NCBI RefSeq assembly: GCF_030408555.1
Contig: NZ_CP047048.1
Span: 1 to 64,000 of the forward strand
Direction: 5' to 3'
DNA length: 64,000 nt
From: Corynebacterium aurimucosum
GTDB lineage: Bacteria > Actinomycetota > Actinomycetes > Mycobacteriales > Mycobacteriaceae
Both the position numbers and the translations under genes were made by a program. Of the stretch, positions 1 to 64,000 are shown piece after piece (position 1 is the first letter of the stretch; each line of letters begins with the position of its first letter). The notes under the pieces are model-generated. The model was given only the letters and a program-made list of their open reading frames with translations. It had not been told where the DNA came from and did no database searches.

Positions 1-1632
1 GTGTCCGATCCGCAAGCAGCCCTCCGGGCCAGCTGGAAAGCTGTGGTCAGTGATTTGCTGGCTCAGTCCGAGCAACCAAGCTCGGATGTCCCCAACTTCT
101 CCCATAGCCAGCGCCTCAACCTCCAACTCGTCGAGCCCATCATGATCGGTGATGGCTATGCGTTGATCGCCGCGCCACACGAGAACGCCAAAACTGTCAT
201 CGAAACTGAACTAGGGGAATACATCACCCGCGCTCTATCGCAGCACATGGGTCGCCCCTGTTCTTTGGCCGTGACCATTGCGGCACCCCCGCAGCCGGCA
301 CCACAGGAAGAGCCTCCAGCACCCGCACCTCAACGCCCTATCCAAACCGAGGCTCCCGAGCACGGCATGGGGCACCAGGCGCAGGCTTTCCAGCAGCCCA
401 CACCGCCCGCTCCAACCTCCCAGCCAGAAACACCAAGCCACCATCAGCCGCGCTCATGGGAGACTGCGCATTCCCCAGCCAGCCTCGATGAATTGGCGCA
501 ACACTACAGCGAGCAACAAAGCACCGCACCCAGTGGCTACCCCGAAGCAGCCGGGGCACGGATCCCGCGGGAGGAGCCAGCGCACAACCCGAACCGAGAA
601 AAGTCTCTCAATCCGAAGCACACCTTTGAGAACTTCGTCATCGGTTCCTCCAACCGCTTTGCTAACGGCGCCGCCGTGGCCGTCGCGGAAAACCCCGCGC
701 GCGCCTATAACCCACTCTTTATTTGGGGCGGTTCCGGCCTCGGCAAAACGCACCTGCTGCACGCAGCCGGCAACTACGCCCAGGTCCTGCACCCGGGACT
801 GCGCGTGAAATACGTGTCCTCGGAGGAATTCACCAACGACTACATCAACTCCCTGCGTGATGACCGCCAGGAATCCTTCAAGCGCCGCTACCGCAACCTG
901 GACATCCTCATGGTCGATGACATCCAGTTCCTAGAAGGCAAAGAGTCCACCCAGGAGGAGTTCTTCCACACCTTCAATGCGCTGCACCAGGCCAACAAAC
1001 AGATCATTTTGTCCTCCGACCGTCCACCGAAGCAGCTGACCACACTGGAAGATCGCCTCCGCACGCGCTTCGAGGGCGGATTGATTACGGATATTCAGCC
1101 GCCAGACCTAGAGACGCGCATCGCTATCCTCATGAAGAAGGCCTCCGCGGACGGCACAGACGTCGATCGCTCGGTTCTCGAGCTCATCGCCTCTCGCTTT
1201 GAATCTTCGATCCGCGAGCTCGAAGGTGCGCTCATCCGCGTTTCTGCCTATTCCTCTCTGGTCAACGAGCCGATCAGTTTGGAGATGGCGGAGATTGCTC
1301 TGCACGATCTGGCCCCGGATTCTGCAGATCGCCAAATCACCGCGGCAGCCATCATCGAGGTGACCGCGGATTACTTCAACATCGACGTGGATACCTTGCG
1401 CGGTTCTGGTAAGAAACGCGCCGTGGCTCACGCCCGTCAGCTAGCGATGTATCTGTGTCGCGAACTCACTGAGCTCTCCCTGCCAAAGATTGGTGACCAG
1501 TTCGGCGGCAAGGACCACACCACCGTCATCTATGCGGACCGCAAAATCCGTAAGGAGATGACTGAGAACCGGAATACCTACGACGAGATCCAGGCGCTGA
1601 CCCAGCGCGTGAAGAATCACAACCAGCGTTAG
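1..1632 (+). CDS. dnaA: Chromosomal replication initiator DnaA
   Basis: DnaA is an AAA+ ATPase that binds 9-bp DnaA boxes at oriC, melts the origin and recruits the replicative helicase. The 543-residue protein starts with GTG at the first base of the window. Domain I is followed by a long Pro/Gln/Ala-rich linker (about residues 95-195), as is common in actinobacteria. The AAA+ core has Walker A GGSGLGKT at 243-250 and Walker B ILMVDD near 302-307. The C-terminal DNA-binding domain carries the DnaA signature GGKDHTTV at 502-509. All functional motifs are intact. The gene is followed by a terminator-like hairpin and a DnaA-box region before dnaN, the usual arrangement at a bacterial origin. 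The upstream promoter is outside the window. Confidence 0.98.
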   Translation: MSDPQAALRASWKAVVSDLLAQSEQPSSDVPNFSHSQRLNLQLVEPIMIGDGYALIAAPHENAKTVIETELGEYITRALSQHMGRPCSLAVTIAAPPQPAPQEEPPAPAPQRPIQTEAPEHGMGHQAQAFQQPTPPAPTSQPETPSHHQPRSWETAHSPASLDELAQHYSEQQSTAPSGYPEAAGARIPREEPAHNPNREKSLNPKHTFENFVIGSSNRFANGAAVAVAENPARAYNPLFIWGGSGLGKTHLLHAAGNYAQVLHPGLRVKYVSSEEFTNDYINSLRDDRQESFKRRYRNLDILMVDDIQFLEGKESTQEEFFHTFNALHQANKQIILSSDRPPKQLTTLEDRLRTRFEGGLITDIQPPDLETRIAILMKKASADGTDVDRSVLELIASRFESSIRELEGALIRVSAYSSLVNEPISLEMAEIALHDLAPDSADRQITAAAIIEVTADYFNIDVDTLRGSGKKRAVAHARQLAMYLCRELTELSLPKIGDQFGGKDHTTVIYADRKIRKEMTENRNTYDEIQALTQRVKNHNQR

Positions 1633-1650
1633 CACCACGCAACGCTTGGC

Positions 1651-1710
1651 GACGCCCCTCCCACCTTCCCCGCAGTAACCTCCCCCGCGGGTGTGGGCAG
1701 GGGCGTCTTT
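1651..1710 (+). terminator. Putative dnaA terminator hairpin
   Basis: GACGCCCCT at 1651-1659 is perfectly complementary to AGGGGCGTC at 1699-1707 and is followed by TTT. Inner CCCACC/GGGTGTGGG bases extend the pairing. It starts 18 bases after the dnaA stop codon, so it probably ends the dnaA transcript. The loop is long and the U-tract short, so strength is uncertain. Confidence 0.55.
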
Positions 1711-2056
1711 GCGATCCGCCAAAAAGTTATCCACACCGTTATTCACAGCTGTGTAATTCCATTGTTGTAATTTGTAGATCCTTGTCACATTTTCTTCTTC
1801 CACAGCAGATCAGAGGGCACATCGCCCTTGTGGTTAACCCTGTGATCAGCAGGGATAGATCTGGGGATGGATTGTGGATAACTTTGACCCCGACCCAGTT
1901 ACTCACATTTCTTGTCATTTGATCACAGTGATCCCACACCCTGACTCACAGATCGATTCGCGGCTCAGAGCTTGGCTTTTGCTAGGTTGTCCACAGATCC
2001 CACAGCGCTTATTACTACTCCTATTTTGTTTTCTCCCTAACTAAGAAGAAAAAGGA
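1711..2056. other. oriC: Probable oriC (DnaA-box region between dnaA and dnaN)
   Basis: This non-coding stretch holds two perfect DnaA boxes, TTATCCACA at 1727-1735 and TGTGGATAA (reverse) at 1873-1881. Near matches are TTATTCACA at 1739-1747, TGTGGTTAA at 1829-1837 and TTGTCCACA at 1987-1995. An AT-rich run at about 2008-2056 next to dnaN could serve as the unwinding element. In actinobacteria oriC normally lies in exactly this interval. The dnaN promoter must also lie here or in the following 150 bases. A second, denser box cluster occurs at 26.85-27.11 kb, so exclusive origin function of this site is an inference. Confidence 0.75.
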
Positions 2057-2210
2057 TGTGTGTGATTCGTTGGCGCCCGGCCTGACCGCACGCCCTCATC
2101 GAGAAGCACAGACGGTAAATGACAAAATCCTGTGCTTCGGCGCCGATCCTGTAAGTTGGAGTGAGCTTGCAAGAATCTTCCATCCGCAACTAGAGGAGCG
2201 TCTCACCACC

Positions 2211-3392
2211 ATGGAGCAGTCCGTGTCATTTCGCGTTGCCAAAGATGACCTCGCCAACGCCGTAGCGTGGGTCGCGCGCAGCCTTCCCTCGAAGGTCACC
2301 CAGCCGGTACTGCGCGCCATGCTGATCACCGCGGATGACAATGGTTTGGAATTCACCGGCTTCGACTACGAAGTTTCCACCCGTGTGCGTATCGCCGGCA
2401 TGGTGGATGAGCCGGGACGCATCGCCGTGGCCGGTAAGTTGCTTTCTGACATCGTTGCTTCCTTGCCCAACAAGGAAATCGAGATGACCCAGGAAGACAA
2501 CAAAGTTCTGTTGACCTGTGGTTCCTCCCGTTTCGAGCTGCCGCTCATTCCGCTGGATGATTACCCTCAGCTCCCTGTTTTGCCGGAGGTCACCGGCACC
2601 ATTAACCCGCAGCTCTTCGTGGAGGCCATCAGCCAGGTCGTTGCGGCTGCCGGCAAGGATGACACCCTGCCGATGCTCACTGGTGTGCACATCGACATCA
2701 ATGGTTCCCACGTGGAAATGACGGCGACGGACCGTTTCCGCCTGGCCATGCGCACCTTCGAGTGGGAGCCGGTATCTCCTGATGTCCAGGCCAAGCTTCT
2801 TGTCCCGGCCAAGACGCTGCAGGAGACTGGCCGCTCCTTGGACACGCACCTCAACATCCCGGTAGAAATTGCCGTGGGCACTGGTGACAACATCGCTGCG
2901 GAAGGCCTTTTTGGCCTGCATGCGGATAACCGCGAGACCACGACCCGCATGTTGGACGCGGATTTCCCCAACGTGGCACCGCTGCTGCCCAAGACCCACA
3001 GCGCCATGGCCAGCATTGAGGTTGCTCCGCTCCAGGAAGCGATTCGACGCGTCTCGCTGTTGACGGATCGCAACGCTCAGATCCGCATGGAGTTCAGCGA
3101 AGGTGAGGTGACCTTGGCGGCCGGTGCGGACTCTGGTCGTGCAAGCGAGACCTTGCCGTGCGCCTTCAACGGCCGTGAGGATTTTGTTATTGCCTTCAAC
3201 CCGTCCTACCTCAAGGATGGTTTGGCTGTGGTTCACACGGACCGCGTGGTCTTTGGCTTCACCGAACCTTCGCGCCCGGCAATCATGATTCCGGAACCGG
3301 AAGAGCTGCCGGTAGCCAACGAAGACGGCTCTTTCCCGACCCCGGAGACTGATTTCACCTACCTCTTGATGCCAGTGCGCTTGCCAGGCTAG
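2211..3392 (+). CDS. dnaN: DNA polymerase III sliding clamp, beta subunit
   Basis: DnaN forms the ring-shaped processivity clamp that tethers the replicative polymerase to DNA and docks many repair proteins. I place the start at the ATG at 2211, giving 393 residues, the usual size for this family. An AGAGGAG ribosome site lies at 2192-2198, and the conserved N-terminus ([20 protein letters not shown]) begins there. An in-frame start at 2058 exists, but it would add about 51 residues unlike the family. The three clamp subdomains follow without interruption. The C-terminus ends in [10 protein letters not shown], the family's typical closing motif. recF starts 5 bases after the stop, so the two are co-transcribed. 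Confidence 0.96.
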
Positions 3393-3397
3393 GCCAT

Positions 3398-4576
3398 ATG
3401 TATATTCGCGATCTCGATGTCAGGGACTTCCGCTCCTGGCCCGAGCTCACCCTCAGGCTGAAACCGGGAATTACCTTGTTTGTCGGCCGCAACGGTTTCG
3501 GCAAGACCAATATCGTCGAGGCCATCGGGTATACCGCGCATCTATCCTCACACCGTGTGGCCCACGATGCCCCCCTCGTGCGCCAGGGCGCACACAATGC
3601 TCGTATCTCTGCCACGGCGGTGAACCAGGGCAGAGAGCTCACTGCGCACCTACTGATCAAACCCCACGCGGCCAACCAGGCGCAGATCAACCGTACGCGC
3701 CTGAAATCCCCGCGTGAGCTACTAGGCGTGGTGAAAACCGTGTTGTTTTCCCCCGAGGATTTATCGCTCGTACGCGGCGAACCGGCAGCGCGCCGCCAGT
3801 ATCTGGATGACATCATTGCCTCGCGCACGCCGCGTTTGGCTGGTGTGAAGGCCGATTATGACAAGGTGCTCAAGCAGCGGAATGCGTTGTTGAAGTCGGC
3901 GTCGCCAAGCTTGCGCCGCGGCTACAGCGACAGTGATGGTGCCTCGGCGCTGGCGACTCTCGACGTGTGGGATACACAGCTGTCTTCCCTCGGTGCGCAG
4001 GTGATTCAGGCACGCCTTGCGCTTGTCGACGAACTCCGCGAGCTCATCCCCGCCGCCTATGCCGGGCTTGCCCCGGAATCGCGGCCGGCGAATATTGAGT
4101 ACAAGTCCACGGTGGATATTTCTGATCCTGAGGTCATCGAGGCCATGATGCTCACCGAACTCGCTAGCAAGCGCCAGCGCGAGATCGAACGCGGTATCTC
4201 GCTTGTTGGCCCGCACCGCGATGACCTGCTGCTTAATCTAGGAGCGAGCCCTGCCAAGGGCTTTGCCAGCCACGGCGAGACCTGGTCCTATGCCATCTCC
4301 CTGCGGTTGGCGGAGTTCAACTTGTTGCGCCAGGACGGCACTGATCCGATCCTCATCCTCGATGATGTCTTCGCTGAGCTGGACGCCAAACGCCGCGAAA
4401 AGCTCGTTCACCTCGCGGCAGGTGCGGAACAGGTGCTCATCACCGCAGCTGTGGATGAGGATCTGCCCGGCAACTTGCAGCCCATCGAACGTTTTACGGT
4501 CACGGTCCGCGATACCGACGAGGGCCGAATCTCCGAGATCGCTCCGTATACGGCGGGCGGTGACGAGGATGACTGA
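3398..4576 (+). CDS. recF: DNA replication/repair ATPase RecF
   Basis: RecF is an SMC-like ATPase that, with RecO and RecR, loads RecA at single-strand gaps. The 392-residue protein has Walker A GRNGFGKT at residues 30-37. An ABC-type signature region ([17 protein letters not shown]) and Walker [13 protein letters not shown] lie in the C-terminal third, all intact. It sits 5 bases after dnaN and overlaps the next gene by 8 bases, so dnaN-recF-dciA appear translationally coupled. This order is standard in Corynebacterium and Mycobacterium. Confidence 0.96.
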
Positions 4577-5111
4577 ACCAGACTTTGATCCGGTTAAGGC
4601 GCTTTTTGAGCGCACGCGGAACAATTCCAAAAATCCGCCGAAGCTCAATAAGCCGGCGCCCAAAATGAACTTAGCCCAGACATCTTCAGAGAAGCAGCCA
4701 AAGCCCTATCAGCGTGGTCGGCCGAGCGGTCCCGATGGCCGTCGCAGGCGACGGAGCCTCGAGATCCCTAGCCTCGGCGCGCAGATCCAACGAGAGATTG
4801 GCAAGCGCGGCTGGGAACACGAATTGGCCCATGGCTGGGTCATGGGCAATTGGGAAAACCTCGTCGGCGAGCGCATTGCTGCGCATACGCAACCGCTCAA
4901 CATCAAAGAGCAGGTTGTCTACGTGGCGTGTGATTCCTCCAGCTGGGCTACCGAGTTGCGCTACCTGCAGCGTCCCATCTTGCAAAAGATTGCGGATCGC
5001 CTGGGCCCAGACGTGGTGGTTAAGCTGCACATTCAGGGTCCTAAGCAGCACCGGAATTACGAGGGCCGCCAATGGGTCAAGCCGCAGGGTTCGCAAGATA
5101 CCTACGGCTGA
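4569..5111 (+). CDS. dciA: DciA-type helicase-associated protein (DUF721)
   Basis: This 180-residue protein belongs to the DUF721/DciA family. DciA acts as operator/loader of the replicative helicase DnaB in bacteria that lack DnaC or DnaI. The start ATG at 4569 overlaps the recF stop, which fixes the reading frame. The first 60 residues are a basic, probably disordered tail with an Arg-rich stretch near residue 59. The conserved DUF721 domain follows, recognisable by W-x-x-x-V-G and by [12 protein letters not shown]. The position between recF and gyrB is the family's standard place in actinobacteria. The name rests on domain resemblance and context. Confidence 0.88.
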
Positions 5112-5186
5112 TTTTCGGCGACCGCGAAATTCACGCAAATTTGGGGCTCTCACGGGCGTGCAGTGCCCTTGCGTGGGGGGACACAG

Positions 5187-7290
<2,104 letters not shown>

Positions 7291-7308
7291 GCGCTAGGTA
7301 AAACCCGC

Positions 7309-7345
7309 AAAGACCAGCACCTCATATGAGGTGCTGGTCTTTTTT
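7309..7345. terminator. Bidirectional terminator between gyrB and a convergent gene
   Basis: Bases 7309-7342 form a perfect palindrome with 17-bp arms, core GACCAGCACCTCATATGAGG. It starts with AAA and ends in a T-run, so it can terminate both gyrB and the minus-strand gene whose stop is at 7365. Confidence 0.9.
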
Positions 7346-7364
7346 CGTCGTCAAGCGCGGGCTC

Positions 7365-7811
7365 TTAGACAGTGCCCATGTGGCGTTGCAGAACGCGGCC
7401 GATGGTCGCAACATTGGGCTCCAAGATGGAGGAGGCTTTGCCGCGCAGGGACTTGTAGGTGCGAGCGATGCCAGGAGCCTTTACGTCCTCAGCGGCTTTG
7501 TCCGCAGTAGTCAAGATGACCTCTGTAACCTCAGCGCTGCGTCCGTCCAGGTAGGTGCCGAAGTCAGACTGCTCAGAGCCTTCGAATTCCTTCCAGTAGG
7601 AATCCAGGCTGTTGAGCAGCTCCGGGAGCATCTGGTTGATTCCCTTGGATAAGACCTTAGAATCTGCCTTCTTTGCGGCGGCTAGAGCGCCCTTGAAGGC
7701 CATTCCGGAAATGCCGGAAAGCGAAGAGACGGTGTCATCGGCGGCCGTGGCCAAGTCCGCCACCACGGCGTTGCGGGTAGGGGATTGGAGAAGCTGGGTG
7801 AGGTTTGTCAT
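7365..7811 (-). CDS. Conserved actinobacterial protein of unknown function
   Basis: A 148-residue soluble, mostly alpha-helical protein beginning MTNLTQLLQSP. I chose the ATG at 7811 because the longer frame to 8024 runs into the neighbouring gene and is low-complexity. No catalytic motif or signal peptide is visible. It resembles small uncharacterised proteins found near gyrB in corynebacteria (possibly DUF6918, from memory only). It lies 10 bases downstream of the secreted-protein gene on the same strand, so the two probably form an operon ending at the shared gyrB terminator. Confidence 0.7.
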   Translation of the reverse strand: MTNLTQLLQSPTRNAVVADLATAADDTVSSLSGISGMAFKGALAAAKKADSKVLSKGINQMLPELLNSLDSYWKEFEGSEQSDFGTYLDGRSAEVTEVILTTADKAAEDVKAPGIARTYKSLRGKASSILEPNVATIGRVLQRHMGTV

Positions 7812-7821
7812 ACAAGCGAGC

Positions 7822-8268
7822 TTACTGTGCTGGTGCGCTGGAGCCTGCCTTGAGCGCGGCGATCTGGTCAGCAATCTCCGGGAAACCATTGGTGCGGGCC
7901 AGGCGCTCGAGGTCAAAGTCGAGGCCACCTTCGTAGAGGCGGTTGTTCTCGGAAGAACCGGAGGAGCCGGCCATCCCGATTTGGGCGGCAAACTCGTCCA
8001 CCTGGGCGCGCAGTGCCGGGACATTATCCACTACCAACTTGAGCAGTGCTGCTGCTGCGGCGATGCTACCGCCGATGATGAGCGTCATGTCGATCGGCGT
8101 GGAACCGGTGAGGGAGGAGCCGGCTTCGCCCTGCTGGAATTTGGGGTTCTTGTTGTTTTGCCAGTCATTGTCAGCAGTCTTAGCACCCGCAGCCGGCGTC
8201 GCGGCAGTGGCGAGGGTAGTGGCAACGACACCAGCGGCAAGGAGCTTCTTCAAAGACTTCGAAGGCAT
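7822..8268 (-). CDS. Putative secreted or surface protein, unknown function
   Basis: 148 residues from the ATG at 8268. The N-terminus has the form of a Sec signal peptide: basic MPSKSLKK, a hydrophobic Ala/Val core, and an Ala-rich cleavage region near residues 25-31. A second hydrophobic stretch at about 62-80 (MTLIIGGSIAAAAALLKLVV) may be a membrane segment. The rest is acidic and helical and I recognise no family. Upstream bases carry AAAGGA as ribosome site. It heads a probable two-gene operon with the 7365-7811 gene. Confidence 0.65.
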   Translation of the reverse strand: MPSKSLKKLLAAGVVATTLATAATPAAGAKTADNDWQNNKNPKFQQGEAGSSLTGSTPIDMTLIIGGSIAAAAALLKLVVDNVPALRAQVDEFAAQIGMAGSSGSSENNRLYEGGLDFDLERLARTNGFPEIADQIAALKAGSSAPAQ

Positions 8269-8317
8269 AGGGGATTCCTTTCTACAAGGGAATAGAGACT
8301 TCTTTATCATGTTTAAC

Positions 8318-8578
8318 TTACATAACTTCTGCAACAGAAAGATAGACCTCCGTGCAAAATCGCGCGAATTCTTCGTTCTTTCCACTCAGAGCGGGGACCG
8401 CGCGCAAGACTGTTTCTAGTGATTCTGCCGCCGCAGAGCGGCTGCCATGAACGGCAATTCCCTCGACGGTGGCCGTGCTCGCTGCCGCCGCGGCGGCCAA
8501 GGCGGCAAAGTTTATAACCCGCACCCGATAGGTTTGGCAGAACTCCCGTGCGGCGAGGAGCAGCTGTTCTGCGCTCAT
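8318..8578 (-). CDS. Doc/Fic-like toxin remnant lacking the catalytic motif
   Basis: 86 residues. The spacing of LLLAAREF, the Ala-rich ALAAAAAAS helix and the following SAAAESLETVLRAVPAL resembles the N-terminal half of Doc (death-on-curing) toxins. Doc normally carries HxFxxGNKR next; here the equivalent stretch reads VPALSGKNEEFAR, without the catalytic His and conserved GN-K/R. The ATG at 8578 overlaps the stop of the upstream ribbon-helix-helix gene (ATGA), as in toxin-antitoxin operons. I infer an inactivated or repurposed Doc-type protein. An unrelated small helical protein remains possible. Confidence 0.5.
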   Translation of the reverse strand: MSAEQLLLAAREFCQTYRVRVINFAALAAAAAASTATVEGIAVHGSRSAAAESLETVLRAVPALSGKNEEFARFCTEVYLSVAEVM

Positions 8579-8796
8579 TGACGCTCTCCCCGGGCTTGGC
8601 GGATCTCCGCTTCTAATTCTGAACGCCCGGGCAGCAGCCGGCGCGCGGTGTCCTGCACGGCAGCATCCGAGAGGGTTCGTGCTGCTGCCGCAACGATGGC
8701 GCGGACCACCGTCTCGTGCTTGGAGGTTCCTTGCGCGGAGGCCAGCAGGGTCAGCGCGTGGTCTTGTTCCGGGGTCAGGCGCAGTGTCATAGCCAT
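8575..8796 (-). CDS. Ribbon-helix-helix (CopG-like) antitoxin/repressor
   Basis: 73 residues from the ATG at 8796 (a second in-frame ATG is at 8790). MTLRLTPEQDHALTLLA is a typical RHH beta-strand plus helix, and GTSKHETVVRAIVAAAA forms the second helix. The C-terminus is charged, as in antitoxins that wrap a partner. It overlaps the Doc-like gene by 4 bases. A longer frame to 8835 would translate through the perfect palindrome at 8806-8822, which I read as its operator, so I reject that start. The gene is divergent from gyrA. Confidence 0.65.
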   Translation of the reverse strand: MAMTLRLTPEQDHALTLLASAQGTSKHETVVRAIVAAAARTLSDAAVQDTARRLLPGRSELEAEIRQARGERQ

Positions 8797-8805
8797 AGCG
8801 CGAAT

Positions 8806-8822
8806 GGTATCACTGTGATACC
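8806..8822. promoter_or_regulatory. Palindromic operator in the antitoxin-gyrA divergent region
   Basis: GGTATCACTGTGATACC is a perfect inverted repeat with a single central base. It lies 9 bases upstream of the RHH start and 53 bases upstream of gyrA. RHH antitoxins usually bind such sites to repress their own operon. Confidence 0.6.
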
Positions 8823-8875
8823 ACAGCCGTGCCACAAACGGCCTTATACGGCCCTAAACGGTAGGATTGGGCGTT

Positions 8876-11464
8876 ATGAGTGACAATAACGGTGATCTTT
8901 TCGATCGCATCCAACCAATTGACATCAATGAGGAAATGGAGTCGAGCTACATCGACTACGCCATGTCCGTCATTGTCGGTCGTGCCCTGCCGGAGGTGCG
9001 TGACGGTCTCAAGCCGGTTCACCGCCGCATCCTCTACGCCATGTATGACTCCGGCTACCGCCCGGACCGCGGCTATGTAAAGTCCGCCCGCCCGGTCTCG
9101 GACACGATGGGTCAGTTCCACCCGCACGGTGACTCCGCTATTTATGACACCCTCGTGCGCTTGGCCCAGCCGTGGAACATGCGCTACCCGCTGGTCGACG
9201 GCCAGGGTAACTTCGGCTCCCGCGGTAATGACGGCCCGGCAGCTATGCGTTATACCGAGTGCCGTATGACGCCCCTGGCCATGGAGATGGTGCGCGATAT
9301 CCGCGAAAATACCGTCGACTTCGCCCCGAACTATGACGGCAAGACGCAGGAGCCGACTATCCTGCCCTCCCGCGTTCCGAACCTGTTGATGAACGGCTCC
9401 GGCGGTATCGCCGTCGGTATGGCCACCAATATCCCGCCGCACAACCTCAACGAGTTGGCGGAAGCCATTTACTGGTTGCTGGATAACCCGAATGCTTCTG
9501 AGGAAGAAGCCTTGGCCGCCTGCATGGAACGCGTCAAGGGCCCAGATTTCCCGACTGCGGGCCTCATTGTCGGTGATCAGGGCATCAAGGATGCCTACAC
9601 CACCGGCCGCGGCTCCATCCGCATGCGCGGCGTGACCTCCATTGAGGAGGTGGGCAACCGCCAGACCATCGTTATCACTGAGCTGCCTTACCAGGTCAAC
9701 CCGGACAACATGATCTCCAATATTGCGGAGTCTGTGGTCAACGGCAAGATCGCCGGAATCGCCAAGATTGAGGATGAATCCTCCGACCGTGTGGGCATGC
9801 GCATCGTGGTCACCCTCAAGCGTGACGCCGTAGCCCGCGTTGTCCTTAATAACCTGTACAAGCACTCCCAGCTGCAGACCTCCTTCGGCGCTAACATGCT
9901 TTCCATCGTGGATGGCGTGCCGCGCACCCTGCGCCTGGACCAAATGCTGAGCTACTACGTGGCTCACCAGATTGAGGTCATCGTCCGCCGGACCCAGTTC
10001 CGCCTCGATGAGGCCGAGAAGCGCGCCCACATCTTGCGCGGTCTGGTCAAGGCGCTTGACATGCTCGATGAGGTCATCGCGCTCATCCGCCGTTCCCCGA
10101 CGGTGGATGAGGCACGCGAGGGCCTGATGCAGCTTCTCGGCGTCGACGAGATCCAGGCCGATGCCATCCTGGCCATGCGTCTGCGTCGCCTGGCCGCTCT
10201 GGAGCGTCAGAAGATTATTGATGAGTTGGCGGAGATCGAAGAGATCATCGCAGACCTCAAGGACATCCTCGCTCGCGACGAGCGTCAGCGTCAGATCGTC
10301 CACGATGAGCTGGAGGAAATCGTCGAGAAATACGGCGATGAGCGTCGCACCCAGATTGTCGCTGCCTCCGGAGACGTTTCCGATGAGGACCTCATCGCCC
10401 GCGAGAACGTCGTGGTCACCATCACCGCTACCGGCTACGCCAAGCGCACCAAGGTGGATGCCTACAAGGCACAGAAGCGTGGCGGCAAGGGCGTGCGCGG
10501 CGCGGAGCTCAAGCAGGACGATATTGTGAAGAACTTCTTCGTCTGCTCCACGCACGACTGGATCCTGTTCTTCACCAACTTCGGCCGCGTCTACCGCCTC
10601 AAGGCCTACGAGCTCCCGGAAGCTGGACGCACCGCCCGCGGTCAGCACGTGGCCAACCTGCTGGAGTTCCAGCCGGAGGAGAAGATCGCCCAGGTCATCC
10701 AGATTCAGTCCTACGAGGACGCTCCGTACCTGGTCCTTGCTACCCAGCAAGGCCGCGTGAAGAAGTCCCGCCTCACCGACTACGAGTCCGCGCGTTCCGC
10801 CGGTCTCATCGCCATCAACCTCAACGAGGGCGATGCGCTGATCGGCGCTCAGCTGGTCAACGAGGGCGATGACATCCTGCTTACCTCTGAGCAGGGTCAG
10901 GCCATCCGCTTTACTGCCGACGACGACCAGCTCCGCCCGATGGGCCGCGCTACCGCCGGCGTGAAGGGCATGCGTTTCCGCGGCGATGACCAGCTGCTGT
11001 CCATGTCTGTTGTCAACGACGGCCAGTTCCTCCTGGTTGCCACCTCCGGCGGTTACGGCAAGCGCACCGCGATTGAGGAGTACACCCCGCAGGGCCGCGG
11101 TGGCCTCGGCGTGATGACCTTCAAGTACACCCCGAAGCGCGGCAAGCTCATTGCGGCCATCTCCGTCGACGAAGACGACGAGATCTTCGCCATTACCTCT
11201 GCCGGTGGCGTTGTCCGCACCGAGGTCAACCAGATCCGTCCGAGCTCCCGCGCCACTATGGGCGTTCGCCTGGTTAACCTGGCTGATGACGTCGAGCTGC
11301 TGGCCATCGACCGCAACGTTGAGGACGATGGTGAGGAAGACGCCCAGGCAGTAGCCAAGGGTGAGAAGTCCGTGGAAGACGTCAAGCCTGAGCACCTCAA
11401 GTCTGGCGAAGACTCCCAGCAGGACGAAGCTGACAGCAAGGATGCCGATAAGGACGAGGAGTAA
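8876..11464 (+). CDS. gyrA: DNA gyrase subunit A
   Basis: GyrA cuts and rejoins DNA in the gyrase tetramer. The ATG at 8876, 9 bases after AGGA, gives 862 residues; a TTG three codons upstream is less likely. With this start the quinolone-resistance region reads [10 protein letters not shown] with Ser87 and Asp91, matching the usual Corynebacterium numbering. Both residues are wild type. The catalytic tyrosine is Tyr126 (AAMRYTE). The coiled-coil and the beta-pinwheel C-terminal domain with a GyrA box (QKRGGKG) follow. The last roughly 45 residues are a very acidic Asp/Glu/Ser tail. A DUF3566 gene starts 3 bases after the stop. Confidence 0.97.
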
Positions 11465-11467
11465 CCC

Positions 11468-11815
11468 ATGATTGGACGAGAGCTTCACCTCGCCCGGATT
11501 TCGCCCATGTCGGCGTTCCGCGTTGGCTTGGCCATGTCCCTCGTCGGCCTCGTGGCCTGGCTCATCGCCGTGTGCTTGTTGTACGTCGGCCTTGACCAGG
11601 CAGGCATCTGGGATTCCTTCAATAGCCTCGTCGGCGGTGTCGGCGGCGGCTTTGAGGTTTCCTTCGGGTTGGTCGTCTCTGCGGCCGCACTGTTTGGTGC
11701 CATTATTGCTGTGCTGATGACCATCTTGGCGCCCCTGATGGCTGTCATCTACAACGCCATCGTGGACGTCTTTGGTGGATTCAAGATTCGACTGCAAGAC
11801 GAACCGATTAACTAG
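11468..11815 (+). CDS. DUF3566 membrane protein
   Basis: 115 residues with two hydrophobic segments: about 19-45 (AMSLVGLVAWLIAVCLLYVGL) and about 68-98. A Gly-rich linker lies between them. DUF3566 proteins occur directly after gyrA in many actinobacteria, for example Rv0007 in Mycobacterium; their function is not established. It starts 3 bases after gyrA and is surely co-transcribed. The short N-terminal cytoplasmic part here lacks the long disordered extension of mycobacterial homologues. Confidence 0.85.
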   Translation: MIGRELHLARISPMSAFRVGLAMSLVGLVAWLIAVCLLYVGLDQAGIWDSFNSLVGGVGGGFEVSFGLVVSAAALFGAIIAVLMTILAPLMAVIYNAIVDVFGGFKIRLQDEPIN

Positions 11816-11902
11816 CGATTATCACCGCGAAAAACTACATATGACCAGGCGATTTGTAATAGATCGCCGGTCCTATGTAGAGTTACTACTCGTTCCGGTC
11901 AA

Positions 11903-11979
11903 GGGCCTATAGCTCAGTCGGTTAGAGCGCATCGCTGATAACGATGAGGTCGCTGGTTCGATTCCAGCTAGGCCCACCA
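11903..11979 (+). tRNA. ileT: tRNA-Ile (GAT)
   Basis: A full cloverleaf: acceptor GGGCCTA (11903-11909) pairs with TAGGCCC (11969-11975), then discriminator A and encoded CCA. The anticodon loop CTGATAA gives GAT. D-arm and TTCGATT T-loop are present. Confidence 0.97.
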
Positions 11980-11988
11980 CGGAACAAT

Positions 11989-12061
11989 GGGGCATTAGCT
12001 CAATTGGTAGAGCATCTGCTTTGCAAGCAGAAGGTCAGGAGTTCGATTCTCCTATGCTCCA
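11989..12061 (+). tRNA. alaT: tRNA-Ala (TGC)
   Basis: Acceptor GGGGCAT (11989-11995) pairs with ATGCTCC (12054-12060). The anticodon loop TTTGCAA gives TGC. The 3' CCA is not encoded. It lies 9 bases after tRNA-Ile, so both are one transcript. Confidence 0.97.
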
Positions 12062-12073
12062 CAGCATAAGTGG

Positions 12074-12106
12074 AAGGCGCCCGGCGGAAACGCTGGGCGC
12101 CTTTCG
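12074..12106 (+). terminator. Terminator of the tRNA-Ile/tRNA-Ala unit
   Basis: AAGGCGCCC at 12074-12082 pairs with GGGCGCCTT at 12095-12103, followed by a short T-run. Confidence 0.8.
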
Positions 12107-12130
12107 CGTTCGGCCAAACTGGTCACAGGT

Positions 12131-12593
12131 GGGTTAAGGGTCAAATGTGTTTCTGGCTCGGCGTGTCACTGGGGCTAGATTTGGCCTTTTTGGATGCCGA
12201 TTGAATAGGTGTAGTTGGTGTCGATAGCGTTGTCGTAGAGGGCTGGTCGTCCTGTATCGTGGTCGGCTTGGTTCTCGTTGTGGGTCAGGGTTTGTACTTT
12301 GGCGACATCTGGCCGGCGTTTGTTGACCGAGGCTCCGCAGGCTTTACATCGCCATCGGGTCGTGCTTTTGCTGGTCGTTCCATTGTGTTTGGTATCGCCG
12401 CCGCAGTGGCAGCGTGGTCGATTCTTTGGCATTGGGTCACCACACCACCGCCGACTACCACAGGCAGGCAGCCACACCGTGGATTTAGCGTCCCAAAGCC
12501 AGATATATGCTCCCAAAGCGTATATTCTGCGAGAACCTACAGGTCAGACCCTAGAAATCCCCGATTTCAGACATACTTTCTGACCCTTAACCC
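12131..12593 (-). mobile_element. Mini insertion element with 8-bp target duplication (IS256/IS1249-like deletion derivative)
   Basis: The ends are inverted: GGGTTAAGGGTCA starts the left end at 12131 and its complement closes the right end at 12593. Identity weakens further inward. The element is flanked by a perfect 8-bp direct repeat TCACAGGT at 12123-12130 and 12594-12601, the duplication length typical of IS256-type transposition. Inside is only a short frame that joins a transposase start to a transposase tail. It is therefore a 463-bp non-autonomous derivative. Confidence 0.8.
12175..12432 (-). pseudogene. Internally deleted IS1249-like transposase
   Basis: 85 codons from the ATG at 12432. 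The first 45 residues are a zinc-ribbon-like start (CHCGGDTKHNGTT...WRCKACGAS) like the N-terminus of IS1249-group transposases. After RRPDVAKV the frame jumps straight to a C-terminal tail, GRPALYDNAIDT...IGIQKG. The same tail motif recurs in the neighbouring remnant at 14103-14252. The catalytic core, some 300 residues, is missing, so the product cannot transpose the element. The family name is from memory of the N-terminal pattern. Confidence 0.65.
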
Positions 12594-12613
12594 TCACAGG
12601 TTAAGGCTTAAGG

Positions 12614-14078
12614 GGCCCTTCCGGTTTTAGAGTGCGTTGATTTTGTCCTGTAGTTGTCCGGAGTGGATGAGGCATCGCAAGATGTAGTGGTTGAGGTTTT
12701 TGAATCCCAGGGCGATGCCGCGTAGGTGTTCGAGTCTGCCGTTGATTGCCTCAACGGGACCGTTGGATGCGCCGATATCAAAGTAGGCGAGCACATCTTT
12801 GCGTCGACGCCACAGGGTGCGTCCCAGTTGGGCGAGCTCTTCTAAGCCTTTTGGTAGTCCTTTACGCAGGGTGTGGATGATGCGTTCCATGAGCTTTCTG
12901 CCTTCCGATTTCTTCGGATGCGCGTACGCTGCGATCACGTCTTGGTAGAGCAGCCACGTTACTTCTAGGGCCACGTAGTCGTCATCGGTGGCCCACAGCA
13001 TTTCTAAGCGTTGCTTTTGCCGCTCGGTGAGATAGTTCGTCCTGGTCAACAGGGTGCGCCGGTGCTTGTACAGCGGGTCATCTTTGCGTCCGCGGCGCCC
13101 GGTTGTCTCACGTTGGAGTCTTTGTCGGCAACTGGTGAGCTTGTCGGCTGCCAGATGCACCACATGGAAAGGGTCCATGACTTTATTCGCCTGTGGTAGT
13201 TGCTCTTCAACTGCGGTGGCATAACCGGTGAACCCATCCATGGTCACCACCTGTATCTGCTCCCGGAAGCTGGGGTCGCGCTCTTTAAGCCACCCGCTGA
13301 GCACGTGGGCGGATCTGCCCGGTCGCATGTCTAACAAACGAGCAGGCCCACGCCCGTCCACCAGCGGGGTGAGGTCAACAAGTATGGTCACCAGGTTTGA
13401 TGCCTGACCTGGTTTTCTGGTGTGTTTCCATACATGTTCATCGACTCCGAGGACGCGAACCCCGTCTAGGTGGCAGGGGTCGCCGTAGACAAGCTGGCGA
13501 CAGGCATCCAGTGCGACCTGGTTGACCAGGTCCCAGCCCACACCGAGTGCTTTGGCGGTAGCTGACACACTCATCCGGTCAATAGCAAGGCGCTGCAAGA
13601 TCCAGCGGGTGACCCGATAAGTGAGTTTGGCGCCGTCATCCGCGCAGGTTAAAGATTCTTGGAAGATCTTTCTCTTACATGAGACGGCTGTGCATAAGAA
13701 TCTGGGGACTGTTACGTGCAGCCTAGTGGGGAATCCAACGACAGGAAGATCAACGAGTCGACGGGTGGTGTGGTCGCGCAGCTTTCCTGGCTGTCCGCAG
13801 TCCGGGCACACGCCGATAACGGCTACTGGCGTGGCCTCAATGATGGTCAACGCTCCGGTATCAGCGGCACCGGTGATGGCAAGTCCGATTTCCGCGGTAC
13901 GGCAGATAGTGTCGGCGACGAGGTTTCCAGTAGGCTTCACAGTACGGGTCCCTGGTGGGTTTAGATGGTTGTGTAGGAACTTTCATCTTCACACCAGGGA
14001 CCCCTACATGTTGTGGTGACCCGCTGAACCCGTCGTTTTCTACCTCACCCCGCTACGCACCCCGAAACCGGAAGAGCC
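12614..14078 (-). mobile_element. Intact ISL3-family insertion sequence
   Basis: The 1465-bp element has imperfect inverted ends: GGCCCTTCCGGTTTT on the left and GGCTCTTCCGGTTTC read from the right. It is flanked by an exact 8-bp direct repeat GCTTAAGG at 12606-12613 and 14079-14086, as expected for ISL3 transposition. It contains one complete transposase gene. The perfect duplication and open frame point to a recent insertion. Confidence 0.92.
12627..13940 (-). CDS. tnp: ISL3-family transposase
   Basis: 437 residues, full length for corynebacterial ISL3 transposases (IS1207/IS31831 type). The N-terminal zinc-finger part shows CPDCGQPG and a later Cys pair. A helix-turn-helix region follows (SVSATAKALGVGWDLVN). 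The DDE catalytic residues are visible as GVDEH, MDPFHVVH and the closing Glu in EAINGRLE. The frame is intact and ends 13 bases inside the left terminal repeat, so the enzyme is probably active. Confidence 0.93.
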   Translation of the reverse strand: MKPTGNLVADTICRTAEIGLAITGAADTGALTIIEATPVAVIGVCPDCGQPGKLRDHTTRRLVDLPVVGFPTRLHVTVPRFLCTAVSCKRKIFQESLTCADDGAKLTYRVTRWILQRLAIDRMSVSATAKALGVGWDLVNQVALDACRQLVYGDPCHLDGVRVLGVDEHVWKHTRKPGQASNLVTILVDLTPLVDGRGPARLLDMRPGRSAHVLSGWLKERDPSFREQIQVVTMDGFTGYATAVEEQLPQANKVMDPFHVVHLAADKLTSCRQRLQRETTGRRGRKDDPLYKHRRTLLTRTNYLTERQKQRLEMLWATDDDYVALEVTWLLYQDVIAAYAHPKKSEGRKLMERIIHTLRKGLPKGLEELAQLGRTLWRRRKDVLAYFDIGASNGPVEAINGRLEHLRGIALGFKNLNHYILRCLIHSGQLQDKINAL

Positions 14079-14102
14079 GCTTAAGGGACATTTCGTGTGG
14101 AT

Positions 14103-14252
14103 TTAAGAGCGTCCGGCCCGGCCTTTTCTTATGCCTAAGCTGGGGTTCCATTCGTTGTCGATGTGGGTGTCGTATGTGGCAGGTCGCCCGTCTGGGTGGC
14201 CCTGCCGTTTGAGTTCTTCTTTCGTCCAGGCCGCGTATGCGGCTTTCCTCAT
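14103..14252 (-). pseudogene. IS1249-like transposase C-terminal remnant
   Basis: 49 codons ending in GRPATYDTHID...LGIRKGRAGRS. This matches in order and spacing the tail of the frame at 12175-12432. Upstream sequence (14253-14350, minus strand) resembles the zinc-ribbon start but contains stops and frameshifts. It is the coding remnant of the second mini element. No function is expected. Confidence 0.55.
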
Positions 14253-14495
14253 CGCGCCCGAAGTTTTGATGCCTGTCTAGCTACAGTGGATGTACAGGGG
14301 CTTCGGTGCGGACGTTGCCATAGGAATTGGCCTAACCGCACCAGTTGCGGCTTACCTACCACAGACCCAGTGTTATCCGGTGTTGATTTCACGGATCGGG
14401 CCGTTGGAACCGATTCGAAATCAAGATCAAGGCATTATCCCAGGCTGTTCCGGGAATCCACATCGATCTATCCACACGAAATGTCCCTTAAGCCA

Positions 14496-14894
14496 GGGTT
14501 AAGGGCCCAATTCGCAGTATTATGGACCACAGAGCGGTTAGGAATAAAAATGGATAATGATCTAGGCGACGAAGATTTCATTAAGGGTCTAGCTTCTATC
14601 CTTTCGGAACTGGACCGCGAACAATTTCCAGTTACTTTTTTCTGGCTGTCTTCGTTAATTCACGAAGTTGAGGATCTCAGTAAAGCTGGCGAACAGTTAA
14701 CAGTGAAGCGTTTAGCCTTTAATTTAGTGCCTGTTATAGGTCGCCTTGAAAGCGAATATCGCGGCAAGGAAATATAGCTGCTTCGCTAGAGTCCCCAAGG
14801 CTAGATAAATGCTCCTGAAACGTATTTTTGACGTTAACTCAGAGGTGAGGGCCTAAAAATCCCCGATCCCAGACACACATTGTGACCCGTAACC
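14496..14894. mobile_element. Third short element of the same family, carrying a small gene
   Basis: The left end starts GGGTTAAGGGCC at 14496. The right end, read inward, is GGTTACGGGTCACA, so ends agree with the two neighbouring mini elements. The right 110 bases (about 14785-14894) align clearly with the right end of the element at 12131-12593, including the GGGGATTT and GGAGCAT.TATCT blocks. The interior differs: instead of a transposase fragment it has a 75-codon gene. No clean target duplication is visible. Confidence 0.5.
14550..14777 (+). CDS. Small protein inside a mini element, unknown function
   Basis: 75 residues from the ATG at 14550: acidic and helical (MDNDLGDEDFIKGLASILSE...). 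Base composition is clearly more AT-rich than the surrounding chromosome. It has no signal peptide or recognised motif. It occupies the interior of a short element where a transposase fragment would be expected, so it looks like a passenger or a fused fragment of a foreign gene. GGTTAGGA 5-12 bases upstream could act as a ribosome site. Expression is not certain. Confidence 0.45.
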   Translation: MDNDLGDEDFIKGLASILSELDREQFPVTFFWLSSLIHEVEDLSKAGEQLTVKRLAFNLVPVIGRLESEYRGKEI

Positions 14895-15000
14895 TCAAAG
14901 ACACCATGTGGAGACCTCCGGCGGGAAAACCGCAGGTGAATGGATGCGAAAATGTGCAAAAGGTGTTTTTGCTTTGGTCCCAGAGCGGCTGCAGTGGGCA

Positions 15001-15861
15001 CTAGCGGGTGAGGTACTGCCTTCCCTCCTGGGGATTGGGGATGAGGCGGTCGAGGCTTACAGGCTCGAGGCCCTTTGCGCGCAGTCCGTCGATGACGCAG
15101 TCTGCGGCGCCTATGGTTGTGGCGTGGATGTCGTGCATGAGGACGATGGAGCCGGGCTGCGCCCCGTTGACTGCGGCCTCGCAGACGTGCTCGGAGTTGC
15201 GGTCCTTCCAATCCACGGTGTCGACGGACCACAGGGCCTGTGCCTGGCCGTTAGCCTTTGCAGCGGCCTCTACAGTGCCGTTGGTGGCACCGTACGGGGG
15301 ACGCATCCAGCGAGGGTTCTCACCCGTTGCTGCCTTGATGGCGGCAGCCCCGGCCTTGATTTCGCCGTCCACGTCGCTGGGGGAGAGCTTGTTGAGCTCG
15401 CGGTGGGATGCGGTGTGGTTTCCCACGGTGTGGCCCTCAGCCTTCATGCGGCGCAGCAGTTCCGGGTGTGCCGTGGCATTGGGAGCCAAGACCATGAAGC
15501 TGGCGTGAGCGTCCTTGGCCTTCAGGGTGTCGAGGAGCTGAGCGGTCAATTCGCCGGGGCCATCGTCATAGGTGATGGCCACGCAATTGGAACAGGTGGC
15601 ATCAGCAACCGACTGCGACTGCTGTTTGCCGGTCGGCGCGGGCTTCCCAGCCGGACGCGAGGAGCCTGCAAAGACTGGGCTGCTCTGAAGCTCCTTGGGA
15701 AGAGCATCGTAGGCGTCCTGTTCTAGTCGTTGAATGTCCTTCTGGACGTCGGGGAGTTGGGGGAGTGCGGGAAACTCCGCTGCCGCAGTAGCGGTGCCAG
15801 GCAGGGCCGTGGCTGCCGCAAGGGTGATGAGGGAGCGAACAAGAACACTTTTTCGGCGCAT
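15001..15861 (-). CDS. Secreted polysaccharide deacetylase (NodB family)
   Basis: A 286-residue carbohydrate esterase family 4 enzyme that removes N-acetyl groups from cell-wall glycans or chitin-like polymers outside the membrane. Residues 1-27 form a Sec signal peptide ending in Ala-rich TATAAA. A Pro/Gln-rich linker leads to the NodB domain with TYDDGPG (Asp99/Asp100), metal-binding His149 and His153 in HTASH, RPPYG near 187, VDTVDW and the closing LMHDIH. All catalytic motifs are intact. It could modify peptidoglycan to resist lysozyme. The gene is monocistronic, between the mobile cluster and tRNA-Ala. Confidence 0.93.
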   Translation of the reverse strand: MRRKSVLVRSLITLAAATALPGTATAAAEFPALPQLPDVQKDIQRLEQDAYDALPKELQSSPVFAGSSRPAGKPAPTGKQQSQSVADATCSNCVAITYDDGPGELTAQLLDTLKAKDAHASFMVLAPNATAHPELLRRMKAEGHTVGNHTASHRELNKLSPSDVDGEIKAGAAAIKAATGENPRWMRPPYGATNGTVEAAAKANGQAQALWSVDTVDWKDRNSEHVCEAAVNGAQPGSIVLMHDIHATTIGAADCVIDGLRAKGLEPVSLDRLIPNPQEGRQYLTR

Positions 15862-16031
15862 GACAACCTTCCACAGACTTTTTCAGACCCCTTATTGTCT
15901 GCCCGGTGAAGGTGGATTATCCCTAGTGACACGCAACTAGAGTGAAAGAAGTTAACTCCTGAGGTTTTGCTAGACCCGTCCAGGGGGTGATTTCGCTGCT
16001 TCTACTGGGAGGAGTACGCTCTACAGGTATT

Positions 16032-16104
16032 GGGGCATTAGCTCAGTTGGTAGAGCGTTGCGTTCGCAATGCAAAGGTCAGGGGTTCGATTCCCCTATGC
16101 TCCA
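16032..16104 (+). tRNA. tRNA-Ala (CGC)
   Basis: Acceptor GGGGCAT (16032-16038) pairs with ATGCTCC (16097-16103). The anticodon loop TTCGCAA reads CGC, for the codon GCG. One G-T pair closes the anticodon stem. CCA is not encoded. Confidence 0.93.
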
Positions 16105-16105
16105 C

Positions 16106-16132
16106 AGGGCGCTCACATGGTGAGCGCCCTTT
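16106..16132. terminator. Terminator after tRNA-Ala
   Basis: A perfect 11-bp stem, AGGGCGCTCAC (16106-16116) and GTGAGCGCCCT (16120-16130), with loop ATG and trailing TT. It can also serve the convergent acetyltransferase gene ending at 16152. Confidence 0.88.
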
Positions 16133-16151
16133 AGCTTTGCCGGGGGTTGAC

Positions 16152-16643
16152 TTATTCGGCGGCCTTGAAGCGCTTGACCAGGATGATGTGGCCATCGCTT
16201 TCGCCCACCGGCTCGAAGCCAAGGTGCAGGTAGAGACGGTGGGCGCGGTCATTATCTTTAGCCACCGACAGTGAGATACCCGGGGCGCCCATCTCGCGGG
16301 CGAGTTCGGTGGCGGCGTCGATAAGCAGGGTGCCTACTCCCTGGCTGCGGAAGCGAGGTTCCACGGCTAGGGCGAGCTCCGGGATGCCTTCAATAACGTG
16401 GCCAAAACCATGGCGTTGCGCCGTTCCCCAGTTCAGCCACACGCCACCGGCAGGGACGTGGCCCTCCCAGGCGATGAAACCTCCGCGGGAAGGCTCCCAA
16501 CTGCCGAGGTAGTAGTCAAAGCCTTCCTCGAAGCCCGCAGGAAGCTCCTTGTGCTCATCGCCAAAGGTATCGGCGAGAAAGTTAATACGGGCCAGGTAGG
16601 TACGGTCAGCTTCAGTGAGGGAAAGAAGATGCATAGTTTCCAT
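16152..16643 (-). CDS. GNAT-family N-acetyltransferase
   Basis: 163 residues from the ATG at 16643; an alternative ATG lies at 16634 with GGAAAC before it. The acetyl-CoA binding segment reads VEPRFRSQGVGTLLIDAA, the R-x-x-G-x-G motif of GNAT enzymes. NDRAHRLYLHLGFEPVG is the usual C-terminal signature. The substrate cannot be told from sequence. It begins 23 bases after the stop of the ABC exporter gene on the same strand. It is therefore probably the third gene of that operon and could modify the exported compound or a protein of the exporter. Confidence 0.85.
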   Translation of the reverse strand: METMHLLSLTEADRTYLARINFLADTFGDEHKELPAGFEEGFDYYLGSWEPSRGGFIAWEGHVPAGGVWLNWGTAQRHGFGHVIEGIPELALAVEPRFRSQGVGTLLIDAATELAREMGAPGISLSVAKDNDRAHRLYLHLGFEPVGESDGHIILVKRFKAAE

Positions 16644-16666
16644 GGTAGGACGCGGCGCCGAACTAC

Positions 16667-18478
16667 CTACTTCCCATGCTCCCACTGGGCATAGGCCGAG
16701 GCATAGCGCCCGCCCAGATCGATGAGCTCGGTGTGGGTGCCATCCTCGACGATCTGACCCTGTTCCATGACGATGATGCGGTCGGCCTCGCGGGCTTGGT
16801 CCAGGCGGTGGGCAACGACGAGCGCAGTGCGGCTCTTCGTGACTGCTCTAGCGGCGTCTTCGAGCACTTCTGCGTGCTCGGAACCGGCCTCGGAAGTCGC
16901 CTCATCCATGATGAGCACCGGCGGCTGGCGCAGAATCATGCGAGCCAGAGAAAGCTGCTGCTCGGCCTCCGCACCGATCTCCTCGTTCCCGGCGCCAATC
17001 TTCGTATCCAGGCCCTGAGGCAGCCACCGCGAATGCTCATCCAAGCCCACGGTGTTAAGCGCCTGCCATAGCTCCTCATCGCTGGCGTCAGGTTTGGCCA
17101 GCAACAGATCCTCGCGCAAGGTGCCGGAGAAGAGATGGACCTCTTGGGTAATGAGCGCGACGTGCTCGGTAATCCACGTGTTCGGCACGGTGGCGGTATC
17201 GATGCCATCGAGGCTGATGCTCCCCGCCGAAGGGTACTGCAGGCCCGCCACGAGGGCGGCGAGCGTGGACTTACCCGCACCGGACGTACCCACCAGGGCA
17301 GTGGTGGTGCCGGCGGTGAGGGTGAGGGAGACGTCGTCAAGCACGGGCGCCCCACCGGGATAGGAATAGGAAAGGTGATCAATGGTGATGGCCGGCGCGG
17401 AGGTGAGCCGGGGCGTGTCCTTGAGGTCTGGAGCGCCAGCGTTGTTCGCCAGGGTCGCCAGCGCCACCGCGCGGCCGAGAGACGTCACGGAATGCTGGAT
17501 CTCGCCGGCGAAGAAGAGGATGTTGAAGACGTGGATCTCCAGCCGCATCACCAGCAGCACCGCGGCGGTGGCCTCACCGGGGGTCAACCATTCCCACATC
17601 ACCATGGGCACGGACATGAGGACCGATCCCAAGAGCAACACCGCAAAGGCCAGGGCGCCTTGGCCCAGGATGCGGTTGATCAGCGGAACCTTATCACCCC
17701 AGGCCTGCACCGTGTCCCAGGAATAGCGCTCCATGCGTGCATGGGCCCAGTCCTTCAGGGAGAACTGGCGGAGGGTCTCCAATGCACGGATGGTGTCCAG
17801 CAGGACGTTGTTGCGGTAGGCCTCCACCGAGGACACCTCGTTGGCTACGGCGGGGATATCGCGCATGGTGCCGCGGATGAAGGGATAGAGCAGGCAGCCG
17901 ACGCCAACAAAAAGCAGCGCATAGGCGGGGTGGATGAAGACCATCATGAGCGCGGTCAGCGGCAGCATGAAGAGTGTGAGTACGAGGCGATCACCCATCA
18001 TGGAGATCGTCATGACCACGGTGTCGATGTCTTTGGACAGGCGCGTAATGATGTTGCCGGTGCCCAATTCCATGACGGCCGGCACGGGAGCACCGAGGGT
18101 GGAATCCAGCGCTGAGGTGCGCAGATCCACCGAGAGCCGGCGGGTAGTGGAGGTAACCAGGTAGCGGCCCACGGTGCGGCCAGTGACCTCCACGAGGTAG
18201 CCCACGGCGATAATAACCAGCGCGCCCACCATGGCTGCGCGGCCCGTACCCAGGACGGGGACCTCCACGCCCTGGATGATATCGACGACGCGCCCGAGCA
18301 CCTGGGAGACCAGGTTCATCATGATGACTGTGATGCTAAAAAGCGCAAAGAAGAGGGCGATACCCAGCCTGCTGGGGGCACTGGGTAGGGTCTTCAGAAA
18401 ACGGAGGCACTCCCTCGGTGAGGCGGGAGCTAGGGCATCTGCGCGGTTGTCATTGGTGGTCTTGTGAGCAGGGCTCAT
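16667..18478 (-). CDS. ABC exporter half-transporter with intact Walker motifs but degenerate signature
   Basis: 603 residues: a six-helix type I exporter membrane domain (about 35-320), then a nucleotide-binding domain. Walker A GTSGAGKST is intact near residue 396. Walker B with catalytic Glu (LIMDEATS) is near 524, and the switch His (VVAHRLD) is near 554. The ABC signature LSGGQ, however, is replaced by GAEAEQQ near 508, and the D-loop SALD reads SEAG. Alone it could not form a normal ATP site. It overlaps the upstream partner by 4 bases (ATGA), and that partner has exactly the missing signature and D-loop, so they should work as an obligate heterodimer. The transported substrate is unknown. 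Confidence 0.88.
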   Translation of the reverse strand: MSPAHKTTNDNRADALAPASPRECLRFLKTLPSAPSRLGIALFFALFSITVIMMNLVSQVLGRVVDIIQGVEVPVLGTGRAAMVGALVIIAVGYLVEVTGRTVGRYLVTSTTRRLSVDLRTSALDSTLGAPVPAVMELGTGNIITRLSKDIDTVVMTISMMGDRLVLTLFMLPLTALMMVFIHPAYALLFVGVGCLLYPFIRGTMRDIPAVANEVSSVEAYRNNVLLDTIRALETLRQFSLKDWAHARMERYSWDTVQAWGDKVPLINRILGQGALAFAVLLLGSVLMSVPMVMWEWLTPGEATAAVLLVMRLEIHVFNILFFAGEIQHSVTSLGRAVALATLANNAGAPDLKDTPRLTSAPAITIDHLSYSYPGGAPVLDDVSLTLTAGTTTALVGTSGAGKSTLAALVAGLQYPSAGSISLDGIDTATVPNTWITEHVALITQEVHLFSGTLREDLLLAKPDASDEELWQALNTVGLDEHSRWLPQGLDTKIGAGNEEIGAEAEQQLSLARMILRQPPVLIMDEATSEAGSEHAEVLEDAARAVTKSRTALVVAHRLDQAREADRIIVMEQGQIVEDGTHTELIDLGGRYASAYAQWEHGK

Positions 18479-20049
18479 AGTTCCACCACCTCATCGGCGT
18501 TGGCTGCCCACGTGGAGGCGGATGTAATGATCACGGTGATCTTGCCAGCGCGCAGCTCACGCACGCGCTTGGCGACGTCCGCCAGGGTCAACGAATCCAG
18601 CCCCGTCGTGGGGTTGTCCAGCACGAGAACTTCCGGGTCCACAGCGAGAGCGCGGGCCAGCGCGACGCGCTGGCGCTGGCCGCCGGAGAGGTTGAGGCCG
18701 GCCTCACCAATGGGCGCGGTGGGCAGCTCGCCGTTGGGCCCAAGCCCACCGAGGCGGATAACAATATCCTCGCAGGCGGAGGCGTGGAGGGCGTCGTGAA
18801 GCTGTGTGGTGTTGACAGTGCGGAGCGGATCGACGTTGTCCTGCAGGGTGCCCTCCAACACGGAGATGCGGTGCGGTGGGCACAAGGCACCCTGCTCATG
18901 GAGGTAGTGCACCCAGGAATCCACAGTGTTGCGCCCCTCGTTGGTGATGGGCATCCACACGTGTAAGCCGGGGGAGAGGTCGATGGGCGCGCCGGCGGCC
19001 TCGGTGGTGTTGGAAGAAAGCTGACCGAGCAGTTCGCCAACGCGCTCCACCGAGGCCCGAGCCCGCGCCCAGTTTTCAGTGAGCAGGCCCAGAGAGACAC
19101 CTAATGCTGTGAGCGCGGGCGGGACGAGCATGGTAATCGCCATCATCCCTCCGGGGGCGATGCGTCCCTCGAAGGTTTCCCAGGAGGTCCAGGCAAGAAT
19201 GCCCACGGCAAAGGACGCGGGAACCATCTGGCGCAGCCAGGCCATGAGGGCGGAAAGCTTGGCCTCGCGGAGCATGGCACCCAAGGAGTCCTGGGCGGCG
19301 TCGGAAAAGCGTTGGCGGGAAATCTCCTTGGCGCCGAGGCCCTTAATCACGCGTGAACCTTGCGCAAAGTCCGTGGCGAGTGACAACGCGGTGTTCTCCA
19401 GCTGGCGGCGGCGCGCGGCAATCTTAGTCAGCGGCTTCGTGGTAGCCCAGGAGGCTAGCGCGGTGGCGAGCGCGCCAACCAGCAGTACAGCTGAGACCTG
19501 CCAGGAAATCGGGGCGAGGCTGACCACTGCGCCTAAGAGGTAGCCCACCATGACCAGTGGGAAGTTGAGGATCTGCTTGAGCTGGCCAATGTAGTGCGAA
19601 TCCTCATCCATCGTGTTGAGTAGCCGGCCGGGGCTTATGCCTGTGGTAGAAGCGGCCAGCAGCTTATCCAGCAGGTTCAGTCGCAGCGTATGCGTGGTGC
19701 GGGCCTGACTCAGATCAGTAAACGCATCTGCCGTGGCCTCGCAGATATAGGCGATGAAGAGGAGGATCGCCGTGGCCGCAAGCGGCAGGGCTACGGTGCG
19801 CCAGGAGGGATCGGAAAAGGCATACTGCGTGGTCTGGCCGATGATGACGGAGACTAACGCCCCCAGCGGGGCGTTGATGAGGGTGGCAACGAAGATGCCG
19901 ATAACGCCGGTGCGCTGGGCACCAAGCAGCCGCCACGTGGCGGTGCCGGGCCGGGAGAAGTCGGTGGTCTCAGTGAGGGAGACCTCCCCGGAAGGGGGTT
20001 CATCGGGGAGGTACCACGACCACGTCCTCATGCGGGGGTAGTGAGTCAT
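18475..20049 (-). CDS. ABC exporter half-transporter with intact signature but no Walker A
   Basis: 524 residues. After a 40-residue cytoplasmic lead come six membrane helices (about 45-320) of a type I exporter. The C-terminal domain keeps a perfect LSGGQRQR near 453 and the D-loop TTGLDS. Walker A is absent: its place reads MPITNEGRNTVDSW. The catalytic Glu is Asn (VLDNPTTGLD) and the switch His is Ser (IITSAST). This subunit therefore only donates the signature to its partner's ATP site. It is the first gene of the probable exporter operon. The losses are complementary to those of the partner, which argues for selection rather than decay. Confidence 0.87.
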   Translation of the reverse strand: MTHYPRMRTWSWYLPDEPPSGEVSLTETTDFSRPGTATWRLLGAQRTGVIGIFVATLINAPLGALVSVIIGQTTQYAFSDPSWRTVALPLAATAILLFIAYICEATADAFTDLSQARTTHTLRLNLLDKLLAASTTGISPGRLLNTMDEDSHYIGQLKQILNFPLVMVGYLLGAVVSLAPISWQVSAVLLVGALATALASWATTKPLTKIAARRRQLENTALSLATDFAQGSRVIKGLGAKEISRQRFSDAAQDSLGAMLREAKLSALMAWLRQMVPASFAVGILAWTSWETFEGRIAPGGMMAITMLVPPALTALGVSLGLLTENWARARASVERVGELLGQLSSNTTEAAGAPIDLSPGLHVWMPITNEGRNTVDSWVHYLHEQGALCPPHRISVLEGTLQDNVDPLRTVNTTQLHDALHASACEDIVIRLGGLGPNGELPTAPIGEAGLNLSGGQRQRVALARALAVDPEVLVLDNPTTGLDSLTLADVAKRVRELRAGKITVIITSASTWAANADEVVEL

Positions 20050-20120
20050 AAGAACTCATCCTATAGCGCACAACGCATGAGGGAGTGATTCAGATTACGC
20101 TTAATGAATCACTGGGGGGC

Positions 20121-20324
20121 TTAAGCCAGGTGATAGTTCTCCACGTCATAGCCGTTGAATTCACGGTCGACGCCATAGTCATCGATGGAGCTAAACTGCG
20201 TGCCGTTTTCGATGGCAAAACGTAGGTTATCTACGCGGGTGGACGGATCGCCGCTCACGGCACCTGCGGGAAAATAAAAGGTCTCCCCGCTCTTGAGCTT
20301 GACTACGAGCGACTCAAAGCTCAT
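20121..20324 (-). CDS. Small conserved hypothetical protein
   Basis: 67 residues from the ATG at 20324, preceded by AAGGAG at 7-8 bases. The sequence MSFESLVVKLKSGETFYFPAGAV looks like a small beta-rich fold. It ends in an acidic Asp/Tyr-rich tail. No motif is recognised. It lies 71 bases upstream of the exporter pair on the same strand and might share its transcript. Confidence 0.6.
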   Translation of the reverse strand: MSFESLVVKLKSGETFYFPAGAVSGDPSTRVDNLRFAIENGTQFSSIDDYGVDREFNGYDVENYHLA

Positions 20325-20492
20325 GCCTGATCTCCTTGGCTGCTGTTGATAGGGCTTCCCGCGCAAAACAGCGCGCGGGCACCGATCTATGAGGATCGAT
20401 GCCGATTAGCCTTCAATTCAAGCAGGTCGGGCGCGCGGGGGCAAAGAAGTGAGATCAAAACAACGAAACGCGCACCCCCAAGGATGGGGGGG

Positions 20493-21368
20493 TTAGTTCT
20501 CGTCCTCGGTCTGGAGGCGGTGCTTGCCTTCGGACTCATGGTCATCAGTGATGCGGGAGGTGTCAGCATCCTCCTTGTCGGCGTTGCTGACCTCGATCTC
20601 CGTCTCGACGGCGTCCTGAATAGCGGTTTCTTCCTCGCGGTGCTTGGCCAGCTGCTCATCCAGCGAGCCCAGCAGCTCTTCGTCGCGCTCGACGACGCCC
20701 TCCTCAGCCAAGTCGGAGCCATGCGTGGCATCGTCCTCGGTGGTGGAGGTGTAGACCAAGGTGGAGCCCTGCGGCGCGGACGGGGAGGAGAAGTCCTCAA
20801 CGCGCGGCGGAACGGCGGATTCCTTCTCCTTCTTCTGGGTGAAGAAGTAGTAGATGCCACCGCCGATGGCAGCAATGGCGGCAATGAGCGCGGAGATCAG
20901 CCAGATCTTTGAGCCCTTCTTCTTGTCCTTGCCACCGAGGCGGCGGGCCTTCTTCTGCAACTTAGCGCTTTGCTTCTGCGCCTTCTTCTCAGCCTTGGAC
21001 GCCTTCTTCTTGGCCTGCTTGCGGGCCTTGGACGCCTTCTTTTCCGCCTGCTTGCGGGTCTTCTTCCACTGCTTGGAGGCCTTATCCTGGGCCTCTGATG
21101 CAGCCTCAGAGAGCTTCTCGGTGGTTTCCTCGCTGCGCTCCTTGAGCTGTTCGAGGGTGCGCTCGAGGCGGGCATGCGCGGCCTTGGTTACGGCGCCCGC
21201 TTCGCGGCGGGCCTCCGGGAACCACTCGCCATCTCGCTCTTCCATGCGGGCGGCGGCGGTCTCCAGGACGGAGTAGGCCTCACGGGCCTTCTCGTCGCGG
21301 CGTTCCTTGAGGCGCTCCACCAGGGCGGAGGTGGCGCTGATGGCGGTGGACAGGGCGGCGGGGTTCAT
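20493..21368 (-). CDS. Lys/Ala-rich coiled-coil single-pass membrane protein
   Basis: 291 residues from the ATG at 21368. The N-terminal 100 residues are charged and helical. Residues about 100-150 form a dense repeat built on KKASKARKQAEK units, strongly positive and probably coiled coil. One transmembrane segment follows at about 155-176 (IWLISALIAAIAAIGGGIYYFF). The C-terminal 110 residues are acidic and likely disordered. The topology resembles corynebacterial proteins that bind nucleic acid or the inner face of the membrane, but no function can be assigned. A GC-rich CCCCC/GGGGG hairpin near 20476-20493 may terminate it. Confidence 0.75.
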   Translation of the reverse strand: MNPAALSTAISATSALVERLKERRDEKAREAYSVLETAAARMEERDGEWFPEARREAGAVTKAAHARLERTLEQLKERSEETTEKLSEAASEAQDKASKQWKKTRKQAEKKASKARKQAKKKASKAEKKAQKQSAKLQKKARRLGGKDKKKGSKIWLISALIAAIAAIGGGIYYFFTQKKEKESAVPPRVEDFSSPSAPQGSTLVYTSTTEDDATHGSDLAEEGVVERDEELLGSLDEQLAKHREEETAIQDAVETEIEVSNADKEDADTSRITDDHESEGKHRLQTEDEN

Positions 21369-21706
21369 GGGTTTAGGTGCTCCTTTATGTCAATACTGAA
21401 GTGACTTTTCGGCGGGGCACTGTATATGCGCGCCCGCGTTAGCGCTGGGTACTCCCTTTCAGCGTAGTGGTGGCGCGCAGGTCCCGCCACCAGATGCGCC
21501 AGGTGGCGAGCTGTCCAAAGAAAATAGACAGCTTTGTATGGATGGACCGGGTTTTTATTCACTAGCGCTATGGGCTAACAGTGCAGCTGACTGGGTTCTA
21601 AAGGTATTACCAAAGCAAAAAGCCTTTCGTGAGAAATGGACAGCTTGGTACGTTTTGGGACATCAACACCGAAGATAAACAACGATAACCTGCAGAGGAG
21701 GTGAGC
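21369..21706. promoter_or_regulatory. Divergent intergenic region upstream of metF
   Basis: 338 bases without a convincing gene. It carries a 15-base direct repeat with two mismatches, ATAGACAGCTTTGTA at 21524-21538 and ATGGACAGCTTGGTA at 21636-21650. The ribosome site GAGGAGG for metF is at 21695-21701. The repeats may be regulator sites for methionine genes, but they do not match the known McbR operator well. I see no cobalamin or SAM riboswitch. Confidence 0.4.
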
Positions 21707-22630
21707 ATGTCCCCGCGACTTTCCGCATCCGCACCACTAGACCAAATCAGCGAAGATACGCCTAAACGTCGAGAGCGCACCGCTCTCTCCTTCGAGGTGA
21801 TCCCGCCGCGTCATGATGCGGACGCTGCAAAGATTGACCGCTTGCTCGCCACGCTCGCCGCGTATAACCCCGACTACATCGCCGTCACCAGCTCCCAGCG
21901 CTCTGGGTGGCTGGAAGGAACCGCAGCCTTCATTGAGAAGATCTCACGCGATACAGCGATGCGTCCCCTGGCCCACCTGGCCTGCACCGCCGGCACAGAG
22001 GAAGAGCTCGTTGGCTGGATCGACACGCTTGTCGACGCCGGCGTGCGCGGCCTCCTTGCCCTCCGCGGCGACCTTCCGGAGGGCGGCATGCCCGAAGGGC
22101 ACCTGCCGCACGCCGATTCCCTGGTCCGGCTCATCCGCAGCTGGGAATCCGACCGCGTGGCGCGCTTGGCAGCCGGCCGCTTGGCGGTGGGCGTGGCTTG
22201 CTACCCCAACGGCCACGCCGAGTCCGCCACGCCGGACGAGGACATCGACGTTCTTTTGGCCAAGCAGCGTCTCGGCGCAGACTTCGCCATCACCCAGCTT
22301 TTCTTCGACGCGGAGGATTACGTCCGCTTTGCCCAGCGCGCTCGGCTGGCGGGTGTGCGCATTCCGCTCATCCCCGGGATCATGCCGATGACGAGCCGTG
22401 CTCGGGTGGAGCGAATGTGCCAGCTGTCCGGGTTGGACGGTCCGACCAAGGTCCTTGACCAACTCGCGGCAGCGACCTCCCCCGAGGAAGAGAAAGAAAT
22501 TGGCATGCAGATTACAGCCAAGCTGGCGAAGACGGTGATGAACGCCGGCGCCGACGGGCTGCACATCTACACGCACAACAACCCAGACATCACGACTGAC
22601 CTGCTCAACCGAATTGGAGTCACCCCATGA
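21707..22630 (+). CDS. metF: 5,10-Methylenetetrahydrofolate reductase
   Basis: MetF reduces methylene-THF to methyl-THF with FAD, supplying the methyl group for methionine. I take the ATG at 21707, 5 bases after GAGGAGG; a GTG at 21701 overlaps that ribosome site. The 307-residue protein shows the TIM-barrel hallmarks: FEVIPPR at the start, LLALRGDLPEGG, the substrate region DFAITQLFFD, and IPLIPGIMPM. Its stop overlaps the metE start (ATGA), so the two methionine genes are translationally coupled. Confidence 0.95.
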   Translation: MSPRLSASAPLDQISEDTPKRRERTALSFEVIPPRHDADAAKIDRLLATLAAYNPDYIAVTSSQRSGWLEGTAAFIEKISRDTAMRPLAHLACTAGTEEELVGWIDTLVDAGVRGLLALRGDLPEGGMPEGHLPHADSLVRLIRSWESDRVARLAAGRLAVGVACYPNGHAESATPDEDIDVLLAKQRLGADFAITQLFFDAEDYVRFAQRARLAGVRIPLIPGIMPMTSRARVERMCQLSGLDGPTKVLDQLAAATSPEEEKEIGMQITAKLAKTVMNAGADGLHIYTHNNPDITTDLLNRIGVTP

Positions 22631-24891
22631 CCGCATCCTTCCCTAAGGCCATGATTGAGGGCTACCCGCGCGTCGGCGCTCACCGCGAGCTCAAGCGTGC
22701 GTTGGAGTCCTACTGGTCCGGCAAGATCGACGCCGAGACCTTCGAATCCGCCGCGCACTCCCTGCGCCTTGACACCTATGCCCGCCTCAAGGAGCTGGGC
22801 CTCACTGAGGATTACGCCATTCCGGCTGACGTCGCCTACTACGACCACGTCCTCGAGACCGCACTGACCGTGGGCGCCGCCGAGGGCGAGAGTCTCGATG
22901 ATGAGTTCACCCTGGCCCGCGGTAACAAGGACACAGCGCCGCTGGAGATGACCAAGTGGTTCGACACCAACTACCACTACATTGTTCCTGAGATCACCGA
23001 TGACCAGACCTTTAGCGCGCGCCCGCAACGCGTGCTGAAGATTGTGGAGGAGGCTCGTGCCGCCGGTCATACCGTCCGCCCAGTCCTCGTCGGCCCGGTG
23101 ACCCTGCTGGCCCTGTCTAAGCAGGCTGAGGGCGCCACCAAGCAGCCCCTGGACCACCTCGATCAGACAGTCGAGTCCTACCTCACCGTTTTGGCTGAGC
23201 TTCACGACGCCGGCGTCGAGTGGATCCAGCTCGCCGAGCCGGCCCTGGTCGCCGACCTCGCCGCCGCTGACGACGCCACTTTGGCTGCCGCACTCAAGAC
23301 CGCCTACGGCCGCATCTTGGGCGCGGAGAAGCGCCCGCAGGTGTACCTGACCACGCCCTATGGTTCCCTCAACGCTGGCCTCGATGTCATCGCTGAGCTT
23401 AAGCCGGAAGCGGTCCAGGTCGATCTTTCCGTGGGCACCCTGGCCCTAGACAACTCCTACCTCGAGCGCGTGGCCAAGCTCGCCGAGGCCACCCACCTCG
23501 CCGCCGGCCTGGTCGACGGCCGCAATGTCTGGGCCGCGAACCTCCGCGACTTGCGCGAGAAGCTGGAGACCCTGGGCGAAGGCGTTTCCGTGACCACCTC
23601 CGTGTCCCTGCAGCACGTGCCGCACACCGTGGAGGCGGAGACTTCCCTGCCGGTGGACGTCGCCACCTGGTTCGCTTTTGCTGATGAGAAGATCCGTGAG
23701 GTCGTAGCACTCGCCGCCGGCCCGCTCGATGCCCCAGAGGCTTATGCTCAGGCCGACCGCGCCGTGCGCACCCGCGCCGAGTCCTCCCGCACCCATGACC
23801 AGGCAGTACAGGATCGCACTGCGCAGTTGCCGGAGGGCCAGGTTCAGCGCCAGCCGGAGTTCGCCGAGCGCAACAAGGCCCAGGAAGCCCTCGGCCTGCC
23901 ACAGCTGCCAACCACCACCATCGGCTCCTTCCCGCAGACTGCTGAGATTCGCGCCGCCCGCGCCGCACACCGCAAGGGCGAGCTCTCCGATGCCGACTAC
24001 ACTGAGGCACTGCGCAACGAGGTGAAGTCCGTCATCGAGTTGCAGGAGCGCTTGGGCCTGGACGTCCTGGTCCACGGCGAGCCGGAGCGCAACGATATGG
24101 TGCAGTACTTCGCTGAGCTTCTCGACGGCTTCGTCGTCACCGAGAACGGCTGGGTCCAGTCTTATGGCTCCCGGTGCACCCGTCCGCCAATCGTCGTCGG
24201 TGACATCTCCCGCCCGAAGGCCATGACCACCGAGTGGGCGAAGTTCGCGCAGTCCCTGTCCGAAAAGCACGTCAAGGGCATGCTCACCGGCCCGGTGACC
24301 ATCCTGGCCTGGTCCTTCGTGCGCGATGACGTTCACCAGTCCGTCTCCGCCGACCAGCTCGGCGTGGCGCTGGCCGACGAAGTCCGCGACCTCGAGGAGG
24401 CCGGCATCGACATCATCCAGATCGACGAGCCCGCCCTGCGCGAGCTGCTGCCGCTGCGCGAGCAGGACCGCAAGGCCTACCTCGACTGGGCGGTGCGTTC
24501 CTTCCGGGTGGTTTCGTTGCAGGCGAAGCCTGAAACCCAGATCCACACGCACCTGTGTTACTCGGAGTTTGGCCAGATCATCGACGCCGTCGCCGGCTTG
24601 GACGCCGACGTCACCTCCATCGAGGCGGCCCGCTCCCGCATGGAGCTGCTCGAGGACATCGATGAGAAGTTCCACTCCGAGATCGGCCCGGGCATTTACG
24701 ATATCCATTCCCCGCGCATCCCGTCCGTGGCGGAAATGGCCGAGCTCATCCGCGCAGCGCTGAAGAACGTGCCGGTCGAGCGCCTCTGGGTCAACCCGGA
24801 CTGCGGCCTCAAGACCCGCGGCTATGAGGAAACCGAGGCCTCTCTGCGCAACATGGTCCTCGCCCGTGACGAGGTCCGCGACAGCCTCTAA
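22627..24891 (+). CDS. metE: Cobalamin-independent methionine synthase
   Basis: MetE transfers the methyl group of methyl-THF (polyglutamate) to homocysteine without vitamin B12. The 754-residue protein has the two-barrel structure of the family. The zinc site is seen as His-x-Cys in HTHLCYSEF and as the late Cys in NPDCGLKTRG. The substrate loop GEPERNDMVQYF and LTGPVTILAWS are also present. It follows metF with a 4-base overlap, forming a complete methyl-transfer operon. Confidence 0.96.
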   Translation: MTASFPKAMIEGYPRVGAHRELKRALESYWSGKIDAETFESAAHSLRLDTYARLKELGLTEDYAIPADVAYYDHVLETALTVGAAEGESLDDEFTLARGNKDTAPLEMTKWFDTNYHYIVPEITDDQTFSARPQRVLKIVEEARAAGHTVRPVLVGPVTLLALSKQAEGATKQPLDHLDQTVESYLTVLAELHDAGVEWIQLAEPALVADLAAADDATLAAALKTAYGRILGAEKRPQVYLTTPYGSLNAGLDVIAELKPEAVQVDLSVGTLALDNSYLERVAKLAEATHLAAGLVDGRNVWAANLRDLREKLETLGEGVSVTTSVSLQHVPHTVEAETSLPVDVATWFAFADEKIREVVALAAGPLDAPEAYAQADRAVRTRAESSRTHDQAVQDRTAQLPEGQVQRQPEFAERNKAQEALGLPQLPTTTIGSFPQTAEIRAARAAHRKGELSDADYTEALRNEVKSVIELQERLGLDVLVHGEPERNDMVQYFAELLDGFVVTENGWVQSYGSRCTRPPIVVGDISRPKAMTTEWAKFAQSLSEKHVKGMLTGPVTILAWSFVRDDVHQSVSADQLGVALADEVRDLEEAGIDIIQIDEPALRELLPLREQDRKAYLDWAVRSFRVVSLQAKPETQIHTHLCYSEFGQIIDAVAGLDADVTSIEAARSRMELLEDIDEKFHSEIGPGIYDIHSPRIPSVAEMAELIRAALKNVPVERLWVNPDCGLKTRGYEETEASLRNMVLARDEVRDSL

Positions 24892-24913
24892 GTTTAAATC
24901 TTTGGATTTAAAC
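24892..24913. terminator. AT-rich palindrome between convergent metE and HAD genes
   Basis: GTTTAAATC and GATTTAAAC form a perfect 9-bp inverted repeat around TTTG. It starts at the base after the metE stop and overlaps the last codons and stop of the minus-strand HAD gene. A low-GC stem makes terminator function only possible. Confidence 0.4.
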
Positions 24914-25546
24914 GAAGTCCATCGCCGTCAGCTCACTGAGCGCGGCGATGTCTCCGTTTCCGGCCCTATCGAAGTGCAGTGCCTTGAGACCCGCGGCACG
25001 GGCGCCTTCGACGTCATTAGCCACCGAATCGCCCACCATGAGAGTGGCGCCCGGATCCACCCTTAAGTGCCGACAAGCTTCAAGGTAGGCCTCCGGGTGC
25101 GGCTTCGGATGACCCATTTCCACGGTGGGAAAGAGCTCAACGCCTGGCAGATCGAGCCCGCCTGCCCGTAGTTTTGCCTCCTGCATTTCACGGGCCCCGT
25201 TCGTCAGCACACCGACGATGAGACCTAAATTGAGGACGTGCTGTAGTACGTCCTGTGCACCATCCACCGAGCACCAATGCTTCTCGTACGCGGCCAGGTA
25301 CTTGGCATATTCCGCCAGTGCCTCCTGCTCCGTCATCTCTGGGCGGCCCAGGAACTCGCGGCAGCGCTCCACGCGCTGGCCCTGGTGGGTGACCTCGCCG
25401 CGCTCGTAGGCGGCGAACCATTTCCTTTCAATCTCCGCGAAGCGCTTGTGGTGCCCGCCCGGCAGCCACTCTTCCACGGCCGCATGCATCGCGGCGGTGT
25501 GGTCCATGAGGGTGTCATCGAGATCGAAGAGAATGGCGCGAATCAT
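24908..25546 (-). CDS. HAD-family hydrolase
   Basis: 212 residues from the ATG at 25546. Motif I DLDDTL carries the nucleophile and acid Asp. Motif II is VLTNGA, motif III the Lys in HPKPHPEA, and motif IV GDSVANDVEGARAAG. A helical cap lies between motifs I and II. This is the layout of YjjG/phosphoglycolate-like small-molecule phosphatases, but the substrate is not visible. The gene converges on metE and is transcribed away from ppiA. Confidence 0.88.
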   Translation of the reverse strand: MIRAILFDLDDTLMDHTAAMHAAVEEWLPGGHHKRFAEIERKWFAAYERGEVTHQGQRVERCREFLGRPEMTEQEALAEYAKYLAAYEKHWCSVDGAQDVLQHVLNLGLIVGVLTNGAREMQEAKLRAGGLDLPGVELFPTVEMGHPKPHPEAYLEACRHLRVDPGATLMVGDSVANDVEGARAAGLKALHFDRAGNGDIAALSELTAMDFV

Positions 25547-25624
25547 GCTTGTAACCCTACGCAGATCGCTGACAGCGTCGCGCCGGAACAACGCATTGGT
25601 GGAAATTTCCATACAATGGCTGGC

Positions 25625-26146
25625 ATGACTCAGAAGACCGCAACTGCAACGATGCACACCAATTACGGTGACATTGTTATCGACCTGTTCGGTAACCACG
25701 CACCGGTAACCGTTGAGAACTTCATCGGCCTGGCTAAGGGCGAGAAGGACTACACCACCCAGAACGCCAAGGGCGAGCAGTCCGGCCCGTTCTACGATGG
25801 CGCTATTTTCCACCGCGTCATCGACCAGTTCATGATCCAGGGCGGTGACCCGACCGGCACCGGCCGTGGCGGCCCCGGCTACCAGTTCCAGGATGAGTTC
25901 CACCCGGAGCTCCAGTTTGATCGCCCGTTCCTGCTGGCCATGGCGAACGCCGGCCCAGGCACCAACGGTTCCCAGTTCTTCATCACCGTGGCGCCGACCC
26001 CGCACCTGAACAACCACCACACCATCTTCGGTGAGGTCACCGACCCGGCTTCCCAGGAAGTTGTGTCCAAGATTGCTAAGGTCTCCACCGACCGCATGGA
26101 CCGTCCGGCTGAGGACGTTGTCATCGAGTCCATCGAGATCGCCTAA
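25625..26146 (+). CDS. ppiA: Peptidyl-prolyl cis-trans isomerase (cyclophilin)
   Basis: A 173-residue cytoplasmic cyclophilin from the ATG at 25625 (MTQKTATATMHTNYGD); an ATG three codons upstream at 25616 is possible. Active-site residues appear in FHRVIDQFMIQGG, the NAGPGTNGSQFFIT block and HTIFGEV. It catalyses proline isomerisation in folding. The order ppiA-rhomboid is standard in Corynebacterium and Mycobacterium near the origin. Confidence 0.94.
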   Translation: MTQKTATATMHTNYGDIVIDLFGNHAPVTVENFIGLAKGEKDYTTQNAKGEQSGPFYDGAIFHRVIDQFMIQGGDPTGTGRGGPGYQFQDEFHPELQFDRPFLLAMANAGPGTNGSQFFITVAPTPHLNNHHTIFGEVTDPASQEVVSKIAKVSTDRMDRPAEDVVIESIEIA

Positions 26147-26166
26147 GCGTTCTTAGCTTTTCATCC

Positions 26167-26207
26167 GAGCCCGCTGCCACGTGATGTGGTGGCGGGCTCG
26201 TTGTTTT
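26167..26207 (+). terminator. ppiA terminator
   Basis: GAGCCCGC (26167-26174) pairs with GCGGGCTC (26192-26199), extended by GCCAC/GTGG(T). The run TTGTTTT follows. It lies between ppiA and the rhomboid gene. Confidence 0.88.
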
Positions 26208-26217
26208 AGGAGTCTGC

Positions 26218-26862
26218 GTGAAGAATTATCTCCGTTCGGCACCGGCCACCCTGGTGCTCATGGTGCTGTGCATCGGTGCTTGGTGTGCCACGGCCATCCA
26301 AGGCTCGTCCCTCTCCGCGCCCTACTATCGCAGCATGCTGGCTCAAGACTGGACGCTGTGGGGCCCTGACGTGTCCGCGCACCCCACAACTGTCATTACC
26401 GCGGGCTTTATGCATCTCGACGCCGGGCACCTCTTGGTCAACATGGTGATGCTGTTCTTTGTGGGCAGGGAAGTAGAACGCGCCCTGGGCAGCGCGCTGT
26501 ATGTGGCGGCCTATCTCATCTCCATCGTGGGCTCTTCTGCCGCAGTGCTGTGGATGGATTACGGCACACCTACGGTGGGCGCCTCCGGTGCCCTCTTTGC
26601 GCTCATGGGTCTACTCATTGGTGTGTACCGCAGTCGCGGTCTTGACCTGCGCGCGCCCATCGTCCTCGTGGTGGCCAACGTCGTCTACAGCTTCGTGGCG
26701 GAGAATGTCTCCGTGTGGGGGCACTTGGGTGGCTTGCTCACAGGACTGCTGTTGGCACCATTCCTCTTTCGCAAACGCACGTGGCTGCGTTGGCTGGGGA
26801 TTTGGATTATCGGGGTGATAGCTGCTGTTGCAGCGGCGCTGCGAGCTGGGCTTTGGGGATAA
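26218..26862 (+). CDS. Rhomboid-family intramembrane serine protease
   Basis: 214 residues starting with GTG at 26218, 5 bases after AGGAG. It has about six membrane helices. The catalytic serine is in VGASGALFALMG and the partner His in WGHLGGLLTGL; the loop GFMHLDAGHLLVNM matches the conserved HxxxxHxxxN motif. Rhomboids cut membrane-anchored substrates; the target here is unknown. Its last codons overlap the first element of the downstream DnaA-box cluster. Confidence 0.93.
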   Translation: MKNYLRSAPATLVLMVLCIGAWCATAIQGSSLSAPYYRSMLAQDWTLWGPDVSAHPTTVITAGFMHLDAGHLLVNMVMLFFVGREVERALGSALYVAAYLISIVGSSAAVLWMDYGTPTVGASGALFALMGLLIGVYRSRGLDLRAPIVLVVANVVYSFVAENVSVWGHLGGLLTGLLLAPFLFRKRTWLRWLGIWIIGVIAAVAAALRAGLWG

Positions 26863-27108
26863 CTCGGGCGTGTTATCCACCAAAACCTTTGTGCGAAAGA
26901 ATTTCACACAAGTTATCCACATTGTGGATAACTACATTTTTGTAATTTACCGAACGTGTGCGCCAAGATAACCGCAGATCAGCAGCTTAATCGGTTGTGT
27001 TCGAAGTTTTTGTGCGGGCTGTGGGAAGGGTGAAAACACTTATCCACAGGGTGTGGAGAAAGTCTGTGAAATTCGTTGTCCACAGAGTTATCCCCACCCT
27101 GTGGATAA
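26854..27108. other. Dense DnaA-box cluster of inverted pairs
   Basis: Four perfect DnaA boxes occur within 200 bases: TTATCCACA at 26913-26921 and 27040-27048, TGTGGATAA at 26923-26931 and 27100-27108. One-mismatch boxes are at 26854-26862, 26873-26881, 27052-27060, 27076-27084 and 27088-27096. They form inverted pairs: 26913/26923 (1-base spacer), 27040/27052 and 27088/27100 (3-base spacers). The density exceeds that of the dnaA-dnaN gap. The site may be part of the working origin or a DnaA-titrating locus. No gene is seen from 26863 to 27208. Confidence 0.7.
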
Positions 27109-27208
27109 CTTTGTACCCAAGGTGTTAACAGCGCTCCGGTTGCGGGGTGGTGTTGGGAATCGCGTACTTTCGAATAGCGGTTGTCTACGTGGAATTCCCA
27201 AAGGTGGC

Positions 27209-27616
27209 TTATCGAAACAGAGCTCCCGCTAGCGCTATACGACGCTTCATGCCTAACGAGTAGGTTTTGAGCTGCCGGTCGCAGCGGTGTGACATATCGA
27301 CCAGCTCTAAAACCGCTTGTACCCGATGCTTATCGACGCCATATAGCCTCGCCATTGCGTGGAGATGCTGACGCCCGGTGAGACTAGTAACGAGGCCGCC
27401 ATCGTCGAGGAGCAGCCCGATGGTGCCATTGATGTGCTTCGTTCCGGTGGCTTTCACCAAGCCGAGGGCAGCCCGGAGCGTAGTGGATTTGCCGGCGCCG
27501 TTCGGACAAAGCAAAGCGGTGATCCGTCCGGGAGATGCCGTGAGGTTCGCGCCGTGGACAACCTCATGTCCGGCGAAGGAGACGGTGATGTCTCGAGCAG
27601 TGAATACGGTGTTCAT
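27209..27616 (-). pseudogene. Truncated ABC transporter ATP-binding protein
   Basis: 135 codons from the ATG at 27616, with an ABC ATPase N-terminal half. Walker A region is CPNGAGKST, where the family's first Gly is Cys. The frame reaches the signature region YSLGMKRRIALAGALF and then stops at 27209. Walker B, D-loop and switch His are missing. It looks like the left-over of a transporter gene cut by rearrangement. Nothing resembling the rest of the gene or a permease is nearby. Confidence 0.75.
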
Positions 27617-27700
27617 ACCTCTGACGATATTGATCAGGAGCATGAGAAACATCGCCTAAGCAGGCAATATTTTGCCTCCGCTATTTGGGGGAGAAGCCCG

Positions 27701-27943
27701 TTAATCGAGCAGAGCGCGGTATTGCTTGCGGGCCTTCATGGAATGAATGATGGTCTCGGTCCCGTCGTCCCAAATAAGAACAACGAGCTCAAGTAATCTC
27801 ATTGAGCCGTCGAATCCGAGGCGAAGCTCTCGCTGTGGGTTCTCGTCGTCGAGTGGAGCTTTAAAGACACAAGTTGATGTTGCTGCGGTTACGGAATCCT
27901 CCGGCTTGATGCCGTGTTTTGTGGCGTTCCGGCGAACCTCCAT
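27701..27943 (-). CDS. BrnT/RelE-like toxin of a toxin-antitoxin pair
   Basis: 80 residues. TKHGIKPEDSVTAA near the start and IIHSMKARKQYRALL at the end fit small toxins of the BrnT/RelE fold, which act as ribonucleases. The central strands carry RELRLGFDGSMRLLELVVLIWDDG. The ATG follows directly after the TAA of the antitoxin gene, so translation is coupled. The assignment comes from pattern and operon shape and is moderate. Confidence 0.6.
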   Translation of the reverse strand: MEVRRNATKHGIKPEDSVTAATSTCVFKAPLDDENPQRELRLGFDGSMRLLELVVLIWDDGTETIIHSMKARKQYRALLD

Positions 27944-28189
27944 TTAAATGGCTTTTCTTAGCGCTTCACGGATTGCCTGTGACCTAGACCATCCATGCGC
28001 TGTAGCATACTTATCCAGGTCTGCAATTTCATTGGGCGAAAGGCGAATCGAGATAATCTTTGCGGCCTGATTGTCGCGGGGTTTCCGCCCCCGAGTACGA
28101 AGAGTCTCCACGTCGTAACCATTTTCGGCTTCCATTACCCATGCATCAATTTGCTCTTCGCTGATCGGCTGTCCATTGATAGTCTTCAT
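27944..28189 (-). CDS. Ribbon-helix-helix antitoxin
   Basis: 81 residues. The C-terminal half holds a CopG/RHH domain: AKIISIRLSPNEIADLDKYATAHGWSRS. The N-terminus (residues 1-40) is polar and acidic and would bind the toxin. This is the reverse of the more common RHH-first order. The perfect palindrome just upstream (28193-28207) is the likely autoregulatory operator. Confidence 0.72.
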   Translation of the reverse strand: MKTINGQPISEEQIDAWVMEAENGYDVETLRTRGRKPRDNQAAKIISIRLSPNEIADLDKYATAHGWSRSQAIREALRKAI

Positions 28190-28192
28190 AAC

Positions 28193-28207
28193 CGTAATCG
28201 TATTACG
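28193..28207. promoter_or_regulatory. Operator palindrome of the toxin-antitoxin operon
   Basis: CGTAATCGTATTACG, a 6-bp perfect inverted repeat around CGT, ends 4 bases from the antitoxin start codon. No Shine-Dalgarno sequence is seen between, so the message may be leaderless. Confidence 0.5.
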
Positions 28208-28247
28208 AAAAGGGGTTCTGTTGCTAGAGTGAAGTTCGGACTAGGAG

Positions 28248-29892
28248 TGTGATGTCTAGTGGCTTTTTGGACACGGAGTCCAGGATGTTTTTGGACGGGA
28301 TGTCTAGTGGCTTTTTGGACGTTTGCGGCGGTGGAATAGCCGGATGGCTATTCCATTGCATAAGCGTAGAAAGGTCGCAGATTTCGATCCCGTTCGTGAC
28401 GGCAAGACGGTCACACAGTTTTGCAAAGAATTAGGAATCTCGCGGCAGACGTACCACAACATCAAAAGCCGGATAGCGCAGAAGGGTCGCGCAGGTATTG
28501 TGCCTGATTCGACTGCCCCGAAGAATCCGATTAAGAAATTTGACGAGGCCGATAAAATCGCAGTCGTCCACGCCAGGCAGGAGTTGATGGAGCAAGGCTT
28601 GGATTATGGGCCTTGGTCGATCTACTACTTCTTGTTTGACACTTCGGGCCCAGATTCCACGCCGTCGCGTTCTACAATCGCCTCGTGGCTTCATGAGCTG
28701 GGATTTGTTGATGCCAATGCCCGCAAACGGCCACGCAGTTCCTATAAGCGCTTCGCCCGTGATCTCGTCGGTGAACTCTGGCAAATCGATGGACTGGTCT
28801 ACCGCCTCTTTGACCATGCCCACACACATGTCACGATTTACCAGATTATCGATGATGCCAGCAGATTCGATGTCGGAACCACAGCGTTCGCTCTGCCAGA
28901 AAACGGTACTGATGCGCGCGCCGTACTGGCCGCAGCGTTCGCCGCCTACGGCAAACCTCAAGAAATCCTTTCCGACAATGGCGATGCGTTCGCCACCTAT
29001 CACCGTGGTTTTCTCTCTGCTACTGAAACTTGGCTCGCTAGCCAAGGTGTACTTGCTATTGCTGGTTTCGCCCCGACAACCCAGGGAAAAGACGAACGCT
29101 CTCACCGCACGTTGACCCAGTTCCTCGATGCACGCCACCCAGTCAGCCTTGCTGAGGTCAACACATATCTGGCTGAATATCGCCAGGTCTACAACGAACG
29201 ACGACGGCACCAATCACTGCTCGTCGGCAAAATGCACATCACACCACGCCAGGCCTTCGATACCTTCCCCAAGGCACCATCACCTACACATCCACTCGAT
29301 CCTGAGCAGGTCTGGGCCCGCGTAGTCGCCTATAACCAAGCGCACAATCCACAAGCTGTATCCGAAATGCTAAACGGCCCCGCGGAAGCGGCAACTTCAC
29401 ACGAGGCCTGCATCGATGACATGGCAGCTTTGCAAGGCATACCTCCCACCGATACCCCCACACTAACGGCGCCGACGACAAATTCAACAAACCATTGGGA
29501 TATCCCAGACCAGCTCTGCGTAAGCAAAGACGGCGTTGTACGCGTGTGCGGTTTCGGGCTCTACATTGGTCTGAGGTTTAAAAACCGCAGACTCTACTCC
29601 ACGGTCACAGCCGAAAACGTTGCGGAGTTCTACACGGCCCATGACGGTGAATTCCTCTTCAGCGTGCCACTGCCGATCACGTTGAGCCACAGACCACCAG
29701 GTGGTCAGATCAACATCAACCTCGTTGAAGGAATGAAACACCGCCAACCACCGCGGATGAACCCGAAACTATCCAAACCCCGGCCGAAACGCAGGCCGCA
29801 ACCATAAACCGCTAGAAGTGTCCAAGACCTCCATGGACTCCGTGTCCAAAAAGACACCGGACTCCATGTCCAAAAACCCTATGGACATAACA
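28248..29892 (+). mobile_element. IS481-family insertion sequence with 15-bp target duplication
   Basis: The inverted ends begin TGTGATGTC on the left (28248) and TGTTATGTC on the right (29892), continuing with TTTTTGGACA and GGAGTCC in both. Flanking direct repeats AGTTCGGACTAGGAG at 28233-28247 and 29893-29907 are identical over 15 bases, within the range of the IS481 family. The TTTTTGGAC block is repeated several times inside each end. The right copy of the duplication overlaps the stop codon region of the response-regulator gene. Confidence 0.88.
28344..29807 (+). CDS. tnp: IS481-family transposase
   Basis: 487 residues from the ATG at 28344; a TTG at 28323 would add seven. A helix-turn-helix start (VTQFCKELGISRQTYHNI) is followed by an rve integrase core. 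Catalytic residues are the Asp in LWQIDGLV, the Asp in ILSDNGDAF and the Glu in GKDERSHRTL. A long C-terminal region contains a second small domain ending in a basic tail. The frame is complete, so the element may be active. Confidence 0.9.
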   Translation: MAIPLHKRRKVADFDPVRDGKTVTQFCKELGISRQTYHNIKSRIAQKGRAGIVPDSTAPKNPIKKFDEADKIAVVHARQELMEQGLDYGPWSIYYFLFDTSGPDSTPSRSTIASWLHELGFVDANARKRPRSSYKRFARDLVGELWQIDGLVYRLFDHAHTHVTIYQIIDDASRFDVGTTAFALPENGTDARAVLAAAFAAYGKPQEILSDNGDAFATYHRGFLSATETWLASQGVLAIAGFAPTTQGKDERSHRTLTQFLDARHPVSLAEVNTYLAEYRQVYNERRRHQSLLVGKMHITPRQAFDTFPKAPSPTHPLDPEQVWARVVAYNQAHNPQAVSEMLNGPAEAATSHEACIDDMAALQGIPPTDTPTLTAPTTNSTNHWDIPDQLCVSKDGVVRVCGFGLYIGLRFKNRRLYSTVTAENVAEFYTAHDGEFLFSVPLPITLSHRPPGGQININLVEGMKHRQPPRMNPKLSKPRPKRRPQP

Positions 29893-29900
29893 AGTTCGGA

Positions 29901-30554
29901 CTAGGAGCCAGCGCCGCCCAGAATCTTGGTCACCAGGTTCAGGCGCGTGCTGGCGCCGAAGATGGTGATGAGGCGTGAGACGTGTTTCTTCACGGCGGAC
30001 TCGGAATAGCCGGTGGCGGCAGCGATCTCAGAATTGGAGTTGCCGGCGAGAAGGAGTTTGAGGACGGCAATTTCGGCGTCGTGAAGCTCGTGGCTTTCAA
30101 TGGCGGCGGCGACGGGATCGCGTGGGGTGGCGGGTTCCCCAATGTAGTCCACCAAACGGTGCATGGCGGCGGGCGCCACGACGGTGCCGCCCTCCACGGC
30201 GGCGCGGACCGCCTCGATGATGGAGCGCGGGCGTTGGTTCTTCAAGATATAGCCCGCGCCGCCCGCCCGCAGGATCTTCAGCATCGTGTCATCCGAGTCG
30301 AAGGCGGTCACTGCCAAGAAGGTTGGGGGATTCGGCGCGGAATTAAGGTGCTTGAGCAGCGTGATGCCGTCCATGTGCGGCATGTGAATATCGGCGAGGA
30401 CGAGGTCCGGCTTGGCTTCCTCGATCTGGGCCAGGCAATCCGCGCCATTGGTTGCCTCACCGACCACTGTGATGTCCTCGGTGGTCTGGAAATAGACGCG
30501 GAGCGTCGAGCGAACGAGCTCATCATCATCAACGAGGAAAACCCGAATGCTCAT
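29901..30554 (-). CDS. NarL/LuxR-family response regulator
   Basis: 217 residues. The receiver domain has the acidic pair VDDDE, phospho-acceptor Asp in LVLADIHMPHMDG, the Thr in AVTAFD and Lys in YILKNQ. The C-terminal LuxR helix-turn-helix is GNSNSEIAAATGYSESAVKKHV. It is the last gene of an operon that runs histidine kinase, secreted peptide, regulator; the gap to the peptide gene is 9 bases. An IS481 copy lies immediately downstream without damaging the coding region. Confidence 0.92.
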   Translation of the reverse strand: MSIRVFLVDDDELVRSTLRVYFQTTEDITVVGEATNGADCLAQIEEAKPDLVLADIHMPHMDGITLLKHLNSAPNPPTFLAVTAFDSDDTMLKILRAGGAGYILKNQRPRSIIEAVRAAVEGGTVVAPAAMHRLVDYIGEPATPRDPVAAAIESHELHDAEIAVLKLLLAGNSNSEIAAATGYSESAVKKHVSRLITIFGASTRLNLVTKILGGAGS

Positions 30555-30563
30555 GGCAACAGT

Positions 30564-30779
30564 TTAGCCACCGCACCACCAGAGCTGGGGGTTGTTGGAG
30601 CAACGGAAGTGGTCGGTGAATTCGCCCGCGAAAGACTTGTAGAAGGTGAATCCGGTGGACTCAGTGCTCTCAGTTGCGGTGGTCTCAGCGGAAGTGTCAA
30701 CAGGAGCCTCAGCAGCGCTGGCGAGTGGTGCGGAAAACAGTGCGAGAGCTGCGGCGGCAACGGCGAGGGAAGAACGCAT
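30564..30779 (-). CDS. Small secreted peptide encoded between kinase and regulator
   Basis: 71 residues. Residues 1-23 are a clear Sec signal peptide (MRSSLAVAAAALALFSAPLASA, cleaved after ASA). The mature part is about 48 residues: a Thr/Glu-rich stretch, then FTFYKSFAGEFTDHF and a C-terminal RCSNNPQLWWCGG with two Cys that could form a small ring. It sits between the kinase (50 bases upstream) and the regulator (9 bases downstream) on the same strand. That context suggests a ligand, modulator or output of the two-component system. I know no named family for it. Confidence 0.7.
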   Translation of the reverse strand: MRSSLAVAAAALALFSAPLASAAEAPVDTSAETTATESTESTGFTFYKSFAGEFTDHFRCSNNPQLWWCGG

Positions 30780-30830
30780 GTCTACTAACCTTGTGGAATT
30801 TAAGAATCGGCGATTTACCGGGCAAGTTTA

Positions 30831-31907
30831 CTATATTTTTCTTAGGTGGGCAGTGGGAAGAGAAAGGCGTGTGACCCAGTGATCACCTTCTTTGCCGCTG
30901 CCGAAGCTGCCGTGCATTCGGCGAACGCGGCGGGCGATTTCCCCCAAACCCAGATTCGTCGTCATGTATTGGCGTGATTGTTGCGCCGCAATCTCGGAAG
31001 TGATCACGAGGTCGATGGACTTGGAGCTGCCGGTGGCCTCGATGCTCACACGGGATTCAGGGCGAGCGTACTTGAGGATGTTGATGGCGAGCTCAGAGAA
31101 CACGAGGGAGAGCTTTTCCGGTAGCGCAAGCTTACCGTTCTTGCCTACATTGATCTGTGCTTCGCAGTGGAAGCCGTGGCTGTTCAGGAAGCTAACCATG
31201 GTGTCGAGGTCGTCTTCCAAGGACTTAACTCCTTGAGTCACGCTCTCATTCTTCATCACGCGTAGCAGGTCGCGGACTTCGCCCATGGCTCGGCGGGCGT
31301 CGTTAGCAATCGCCTCCGCGGAGTCAGCCGCGGAAGGATCCGTTTGGGTCAACGCCAAGGTTTCGGAGCGCATGACCACGGAGGTCAAGGTCGCAGCCAC
31401 CGAATCATGAAGGGCGGTCATCAGCGCCTCGCGCTGCTTGGCGGCGCGCTGCTCGGCGGCAAGACGCTGGTCCCGGGTTTTTCGCAGCGCGGCCCCAATG
31501 ACGATGGCCACCGCATACAAGATGAGCGGTGTTGACAGGTTTAACGGGTCGAAATCAGGCAGATATTTAATCGAAGGATCCGTCGTGACGAGGTATGTGT
31601 ACACCACCGCTGGGGGAAGCGCCCACAGCCAGCGTGTACGAAACGCCACGATGCCCACGATGACGGGGCTCCACGCCAAGAGGAGGAAAGACCGCCAGTC
31701 GGGGCACCACATTGCGAGCGCAAAAAGCGCACCGTACCCGCAGGCCGCCGCAAGTGGGCGGCGGATGGCCAGTGGCGTCAGGGAAACGCCGAGGCCGGCA
31801 AGTACGAGTGCGCCGGGAGTGAGGAAGTTTTTATCCACCGTGACGGTGAGCATCACCAAAATGATGCAGCCAACGCCAGCGATGCTATAGAACCTCGAGG
31901 AGCTCAT
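30831..31907 (-). CDS. NarL-type sensor histidine kinase
   Basis: 358 residues. About five membrane helices in residues 7-145 form the sensor, with very short outside loops. The HisKA_3 phosphorylation helix is ALHDSVAATLTSVV. The ATPase domain keeps an N-box-like SELAINILKYA and a G-box TTNLGLGEIARRVRRM. It heads the operon with the secreted peptide and the LuxR regulator. The stimulus is unknown. Confidence 0.88.
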   Translation of the reverse strand: MSSSRFYSIAGVGCIILVMLTVTVDKNFLTPGALVLAGLGVSLTPLAIRRPLAAACGYGALFALAMWCPDWRSFLLLAWSPVIVGIVAFRTRWLWALPPAVVYTYLVTTDPSIKYLPDFDPLNLSTPLILYAVAIVIGAALRKTRDQRLAAEQRAAKQREALMTALHDSVAATLTSVVMRSETLALTQTDPSAADSAEAIANDARRAMGEVRDLLRVMKNESVTQGVKSLEDDLDTMVSFLNSHGFHCEAQINVGKNGKLALPEKLSLVFSELAINILKYARPESRVSIEATGSSKSIDLVITSEIAAQQSRQYMTTNLGLGEIARRVRRMHGSFGSGKEGDHWVTRLSLPTAHLRKI

Positions 31908-31922
31908 CGGTAGCGATGAAAA

Positions 31923-32198
31923 CTAACGCCAGCCCATCGTCATCAACAGGCCGATGATGGCCAGGCCGAAGCCGATGCCGTAATTCCACGGTCCCAGCTC
32001 CTGCATGAACGGAATGGACTCACCCGCTAGGTAGTTGACCACCAGCCAGAGCAGGCCGAGGAGCATGAGGCCCAGCATGATGGCGATGTACCACTTCGGG
32101 GTTCCCTCAGAGTTGATCTTGACCGGGGTGCGGTTGGTCGCAGAGCTGGAGGACTGCGGGAGTGCGGAGCCCTCCGTCGTGATCTTGGACTTTGGCAT
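31923..32198 (-). CDS. crgA: Cell division protein CrgA
   Basis: 91 residues with two membrane helices ([24 protein letters not shown] and [21 protein letters not shown]) after a polar, Ser/Thr-rich N-terminus. CrgA is an actinobacterial divisome protein that interacts with FtsZ, FtsI and FtsQ and affects Z-ring timing. The closing GWR and the place next to pknB are typical. It lies 68 bases downstream of pknB on the same strand. Confidence 0.93.
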
Positions 32199-32266
32199 TG
32201 TTACACCTTCACGAAGAATAGGGGTGGTTAATCTGTGAGATACCTTAGCAGCTGCGGCGTTGAGAG

Positions 32267-34207
<1,941 letters not shown>

Positions 34208-34213
34208 GGCGGT

Positions 34214-35625
<1,412 letters not shown>

Positions 35626-35626
<1 letters not shown>

Positions 35627-37056
35627 TACTGCTCACCTCCGTATGCGCGCAAGATGGCGCGGCCGATGGGGGCGGAAACTTGGCCGCCGGTAGCGCCTTC
35701 ACCAAGATGCCCGCCGTCCTTGACTACGACGCCGACAGCGATGTCCTTGTCTGGATCGAAAGCCACGTACCACGCGTGCGGGGCGAGGCCGTCGCCGTGC
35801 TCGGCTGTACCGGTCTTGGACGCAAAACCGTTGCCGTCAAATCCAAAGGTATTTCGCTCGGAGGCGAACATGAGGTCCTTGATGGTATTGGCGGTGTCCT
35901 CGCTGACTGCCTCCGCGGCCTGACGTGGTTTGGTAGCGCGTAGTTCCTTCATTTGGGCATCGGTGATGCGGTTAACCAGGTAAGGCTCCATACGCTTGCC
36001 CTTGTTGGCGATGGTGCCGGCCATGATTGCTGCCTGGAGCGCTGACATCGTCACGTCGCGTTGACCGATGGCGGATTGGGCGACTTGGGCGCCGTCGCTC
36101 AGCTCGCCGAGCGCGCCGGCGGACGTTCCTACGCCGAGGGAGTACTTCTCACCCACGCCGAAGCCTTCAGCGTACTTGCGCAGCTCATCAGCGCCGATGC
36201 TCTCCGACATCTGCACAAAGGCCGTGTTGCAGGACAACGCGAAGGCCGTTTGCAGGGTGACACTTTCCGCGCCGCCACAGGACTGGTTGCCGTAGTTGGT
36301 CAGCTCCGTGACGGTATCGGGCAGCGTGATGGACGCCGCGCCGGTCAGCGTAGAGTTCGGCTCGAAACCGTTGTTGAGGCCAGCGGCGGTGGTGATGATC
36401 TTAAAAATTGAGCCCGGGGGCAGGGTGTCCTGCGCGGCGTGGTTAACCAGCGGCGTGCCCTCCTGGTTCTGTAGCTGTTCCCACCTCTCGTTGGCGTTAT
36501 CGCCGAGGAGGTCGGACACGTTAAAGCTCGGGGTGGAGGCCATGGCCAGGATCTTGCCCGTCGAGGGCTGGATGGCGACGGCCGCGCCGTTATAGCCCGG
36601 TCCAGCGAGCTGATCGTAGGCGGCCTGCTGCAGGGCGGGGTCGATGGTGACCTCGACGTTCGCGCCCATCTGGGGCTTGCCGGAGAGCACATCGAGCCAG
36701 TTGCGCGCCAGCAGCGAATCATCCTTGCCATTGAGGATGTCATTCTGGGAGGCCTCCAGCTGCGAGGCTCCGAAGCGTTCCGAGAGGTAGCCGGTGATGT
36801 TGGCAAACGCCGGGGAGTCAGCAGGGTAGGAGCGGGAGTAGTTGCCCTCGGCGTCGGCCGTGGACTGCGCCAGGACCGTGTTGCCGGCGAAGATCTGGCC
36901 GCGCGGAGTCGTGCGCATCTCCAAAAAACCGCGGACATTCTTGGGGTTATGGGCGTATTTATCGGTGGAAAACGCCTGCACTACCGTGAGGTTCACGAGG
37001 AGTATGGCGGTAAGAATCAGAGAAAAGAGGGCCACGAGGCGGATCGATCGGTTCAT
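35626..37056 (-). CDS. pbpA: Penicillin-binding protein (transpeptidase) PbpA
   Basis: 476 residues: a short cytoplasmic end, one membrane anchor (about 8-27), a dimerisation-like domain and a transpeptidase. Active-site motifs are SIFK (S-x-x-K) after LPPG, SCN (S-x-N) in FALSCNTAFV and KTG in SKTGTAEHG. It cross-links peptidoglycan together with the RodA polymerase encoded just upstream; the two genes overlap by 4 bases. Confidence 0.95.
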
Positions 37057-38405
37057 CGGCTTGCCTCCTGGACGGCAGGAAACATGGACGTGTCAGTGGG
37101 TGCGTTTGAGCGCAGCTCACGCGCCGGGCGGCGGGCCGCGTTCGAGATACGCAGCAGGATAGCCAGCAGCATGTAGTTAGCCATGAGAGAGGAACCACCC
37201 GCAGACATGAACGGCGTGGTCAAGCCCGTCATGGGCAGCAGCGCGGAGATACCGCCGGTGACGACGAAAACCTGCACAGCCAAGGTGAGCGAGAGGCCCG
37301 AGGAAACCAGCTTGCCATAGGTATCACGGCAGGTCAGCGCGGTGCGGAAGCCGCGGGAGACGAGCATGGCAAACAGCACCAGTACCGCGGTAAGGCCAAT
37401 GAGGCCGAATTCCTCGCCAATGCCAGCCAGGATGAAGTCCGAGTGCGCTACCGGAACCATGTCTGGGTGGCCCTGGCCTAAGCCGGTGCCGGTGATGCCG
37501 CCGGAGGACATGCCGAAGAGCGCTTGGGAGAGCTGGTAGCCGGTGGAATCATAATTAGCCAGCGGATCAAGGAAGTTGGAGAAGCGCTGTTGGATCTTCT
37601 CCGATACCTGGTAGATGCCGAAGCCACCGACGCCCACGAGGATGATGCCAATGAGCAGCCAGCTCACGCGGTTGGTGGCCATGAAGAGCATGCCGAGCAC
37701 GGTGCTAAACAGCAGCAGGGCCGGGCCGAAGTCATTGGAAATGCCCATGATGACAATGGCAATACCCCAGATCACCAGGATGGGAGCGAGATCCCGCAGG
37801 CGCGGCAACGAAATGCCAAGGAACTTGTAGCCAGCCACCGTGAACAGCGAACGCTTCTGGGTCAGCAGCATGGCGAAGAACAAGATCAACAAGATCTTGG
37901 AAAACTCACCCGGCTGGATGGAAAAGGGCCCGAGCCATAGCCAAATGCGGGCGTCCACGCCTGGCGGTTGCGGCCACACGAGGGGCAACGCGAGGAGGAT
38001 GAGGCCGAGTGCGCCCAGGATATAGGAGTATCGGGTGAGCGAGCGGTGATCACGCAGGAGGACCAGCACCAGCGCGAAGAGGATGAGGCCCACGATGGTC
38101 CACATCACCTGCCGCACTGCCAGCCCGCCGCCATTCGCCAGGTCGAGGCGCTGCAACAAGATGAGCCCGGTGCCGTTGAGCACCGCGACGATAGGCAGCA
38201 TGAGCTGATCTGCGTAGGGCGCTAGGAAGCAGAGCACCAAGTGGGCGACGGCAAAGACGCCGATAAAGCCGCCGATCAGGTAGAGCACATCGAGGGTCAG
38301 CACGTTGCCCTGGGAGAGCTCAAGGCTGACCAAGGTGATGGCGAAAACCACGGTGGCCAGCACGAGCAGGCCGAATTCGGTGCCACGGGAGAAGAATTTA
38401 CTCAT
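37053..38405 (-). CDS. rodA: SEDS peptidoglycan glycosyltransferase RodA/FtsW family
   Basis: 450 residues with about 10-12 membrane helices, the SEDS fold that polymerises lipid II. Family marks include LKIWLWLGPF-like WLWLGPFSIQPGEFSK and, late, GLTTPFMSAGGSSLMANY. The paired PbpA supplies cross-linking. The gene directly abuts the phosphatase gene (no gap), so expression is shared with the kinase module. Confidence 0.95.
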   Translation of the reverse strand: MSKFFSRGTEFGLLVLATVVFAITLVSLELSQGNVLTLDVLYLIGGFIGVFAVAHLVLCFLAPYADQLMLPIVAVLNGTGLILLQRLDLANGGGLAVRQVMWTIVGLILFALVLVLLRDHRSLTRYSYILGALGLILLALPLVWPQPPGVDARIWLWLGPFSIQPGEFSKILLILFFAMLLTQKRSLFTVAGYKFLGISLPRLRDLAPILVIWGIAIVIMGISNDFGPALLLFSTVLGMLFMATNRVSWLLIGIILVGVGGFGIYQVSEKIQQRFSNFLDPLANYDSTGYQLSQALFGMSSGGITGTGLGQGHPDMVPVAHSDFILAGIGEEFGLIGLTAVLVLFAMLVSRGFRTALTCRDTYGKLVSSGLSLTLAVQVFVVTGGISALLPMTGLTTPFMSAGGSSLMANYMLLAILLRISNAARRPARELRSNAPTDTSMFPAVQEASR

Positions 38406-39731
38406 CTACTTCACCTCCCGGCAGTTTCCTTTAGACGCGTCTTTATCTTTTCCGTCCTTCGGCGAGGTGGGACAGGGCTTGAGCGCCTTGTCCGAGAGCT
38501 GCGAAAGCTGCGTCTGCACCTCGTCATAAGAACCGGAGGGCAGGTTGCCCACGGCCGCACGTTCGGATTCGGGCAAATCCTTCAGCGTAAACGGTGCGAA
38601 AACACCGTCGCAGGCGCCGTGCCCCAGCTTGAGCGCGTTGTCCTTGCTCAGGCATGCATTCTGATACGTGTGGTGCAGCGGGCGGCCGAAGATCTCATAG
38701 TCCGCGCCTTCTTGGATGGTGAGGACGCCTTCTTCATCGGCGGTCACGTAATAGTTGTTGCCCAGGTAACTTTTCATCCAGAGGCCGCCGCTGATGACCA
38801 GCACGATGATGATGGCCAGGCATGCAATGACCTTCCACCCAATCCGGCTTCGCTGTGGCCGCCGCTGTGGTTCCTCCTGGGGTTTCTCCTCAGCGGCTTG
38901 CGCTTTTGGGGGCGAGATAAGCTTCGCGGCGCGGCTCGCGGAGGAATCCGGGTGCGTAGGCTCCGGGACGACGCCCTGGATCGCGCCCACGGTCATGGGG
39001 GCGTTCTCATCACCCTCTCCCTCCACGACCTCAGCCAACACGATGGTGACGTTGTCCGGGCCGCCGGAGCGCAGCGCCAGATCCCGCAGGGTTGTGGCGG
39101 CCTCTTCGACCGTTCCCTGCTTTAGCGCTTGCTCGATGGTAGAGGCCGTCACCGGATCCGAAAGGCCATCCGAGCACAGCAGGAGGCGGTCGCCCGGTTT
39201 AGCATCGAGCATAAAGAGCGTCGGCTCCACCGGGCGGCCCGTGTAGGCCTTGAGGATCAACGACTTCTGCGGGTGGGAGGACACATCCTCCGGATCGAGC
39301 TTGCCCTCGTCCACCAGGGACTGCACATAGGTGTCATCCTTGGTGATCTGAGTCAGCTTGCCCTCACGCAGCCGGTAGCCGCGGGAATCACCCACGTGGC
39401 ACACGCCGAACTCGGAGCCGTTAAAGAGCAGGGCGGTCAACGTGGTGCCCATGCCCTCGGTCTCTGGGTGCTCGTCCACGTGCTTGCGGATCGCCGCATT
39501 GGCGTCTTCCGCCGCCGCGCCGAGCAGCGCCAGCATGTCATTATCTCCCGGATCTCGCTCGAGGGAGGCCATGTGCTCCACCATCGTGGTGGAAGCGACT
39601 TCGCCGGCGGCGTGGCCACCCATGCCGTCGGCAAGCACCAGCAGGTGCGGGCCCGCGTGGGCGGAATCCTCGTTGTTTTCGCGGACCAATCCGCGGTCCG
39701 TCACTGCAGTAAAAGTCAGGCTTAAAGTCAT
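38406..39731 (-). CDS. pstP: PP2C-type Ser/Thr protein phosphatase
   Basis: 441 residues. The PP2C domain (about 1-235) has the metal-binding motifs RENNEDSAH, LADGMGGHAAGE, GDSRGYRL, CSDGLSD and GGPDNVT. A membrane helix is near 300-320 (VIACLAIIIVLVISGGLWM), followed by an outside C-terminal domain of about 120 residues. It reverses phosphorylation by PknA and PknB. Its ATG overlaps the fhaB stop. Confidence 0.95.
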   Translation of the reverse strand: MTLSLTFTAVTDRGLVRENNEDSAHAGPHLLVLADGMGGHAAGEVASTTMVEHMASLERDPGDNDMLALLGAAAEDANAAIRKHVDEHPETEGMGTTLTALLFNGSEFGVCHVGDSRGYRLREGKLTQITKDDTYVQSLVDEGKLDPEDVSSHPQKSLILKAYTGRPVEPTLFMLDAKPGDRLLLCSDGLSDPVTASTIEQALKQGTVEEAATTLRDLALRSGGPDNVTIVLAEVVEGEGDENAPMTVGAIQGVVPEPTHPDSSASRAAKLISPPKAQAAEEKPQEEPQRRPQRSRIGWKVIACLAIIIVLVISGGLWMKSYLGNNYYVTADEEGVLTIQEGADYEIFGRPLHHTYQNACLSKDNALKLGHGACDGVFAPFTLKDLPESERAAVGNLPSGSYDEVQTQLSQLSDKALKPCPTSPKDGKDKDASKGNCREVK

Positions 39732-40180
39732 GCCATCAACCTCACGGTCGTTCGGCCAAGTTTGATATCGGAGCCGACTCCGACTCGTTCTGGCTGGTCA
39801 ATGCGAACGCCACCAACAAAGGTGCCGTTGCGGGATTCGAGGTCCTCCACGAACCACTCGCTGCCCCTGCGGAACAGGCGGGCGTGGTGGCCAGAGGAGA
39901 AATCATCACCAGTGACAAAGTCACAGTCCTGCGCGCGGCCCATCGTACAGTCCTCGAGCGTGCCCAGTTCCATGTGGGAACCACGCAGCGGCCCGTCCAC
40001 GATGGTGATCTCACGCGGCGCTTCGCGACGCCTCTGGGATCCCTTCACCGGGGACGATGCCTGATAGACGCCGGCAGCCTTATTGGCGTCGCGGCGCATG
40101 GCGTTGAGCGCGACCAAGATAAACAGCCACAACAACACCAGCAGGCCGATGCGCAGCGAGAGCAGCACGATCGAATCCAT
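39728..40180 (-). CDS. fhaB: FHA-domain membrane protein FhaB
   Basis: 150 residues. An N-terminal membrane helix (about 4-28) anchors the protein. The FHA domain shows MGRAQDCDF, SSGHHARL and SRNGTFVGG, the residues that read phosphothreonine. In mycobacteria the FhaB homologue is a substrate of PknA/PknB/PstP; the same role is inferred here. It is 44 bases downstream of fhaA. Confidence 0.94.
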   Translation of the reverse strand: MDSIVLLSLRIGLLVLLWLFILVALNAMRRDANKAAGVYQASSPVKGSQRRREAPREITIVDGPLRGSHMELGTLEDCTMGRAQDCDFVTGDDFSSGHHARLFRRGSEWFVEDLESRNGTFVGGVRIDQPERVGVGSDIKLGRTTVRLMA

Positions 40181-40224
40181 GAAAAGTCCTTACGCTAAAA
40201 ATCTGTGAACGTTGCCGGGGTGGC

Positions 40225-41049
40225 TTAATAGCCTTGGCCCTCGAGGCCGGTGATGCGAACCTCGATGTGGGAGTGGCCGAGGGTGATCACGTCGCCGTCG
40301 GCAAGCAGCCAGTTCTCAATCGGGGTGTCGTTCACGGTGGTGCCATTCGTGGATTGCAAGTCCACCAGCACGGCGTCCTGGCCGTTCCAGGTGATTTCCG
40401 CGTGCTGGCGGGAGACTCCGGTATCCGGCAGGCGCAGGTCCGCGTCGTTGCTGCGGCCCAGGATGTTGGAGCCCTCCTGCACGTGGTAGACGCGGGAGGA
40501 GCCGTCCTGCAGCATGAGTGTCACCGCGGGGCCCTGCGGTGCAGGCTCGTTCGGGGTGGGGGCCATGAAGGCGGTGGTTGCGGCCTCATCGGCGTTGTGC
40601 GGCTGGGTCATAGAGTCCTCCTGACCATGGTCGTGGTGGAAAATCGCATCGAATCCGGTTTCTTCGGTGGGCTCGTGATCCAAAAAAGAGGACACGCGCA
40701 ACTGCCCAGTCCGCAGCCCCGATTCCTCCGCGATGCGGACGATGACCGGCCCGGCGAGGGACCAGCCACTGTTACGGATGAAGCGGGTGAGCTGATCAGC
40801 TAGATCCTTGGGAATACCCCGGTCCTGGGAGAGGTTCTCGATGTCCTTGGAGGATACGCCGACGGTCATGACGTTGGGGCTGTACAGCTTGCCGTCATCA
40901 CCGCGGGACAAATTGTCCTGCGCCTCCTGCTTGAGAAGTTCCTCTATCTCAGCGGGGACGACTTTGCCGCCGAAGACGAAGGCCATGCCGTTGTCCAGTC
41001 CGCGTTGCAGGGAAGAATCCAGCTTGGCGAGCTTGTCTAGCAATGCCAT
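40225..41049 (-). CDS. fhaA: FHA-domain protein FhaA
   Basis: 274 residues. The N-terminal DUF3662 domain (about 1-115) is typical of FhaA. A linker with an acidic/Pro-rich stretch leads to a C-terminal FHA domain: ILGRSNDADL, GVSRQHAEI, STNGTTVND. FhaA is a PknB substrate that in mycobacteria helps regulate peptidoglycan synthesis. It is the first gene of the seven-gene operon; the promoter should lie in the 190 bases before tRNA-Leu. Confidence 0.95.
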   Translation of the reverse strand: MALLDKLAKLDSSLQRGLDNGMAFVFGGKVVPAEIEELLKQEAQDNLSRGDDGKLYSPNVMTVGVSSKDIENLSQDRGIPKDLADQLTRFIRNSGWSLAGPVIVRIAEESGLRTGQLRVSSFLDHEPTEETGFDAIFHHDHGQEDSMTQPHNADEAATTAFMAPTPNEPAPQGPAVTLMLQDGSSRVYHVQEGSNILGRSNDADLRLPDTGVSRQHAEITWNGQDAVLVDLQSTNGTTVNDTPIENWLLADGDVITLGHSHIEVRITGLEGQGY

Positions 41050-41239
41050 AGGAAGAGCCGTCCTCCTTTCGGGATGTTTTCAGGGAGAGATATAGCAGCG
41101 ATCAGTATAGAATGCTTTCCTTCACATAACGTAGACGCGCGCGGCAAAGTTCCCTGGAAAGTTCGGGTTTGCCAGCGGATTTGTAGAATCTGCTGGACTG
41201 CGTGCTAAGGTTAGCTAGTCGCCAAGACATCAATACCCT

Positions 41240-41324
41240 GCCCGGGTGGCGGAATTGGCAGACGCGCTGGCTTCAGGTGCCAGTGTCCTTATAGGACGTG
41301 CGGGTTCAAGTCCCGCCCCGGGCA
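41240..41324 (+). tRNA. tRNA-Leu (CAG)
   Basis: Acceptor GCCCGGG (41240-41246) pairs with CCCGGGC (41317-41323), discriminator A. The anticodon loop TTCAGGT gives CAG. A long variable arm (TGTCCTTATAGGACG) marks class II. It is divergent from fhaA and borders the accessory region. Confidence 0.96.
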
Positions 41325-41350
41325 CGCTGAGCAGTTGAACAAACTGCGAC

Positions 41351-41400
41351 ACCGGAGGTAACAAACTCGAAAGGGTTCGTGACCTCCGGTTTCTTTCTTT
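41351..41400 (+). terminator. tRNA-Leu terminator
   Basis: ACCGGAGGT (41351-41359) pairs with ACCTCCGGT (41382-41390), with CGAA/TTCG pairing inside and a T-rich run TTCTTTCTTTTTC after it. Confidence 0.88.
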
Positions 41401-41626
41401 TTCTGAAGTTCACCGGTCGAGGATTGTAAGTGTGGGGATTTACATCCTAAATCCCGCTCGCGCTGGTCTACGCGTCTTTCGAATTTTGTTTTCGATGGTG
41501 TCAACAGAGCATTTTGCTCGTAGTCCTAATTTGGCACCCGTGTTTTGAGTCTTCGGCTTGATGTGTAGGCAGTCAGTCCGAGGCTTGATGTTTGCTTTGG
41601 TTGGCAACGTCGAGAGGCCAATAGTT

Positions 41627-41776
41627 TTATTGCATGATCTCGATCTCGTAGTTCGTTTTGGGCTCTGCGGCGTTATGTTCGATGTATCTCAGCTGGGCCC
41701 ATAGGCCAGCCAGTTTTAGGAGGTTGTTGTACGGGAAAGCCGGTGTGCCTAAGTCATCCTTGGTTTTAGCGCCGAC
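41627..41776 (-). pseudogene. C-terminal coding remnant, family not recognised
   Basis: The minus strand reads about 48 codons without a stop: KTKDDLGTPAFPYNNLLKLA, then GLWAQLRYIEHNAA and EIEIMQ followed by TAA at 41627-41629. A stop lies just upstream, so only the end of a gene remains. Amino-acid composition looks like true protein. It may be a transposase tail, but I do not recognise the family. The rest of 41401-41861 holds only two hairpins. Confidence 0.4.
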
Positions 41777-41790
41777 TTAGGGGCACTTGG

Positions 41791-41836
41791 AATCCTCCAA
41801 CTGAGGTGCTTTTTCCCGGGGTGTTGGAGGATTTCC
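41791..41836. terminator. Hairpin downstream of the VOC gene
   Basis: AATCCTCCAAC (41791-41801) is exactly complementary to GTTGGAGGATT (41823-41833). The position after the minus-strand VOC gene suits a terminator. Confidence 0.55.
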
Positions 41837-41861
41837 TAGTCGTTGAGCCCTGATTTAGGAG

Positions 41862-42227
41862 TTAATCGACTGGGCTGACGCGGATAAGGTTTCCATCAGG
41901 GTCGGCAACAACGAAGGTGCGGCCGAAGACATCATCGTAGGGTGGCTGCACAATTTGGATTCCTTTTGATTTCCATAGACGGTATGTCTCATCGATGCGG
42001 CTTGCCGGTCCATCCAGCATCAAACCTATTTCGCTCGTTCGCGGTGTCTGTTTCTCCATGTGGGTGTTATGGCCGGTCCACACAGCAAACAGGACATCCT
42101 TTGAAATTTCGAATGCTACATATCGAGGGCTGATGAACGATGGCTGCATGTCGAATAAGTCGCTGTAGAAGGCAGTCGAGATCTCTGTATCGGAGACATA
42201 AGTTAGGAAAAGATTGGGGGTTGGCAT
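41862..42227 (-). CDS. VOC-superfamily (glyoxalase/bleomycin-resistance-like) protein
   Basis: 121 residues. I choose the ATG at 42227, 7 bases after GAGGAG, over the ATG at 42233, which is one base from it. The fold is seen as FLTYVSDTEISTAFYSDLF at the start and GRTFVVADPDGNLIRVSPVD at the end, the common VOC pattern. Such proteins are small dioxygenases, isomerases or drug-binding proteins; the substrate is unknown. A WYL regulator is divergently transcribed 119 bases away and is likely its regulator. Confidence 0.85.
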   Translation of the reverse strand: MPTPNLFLTYVSDTEISTAFYSDLFDMQPSFISPRYVAFEISKDVLFAVWTGHNTHMEKQTPRTSEIGLMLDGPASRIDETYRLWKSKGIQIVQPPYDDVFGRTFVVADPDGNLIRVSPVD

Positions 42228-42345
42228 TGCCATTCTCCTCTCGGTGAGTGGTGTTGTTTACGTGGACACAGTGCATTGGAGCAAACAAACCTGACAAAGA
42301 GTGTCATAATCCAAAAAATATTCTGGTTCCAGCGATAATTGCGGC

Positions 42346-43311
42346 ATGAGATCGGCGCGCTTGTTGTCTATGCTCTTGTTATTGCAAACGCGAGGCCGTG
42401 CTACGTCTGCCGAGCTGGCTTCGCATTTTGAGGTTTCCCAGCGCACGATACTGCGTGACGTTGATGCACTCTCGACCGCAGGAATACCTGTTTATACGGA
42501 GCAAGGTATGCATGGTGGGATTGTGCTCGATAGGCGTTCTCGGTTGAACGCTTCTCGATTGGATCCGACTGAGATTCAGCTGATGAGGATTCTTGGTGTT
42601 GGGGCAGATTCACTCGCCCACTTGGGGTTTGGCCAGGACATCGCCCTGCTGCAGAAGAAAATGAACGCAGTGTCATTCTCTAAAGCGTCCGATACTCATA
42701 GTTTGGAAGAGAAGGTTCTACTTGATTCCAGTGGCTGGTTTAGCAATGAAACCCAAAGCGACTTAGAAGAGTTGCTAGAAGCTGTACGGAAAGAAGCTCG
42801 AATTGAGGTCTTGTATCGCCGAAGTGGGGACAAGAAACAGCAACGTGCTGTGGCTGATCCTTATGGGCTTGTACACAAGGGTAGAAATTGGTACTTAGTC
42901 GTCGATATCGATGGGGAGCCGAGGATGTTGGCAGTCTCGCGTTTAAAAACCTTTCGAGTTTTAGGTCAAGCTGCTCAGCTTCGTTCAGGGCAAAGTTTGG
43001 CAAGGGTGTGGACGCAGCTCGTTGAGCAATTGGAGGAAGACATGCCGGTTCGAATCACCGCACTTCTTCGAGCGACTCGGCTTGATATGGCATCTCGTAT
43101 TTTGGGATCACGGCTTATCCATCATGAACCCGTGGACGAAAACTTTGTCCGTATCGTGGTGGGATATGCGGATATTCAGGGGGTAAGGCAATTGCTTCAG
43201 TTTGGGGACCACATCTGGATCACCGATCCCCCAGAAGCAGTAAAAATCACTGCTGATCTAGCTAGTGAACTTGCAAAACGACATAGTGGGACCACAAATC
43301 CTGAATCGTAG
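42346..43311 (+). CDS. YafY-type transcriptional regulator (HTH-11 and WYL domains)
   Basis: 321 residues. The N-terminal winged helix (about 1-60) contains RGRATSAELASHFEVSQRTI. The WYL domain is marked by DPYGLVHKGRNWYLVVDIDG and RLKTFRVL. A C-terminal WCX region (about 230-315) follows. WYL domains sense small ligands or nucleotides. The gene is divergent from the VOC gene, a common regulator-target arrangement. AT content is above that of the core genes, fitting acquired DNA. Confidence 0.88.
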   Translation: MRSARLLSMLLLLQTRGRATSAELASHFEVSQRTILRDVDALSTAGIPVYTEQGMHGGIVLDRRSRLNASRLDPTEIQLMRILGVGADSLAHLGFGQDIALLQKKMNAVSFSKASDTHSLEEKVLLDSSGWFSNETQSDLEELLEAVRKEARIEVLYRRSGDKKQQRAVADPYGLVHKGRNWYLVVDIDGEPRMLAVSRLKTFRVLGQAAQLRSGQSLARVWTQLVEQLEEDMPVRITALLRATRLDMASRILGSRLIHHEPVDENFVRIVVGYADIQGVRQLLQFGDHIWITDPPEAVKITADLASELAKRHSGTTNPES

Positions 43312-43452
43312 AGACCGAAGATGGGCACCGGGATGCCGTCGTGACATCTCTGCTGAAACGGCAAGAGGTGCGCTAACAAACTAAGAACCCTCTGAGGTTA
43401 CCCTCGTTTAGTGGACACCCTATTTGTACGGATCTTGTGTCCGTAAGAGAGG

Positions 43453-43770
43453 ATGTTCATTGTGAGTCAACAGCGCAAGAAGTACACGCCGGAGTACCGG
43501 CGTGAGGCCGCGAACCTGGTAATCGAGTCAGAGCGCCCAATTGCCCATGTGGCTAAGGAAATCGGTGTTTCCGCCGGGCTTTTAGGCCGGTGGGTCAAAC
43601 TCGAGCGTGAACGCCGAGGAGCCTCGGATGGGATGAGTGAGGCTGATCTTCGTGCTGAGAATGCTCGTCTGCGCCGTGAGTTGGCGGAAGCCAAGATGGA
43701 TAACGAGTTTTTGTCAAAAGCGACAGCCTTCTTCGCTTTGAGGCAACGCGAGCAGAAAAGTTCGAACTAA
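43453..43770 (+). CDS. IS3-family OrfA (element A)
   Basis: 105 residues: helix-turn-helix (PIAHVAKEIGVSAGLLGRWVK) followed by a leucine-zipper-like helix (ADLRAENARLRRELAEAKMDNEFL). It binds the element ends and, joined to OrfB by -1 frameshifting, makes the transposase. The stop overlaps the OrfB start by one base and an AAAAG run lies just before it. Confidence 0.9.
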   Translation: MFIVSQQRKKYTPEYRREAANLVIESERPIAHVAKEIGVSAGLLGRWVKLERERRGASDGMSEADLRAENARLRRELAEAKMDNEFLSKATAFFALRQREQKSSN

Positions 43771-44669
43771 TGCAGCAGGAGAAGGCGAACTACAGCATCA
43801 AGCGCATGGCACGACTATTAAAAGTATCTCGGTCTGGATACTACAAATGGGCCCATGTGCAGCAGAAACGACTATCCGGAAAGGATGATCGGGCAGCATT
43901 TTACGATGATGTTGACCGTAAGATTCATCAGATTTGGAAAGACTCCGATGAGGTTTATGGTGCTCCGCGGATCACCGCAGAGCTTGCCGAGCGCTACCAC
44001 ATTTCGCTTAACCGTAAGACTGTGGCGAAGCGGATGCGCATGATGGGCATTGAAGGGATTTCACCGCGTGCCTTTGTCCCGGTGACTACAATCCAAGCCA
44101 AGCGTAAGTCGAGTCTTCCTGACCTGGTCAAGCGCATGTTTGATACTGGTGAGCTCAACCGAGTGTGGATGTCAGATATTACCTACCTTCGCACCGGTGA
44201 GGGCTGGTTGTACTTGTGCGCGGTCCGCGATGGTCATTCCCGCAGAGTGCTGGGCTGGGCTATGGATAGCGTGCAAGACACACACCTGGTCGAACGGGCC
44301 CTGCGGATGGCGCATACACTGCGCGGTGATGTTCCTGATGGGCTGGTGTTTCACGCTGACCGCGGAACGCAATTTACCAGTGAGAAGCTCTGGGAGGTCT
44401 GCAGCAGACTGGGCATTGCTCAGTCTGTGGGGCGTACTGGTGTGTGCTTCGATAACGCGATGGCTGAGTCGTTCTGGTCGACGCTAAAGACTGAATTCTA
44501 CGACCGTAAGCGATGGCCTACCCGTGATGCTGCACGCAAGGCCGTTGCCTACTGGATTGAAGTCGTCTACAACCGTCGGCGCCGGCACTCTGCACTCGGA
44601 ATGGTCAGCCCCGTCGACTTCGAGAACCACACCGGCGCAATCAACAGCAGAAAAGAAATAGCTGCCTAA
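43770..44669 (+). CDS. IS3-family OrfB transposase (element A)
   Basis: 299 residues. HTH_21 region (YGAPRITAELAERY) and an rve core with Asp in WMSDITYL, Asp in VFHADRGTQFTS and Glu in FDNAMAESFWSTLK. The frame is -1 relative to OrfA, as in the family. Intact. Confidence 0.92.
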   Translation: MQQEKANYSIKRMARLLKVSRSGYYKWAHVQQKRLSGKDDRAAFYDDVDRKIHQIWKDSDEVYGAPRITAELAERYHISLNRKTVAKRMRMMGIEGISPRAFVPVTTIQAKRKSSLPDLVKRMFDTGELNRVWMSDITYLRTGEGWLYLCAVRDGHSRRVLGWAMDSVQDTHLVERALRMAHTLRGDVPDGLVFHADRGTQFTSEKLWEVCSRLGIAQSVGRTGVCFDNAMAESFWSTLKTEFYDRKRWPTRDAARKAVAYWIEVVYNRRRRHSALGMVSPVDFENHTGAINSRKEIAA

Positions 44670-44715
44670 CCACTAGGTAGCTCCACTACGTGTCCACGAT
44701 TTGCGGGCAACCCCA

Positions 44716-45110
44716 CCTCGAGAGTTTTGTGATTGGAGAAAGGTAAGTAATGATGGCTTTCGCTTCACTCGCAGGGTGGTGGAGTACAGGCTTCGGATGC
44801 TCAGAGTGCCCTTAAGGCGGGCGAGAGCTTTCTACCACTGGTGAAGCCACAGCGTAGTGCGGGTGTCTAAACCGGTCTAAAACTTCTCCCACTTCACAAT
44901 GAGGGTCTTTTCCATGACGAATCTGCGCGATCTGTCAAGGGTGTGAGCGCAGCTTTACATGTCGCTCATGAGAATTCAGGTGAGCACGACTTAGAGGCTG
45001 AGGTACGCAAAATAGTTCGGCCATAGCAAAACGCTCATACCTCCATCCATGCAAGAAATTGATGCCGAGGTTGGATTCTGAGATGCACACAACAAAACCA
45101 GCACTTGTTA
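44716..45110. other. Non-coding stretch between two IS3 elements with gene debris
   Basis: 395 bases without an intact gene. The plus strand has short readable pieces, such as SALKAGESFLPLVKPQRSAGV before a stop and ALHVAHENSGEHDLEAEV further on. They look like coding debris but I cannot name a family. Confidence 0.3.
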
Positions 45111-45161
45111 GTGAAGCGTCCTGGGGTTTAGTTCCTACCTCAGCTAAGGGAGGATTGAACT

Positions 45162-45482
45162 ATGCCTAGAAAGTATTCCGTCGAGTTTAAGGAGAAGGCG
45201 GTCCATCAGATCATCGAAATGGTCCGCCTGGAGTCTTGCTCACTGCAACGCGCCTACACGGAGGTCGGTGAGCTCCTTGGAGTATCTCACCACACGTTGC
45301 GGGCTTGGTACCGTGACAGCGCTTCAGTACGCGATGACTCTGAGGTTTCAGGCGGCGAGACAATGGAAGAAGAGCTCAAGCGTCTGCGCCGCGAAAACCA
45401 TGAGCTGAAACGAGCAAACGGGATTCTTAAGACTGCTTCGGCTTTTTTCGCAGCGGAACTCGACCGACCCACGAGTAAATGA
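45162..45482 (+). CDS. IS3-family OrfA (element B, copy 1)
   Basis: 106 residues: an HTH domain (GVSHHTLRAWYRD) and a coiled-coil segment (EELKRLRRENHELKRANGIL). Its product is identical to that at 51715-52035. It has TAAGGGAGG just upstream as ribosome site. Confidence 0.9.
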   Translation: MPRKYSVEFKEKAVHQIIEMVRLESCSLQRAYTEVGELLGVSHHTLRAWYRDSASVRDDSEVSGGETMEEELKRLRRENHELKRANGILKTASAFFAAELDRPTSK

Positions 45483-46350
45483 TCTCCTACATCGACGCGT
45501 ACAAAGATCAGTTTGGGGCCTGGGGCCATCTGCAGAGTTCTAAAACAGGCAGATCGTGGATTCATCACCTCTCGTGGCTACCGCAAGGCGACCACTCGTG
45601 TTCCCAGTGCAAGGGCCTTAAGCGATAGCCTTCTCATCCCAGAGATACAGCGTGTGCATGCGGAGAATTTCTCGGTTTACGGTATCCGCAAAATGTGGCA
45701 CGCGATGAACCGTGAAGGCTTTCATATCGGCCGCGATAAGACCGCACGCCTGATGAAGCTAGCAGGTGTTTCCGGCCGCAGACGCGGACGAACCCCCGTG
45801 ACCACGATCAGCCCGAAGACACCGGATCATCGCTCGGACCTGGTGCAGCGAAACTTTCGTGCCCAAGCGCCAGGCAGGTTGTGGGTTGCTGACATTACCT
45901 ACGTTCGCACCCTGTCAGGATTCGCCTATACCGCGTTTGTCGTGGATGTCTTCAGCCGAAAAATTGTTGGTGTTGCTACACGCTCGACGATGCGTACCGA
46001 TGCGCTGCCCATTAAGGCTTTGGAGCATGCGTTAACGACTGCAGGGCGAATCCATGGAAACCAGCTGATTCACCATAGTGATCGGGGCAGCCAGTACGTG
46101 TCACTGAAGTATTCCACCGCGCTAGCGGAATCCGGAATCCGGCCGAGTGTCGGCACAGTCGGAGATTCCTATGACAATGCTCTAGCCGAAACAGTCAATG
46201 GTCTCTACAAGGCTGAACTGATTCATGCCCAAGGCCCGTGGACGTCGGTCGGAGAAGTCGAATTGGCCACCTTGCGGTGGGTGCATTGGTGGAACATCAA
46301 GCGGCTTCATGAGGGCCTGACCCCCGGAAAGTAGACACGTCGGGGGTTAG

Positions 46351-47193
46351 CTATGCTGCTTGGGTCAGTGTAGCTGATGTGAGTGCTTCGAAGTCATCGG
46401 GGGCTAGAAGGTTGCACCAGGAGTGCCGTCTGCGCGTGTTGTAGCGCATGCACCATCGGAAGACTTCTTGGCGGCAGATGATGGGATTGTCAAAAACTTT
46501 CCTATCTCGCAGAACTTCACGCTTTAAAGTGGCGTTAAACGATTCTGCCAGGGCATTATCGGCACTCGTTCCCACTGCTCCCATGGATTGGCGAACACCA
46601 AGTTGGGTGCAGTGGTCTTGAAAAGCCTGTGAGGTGTACACACTGCCATGATCAGAATGGAAAATTACCCCTTTAAGGCTTCCGCGAACCTTGCTGGCAT
46701 GGGACAAAGCTTCGATAACCAGCGATACCCGCATGTGATCGGCGAGCGCATGACCGACAAGTTTGCGCGAGTAGACGTCGATGACTGTGGCAAGGTACAT
46801 GTTCTTGCCTCCCTTACACGGCAGGTAGGTGATATCGCCTACATACACCTGGTTCGGCTTATCAGCGGTGAATTTGCGGCCTACTAAATCTGGCATGACT
46901 CGATGACCAGGCTTGCGCCTGGTAGTGACACATCGACGTTGTTTAGTAAAGCCTTTTAGCCCCATGGATTTCATAATGCGTGCGACCTTCTTGTGATTGA
47001 TCGGAGGAAAGTCCGTATCGGCTTTAAGGCTTGCAGCGATGCGTTTAGCACCATAAAGCCCGTGCTCATCATCGAAGATGCTCTTGATTCGTGCACCAAT
47101 AAGAGCATCCGAACACATCTTTAACCTGCGTTTTTCGCGGGTGTTGACCCATTTGTAGAACGAGGAGCGATTGAGCTTTAACACGTGGCACAT
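46351..47193 (-). CDS. IS3-family OrfB transposase (element C)
   Basis: 280 residues. HTH_21 (YGAKRIAASLKAD) and rve core with Asp in YVGDITYLP, Asp in FHSDHGSVYTS and Glu in DNALAESFNATLK. It starts downstream of OrfA in another frame, so production by frameshifting is likely. Intact, IS150/IS3-group type. Confidence 0.9.
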   Translation of the reverse strand: MCHVLKLNRSSFYKWVNTREKRRLKMCSDALIGARIKSIFDDEHGLYGAKRIAASLKADTDFPPINHKKVARIMKSMGLKGFTKQRRCVTTRRKPGHRVMPDLVGRKFTADKPNQVYVGDITYLPCKGGKNMYLATVIDVYSRKLVGHALADHMRVSLVIEALSHASKVRGSLKGVIFHSDHGSVYTSQAFQDHCTQLGVRQSMGAVGTSADNALAESFNATLKREVLRDRKVFDNPIICRQEVFRWCMRYNTRRRHSWCNLLAPDDFEALTSATLTQAA

Positions 47194-47243
47194 CCGCTTG
47201 ACCGAGTACTCGGTTCGATGGTCATAGACAAACTGGAAGCGGA

Positions 47244-47543
47244 TTACCAGCGTGTCTCTTCGGCAAAATATTTCGCGGCCTTACGCAGGATATCGCGTTC
47301 TTCACGAAGCTTAGAGACTTCTTTTTCTAGCTGACGGATTCGTTCAGAATCAGTCGTCGCCTGTGCCTTGTCGCGCATGCTTTTTGTGCGGACACGCTTG
47401 CCGGTGCCGTACTGCTTAAGCCAGGAATAAAGTGAGGAACGATTGATTCCTAGCTCTGCTGAAGCCGCGTGAAGTGAGAGGTCCTCATTGTTTTCGTAGA
47501 GGGCCACAGCATCACGTTTGAACTGTTCGGAGTACCTAGGCAT
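47244..47543 (-). CDS. IS3-family OrfA (element C)
   Basis: 99 residues: HTH (SAELGINRSSLYSWLKQYG) and a coiled coil (RIRQLEKEVSKLREERDILRKA). The same protein is encoded at 53784-54083. Confidence 0.9.
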   Translation of the reverse strand: MPRYSEQFKRDAVALYENNEDLSLHAASAELGINRSSLYSWLKQYGTGKRVRTKSMRDKAQATTDSERIRQLEKEVSKLREERDILRKAAKYFAEETRW

Positions 47544-47821
47544 GGTGGTAGATTACCTTTCTTCCCAACCCAACAGGGCTGGATATCAGGTGTCTACCTA
47601 ACAGGGGTCAGGTCCTGAAGCTTTGGACTATGCCACCCCACAGGAAGTAGAAACCGAGTACTATCTCACCCAGCCCATCAACACAGGGCCGTAAAAGAAG
47701 CGGAACTAAACCCAGGACGCTTCACACCACCGAAAGACCTACCGAGTCCAGTCACCATCATCCGCACCAGCACAACACCCACACCCCAACCCCACACCAT
47801 AAAAAACCAACCACAAATCGT

Positions 47822-49194
47822 TCACAACCACTTGACATGAAGCGGCACCGAGTGCTGTGTTGACATGTTCACTGTACCGCTGTGGTCAGTCGGGTACCAG
47901 TGGACTTCCACGCGATTGTTGCGCGGATTACCCACGAACTGGCGCACCCACATGTCGGAGTTGAGGACCAACCCGATCGGAGTGGGCACGTCCATGTCCT
48001 GGAGGCCGTGGCCGAGGAACACCGGTTTATCGTAGCCGGCGACCGGGGTGGCCATGAAGTCACGGATCGCTTGCTCTGCACCGGGGACGTCGCGAATCGG
48101 CTTCGTGAACGCCCTGGCCAAGTTGGTCCCGTCGACGGCGTCGCGCACCTCGTAAAAGCAGCTCTCTTTGGATTCGGCTATCATGCGGCGGCCTTCGTCG
48201 GAAAGCGCGGGATTGAAGTCGATGTGTGGGTTCGCTTCTTGCACTGCCGCCAGGATGTACAGGCCGTAGGTGCCCAGGGCGGGCGGCAGCGGAACCGGCG
48301 GGAACATCGGACCCGCGGCGATGATGATCTCCTCCACGTACGCTGGCGCGCCCGTCGCAATGGCGCCACGGTAGTCCAGTCCCAGGTTTTGGCTCAGTGG
48401 TGTCGCCCGGTGCGCGACGTGGAGCGCCACTCCCCCCCTCCTTGTGACTGCCCGATCACCGCCCACTTTTTCGCCAGCTGCCCCTGCGTGCCCGCCATCT
48501 TGTGCGCAGCCGCCACCGAGTCGACCACGTTTTCCGCTGCCAACTTGCCGTTGAGGTAGCTGTGCAGGCCGGGCGAGTCCAACCCGACGTAATCCGTCGC
48601 CACGATGGCGTACCCCATGTCTAGCCAGCGGTTGAGGTACTCCGCGTCGCGCGGCATGCGCGCATCTATCGACGGCGCACACTCATCCCCCATGCCCACC
48701 GCGCCGTGCGCCCATGCGAGCACCGGCCATCCGCCCTCCGGCGTCTGGCCATTCGGGAGATATACCGCCCCCGTGCTGGTTGCGGGGCGTCCGTGCCGGT
48801 CAGTGGTTGTGTAGGCGACGCGGAATCGCTTCGACGCGCTACCCAACCCCGCCCGCGGATCAAGCGGTACCTCCGCCAACACCGTACCGGGACCTCCCTG
48901 CGGCGACACAGCGGGGAGACCACTGCGGAAGATCGGTTCATTGCGCTTTGCGACGTCGCGCATCGGCACCCCCTGCTTCACCGCCCCCACTGGCGTGACA
49001 TCCGCCATTGAGCCGAACGCCGTCTGCGCACGCGCTGCAGGCAGTGACGCTGCCGTGCCGGATAGCCCCGCCATTAGGGTCGCGGCGCCTACCGCAGCTG
49101 CGCAGGCCTTAGCCCATGCTTTCCCCGCCGTAGTCTGTGCAGCCCTAACTGGTCCCGTCGTGGCTTTAGTGCGTCCCATATCTGCCTCCTGCAT
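47822..49194 (-). pseudogene. Secretory lipase, frameshifted at a G7 run
   Basis: Two overlapping frames together make one LIP-family secretory lipase. The N-terminal frame starts at 49194 with a signal peptide and reaches the nucleophile motif GQSQGG. It then shifts at seven consecutive C on the plus strand (about 48432-48438) and ends as EWRSTSRTGRHH. The C-terminal frame continues with VALHVAH-type sequence and holds the Asp (GHGLQDMDVP) and His (PTDHSGT) of the triad. The neighbour at 49429-50739 is an intact paralogue. A sequencing error or length variation of the run could restore it. Confidence 0.85.
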
Positions 49195-49252
49195 GTCTCC
49201 CGCGGGCGCAGCGTTGAATCCGCGTTGAATCTAGGTATCTTTTTTACCCAAA

Positions 49253-49396
49253 ATGACTGCCCGGCGGAGCGAAACCGCGACCGAGATGCAGGCCTGGCGG
49301 CTGTTCAACCGGCCTTGTCACTGCGGTGGCCGCGAGGGGTTCTGGGACGATGATGCCCTTCTGGGTAGGGACATCCACCCCGAGCTACAGGTATAG
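49253..49396 (+). CDS. Very small putative protein or gene fragment
   Basis: 47 codons from the ATG at 49253. The reading WRLFNRPCHCGGREGFWDDD with a CxC pair looks protein-like. It lies alone in the gap between the two lipase genes, with no clear ribosome site. It may be a fragment of a lost gene. I do not recognise a family. Confidence 0.3.
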   Translation: MTARRSETATEMQAWRLFNRPCHCGGREGFWDDDALLGRDIHPELQV

Positions 49397-49428
49397 CCCG
49401 GGCAAGGAGTTCAGCCTCCAACTGAGGC

Positions 49429-50739
49429 TTAGTTCATGATCCCGTCCAAAAACGGTACGGAGTCGGCGGTGGACTCGTTCATCGTGTCAACGTGGTCGGC
49501 CGGGTACCACCTGACCACCACTCGGTTATTGCGCGGGGAGCCGATAAACTGGCGCAGCCACATGCTGGAGTTGAGGATCACCCCGATCGGAGTGGGCACG
49601 TCCGAATCGAACAAACCGTGTCCCAAGAAGACCGGCTTGTCGTAGCCGGAAACCGGGGTGGCCAGGAATTCACGGATTGCGGCATCCGCCCCAGGCACCT
49701 CACGCAGCGGCTTCTTGAACGCCCGCGCCAGGTTCACACCTTCCATCGCCTCACCGACCTCGAAGAGGCAGCTCTGCTCGGACGCGGCGATCATGCGGCG
49801 GCCTTCGTCGGTAAGCGCTGAGTCGAAGTCGATGTCCGGGTTCGCCTCGTACACAGAAGCCAGGACGTAGAGCATGTACGTTCCCATGATCTCCGGAAGC
49901 GGCATGGGCGGGAAGGAGGGGCCAAAGGTGAGCAACAGATTCTCAACGTACGCCGGCGCGCCCGTGGCCACCCCGCCGCGGTAGTCGAACTCGAGGTCTT
50001 CGCTCAGCTCTGTTGCCCTGTGCGCGACGTGGAGAGCCACACCGCCGCCCTGGGACTGCCCGATCACTGCCCACTCGTCCGCCAACACGGGCTCAGTGTC
50101 CGTTGTCGCGTCCATCTGGTGCGCAGCCGCAACAGAGTCCACCACGTTTTCCGCCGCGACCTTGCCGTTGAGGTAGCTGTGGAACCCGGGCGAATCCAAC
50201 CCCACGTAATCCGTGGCGACGATTGCGTAGCCCTCGTCCAAGAAGGTGTTGAGGTACTCTTCCTCGACCGGCCACAGGGGGTTGATTGACGGTGCGCATT
50301 CATCGCTCTGACCCACAGTGCCGTGCGCCCATGCCAGCACCGGCCAGCCGCCCTCCGGCTTCTCGCCCTCCGGCAGGTACACTGCTCCGGTGCTCACAGC
50401 AGGATTTCCGTGCTGGTCAACGGTGGTGTAGGCGATGCGGTACTGCTCCGACGCACTCGAAAGTCCGACATTGACATCTAGCGGCACCTCAGCCAGCACA
50501 GTGCCCGGCTCGCCCTGCGGTTCCACGTCAGGCAAGCCGCTGCGGTAGACCGGCGCATCCCGCTCAGGGACTTCCCCCATCTCTGAGCCCAGGTTCACCG
50601 AACTGCCGGCCTCGTCGACAATGGAGCTCGACGAGCTTTGCGCCTGCGCCACCGGGGGTGTTGCCATCATGCCAACGCCCAGCGTCAGTGCGCTCAACGC
50701 GGCCAGTGCGCTCCCGGCAACTCGCTTGTTCTGCTCCAT
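49429..50739 (-). CDS. Secretory lipase (LIP family)
   Basis: 436 residues. Signal peptide at 1-33 (ALSALTLGVGMMATPPVAQAQ). The alpha/beta-hydrolase core has the nucleophile Ser in IGQSQGGG, the acid Asp in GHGLFDSDVPTP and the His in YPADHVDT. LIP-family enzymes release fatty acids from triglycerides outside the cell, useful for lipid-dependent skin corynebacteria. It is about 60% like the frameshifted lipase upstream by eye, so the pair is a tandem duplication between IS3 copies. Confidence 0.9.
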   Translation of the reverse strand: MEQNKRVAGSALAALSALTLGVGMMATPPVAQAQSSSSSIVDEAGSSVNLGSEMGEVPERDAPVYRSGLPDVEPQGEPGTVLAEVPLDVNVGLSSASEQYRIAYTTVDQHGNPAVSTGAVYLPEGEKPEGGWPVLAWAHGTVGQSDECAPSINPLWPVEEEYLNTFLDEGYAIVATDYVGLDSPGFHSYLNGKVAAENVVDSVAAAHQMDATTDTEPVLADEWAVIGQSQGGGVALHVAHRATELSEDLEFDYRGGVATGAPAYVENLLLTFGPSFPPMPLPEIMGTYMLYVLASVYEANPDIDFDSALTDEGRRMIAASEQSCLFEVGEAMEGVNLARAFKKPLREVPGADAAIREFLATPVSGYDKPVFLGHGLFDSDVPTPIGVILNSSMWLRQFIGSPRNNRVVVRWYPADHVDTMNESTADSVPFLDGIMN

Positions 50740-50857
50740 GCAATGCCTCCTGATCGAGAAATGAGGTTTCTTAAAGCCTACACAAAACTAAACTTTTTCT
50801 ACATGTATTGTTTATATAAAAGCTACATGTTTGTTACACAGGCAACGCGTTGTTAGT

Positions 50858-50905
50858 GCTCTTCGAAATGTAGCCCACTGGCGCTCTTTGAAAAGTAGCC
50901 CAGTG
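50858..50905. repeat. Tandem 23-bp repeat next to element A copy 2
   Basis: GCTCTT.GAAA.GTAGCCCA.TG occurs at 50858-50880 and again at 50883-50905 with three differences. It may be the end of an unidentified mobile element. Confidence 0.5.
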
Positions 50906-50964
50906 AGGTTACCACTCAAGTAGTGGACACCCTATTTGTGCGGATCTTGTGTCCGTAGGAGAGG

Positions 50965-51282
50965 ATGTTCATTGTGAGTCAACAGCGCAAGAAGTATACG
51001 CCGGAGTACCGGCATGAAGCCGCAAACTTGGTAATCGAGTCAGAGCGCCCAATTGCTCATGCGGCTAAGGAGATTGGCGTCGCACCAGGTCTTTTAGGCC
51101 GGTGGGTAAAGAATGAGCGCGAACGCCGAGGAGCTTCAGATGGGATGAGTGAGGCTGATCTCCGAGCTGAGAATGCTCGCCTGCGCCGTGAGTTGGCGGA
51201 AGCCAAGATGGATAACGAGTTTTTGTCAAAAGCGACAGCCTTCTTCGCTTTGAGGCAACGCGAGCAGAAAAGTTCGAACTAA
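50965..51282 (+). CDS. IS3-family OrfA (element A, copy 2)
   Basis: 105 residues, intact, differing from copy 1 at a few positions (for example GVAPGLLGRWVKNERE). Same HTH and coiled-coil design. It has no functional OrfB behind it, so it is probably non-functional for transposition or acts only as inhibitor. Confidence 0.85.
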   Translation: MFIVSQQRKKYTPEYRHEAANLVIESERPIAHAAKEIGVAPGLLGRWVKNERERRGASDGMSEADLRAENARLRRELAEAKMDNEFLSKATAFFALRQREQKSSN

Positions 51283-51664
51283 TGCAGCCAGAGCAAGGCG
51301 AACTACAGCATCAAACGCATGGCACGACTATTAAAAGTATCTCGGTCTGGATACTACAAATGGGCCCATGTACAGCAGAAACAACTATCCGGAAAAGATG
51401 ATCGGGCAGCATTTTACGATGGCGTCGACCGCAAGATTCATCAGATTTGGAAAGACTCCGATGAGGTTTATGGTGCTCCGCGGATCACCGCAGAACTTAC
51501 CGAGCGCTACCAGATCACCTTGAATCGCAAAACTGTGGCGAAGCGGATGCGCATGATGGGCATTGAAGGGATCTCACCGCGTGCTTTCGTTCCAGTGACA
51601 ACGATCCAAGCCAAGCGTAAATCCACGCTTCCTGACCTGGTTAAACGCATGTTTGATACCGGTG
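51282..51664 (+). pseudogene. IS3-family OrfB fragment (element A, copy 2)
   Basis: The first 125 or so codons of OrfB. An extra base near 51290 shifts the start out of frame relative to copy 1. The reading MARLLKVSRSGYYKW resumes at 51319. The gene ends at MFDTG where element B enters. The whole catalytic core is lost. Confidence 0.88.
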
Positions 51665-51714
51665 TGAAGCGTCCTGGGGTTTAGTTCCTACCTCAGCTAA
51701 GGGAGGATTGAACT

Positions 51715-52035
51715 ATGCCTAGAAAGTATTCCGTCGAGTTTAAGGAGAAGGCGGTCCATCAGATCATCGAAATGGTCCGCCTGGAGTCTTGCTCACTGCA
51801 ACGCGCCTACACGGAGGTCGGTGAGCTCCTTGGAGTATCTCACCACACGTTGCGGGCTTGGTACCGTGACAGCGCTTCAGTACGCGATGACTCTGAGGTT
51901 TCAGGCGGCGAGACAATGGAAGAAGAGCTCAAGCGTCTGCGCCGCGAAAACCATGAGCTGAAACGAGCAAACGGGATTCTTAAGACTGCTTCGGCTTTTT
52001 TCGCAGCGGAACTCGACCGACCCACGAGTAAATGA
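51715..52035 (+). CDS. IS3-family OrfA (element B, copy 2)
   Basis: 106 residues, identical in sequence to the product at 45162-45482. HTH and coiled-coil OrfA. Confidence 0.9.
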   Translation: MPRKYSVEFKEKAVHQIIEMVRLESCSLQRAYTEVGELLGVSHHTLRAWYRDSASVRDDSEVSGGETMEEELKRLRRENHELKRANGILKTASAFFAAELDRPTSK

Positions 52036-52065
52036 TCTCCTACATCGACGCGTACAAAGATCAGT

Positions 52066-52941
52066 TTGGGGCCTGGGGCCATCTGCAGAGTTCTAAAACA
52101 GGCAGATCGTGGATTCATCACCTCTCGTGGCTACCGCAAGGCGACCACTCGTGTTCCCAGTGCAAGGGCCTTAAGCGATAGCCTTCTCATCCCAGAGATA
52201 CAGCGTGTGCATGCGGAGAATTTCTCGGTTTACGGTATCCGCAAAATGTGGCACGCGATGAACCGTGAAGGCTTTCATATCGGCCGCGATAAGACCGCAC
52301 GCCTGATGAAGCTAGCAGGTGTTTCCGGCCGCAGACGCGGACGAACCCCCGTGACCACGATCAGCCCGAAGACACCGGATCATCGCTCGGACCTGGTGCA
52401 GCGAAACTTTCGTGCCCAAGCGCCAGGCAGGTTGTGGGTTGCTGACATTACCTACGTTCGCACCCTGTCAGGATTCGCCTATACCGCGTTTGTCGTGGAT
52501 GTCTTCAGCCGAAAAATTGTTGGTGTTGCTACACGCTCGACGATGCGTACCGATGCGCTGCCCATTAAGGCTTTGGAGCATGCGTTAACGACTGCAGGGC
52601 GAATCCATGGAAACCAGCTGATTCACCATAGTGATCGGGGCAGCCAGTACGTGTCACTGAAGTATTCCACCGCGCTAGCGGAATCCGGAATCCGGCCGAG
52701 TGTCGGCACAGTCGGAGATTCCTATGACAATGCTCTAGCCGAAACAGTCAATGGTCTCTACAAGGCTGAACTGATTCATGCCCAAGGCCCGTGGACGTCG
52801 GTCGGAGAAGTCGAATTGGCCACCTTGCGGTGGGTGCATTGGTGGAACATCAAGCGGCTTCATGAAGCTTTGGACTATGCCACCCCACAGGAAGTAGAAA
52901 CCGAGTACTATCTCACCCAGCCCATCAACACAGGGCCGTAA
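52066..52941 (+). CDS. IS3-family OrfB transposase (element B, copy 2)
   Basis: The open frame gives 291 residues from a TTG at 52066. The natural N-terminus (ATG at 52032, MISYIDAYKDQFG) lies in another frame, with a shift near 52066-52072. The rve core is complete (VADITYV, HHSDRGSQY, DNALAETVNG). Full activity would need recoding or the internal TTG start. Confidence 0.8.
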   Translation: MGPGAICRVLKQADRGFITSRGYRKATTRVPSARALSDSLLIPEIQRVHAENFSVYGIRKMWHAMNREGFHIGRDKTARLMKLAGVSGRRRGRTPVTTISPKTPDHRSDLVQRNFRAQAPGRLWVADITYVRTLSGFAYTAFVVDVFSRKIVGVATRSTMRTDALPIKALEHALTTAGRIHGNQLIHHSDRGSQYVSLKYSTALAESGIRPSVGTVGDSYDNALAETVNGLYKAELIHAQGPWTSVGEVELATLRWVHWWNIKRLHEALDYATPQEVETEYYLTQPINTGP

Positions 52942-52971
52942 AAGAAGCGGAACTAAACCCAGGACGCTTCA

Positions 52972-53733
52972 GCGCGTGTTGTAGCGCATGCACCATCGAA
53001 AGACTTCTTGGCGGCAGGTAGTGGGATTGTCAAAGACTTTCCGATCACGCAGCACTTCACGCTTTATGGTGGCGTTAAAGGATTCTGCCAGGGCATTATC
53101 GGCACTCGTTCCCACTGCTCCCATGGATTGGCGAACACCAAGTTGGGTGCAGTGGTCTTGAAAAGCCTGTGAGGTGTACACACTGTCGTGATCGGAATGG
53201 AAAATTGCCCCTTGAAGGCTTCCGCGGACTTTCCTGGCATGGGACAAAGCTTCGATAACCAGCGATACCCGCATGTGATCGGCGAGTGCATGGCCGACGA
53301 GTTTGCGCGAGTAGACGTCGATGACTGTGGCAAGGTACATGTTCTTGCCTCCCTTACACGGCAGGTAGGTGATATCGCCTACATACACCTGGTTCGGCTT
53401 ATCAGCGGTGAATTTGCGGCCTACTAAATCTGGCATGACTCGATGACCAGGCTTGCGCCTGGTAGTGACACATCGACGTTGTTTAGTAAAGCCTTTTAGC
53501 CCCATGGATTTCATAATGCGTGCGACCTTCTTGTGATTGATCGGAGGAAAGTCCGTATCGGCTTTAAGGCTTGCAGCGATGCGTTTAGCACCATAAAGCC
53601 CGTGCTCATCATCGAAGATGCTCTTGATTCTCGCCCCAATAAAAGCATCGGAACACATCTTTAACCTGCGTTTTTCGCGGGTGTTGACCCATTTGTAGAA
53701 CGAGGAGCGATTGAGCTTTAACACGTGGCACAT
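52972..53733 (-). pseudogene. IS3-family OrfB (element C, copy 2), C-terminus lost
   Basis: 254 codons open from 53733. The last 27 or so residues after CMRYNTR are cut by element B. Catalytic Asp, Asp and Glu are still present, and FHSDHDSVYTS has Asp for Gly beside the second Asp. Probably inactive. Confidence 0.85.
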
Positions 53734-53783
53734 CCGCTTGACCGAGTACTCGGTTCGATGGTCATAGACAAACTGGAAGCGGA

Positions 53784-54083
53784 TTACCAGCGTGTCTCTT
53801 CGGCAAAATATTTCGCGGCCTTACGCAGGATATCGCGTTCTTCACGAAGCTTAGAGACTTCTTTTTCTAGCTGACGGATTCGTTCAGAATCAGTCGTCGC
53901 CTGTGCCTTGTCGCGCATGCTTTTTGTGCGGACACGCTTGCCGGTGCCGTACTGCTTAAGCCAGGAATAAAGTGAGGAACGATTGATTCCTAGCTCTGCT
54001 GAAGCCGCGTGAAGTGAGAGGTCCTCATTGTTTTCGTAGAGGGCCACAGCATCACGTTTGAACTGTTCGGAGTACCTAGGCAT
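53784..54083 (-). CDS. IS3-family OrfA (element C, copy 2)
   Basis: 99 residues identical to the product at 47244-47543. Confidence 0.88.
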   Translation of the reverse strand: MPRYSEQFKRDAVALYENNEDLSLHAASAELGINRSSLYSWLKQYGTGKRVRTKSMRDKAQATTDSERIRQLEKEVSKLREERDILRKAAKYFAEETRW

Positions 54084-54155
54084 GGTGGTAGATTACCTTT
54101 CTTCCCAACCCAACAGGGCTGGATATCAGGTGTCTACCAAACAGGGGTCAGGTCC

Positions 54156-54317
54156 CTCTGCTGAAGCCGCGTGGAGTGAAAGGTCCTCATTGTTTTCGTA
54201 GAGGGCCACAGCATCACGTTTGAACTGTTCGGAGTACCTAGGCATGGTGGTAGATTACCTTTCTTCCCAACCCAACAGGGCTGGATATCAGGTGTCTACC
54301 AAACAGGGGTCAGGTCC
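54156..54317 (-). mobile_element. Extra right-end fragment of element C
   Basis: The last about 160 bases of element C, including the OrfA start region and GGACCTGACCCC end, are present a second time directly after copy 2. It is a tandem end duplication. Confidence 0.85.
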
Positions 54318-54378
54318 CCGTGCTGAGCGACGCTTATCTACTACGCCCCAGCCACCGTACCAGTGCTAGAAATGCCCC

Positions 54379-55737
54379 CTATTTATCTTGCAATGGAACG
54401 TTAACGGGTTCCGGCGAAGGGGGAACCACCATTTTCCCAATTCGGCGACAAATCATTGCCATCAGTGATTCAAGGGGGCCTTTCCCTACCGTGAAATACC
54501 ATGCCGAAGAAAGAAGCATCATGGATACAATTTGGGCGAAAAACCATATGACGGCATGTTCATGAATGGACTCCAGGAAAGGAACGAACAACAGCAAGTG
54601 GGAGACATACAAAGTCATCGACATTGAGCCAGCGGTAATAAGAGGGAAAAGTAATCCCGATAGCGTTCGCGAAATCACAAGCAGGACCCCAATTACGAAC
54701 AAGGCGACGCCTGCAGAAAGCATGATCGAGGGAGTTGTTTCTGTATGCGGACCACTAATCGCCAGCCACCATGCGGTGTCAGTGGGAAGGTGCCCATCGG
54801 GGCCGAATTTAAATATCTCTAGAATATCGTGTGCACCGTAACCATCGGTTTGCCCATATAGTTTCGCAAAACCGCCGCCGTAATCAAGTGCAAAAGTAGT
54901 GAATATGGCGCTAGAAGCAGCAATAAGTCCACCGCATACAGTGAGACGGATCTGAGTCGTTAGCCATTTTAAGTTCATACGGCACACGGCCATGCCTAAG
55001 CACAAGTACGCCATCCAGGTAATCGCAGGATATGTCCCGCCTATTAGCAAGGTGATAACAACGTCGAGCGGAGTTTCAAATACGTCGTAGAAACTCGGAT
55101 TAAGCGTGGTTAGATAAACCACCCTCGAATTAGTAGCGAAAATTACTAATGGACCAATAAAAGCAAACAGTAGGGAAAGCGACAAAAGGTGCCATATCCG
55201 CAGTCGAGTTAAAGGTACTGCGAGAAGAAACATCAAGCCATAGTAGGGCAGAATATTATAGACATCTACGTCAAACTGGTCCAGTGCTAGGCCAATTCCC
55301 AGAATAAGCAGAGCGCGGGTTATTAATGAAACACAGCTGCGACGCCACTTTATGCCTACATGCGGGTTATTGGCACCTGTCATTAAAGCTACGGATATTC
55401 CTGCCAACACTGCGAAAAGTGCAGCAGAATTGCCAGCGCACATCTTCCAAATTGCGGTTGGTTCTCCTGTGTATTCATTAGAGGAGGGAAGAATATGTAC
55501 GGCAATCATTCCGATAATCGCGACACCACGAGCAGCGTCAAGCCCGACGATTCGATTCGGGCTAAAACGTGGGCCGAAAGCGCGGTCAGTACTCCATGTA
55601 GGGGGACCCGGATCGCTTAATTCGGAAATGCTGGCTGGCAGCTTCTCTTTCTCTCCATCCCAGATGGGACGGACATCCGTGGGGCCAGGCGTGGGGCGAT
55701 TCTGTGTGGTTTCTGGGGGCGTGTTTTGTCCGGTCAC
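54379..55737 (-). CDS. Multi-pass membrane acyltransferase (HGSNAT/DUF1624-DUF418-like)
   Basis: 452 residues. A polar 55-residue start is followed by RIVGLDAARGVAIIGMIAVH, the entry motif of heparan-alpha-glucosaminide N-acetyltransferase-like proteins (D-x-x-R-G). About ten membrane helices follow, and a late LYVSHLLLF His motif is present. Such proteins move acyl groups across membranes onto sugars or other extracellular acceptors. It lies 58 bases downstream of the Pls-type synthetase on the same strand, so a role in modifying, exporting or tolerating that product is likely. AT content matches the synthetase gene. Confidence 0.8.
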   Translation of the reverse strand: MTGQNTPPETTQNRPTPGPTDVRPIWDGEKEKLPASISELSDPGPPTWSTDRAFGPRFSPNRIVGLDAARGVAIIGMIAVHILPSSNEYTGEPTAIWKMCAGNSAALFAVLAGISVALMTGANNPHVGIKWRRSCVSLITRALLILGIGLALDQFDVDVYNILPYYGLMFLLAVPLTRLRIWHLLSLSLLFAFIGPLVIFATNSRVVYLTTLNPSFYDVFETPLDVVITLLIGGTYPAITWMAYLCLGMAVCRMNLKWLTTQIRLTVCGGLIAASSAIFTTFALDYGGGFAKLYGQTDGYGAHDILEIFKFGPDGHLPTDTAWWLAISGPHTETTPSIMLSAGVALFVIGVLLVISRTLSGLLFPLITAGSMSMTLYVSHLLLFVPFLESIHEHAVIWFFAQIVSMMLLSSAWYFTVGKGPLESLMAMICRRIGKMVVPPSPEPVNVPLQDK

Positions 55738-55795
55738 AATGAACCTTTCTCTGCACGAAATGGAATTAGTCTGTTGAGGGGAACTACTTAAAGTT

Positions 55796-58700
55796 TCAGT
55801 TTGGCTTCGAGATCAATTGCTCGACCGGTTCATCCAAGGCAGAAATGGGGTTGCCTTGCCAGATCGTGTCCCGCGGAACTTCATCTTGGCGCAGCACCAA
55901 AGAACCTGGATGTACAGTGACACGCTCACCAAGTGCGGAGCCGGGAAGCATGAAACTATTAGCACCTAGCGTTGCGCCGCATTTGATGTGCACTTTTTCA
56001 AGTGCCATCACACGGTCATGAAACAGATGGGTCTGCAGGACGGTGCCTCGATTTACGGTGGCCCTATCTTCGATGGTGATGAGATCAAATTCGGGCAACC
56101 ACCACGTTTCACACCACACATGCTTGCCAATACGCGTCCCCATGAGGCGCGCCCACCAATTGAACAAAGGCGAACCGAGCGACATACGGACAAGTGAAGG
56201 AACTGCAAGCATTTCAGTAAAGTTGTCAACAAGTTCACCGCGCCATACGAACGTGGAGAATAAGGTGTGATTTCCAGCTCGGAATTTTCCTACAAGAGCC
56301 CACTTTACAAGGATTGGCAGCAAGCTTGCAATAACGCCGGCAGCCAGAACAATCGGCGTGGATAGCAGCACAACAGCACGCATTCCGGCAGCATCCATAC
56401 CCCAATGCATATACACAATGGTCCCGACCCACACGATAAACAGATCTAAGTAAGCGGCGATAATCGCTGGGACGAATCGAAACAGCTCCACGAAAGCACG
56501 GGCAAACTTAAGATAATGCGGGGGATTAAAAGTTTGTTCCTTATCCGCGCTCACCTGTGAACGTGGAATCTGTCGAACGGATCGACCTAGCCAAGAGGAG
56601 CCACGCGCTGGACGTTCTGGGGTGGAGGATAAAACAGCAATGAGCGAATCTGTCGGGAGATCGTGGTCAGCACCGACAATTCCAGAGTTTCCGACAAAGG
56701 AACCATCACCGATTACTGTCGTCCCAACATGCACCCAGCCTCCTCGGTAGCGCGCAGATGTACATAGGGAGTGATCGGCAAGGAAGCAATGATTCCCTAT
56801 AGACGTTAGATGCGGGATGGTTTCTACCGTGGAAATTTCGGTGTTTTCACCCACACGGGCCCCAAGCATCCGCATGAATGCTGGAGTAATCCACCCTGCA
56901 TAGAGAAAGTAGGTAGAGGTCAAAGTCTTTTGCAACAAACTGTGCGTGAGCCAAAGAGCCCAGCCAGTAGAAGATTGCTGGAGGAAATACCCCGGCTTAA
57001 TGAACACAGAGCAAAGACGTACCGAAAAAATCACAAGCGTGACCCATGACAATACTGTCAACAAGGTAAATACTGGCACCCATAGTGCCAACAGTGGAAA
57101 TACCTCTTCGTAACGCTCGTGTTTCACAACCTGCGGCAGAATCACCAGCAAGCCCGGAAGAATAGCCAGTACTGGGAGCAGCGACATCCATCCTAGGCTC
57201 AAGAAGTACAGGATCCGCATCCCAAAGGTACTTACCTTTGCCACTGTGCCTTCAACAGCCGCCCTTTCCGGATGAATCCCCGGCCAGGTTAATCCAGCCT
57301 CACCGTGGTGGGATAGCGGCGACCCACCATATAGCTGTCCACTCGGGACATCAATGCTTACCGCAGATCCAGGCAAGACTTCTGCATAATCTCCAACGTG
57401 AACGCCCGGGTGAACGAAAGTGCGCAATCCTAGGCGCGCACCGTTGCCAACAGCGATTTTACCAATATGAACTTCATCGCCATCAATCCAATAACCGTTT
57501 ATATCTACTTCCTGTTCAAGGGCGGCGTAGTCACCGATCTCGGCAAGACCCGTTACAGGCGGAAAAGTAGCCAACTGTGCACCCCGTCCCACGGTGCACC
57601 CAAATAGGCGGAACAGCAAGGGTGCTAAAGGAGTACCCAAAATTGGTTCTAGCTTAAGAAATGTGAGGAACCGCTCTGCTGCCCATACGCGCAAATGAGT
57701 CCAGCCTCCTCGGCTATAAACTCCGGGTTTTATCCCAGCGGTGGCTAGCCTAGCGACGATGGTAATTTGCGCTATTTTTCCAGGAACCGAAAAGAGCAAG
57801 AACCACCCGACGGCGAGCGGCCAAAAAGAAATTCCCGGCACCCAAGCAGCATTAAAGAAGAACTTCAACGCCCAAACAACTAGCAAGGATCCCACAATAT
57901 AGCGTGCCGCGTTTAGCACGTAGATTAGACAAACGACCGCCGTTTGGAAAAGTCCCGACCACCATGGCATCTTGCCTGGCATACGCCGTTCACCGGAGGA
58001 TTGCTTGAGTCCTGAAACGTATTCCGCCATGCCAGAAAGGGTGGGGTTTTCGTACAACGCACCAATATCTAAGGTGGGATAGTCACTGCGCAGTTCTACT
58101 GCGAGCTTCGCAATAGCCACAGAGGAACCACCCAGATCGAAGAAATTCGATCCCTCGTCCATTGGAATCTTGCCTAGCTGATCCGACCACTTTTCAGCTA
58201 GCCACTGCAGATTGGCAGGCAACTCAGAGCCAAAGTCGTCGGAATCCGGTAAAGGCCATGGAAGGGCCTTACGATCCACTTTGCCGGAGGTTTTGGTTGG
58301 CAGGGAATCGACAAAGCATAATGTCGGGGCAATGCCACCCGGCAGCACAGTCGCAAGATGACGTCTAGTGTCAGCCATCGAAATCTCCCCATCAGGGACA
58401 ATGTAGCCAACAATGACATCAGAACCGGCTGGAGTCTTTTGCTTAGCTGCTGCAGCGGCTAGAACACCGGGAGCGCCAGCAAGCGCACGATCAATTTCTC
58501 CCAGCTCCATACGACGGCCGCCGAACTTGATTTGATCGTCATTGCGGCCGGCAAAAATGAGTCCTTCTGTCTCTGCTACAACAAGGTCTCCAGTGCGATA
58601 GGCACGTTGCCACTCTAGCGCCTGAATCGGTGCGTAAGTTTTTGCATCCTTTTCTTTATCCAGATAACGCCCGAGGCCTACACCGGTGACCACAAGTTCT

Positions 58701-59779
58701 CCAGTTTCTCCCCAACGGACTGGTTCTTCTGTCTCTGGGTCAATCACGGCTAATTGCCAACCTGGAGTGGGGCGCCCAATACGAACAGGCGTGTCACTGT
58801 CCATCGGAACCATCCGGTGCCCGGAGCAAATAACAGTAGCTTCGGTGGGGCCGTAGGTATTCCAGAGCTCCCTACCTGGAGTTGCTAGTCGATTAATCAG
58901 CTCTTGCGGCAGAGCCTCACCGCCAAAGATGAGAAGACGAACTTTCTCAAGTGATTTGGTAGACCAGAAGGAAGCCAGTGTTGGCACCGTAGATATAGCT
59001 GTGATGTCATGATCGGTGATCCACTTTCCCAAAGCATCAGCAGAACGCACGATATCGCGTGGTGCGGCTACCAATGCAGCTCCATACCGCCATGCCAACC
59101 ACATTTCTTCACAGGAAGCATCGAACGCCACGGAAAGACCAGCCATAACCCGATCTCCGGGGCCGAGCGGTTCATCGGTGAGGTACATACGCGACTCTGC
59201 GTCTACTAATGCCGCAGCAGAACGGTGTGTGATTGCTACGCCCTTGGGCTTTCCAGTGGAACCAGACGTAAAAATAATCCAGGCATCATCGCCCAACGTC
59301 GGCGCCTTTTGTTCCACTCCTTCTTGAGATTCTTTCTGCAATTCCAGCGAGAGCTCAGCCCCGTAGACAGCAGTAACGTCCGCTTCTTCCCACACAGTAT
59401 CGGCACGCGAGTCAGGATCGTCCCAATCCACGGGCACGTAGGCGGCGCCCGCACACAGAGTGGACAGAATAGCAATGTATAGATCTAGCGTCCCTGACGG
59501 CACCCTGATGCCCACGCGATCGCCAGGCCCAACACCAATACTGTTGAGACGCTGCACCTGCGCCTCTACCCGTTGGGCAAGCTCGCGGTACGTAAGCTGC
59601 TCAGATGCCTCGAGCGCAATTTCATTGGGATAAGCATCAACCGTAGCTTCAAAAATATCTACCAATGTCCGAGGCTCTGGCACGTCCTCAGTCCCAAAAA
59701 TGGCGTACTCAGAGTGATCCACAGGCGACATGCACGGGGAGCTTTCGTAAGTCAAAATTCTGCCTTCCTTAATGGGCAT
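55796..59779 (-). CDS. Pls-type membrane nonribosomal peptide synthetase (A-T plus three transferase-like domains)
   Basis: 1327 residues from the ATG at 59779 (AAGGA 5 bases upstream). An adenylation domain (about 35-510) has IIFTSGSTGKPKG, NTYGPTE, YRTGD and TSGKVDRK. A carrier domain follows with DLGGSS, phosphopantetheine Ser near 553. The rest alternates membrane helix groups (about 610-690, 850-925, 1095-1165) with three soluble hexapeptide-like domains. This is the design of epsilon-poly-L-lysine synthetase (Pls/PosA family), which makes cationic isopeptide homopolymers. Pocket residues I read as DAESIGTVIK, close to lysine codes known from memory. The longer frame to 59827 enters an IS and is rejected. 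Confidence 0.9.
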   Translation of the reverse strand: MPIKEGRILTYESSPCMSPVDHSEYAIFGTEDVPEPRTLVDIFEATVDAYPNEIALEASEQLTYRELAQRVEAQVQRLNSIGVGPGDRVGIRVPSGTLDLYIAILSTLCAGAAYVPVDWDDPDSRADTVWEEADVTAVYGAELSLELQKESQEGVEQKAPTLGDDAWIIFTSGSTGKPKGVAITHRSAAALVDAESRMYLTDEPLGPGDRVMAGLSVAFDASCEEMWLAWRYGAALVAAPRDIVRSADALGKWITDHDITAISTVPTLASFWSTKSLEKVRLLIFGGEALPQELINRLATPGRELWNTYGPTEATVICSGHRMVPMDSDTPVRIGRPTPGWQLAVIDPETEEPVRWGETGELVVTGVGLGRYLDKEKDAKTYAPIQALEWQRAYRTGDLVVAETEGLIFAGRNDDQIKFGGRRMELGEIDRALAGAPGVLAAAAAKQKTPAGSDVIVGYIVPDGEISMADTRRHLATVLPGGIAPTLCFVDSLPTKTSGKVDRKALPWPLPDSDDFGSELPANLQWLAEKWSDQLGKIPMDEGSNFFDLGGSSVAIAKLAVELRSDYPTLDIGALYENPTLSGMAEYVSGLKQSSGERRMPGKMPWWSGLFQTAVVCLIYVLNAARYIVGSLLVVWALKFFFNAAWVPGISFWPLAVGWFLLFSVPGKIAQITIVARLATAGIKPGVYSRGGWTHLRVWAAERFLTFLKLEPILGTPLAPLLFRLFGCTVGRGAQLATFPPVTGLAEIGDYAALEQEVDINGYWIDGDEVHIGKIAVGNGARLGLRTFVHPGVHVGDYAEVLPGSAVSIDVPSGQLYGGSPLSHHGEAGLTWPGIHPERAAVEGTVAKVSTFGMRILYFLSLGWMSLLPVLAILPGLLVILPQVVKHERYEEVFPLLALWVPVFTLLTVLSWVTLVIFSVRLCSVFIKPGYFLQQSSTGWALWLTHSLLQKTLTSTYFLYAGWITPAFMRMLGARVGENTEISTVETIPHLTSIGNHCFLADHSLCTSARYRGGWVHVGTTVIGDGSFVGNSGIVGADHDLPTDSLIAVLSSTPERPARGSSWLGRSVRQIPRSQVSADKEQTFNPPHYLKFARAFVELFRFVPAIIAAYLDLFIVWVGTIVYMHWGMDAAGMRAVVLLSTPIVLAAGVIASLLPILVKWALVGKFRAGNHTLFSTFVWRGELVDNFTEMLAVPSLVRMSLGSPLFNWWARLMGTRIGKHVWCETWWLPEFDLITIEDRATVNRGTVLQTHLFHDRVMALEKVHIKCGATLGANSFMLPGSALGERVTVHPGSLVLRQDEVPRDTIWQGNPISALDEPVEQLISKPN

Positions 59780-59827
59780 CAATTTCCTTAGACACAGTGA
59801 AGTGCCCCGAGTTTTGTTCCTAGGCAT

Positions 59828-60725
<898 letters not shown>

Positions 60726-60729
<4 letters not shown>

Positions 60730-61043
60730 TTCCGACGTTTTGGGTCGAGTTCTGACGCGAAAAAGGCTGAGGCCGCCTTCAGCAGCTCATTAGTGTCACG
60801 TAACTCTTGATTTTCACGGCGTAGCCTCGCGTTTTCCGCGGCCAAGTCTTCAGGCACAGGTTCTGGGATGTTTCCCTCACGACGGGCCTGCTGGGTCCAC
60901 TGACGAGCCGTGTGCCATGAAACCCCCAACTTTGGAGCTACTGCCTGGCACGCGGCTTGCATCGACATATTTTCCGCCAAGATGCGGTCCTCTACAAGAC
61001 GGACCACACGGTCCTTTGCATCCTGATCAAATTTTCTTGGCAT
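60726..61043 (-). CDS. IS3-family OrfA (element D)
   Basis: 105 residues, HTH (LGVSWHTARQWTQQA) and coiled coil (AENARLRRENQELRDTNELL). Intact although its partner is broken. Confidence 0.85.
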
Positions 61044-61093
61044 ATTCCAGATTTTCCCATCTACTCAAACGGAACAAAACCTGGGACACTTCA

Positions 61094-61806
61094 CATCCGT
61101 GCATACACGGATGGTGACTTCTTTTGGTTTGACGTCCTGCCTGGCAGACACATTTTCCCTAAAGCGATTCTTGCTGATCAAGTCCGTGGGGGTCGCTTTG
61201 CGACTTTCTCTTCGCGAACGTTGTTGAATGCGTCCTAACCTTGAAGGATACAAGTTACCGGTCGCGACATTGGGGTTGCCAAACGCTGGTAAGCATTGTG
61301 GGATGGCGGGTTTAGGGGGCTGGTCCGGAACTTGATGATCAAAGATCCTGAAAACAATCATTGTTTTGTTGGGGCCATTGAGGGATACAACAGATTAGCT
61401 GCTGTTCAATCAAGCCGGGGTGCTGAAGGTGAATTGAATCTTGGCGTCTGACTGGTGGCCCATTTGGATTGGTATCTCAGTCAGAGTTTTTCGAATCATT
61501 CCGAACATGTTGCGCTACAAATCCGAGGGAATCCCTCCCTGTTACCTGGGGAAACACCTTGTTGTAATTTTTTTATTCCATTTTCTATGCAGATGCCGGC
61601 TCCATCCGGTAATCTCAGTAGTGGTTTCAGGGATAAGTCAGCTTGGAGCCTTGGGACATTACTGACTTTTACACGAAGCGAGCCCGGGACTAACCACTCC
61701 CAATATGGGCCCAACCACCGTAACGTGTGCAGCGAAGTATTCGCTGCTGCCGGGAAACCGGTGATGATTGTTAGATCATTTCGGATGGTGTAAAGGAGTT
61801 CGCTTC
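61094..61806. other. Region of coding debris before the last module
   Basis: No intact recognised gene. The plus strand gives MIKDPENNHCFVGAIEGYNR, a stop, and then a 112-codon open stretch at 61455-61793. These pieces are in one frame across a TGA at about 61449, so they may be one decayed gene. A short open stretch near 61130-61220 is also seen. I recognise none of them. Confidence 0.35.
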
Positions 61807-62040
61807 ATGGAAATTCCGCCCCCACATTTCGGCCGGAGAAAAACACGTGTAGTCTCCGCGGATGAGTCAGTCCGTGTCGAGCTCATGCTCCCTGCCCCGA
61901 TAGTCCAACGTTTGGCCTCTGAGTCTGCGGAAATTGGCTGCTCAATGTCACGAATTATGAGGCGCTGGCTGCGGGATCTCGAGGTGCTCGACTGTGGGAC
62001 AGAAGAGTCGTATGAGGCAAAAGGGGGCAAGCCGACCTAA
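61807..62040 (+). CDS. Small ribbon-helix-helix-like DNA-binding protein
   Basis: 77 residues from the ATG at 61807. ESVRVELMLPAPIVQRLASE followed by EIGCSMSRIMRRWLRDLEVL has the strand-helix-helix layout of RHH proteins. It precedes the recombinase-like gene by 216 bases on the same strand. A regulator or DNA-end-binding role is inferred. Confidence 0.55.
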   Translation: MEIPPPHFGRRKTRVVSADESVRVELMLPAPIVQRLASESAEIGCSMSRIMRRWLRDLEVLDCGTEESYEAKGGKPT

Positions 62041-62070
62041 TAGCAATTATCGGACAAATCCGAAGCAAAA

Positions 62071-62101
62071 TCAGGGCCCGATCCTGCAAGATCGCGCCCT
62101 G
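62071..62101 (+). terminator. Hairpin after the RHH-like gene
   Basis: CAGGGC..GATC pairs with GATC..GCCCTG around CCTGCAA, but only a few T follow. It could end the small gene's transcript. Confidence 0.45.
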
Positions 62102-62256
62102 TGGTCGCCGACGTTCTGCAAAACGTTGAGCGAAAGAATCCAATCAATTCACTGCAAGTTACATGAATGGAGATGCGTCTATCTTGTCATGCCTCAAAAT
62201 ATTTAGCAACAGTGCCACTCGATCCAATGCCTCAAGCATGAGGGCGGTGAGCGCGC

Positions 62257-63333
62257 GTGGGTAGATTTACTGCACTTGCAGCAGCACCAGCGGTCGTTGA
62301 GGAATCAATGCGTAGCAGTATTCCAACTGTGTCGGTGATAGGTCAGGCATCCCCGTCGAGGGTGCGCCGACTTACTCGGCGCACGCTTCCTGATACGGAT
62401 CGCTATCTGAGACTGAGGGAGATCGGAATCCAGCGTCCAGCGGGACCGCTGCGGAGTGAGGCTATTGACCGTGCAGCGCTTGTCCAAGCGCACACCCGAG
62501 CTATAGATGAGGTTGCTGATGTCAAGGCTGCGCGTGTTGTAGCGCGATATCTCTACGATGAGGCGATTGTTTTCGGCTCGGTTGACGAAGAACGAGCGCT
62601 GACACGCCCTGCAGTGGATAAATGGCTTTTCCGGGATGACGTCTTTTCTCGCAGGTCACAGCGCACTTACCGGACAATCCTCTATGCTGCAGGCCGGACG
62701 TTGTATCCTCATGAATTTCCTGAGCCGCATCGTCAGCGAGGGCCGCGCCGCAAGGCCGTTCCGGCCGCGAAAACATCCCTGGAGAATGAGCTGTATGCGA
62801 TTGCTCCGAGCCTGCGACCGGTGCTGCGCGCGCAACTGCTGACGATCTTAGATCTGACTACGGGCGCGGGGCTGTCGTCTCAGGAGATCCGTCACCTGCG
62901 AGGAAGCGACATCTCCCTTCTTGAGCTGCCCGAATGCACTGCTGTTCAGATTGCGGTGCGAAAGCGGGGTGTTGTCTCTCGTGTGGTGCCGGTCGTGTGT
63001 CCCGTTCGAGGGCATCGTCTTTTGACTCGGGCACGCGAGGTCGGCAGCGGCTTTGTATTCCCTATTGTGGGGAATTCCATGCCTAGGAATGCAATCTGTC
63101 ATGTCTCGGAGGAGCTCGTTGAGCAGGGCTTTCCTGGATTTAATGCGGCGGCGCTGAGGAATCGTTGGGTGGTAAAACTGGCCTCTGACCCGGGGGTCCC
63201 GGCGGCGATGCTGATGAAAATGGCAGGCATCGCGGACCTGCGGGTGCTGCATGATCTGGAAGCGGATCTCCCGAAGTTTTCACCGGAAGACGAGGCAAAA
63301 GCCTTGCTGCACTGCGAAGGGGAGGACCTCTGA
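62257..63333 (+). CDS. Tyrosine-recombinase-like protein lacking catalytic residues
   Basis: 358 residues with a GTG start at 62257; an ATG at 62308 preceded by GAGGA is an alternative. The C-terminal half has the layout of a phage integrase domain: LDLTTGAGLSSQEIRHLRGSDI (box I), a beta-hairpin with RKRGVVSRVVPV, and AAALRNRWVVKLASDPGVP (box II). However the box I Arg is Ser, the box II His is Ala, the LGH motif reads MAG and no nucleophile Tyr follows. It may be a DNA-binding accessory factor of a mobile element rather than an enzyme. Its stop overlaps the next gene. Confidence 0.6.
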   Translation: MGRFTALAAAPAVVEESMRSSIPTVSVIGQASPSRVRRLTRRTLPDTDRYLRLREIGIQRPAGPLRSEAIDRAALVQAHTRAIDEVADVKAARVVARYLYDEAIVFGSVDEERALTRPAVDKWLFRDDVFSRRSQRTYRTILYAAGRTLYPHEFPEPHRQRGPRRKAVPAAKTSLENELYAIAPSLRPVLRAQLLTILDLTTGAGLSSQEIRHLRGSDISLLELPECTAVQIAVRKRGVVSRVVPVVCPVRGHRLLTRAREVGSGFVFPIVGNSMPRNAICHVSEELVEQGFPGFNAAALRNRWVVKLASDPGVPAAMLMKMAGIADLRVLHDLEADLPKFSPEDEAKALLHCEGEDL

Positions 63334-64000
63334 TGACCGTTGCAGTGCAGGAGCAAAGGGTGATGATCTCTCCGGACTATGTGGACAGCTGCGCGGCTGT
63401 GATAGAAAAATCTGGAGCGCATCGGATGATCGAATTTTATTTTTCCCAGGACCGTGGCGTGGGCGGACGGAGATCCACCGGCCCGAAATACTCAATGCTG
63501 GGGGTGCTCACCGTGGGTTTGGCCCTGATTGGGATTCGGCGTGTTCCTACGATGGCGGAGATCTGGCGCACCCTATGGACCCTAGACCCCGCCCAACAGG
63601 ACCGGCTTGATCTAGACCTTTCTTGCGGCGAGGGCACCTACAGAGCTTTTGCCATGTGGCTAACGCGGCGGCTTGAGCCACTTGATTCACTGCCGGAGGC
63701 TCCTGCGCGCCGTGTGAAAAATGGTGATCATCGTCGAATGATGGCCGCGCGTTCTCCGGAGCAAGAGCAAGCCTCTGAGATTGCGTCCGAGAGACTTCAT
63801 CAGGTTGTCAACGCTCTGGTGGCAGGCTCAATCCACGAGCAAGCCCCCAAAGGATATCGCGGCGATATCATCGCCGACGAGACGATTATTGATTTGGCGG
63901 GTCAGTCGATGGGGTTAGGCAGCCGCGATACGAAACGTCGCGGAGCGGCGTACTCGGGTGCCTACTACATTCGAGATCGCGAAGATCACTCCCTGCATTC
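63333..64000 (+). CDS. Unrecognised protein, possible DDE-type transposase, cut by window end
   Basis: The frame opens with ATG at 63333, sharing its A with the upstream TGA, and runs open for 222 codons to the window end. The N-terminal part is helical (MLGVLTVGLALIGIRRVPTM). Near residue 185 it reads GYRGDIIADETIIDLAG and then YSGAYYIRD, resembling the first Asp region of an RNase H-fold transposase. The assignment is weak because the remaining acidic residues lie outside. Tight coupling to the recombinase-like gene implies a shared process. Confidence 0.5.
   Translation, partial: MTVAVQEQRVMISPDYVDSCAAVIEKSGAHRMIEFYFSQDRGVGGRRSTGPKYSMLGVLTVGLALIGIRRVPTMAEIWRTLWTLDPAQQDRLDLDLSCGEGTYRAFAMWLTRRLEPLDSLPEAPARRVKNGDHRRMMAARSPEQEQASEIASERLHQVVNALVAGSIHEQAPKGYRGDIIADETIIDLAGQSMGLGSRDTKRRGAAYSGAYYIRDREDHSLH

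Follow-up and report, generated by a model that had tools for sequence, protein, structure and literature searches.

The window, a stretch of 64,000 nucleotides of Corynebacterium aurimucosum DNA, contains a two-gene operon on the minus strand, in which a pls-type gene (59779-55796) is followed, after an intergenic gap of 58 bp, by the gene for a membrane acyltransferase, AT (55737-54379). Both ORFs are on the minus strand and occupy the coordinates given in the initial annotation. The features of the locus are:

52969..54155, minus strand: IS3-type element next to AT (its ORF, 52969-53733, has an rve domain)
54156..54317: repeated IS end on the AT side (self-BLAST)
54318..59788, minus strand: segment common to the second genomic copy (partner G000:C1 ~141655-147126; 99.74% identity)
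54379..55737, minus strand: AT, HGSNAT/acyltransferase-3-like membrane protein (GTG start, 452 aa)
55495..55530, minus strand: R70-X10-H81 in the AT alignments, membrane-helix-1 motif of acyltransferase-3 (AT3) proteins (motif as described in PMC9558356)
55654..55695, minus strand: N-terminal motif PxPG(x4)RxxWxG of AT, in a disordered tail ahead of the first membrane helix
55796..59779, minus strand: pls-type gene (1327 aa, ATG start at 59779; the mechanical ORF extends to 59827)
55844..57949, minus strand: TIGR02353 membrane/hexapeptide polymerisation domain (NCBIfam match)
58016..58207, minus strand: thiolation (PP-binding) domain (Pfam match) with LGGSS, which we take to be the phosphopantetheine motif
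58244..59713, minus strand: adenylation domain with pocket code DAESIGTVIK
59980..61043, minus strand: IS3-type ORF fragments on the pls side (pieces 59980-60321 and 60726-61043)

The start of pls is more likely at 59779 than at 59827, because homology to the second copy stops at 59788, that copy opens at the matching ATG, and the close relative G012 retains the ATG.

Based on Pfam matches to AMP-binding (4.8e-63) and PP-binding (5.8e-10), Pls consists of one adenylation (A) and one thiolation (T) domain. AMP-binding_C fell below the cut-off, the hexapeptide repeat gave a single match barely above it, and neither a condensation nor a thioesterase domain was present among the Pfam matches. TIGR02353 matched at 513.6 bits (curated cut-off 423.1), covering positions 2-695 of 695. 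The A-T-membrane-hexapeptide layout first proposed for this protein was thus confirmed, and the synthetase is a new member of the known Pls kind.

The closest solved relative of Pls is the A domain of Streptomyces albulus epsilon-polylysine synthase (7WEW, 585.9 bits). With the code positions placed by motif, presumably as in GrsA, the pocket reads DAESIGTVIK, compared with DAESIGTVVK in both 7WEW (by alignment) and a core paralogue of the same genome; the code differs from 7WEW at position 9 alone, and the change is conservative. Ala at code position 2 has been tied to lysine length in the Pls superfamily (PMC10522769). In the relatives, dapA lies between pls and AT at L111, L114, L120, L127 and L149; at L103 it immediately follows pls. 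The L114 copy scores above its equivalog cut-off. Because dapA is a lysine supply gene, it provides strong context for a lysine product. AT and dapA can also co-occur without Pls, as dapA-like genes (45-47% identical to the L114 copy) are found on the other strand near four unlinked Arthrobacter ATs (L143, L144, L146 and L154), where no Pls was detected. Together, the pocket code and dapA in the operons of relatives support a lysine polymer as the predicted product of Pls.

Against this has to be weighed the possibility that the synthetase takes a different substrate, such as a shorter or modified diamino acid, and that AT acts on the resulting polymer. At position 9, the AT-linked lysine-type Pls read have Ile, and Val takes its place in the AT-free, classical ones (covering 9 of the Corynebacterium core type, 22 class-wide and 1 from Streptomyces), a trait that follows the clades almost perfectly, with L120 as the single exception. 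However, Val-to-Ile is a mild change, Ala occupies position 2 as in lysine enzymes, and dapA is found within relatives' operons; we consider a different substrate decidedly improbable.

AT is predicted to be a polytopic membrane protein. In Pfam it scored 49.1 bits against HGSNAT_cat (cut-off 22) and 39.3 bits against Acyl_transf_3 (cut-off 31), and the NCBIfam search assigned no family. The modelled fold is that of the HGSNAT / acyltransferase-3 superfamily, the fold search pointing to HGSNAT; sequence searches of solved structures (phmmer and profile) gave no HGSNAT match, and the relation was seen in the fold search alone. The Pfam matches and the fold are in keeping with the earlier description of the companion gene as HGSNAT-like. 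R70 and H81 were invariant in 22/22 alignment rows; a wider alignment took in the window plus 66 of 73 candidate loci. R-X10-H was also found in 88 of the 96 ATs without Pls linkage; being nearly as common there, it marks the family, not the acceptor. The motif PxPG(x4)RxxWxG was present in 32 of the 42 lysine-linked ATs (L088, left out by the length limit, carries it too), 0/96 unlinked ATs and 0/15 other linked ATs, and within the sets examined it is restricted to Pls-linked ATs.

Among 151 Corynebacterium genomes (window included), 113 showed a Pls match at E <= 1e-100. Window-type Pls was present in 24 of them (52-100% identity over parts), and the remaining 89 had core-type matches only (38-53% over parts; G143, with 53% over one part and 38% over the other, was classed as core-type). 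In this Pls-first sample, with genomes and AT neighbours read by eye from search rows, AT lay directly downstream in 24/24 window-type genomes. Genes were broken or split between contigs in G012, G040, G085, G099, G102 and G150; in G085, on two contigs, linkage rests on the C-terminal piece of Pls next to AT (L065), and G040 is similar. Longer regions were read for the window's own genome and for 19 more of the window-type genomes (all but G114, G085, G102 and G150). Only one genome, G087 (6.7e-70), had an AT match at E <= 1e-50 without window-type Pls. No core-type Pls in the Corynebacterium set had a same-strand AT match (E <= 1e-15) within 5 kb, the nearest being those of G094 (opposite strand, ~1.6 kb) and G105 (same strand, ~7.8 kb).

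A polytopic protein adjoining the synthetase in all 24 window-type genomes might instead belong to the polymer export path without modifying anything, a role once suggested for IcaC, where the question of exporter or transferase also stands (PMC9558356). We regard such a role as improbable, because AT retains R70 and H81 as AT3 enzymes do, its modelled fold is that of an acetyl-CoA enzyme, and C. variabile Pls gave polymer in S. coelicolor culture extracts without a cloned AT (PMC8117764).

Employing the AT alignment, we scanned a named genome collection and kept the best 80 of 497 loci. At 36 of these 80, a same-strand Pls-like gene was located within ~2.1 kb upstream of AT (ORFs >= 330 aa; L113 and L128 are included on weak Pls matches, L103, with an adjacent but divergent Pls, is not, and L103 and L137 gave no row). 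Linked genera among the best 80 included Kocuria, Arthrobacter, Pseudarthrobacter, Citricoccus, Nesterenkonia, Zafaria and Paeniglutamicibacter and, in the DFE group, Geodermatophilus, Rhodococcus, Micromonospora, Pseudonocardia and others. Flanking genes differ between the genera that retain the pair. Co-occurrence in other genomes, the check proposed in the initial annotation, was therefore found both in Corynebacterium (24/24) and elsewhere (36/80). No Pls neighbour was seen for 96 of 153 related ATs, many of them read with 1.5-kb flanks only (L248, in G743, proved to be linked once a longer stretch was read); the set left out L193, L058, L083 and L069, and L101, whose Pls is >5 kb off, was moved from linked to unlinked. 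For an AT on a C. halotolerans plasmid, the 17 kb examined contained no Pls.

Across the class, a TIGR02353 match was present in 105 of 394 genomes. Among the matches listed (E <= 1e-45, at most four AT candidates scored per genome), AT lay within 2 kb of Pls only in G000, G743, G600 and G583; in G735 it was ~3 kb upstream. Of 42 TIGR02353 loci read with 1.5-kb flanks, 40 showed no AT, both matches being the window's own copies. Sparse phylum-wide sampling added no pairs.

In a FastTree phylogeny of 95 Pls rows, the AT-linked lysine type formed one clade of 38 (support 99), the count of AT-linked labels being biased because named rows had been found through their AT. Its sister (support 90) comprised 40 classical Pls labelled as without AT, namely one Streptomyces Pls, the Corynebacterium core type and those of other actinobacteria; for 33 class-wide rows this label rests on 1.5-kb flanks. 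A distant AT-linked clade of 14 has the codes DFEY/DFEH. The tree left out L013 (duplicate), rows under 1250 aa and the short, broken or distant L017, L029, L033, L037, L083, L101, L109, L113, L118, L123, L125, L128, L131 and L150; L213 gave no match, and L103 was labelled AT-linked though its AT is divergent. Since AT-linked rows outside Corynebacterium had been found via AT, we sampled the DFE clade Pls-first. Seven close relatives (47-61%) of a Rhodococcus plasmid Pls were present in the 394 genomes; AT accompanied 1/7 (G743) and BPL_N 6/7, and G616 had neither, with an aminotransferase-like gene next door. On Pls-first counts (24/24 in Corynebacterium, 1/7 in the DFE clade; lysine-type relatives outside Corynebacterium were found via AT), AT is constant in the sampled Corynebacterium branch and optional in the distant clade. 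The 40/42 TIGR02353 loci without AT in their 1.5-kb flanks and the 1/7 in the DFE type ruled out AT as a universal partner of Pls.

These distributions also bear on whether the target of AT is, instead of the polymer, something in the producer's own wall or membrane, whose acylation would weaken binding of the cationic chain. Such envelope self-protection seems rather unlikely: the pairing recurs across differing envelopes, those of the mycolate-bearing Corynebacterium versus the mycolate-free Kocuria and Arthrobacter, and classical Pls in the tree have no adjoining AT. Speaking for it, AT3-family proteins are mainly known to O-acylate surface sugars (PMC9558356), and no M1-type peptidase was found among the ORFs neighbouring either operon copy, so that other protection may be needed.

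The genome (2.74 Mb) carries a second, inverted copy of both genes at C1 ~141.66-147.07 kb, ~82 kb from the first. In self-BLAST the copies were 99.74% identical across 5472 bp. The central 5418 bp are identical, and every difference lies at an outer edge, either in the opening 22 bp, around the pls start, or in the closing 31 bp, beyond AT. Copy 2 adjoins a tRNA-Arg gene. In G012, the operon is present at the window locus only (96-97% DNA identity, pls split by an IS copy), and at the copy-2 site ~0.6 kb of different DNA replaces ~6.0 kb at the 3' end of tRNA-Arg; copy 2 probably lies in a tRNA-adjacent islet. Because the copies are closer to each other than to G012 and their ends have diverged, they were probably homogenised recently by gene conversion. 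A third Pls, the core paralogue at C1 ~2,376.2 kb, is 43-45% identical and is without AT.

Transposase ORFs with rve/HTH domains flank the operon on both sides, the rve match of fragment 59980-60321 falling below the Pfam cut-off. To this extent the locus is the IS-bounded island it had been called, but the near-identical copy ~82 kb away has no IS directly beside it. A composite-transposon origin was ruled out by the unlike IS on the two sides (no nucleotide match between left and right at E <= 1e-10 in self-BLAST) and by copy 2 having no adjoining IS. The operon has a GC content of 51.7%, lower than that of the core Pls paralogue (67.1%) and of two other stretches of the chromosome (60-61%). 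dN/dS, calculated from the G012 pair alone as dS was saturated against two farther relatives, was ~0.15-0.2 for AT and ~0.09-0.12 for the 5' part of pls (1151 codons). Both genes look to be under purifying selection. This selection, the 24/24 pairing in Corynebacterium and the retention of the pair in several genera despite different flanking genes make it very improbable that AT is a bystander carried with pls in a mobile segment, even though the operon is low-GC, IS-flanked and duplicated and relatives of AT are common elsewhere.

Other genes travel with the pair (family scores for dapA, PPTase, BPL_N and a DDAH-like gene were obtained for one copy each, and other copies were identified by tblastn). 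A 4'-phosphopantetheinyl transferase gene lies near AT in several Corynebacterium and Kocuria loci, a lipoprotein-like gene downstream of AT in eight Corynebacterium regions, and a BPL_N-like gene in 14/15 AT-linked DFE-clade loci; on plasmid pR8L1 of Rhodococcus sp. 008, the Pls/PosA, BPL-N and HGSNAT-domain genes overlap end to end. Beside many pls-AT loci there is c3, a secreted protein without a Pfam match that keeps Ser197, Asp255 and His295 in a 12-row alignment and whose model (pLDDT 79) matches alpha/beta-hydrolase esterases. At L099, c3 adjoins an AT that has no Pls. A search of the window's own genome (without a positive control) gave no c3 match, and c3 was likewise missing around L251-L256, the closest Corynebacterium relatives (regions of 14-19 kb); as a general requirement, this hydrolase was thereby ruled out.

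We propose that the operon encodes a membrane-bound NRPS without a condensation domain, in which the A domain would activate L-lysine, the T domain would carry it, and the membrane/hexapeptide domain would polymerise it into an isopeptide of the epsilon-poly-lysine type. AT would pass an acyl group, most probably acetyl supplied by acetyl-CoA of the cytosol, across the membrane and place it on the emerging polymer. Since unesterified epsilon-polylysine has amines and one terminal carboxylate and no hydroxyl, N-acylation, at the alpha-amines or the chain end, would be the likeliest modification. Acylation would cut the charge of the product and its toxicity to the producer, or tune its activity. 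Polyol-ester forms of epsilon-polylysine, known from glycerol cultures (PMC8506220), would supply a hydroxyl as well.

The persistence of the pair across many related bacteria suggests that the lysine chain may be chemically modified on leaving the cell, and acyl modification of the polymer is plausible. The analyses above, aimed at other questions, gave no support for a wall-attached polymer. Counting against acyl modification are the single AT among seven DFE-clade relatives, the few class-wide Pls with a nearby AT among the matches listed, the 96/153 related ATs without a Pls neighbour, the dapA-like genes near ATs without a detected Pls, the polymer made by C. variabile Pls without a cloned AT, and the HGSNAT dyad that is apparently not kept in AT. 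On balance, that Pls makes an epsilon-polylysine-type polymer and its partner AT acylates this polymer during exit is, in our judgement, an even call. To our knowledge, no acylated polylysine is known. More speculatively, and with rather little expectation that it holds in full, the pair may represent a new branch of cationic homopolyamino acid systems, spread over several actinobacterial genera and secreting an N-acylated, charge-masked polylysine, with Pls and AT coupled by docking via the PxPG-RxxWxG tail of AT and a secreted Ser-Asp-His hydrolase, in many members, finishing the transfer outside the cell or unmasking the product. The conserved pairing of synthetase and acyltransferase has a clade, a pocket residue and accessory genes of its own, and we regard it as a novel form of the Pls system.

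Epsilon-polylysine is used industrially as an antimicrobial and to preserve food, yet producer tolerance and natural modification are poorly known. If the clade-defining AT partnership is true, some coryneform, Kocuria and Arthrobacter Pls products would be chemically distinct from the polymer of Streptomyces; the pairing also offers a new genome-mining rule and a simple test in an existing heterologous system.

The window Pls resembles those of S. albulus and C. variabile (pls-pldII) in its A-T-membrane architecture, TIGR02353 match and near-identical pocket code. Its full-length identity to an annotated Streptomyces Pls is 45%, and the core paralogue is closer to that enzyme (50%). Unlike classical Pls, the window Pls falls in a separate sister clade with Ile at code position 9. 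Unlike in pls-pldII, the partner of pls in both copies is a membrane acyltransferase, not an M1 peptidase. AT had been said to lie outside the Streptomyces pls-pld pair, and the Streptomyces example accords with this, with pls next to an M1 peptidase and no AT. We found no report of an AT partner of Pls in the open-licence PMC literature. Jiang et al. 2021 described the pls-peptidase gene context and Pls as widespread in coryneform isolates; C. variabile Pls alone yields epsilon-polylysine in S. coelicolor, so AT is not needed for polymerisation, and no polymer was detectable from C. variabile or gene-carrying C. glutamicum (PMC8117764). In the excerpts of PMC8117764 and PMC8506220, degradation by peptidase is the only self-protection described for epsilon-polylysine producers. 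NAPAA-type clusters are reported to be common in respiratory Corynebacterium (PMC12188740), and Pls has been reported from Microbacterium and Agrococcus (PMC12067966). Within the superfamily, whose codes were described by Patel and Gulick 2023, PosA, the delta-poly-L-ornithine synthetase of Acinetobacter baumannii, shares the architecture of the window Pls but has the code DMEHNGTVSK (PMC10522769).

AT is 17% identical to human HGSNAT over the aligned part, and the first 264 residues of HGSNAT, which acts on heparan sulfate, have no counterpart. By gapless counting from the structural-alignment ends only, H81 would fall on N286 of HGSNAT, and the catalytic His-Asp dyad of HGSNAT (H297-D307) is apparently not conserved in AT. 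Like the acyltransferase-3 proteins, OafB, IcaC and others, AT scores above the Acyl_transf_3 cut-off and carries R-X10-H (PMC9558356), and like IcaC it is a stand-alone membrane acyltransferase adjoining the synthase of its polymer. The acyltransferase-3 acceptors described in the portions of PMC9558356 used are sugars and macrolides, whereas the neighbour of AT is predicted to make a polyamine peptide.

The operon, which encodes a predicted Pls-type lysine polymer synthetase (Pls) and an HGSNAT/acyltransferase-3-like membrane protein (AT), is present in two mutually inverted copies in the genome of C. aurimucosum (G000):

window 54318-59788, minus strand: window copy
G000:C1 141655-147126 (11655-17126 of region L011): copy 2

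The two inverted copies are without difference over 5418 bp and diverged at both ends, and the near relative G012 differs from them by 3-4%. Judged from the sequences, this combination of an identical core, diverged ends and a larger distance to a near relative looks like the result of recent gene conversion between the two copies. Copy 2 is located at the 3' end of a tRNA-Arg, a site at which G012 has no operon. Immediately after the AT of copy 2 comes another DUF418/Acyl_transf_3 protein, shorter than AT at 301 aa (L011 17276-18181), and the region flanking its gene is kept in G012 without the operon.

Adjoining the island of the window copy, there is a pair of secretory-lipase-like genes (window 47822-50739), the outer one seemingly broken into overlapping frames (47822-48682 and 48394-49194). 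Over window 47880-50459, G012 is 99% identical.

G000 also possesses a core-type Pls paralogue, with no AT beside it at this locus (L013):

G000:C1 2376223-2380209 (L013 10223-14209): core-type Pls, 67% GC, code DAESIGTVVK

As read from translations, one neighbouring gene is MarR-like and another encodes a PPK2-like kinase. Core-type Pls matches were found in at least 89 of the 151 sampled Corynebacterium genomes.

AT genes also occur in other arrangements. In G600 (C1 396970-400629) and G583 (C4 112040-115713), AT is followed after ~0.4 kb by a same-strand protein with a C-terminal Pls domain, encoded by a short open frame of 816 aa in G600 and of 842 aa in G583. On plasmid pCha1 of C. halotolerans (NC_020303.1; L273), a lone HGSNAT-domain AT has a two-component system beside it, along with an IS3 transposase, and no Pls within the 17 kb viewed. 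Near four Arthrobacter ATs (L143, L144, L146 and L154), a dapA-like gene lies on the opposite strand, and no Pls neighbour was detected.

Many AT loci, one of them without any Pls, adjoin a secreted Ser-Asp-His hydrolase with no Pfam match, a possible acyl-relay or unmasking partner:

L077 4502-5431
L104 4750-5658
L099 8844-9773
and others

The distant Pls clade with pocket codes DFEY/DFEH has a steady companion, a BPL_N-like gene, in 14 of 15 AT-linked loci and 6/7 loci sampled by Pls:

L132, L134, L117, L142, L126, L147 and others: BPL_N-like gene with DFE-code Pls

Three DFE-code loci additionally contain a DDAH/arginine-dihydrolase-like gene, which hints at a substrate derived from arginine.
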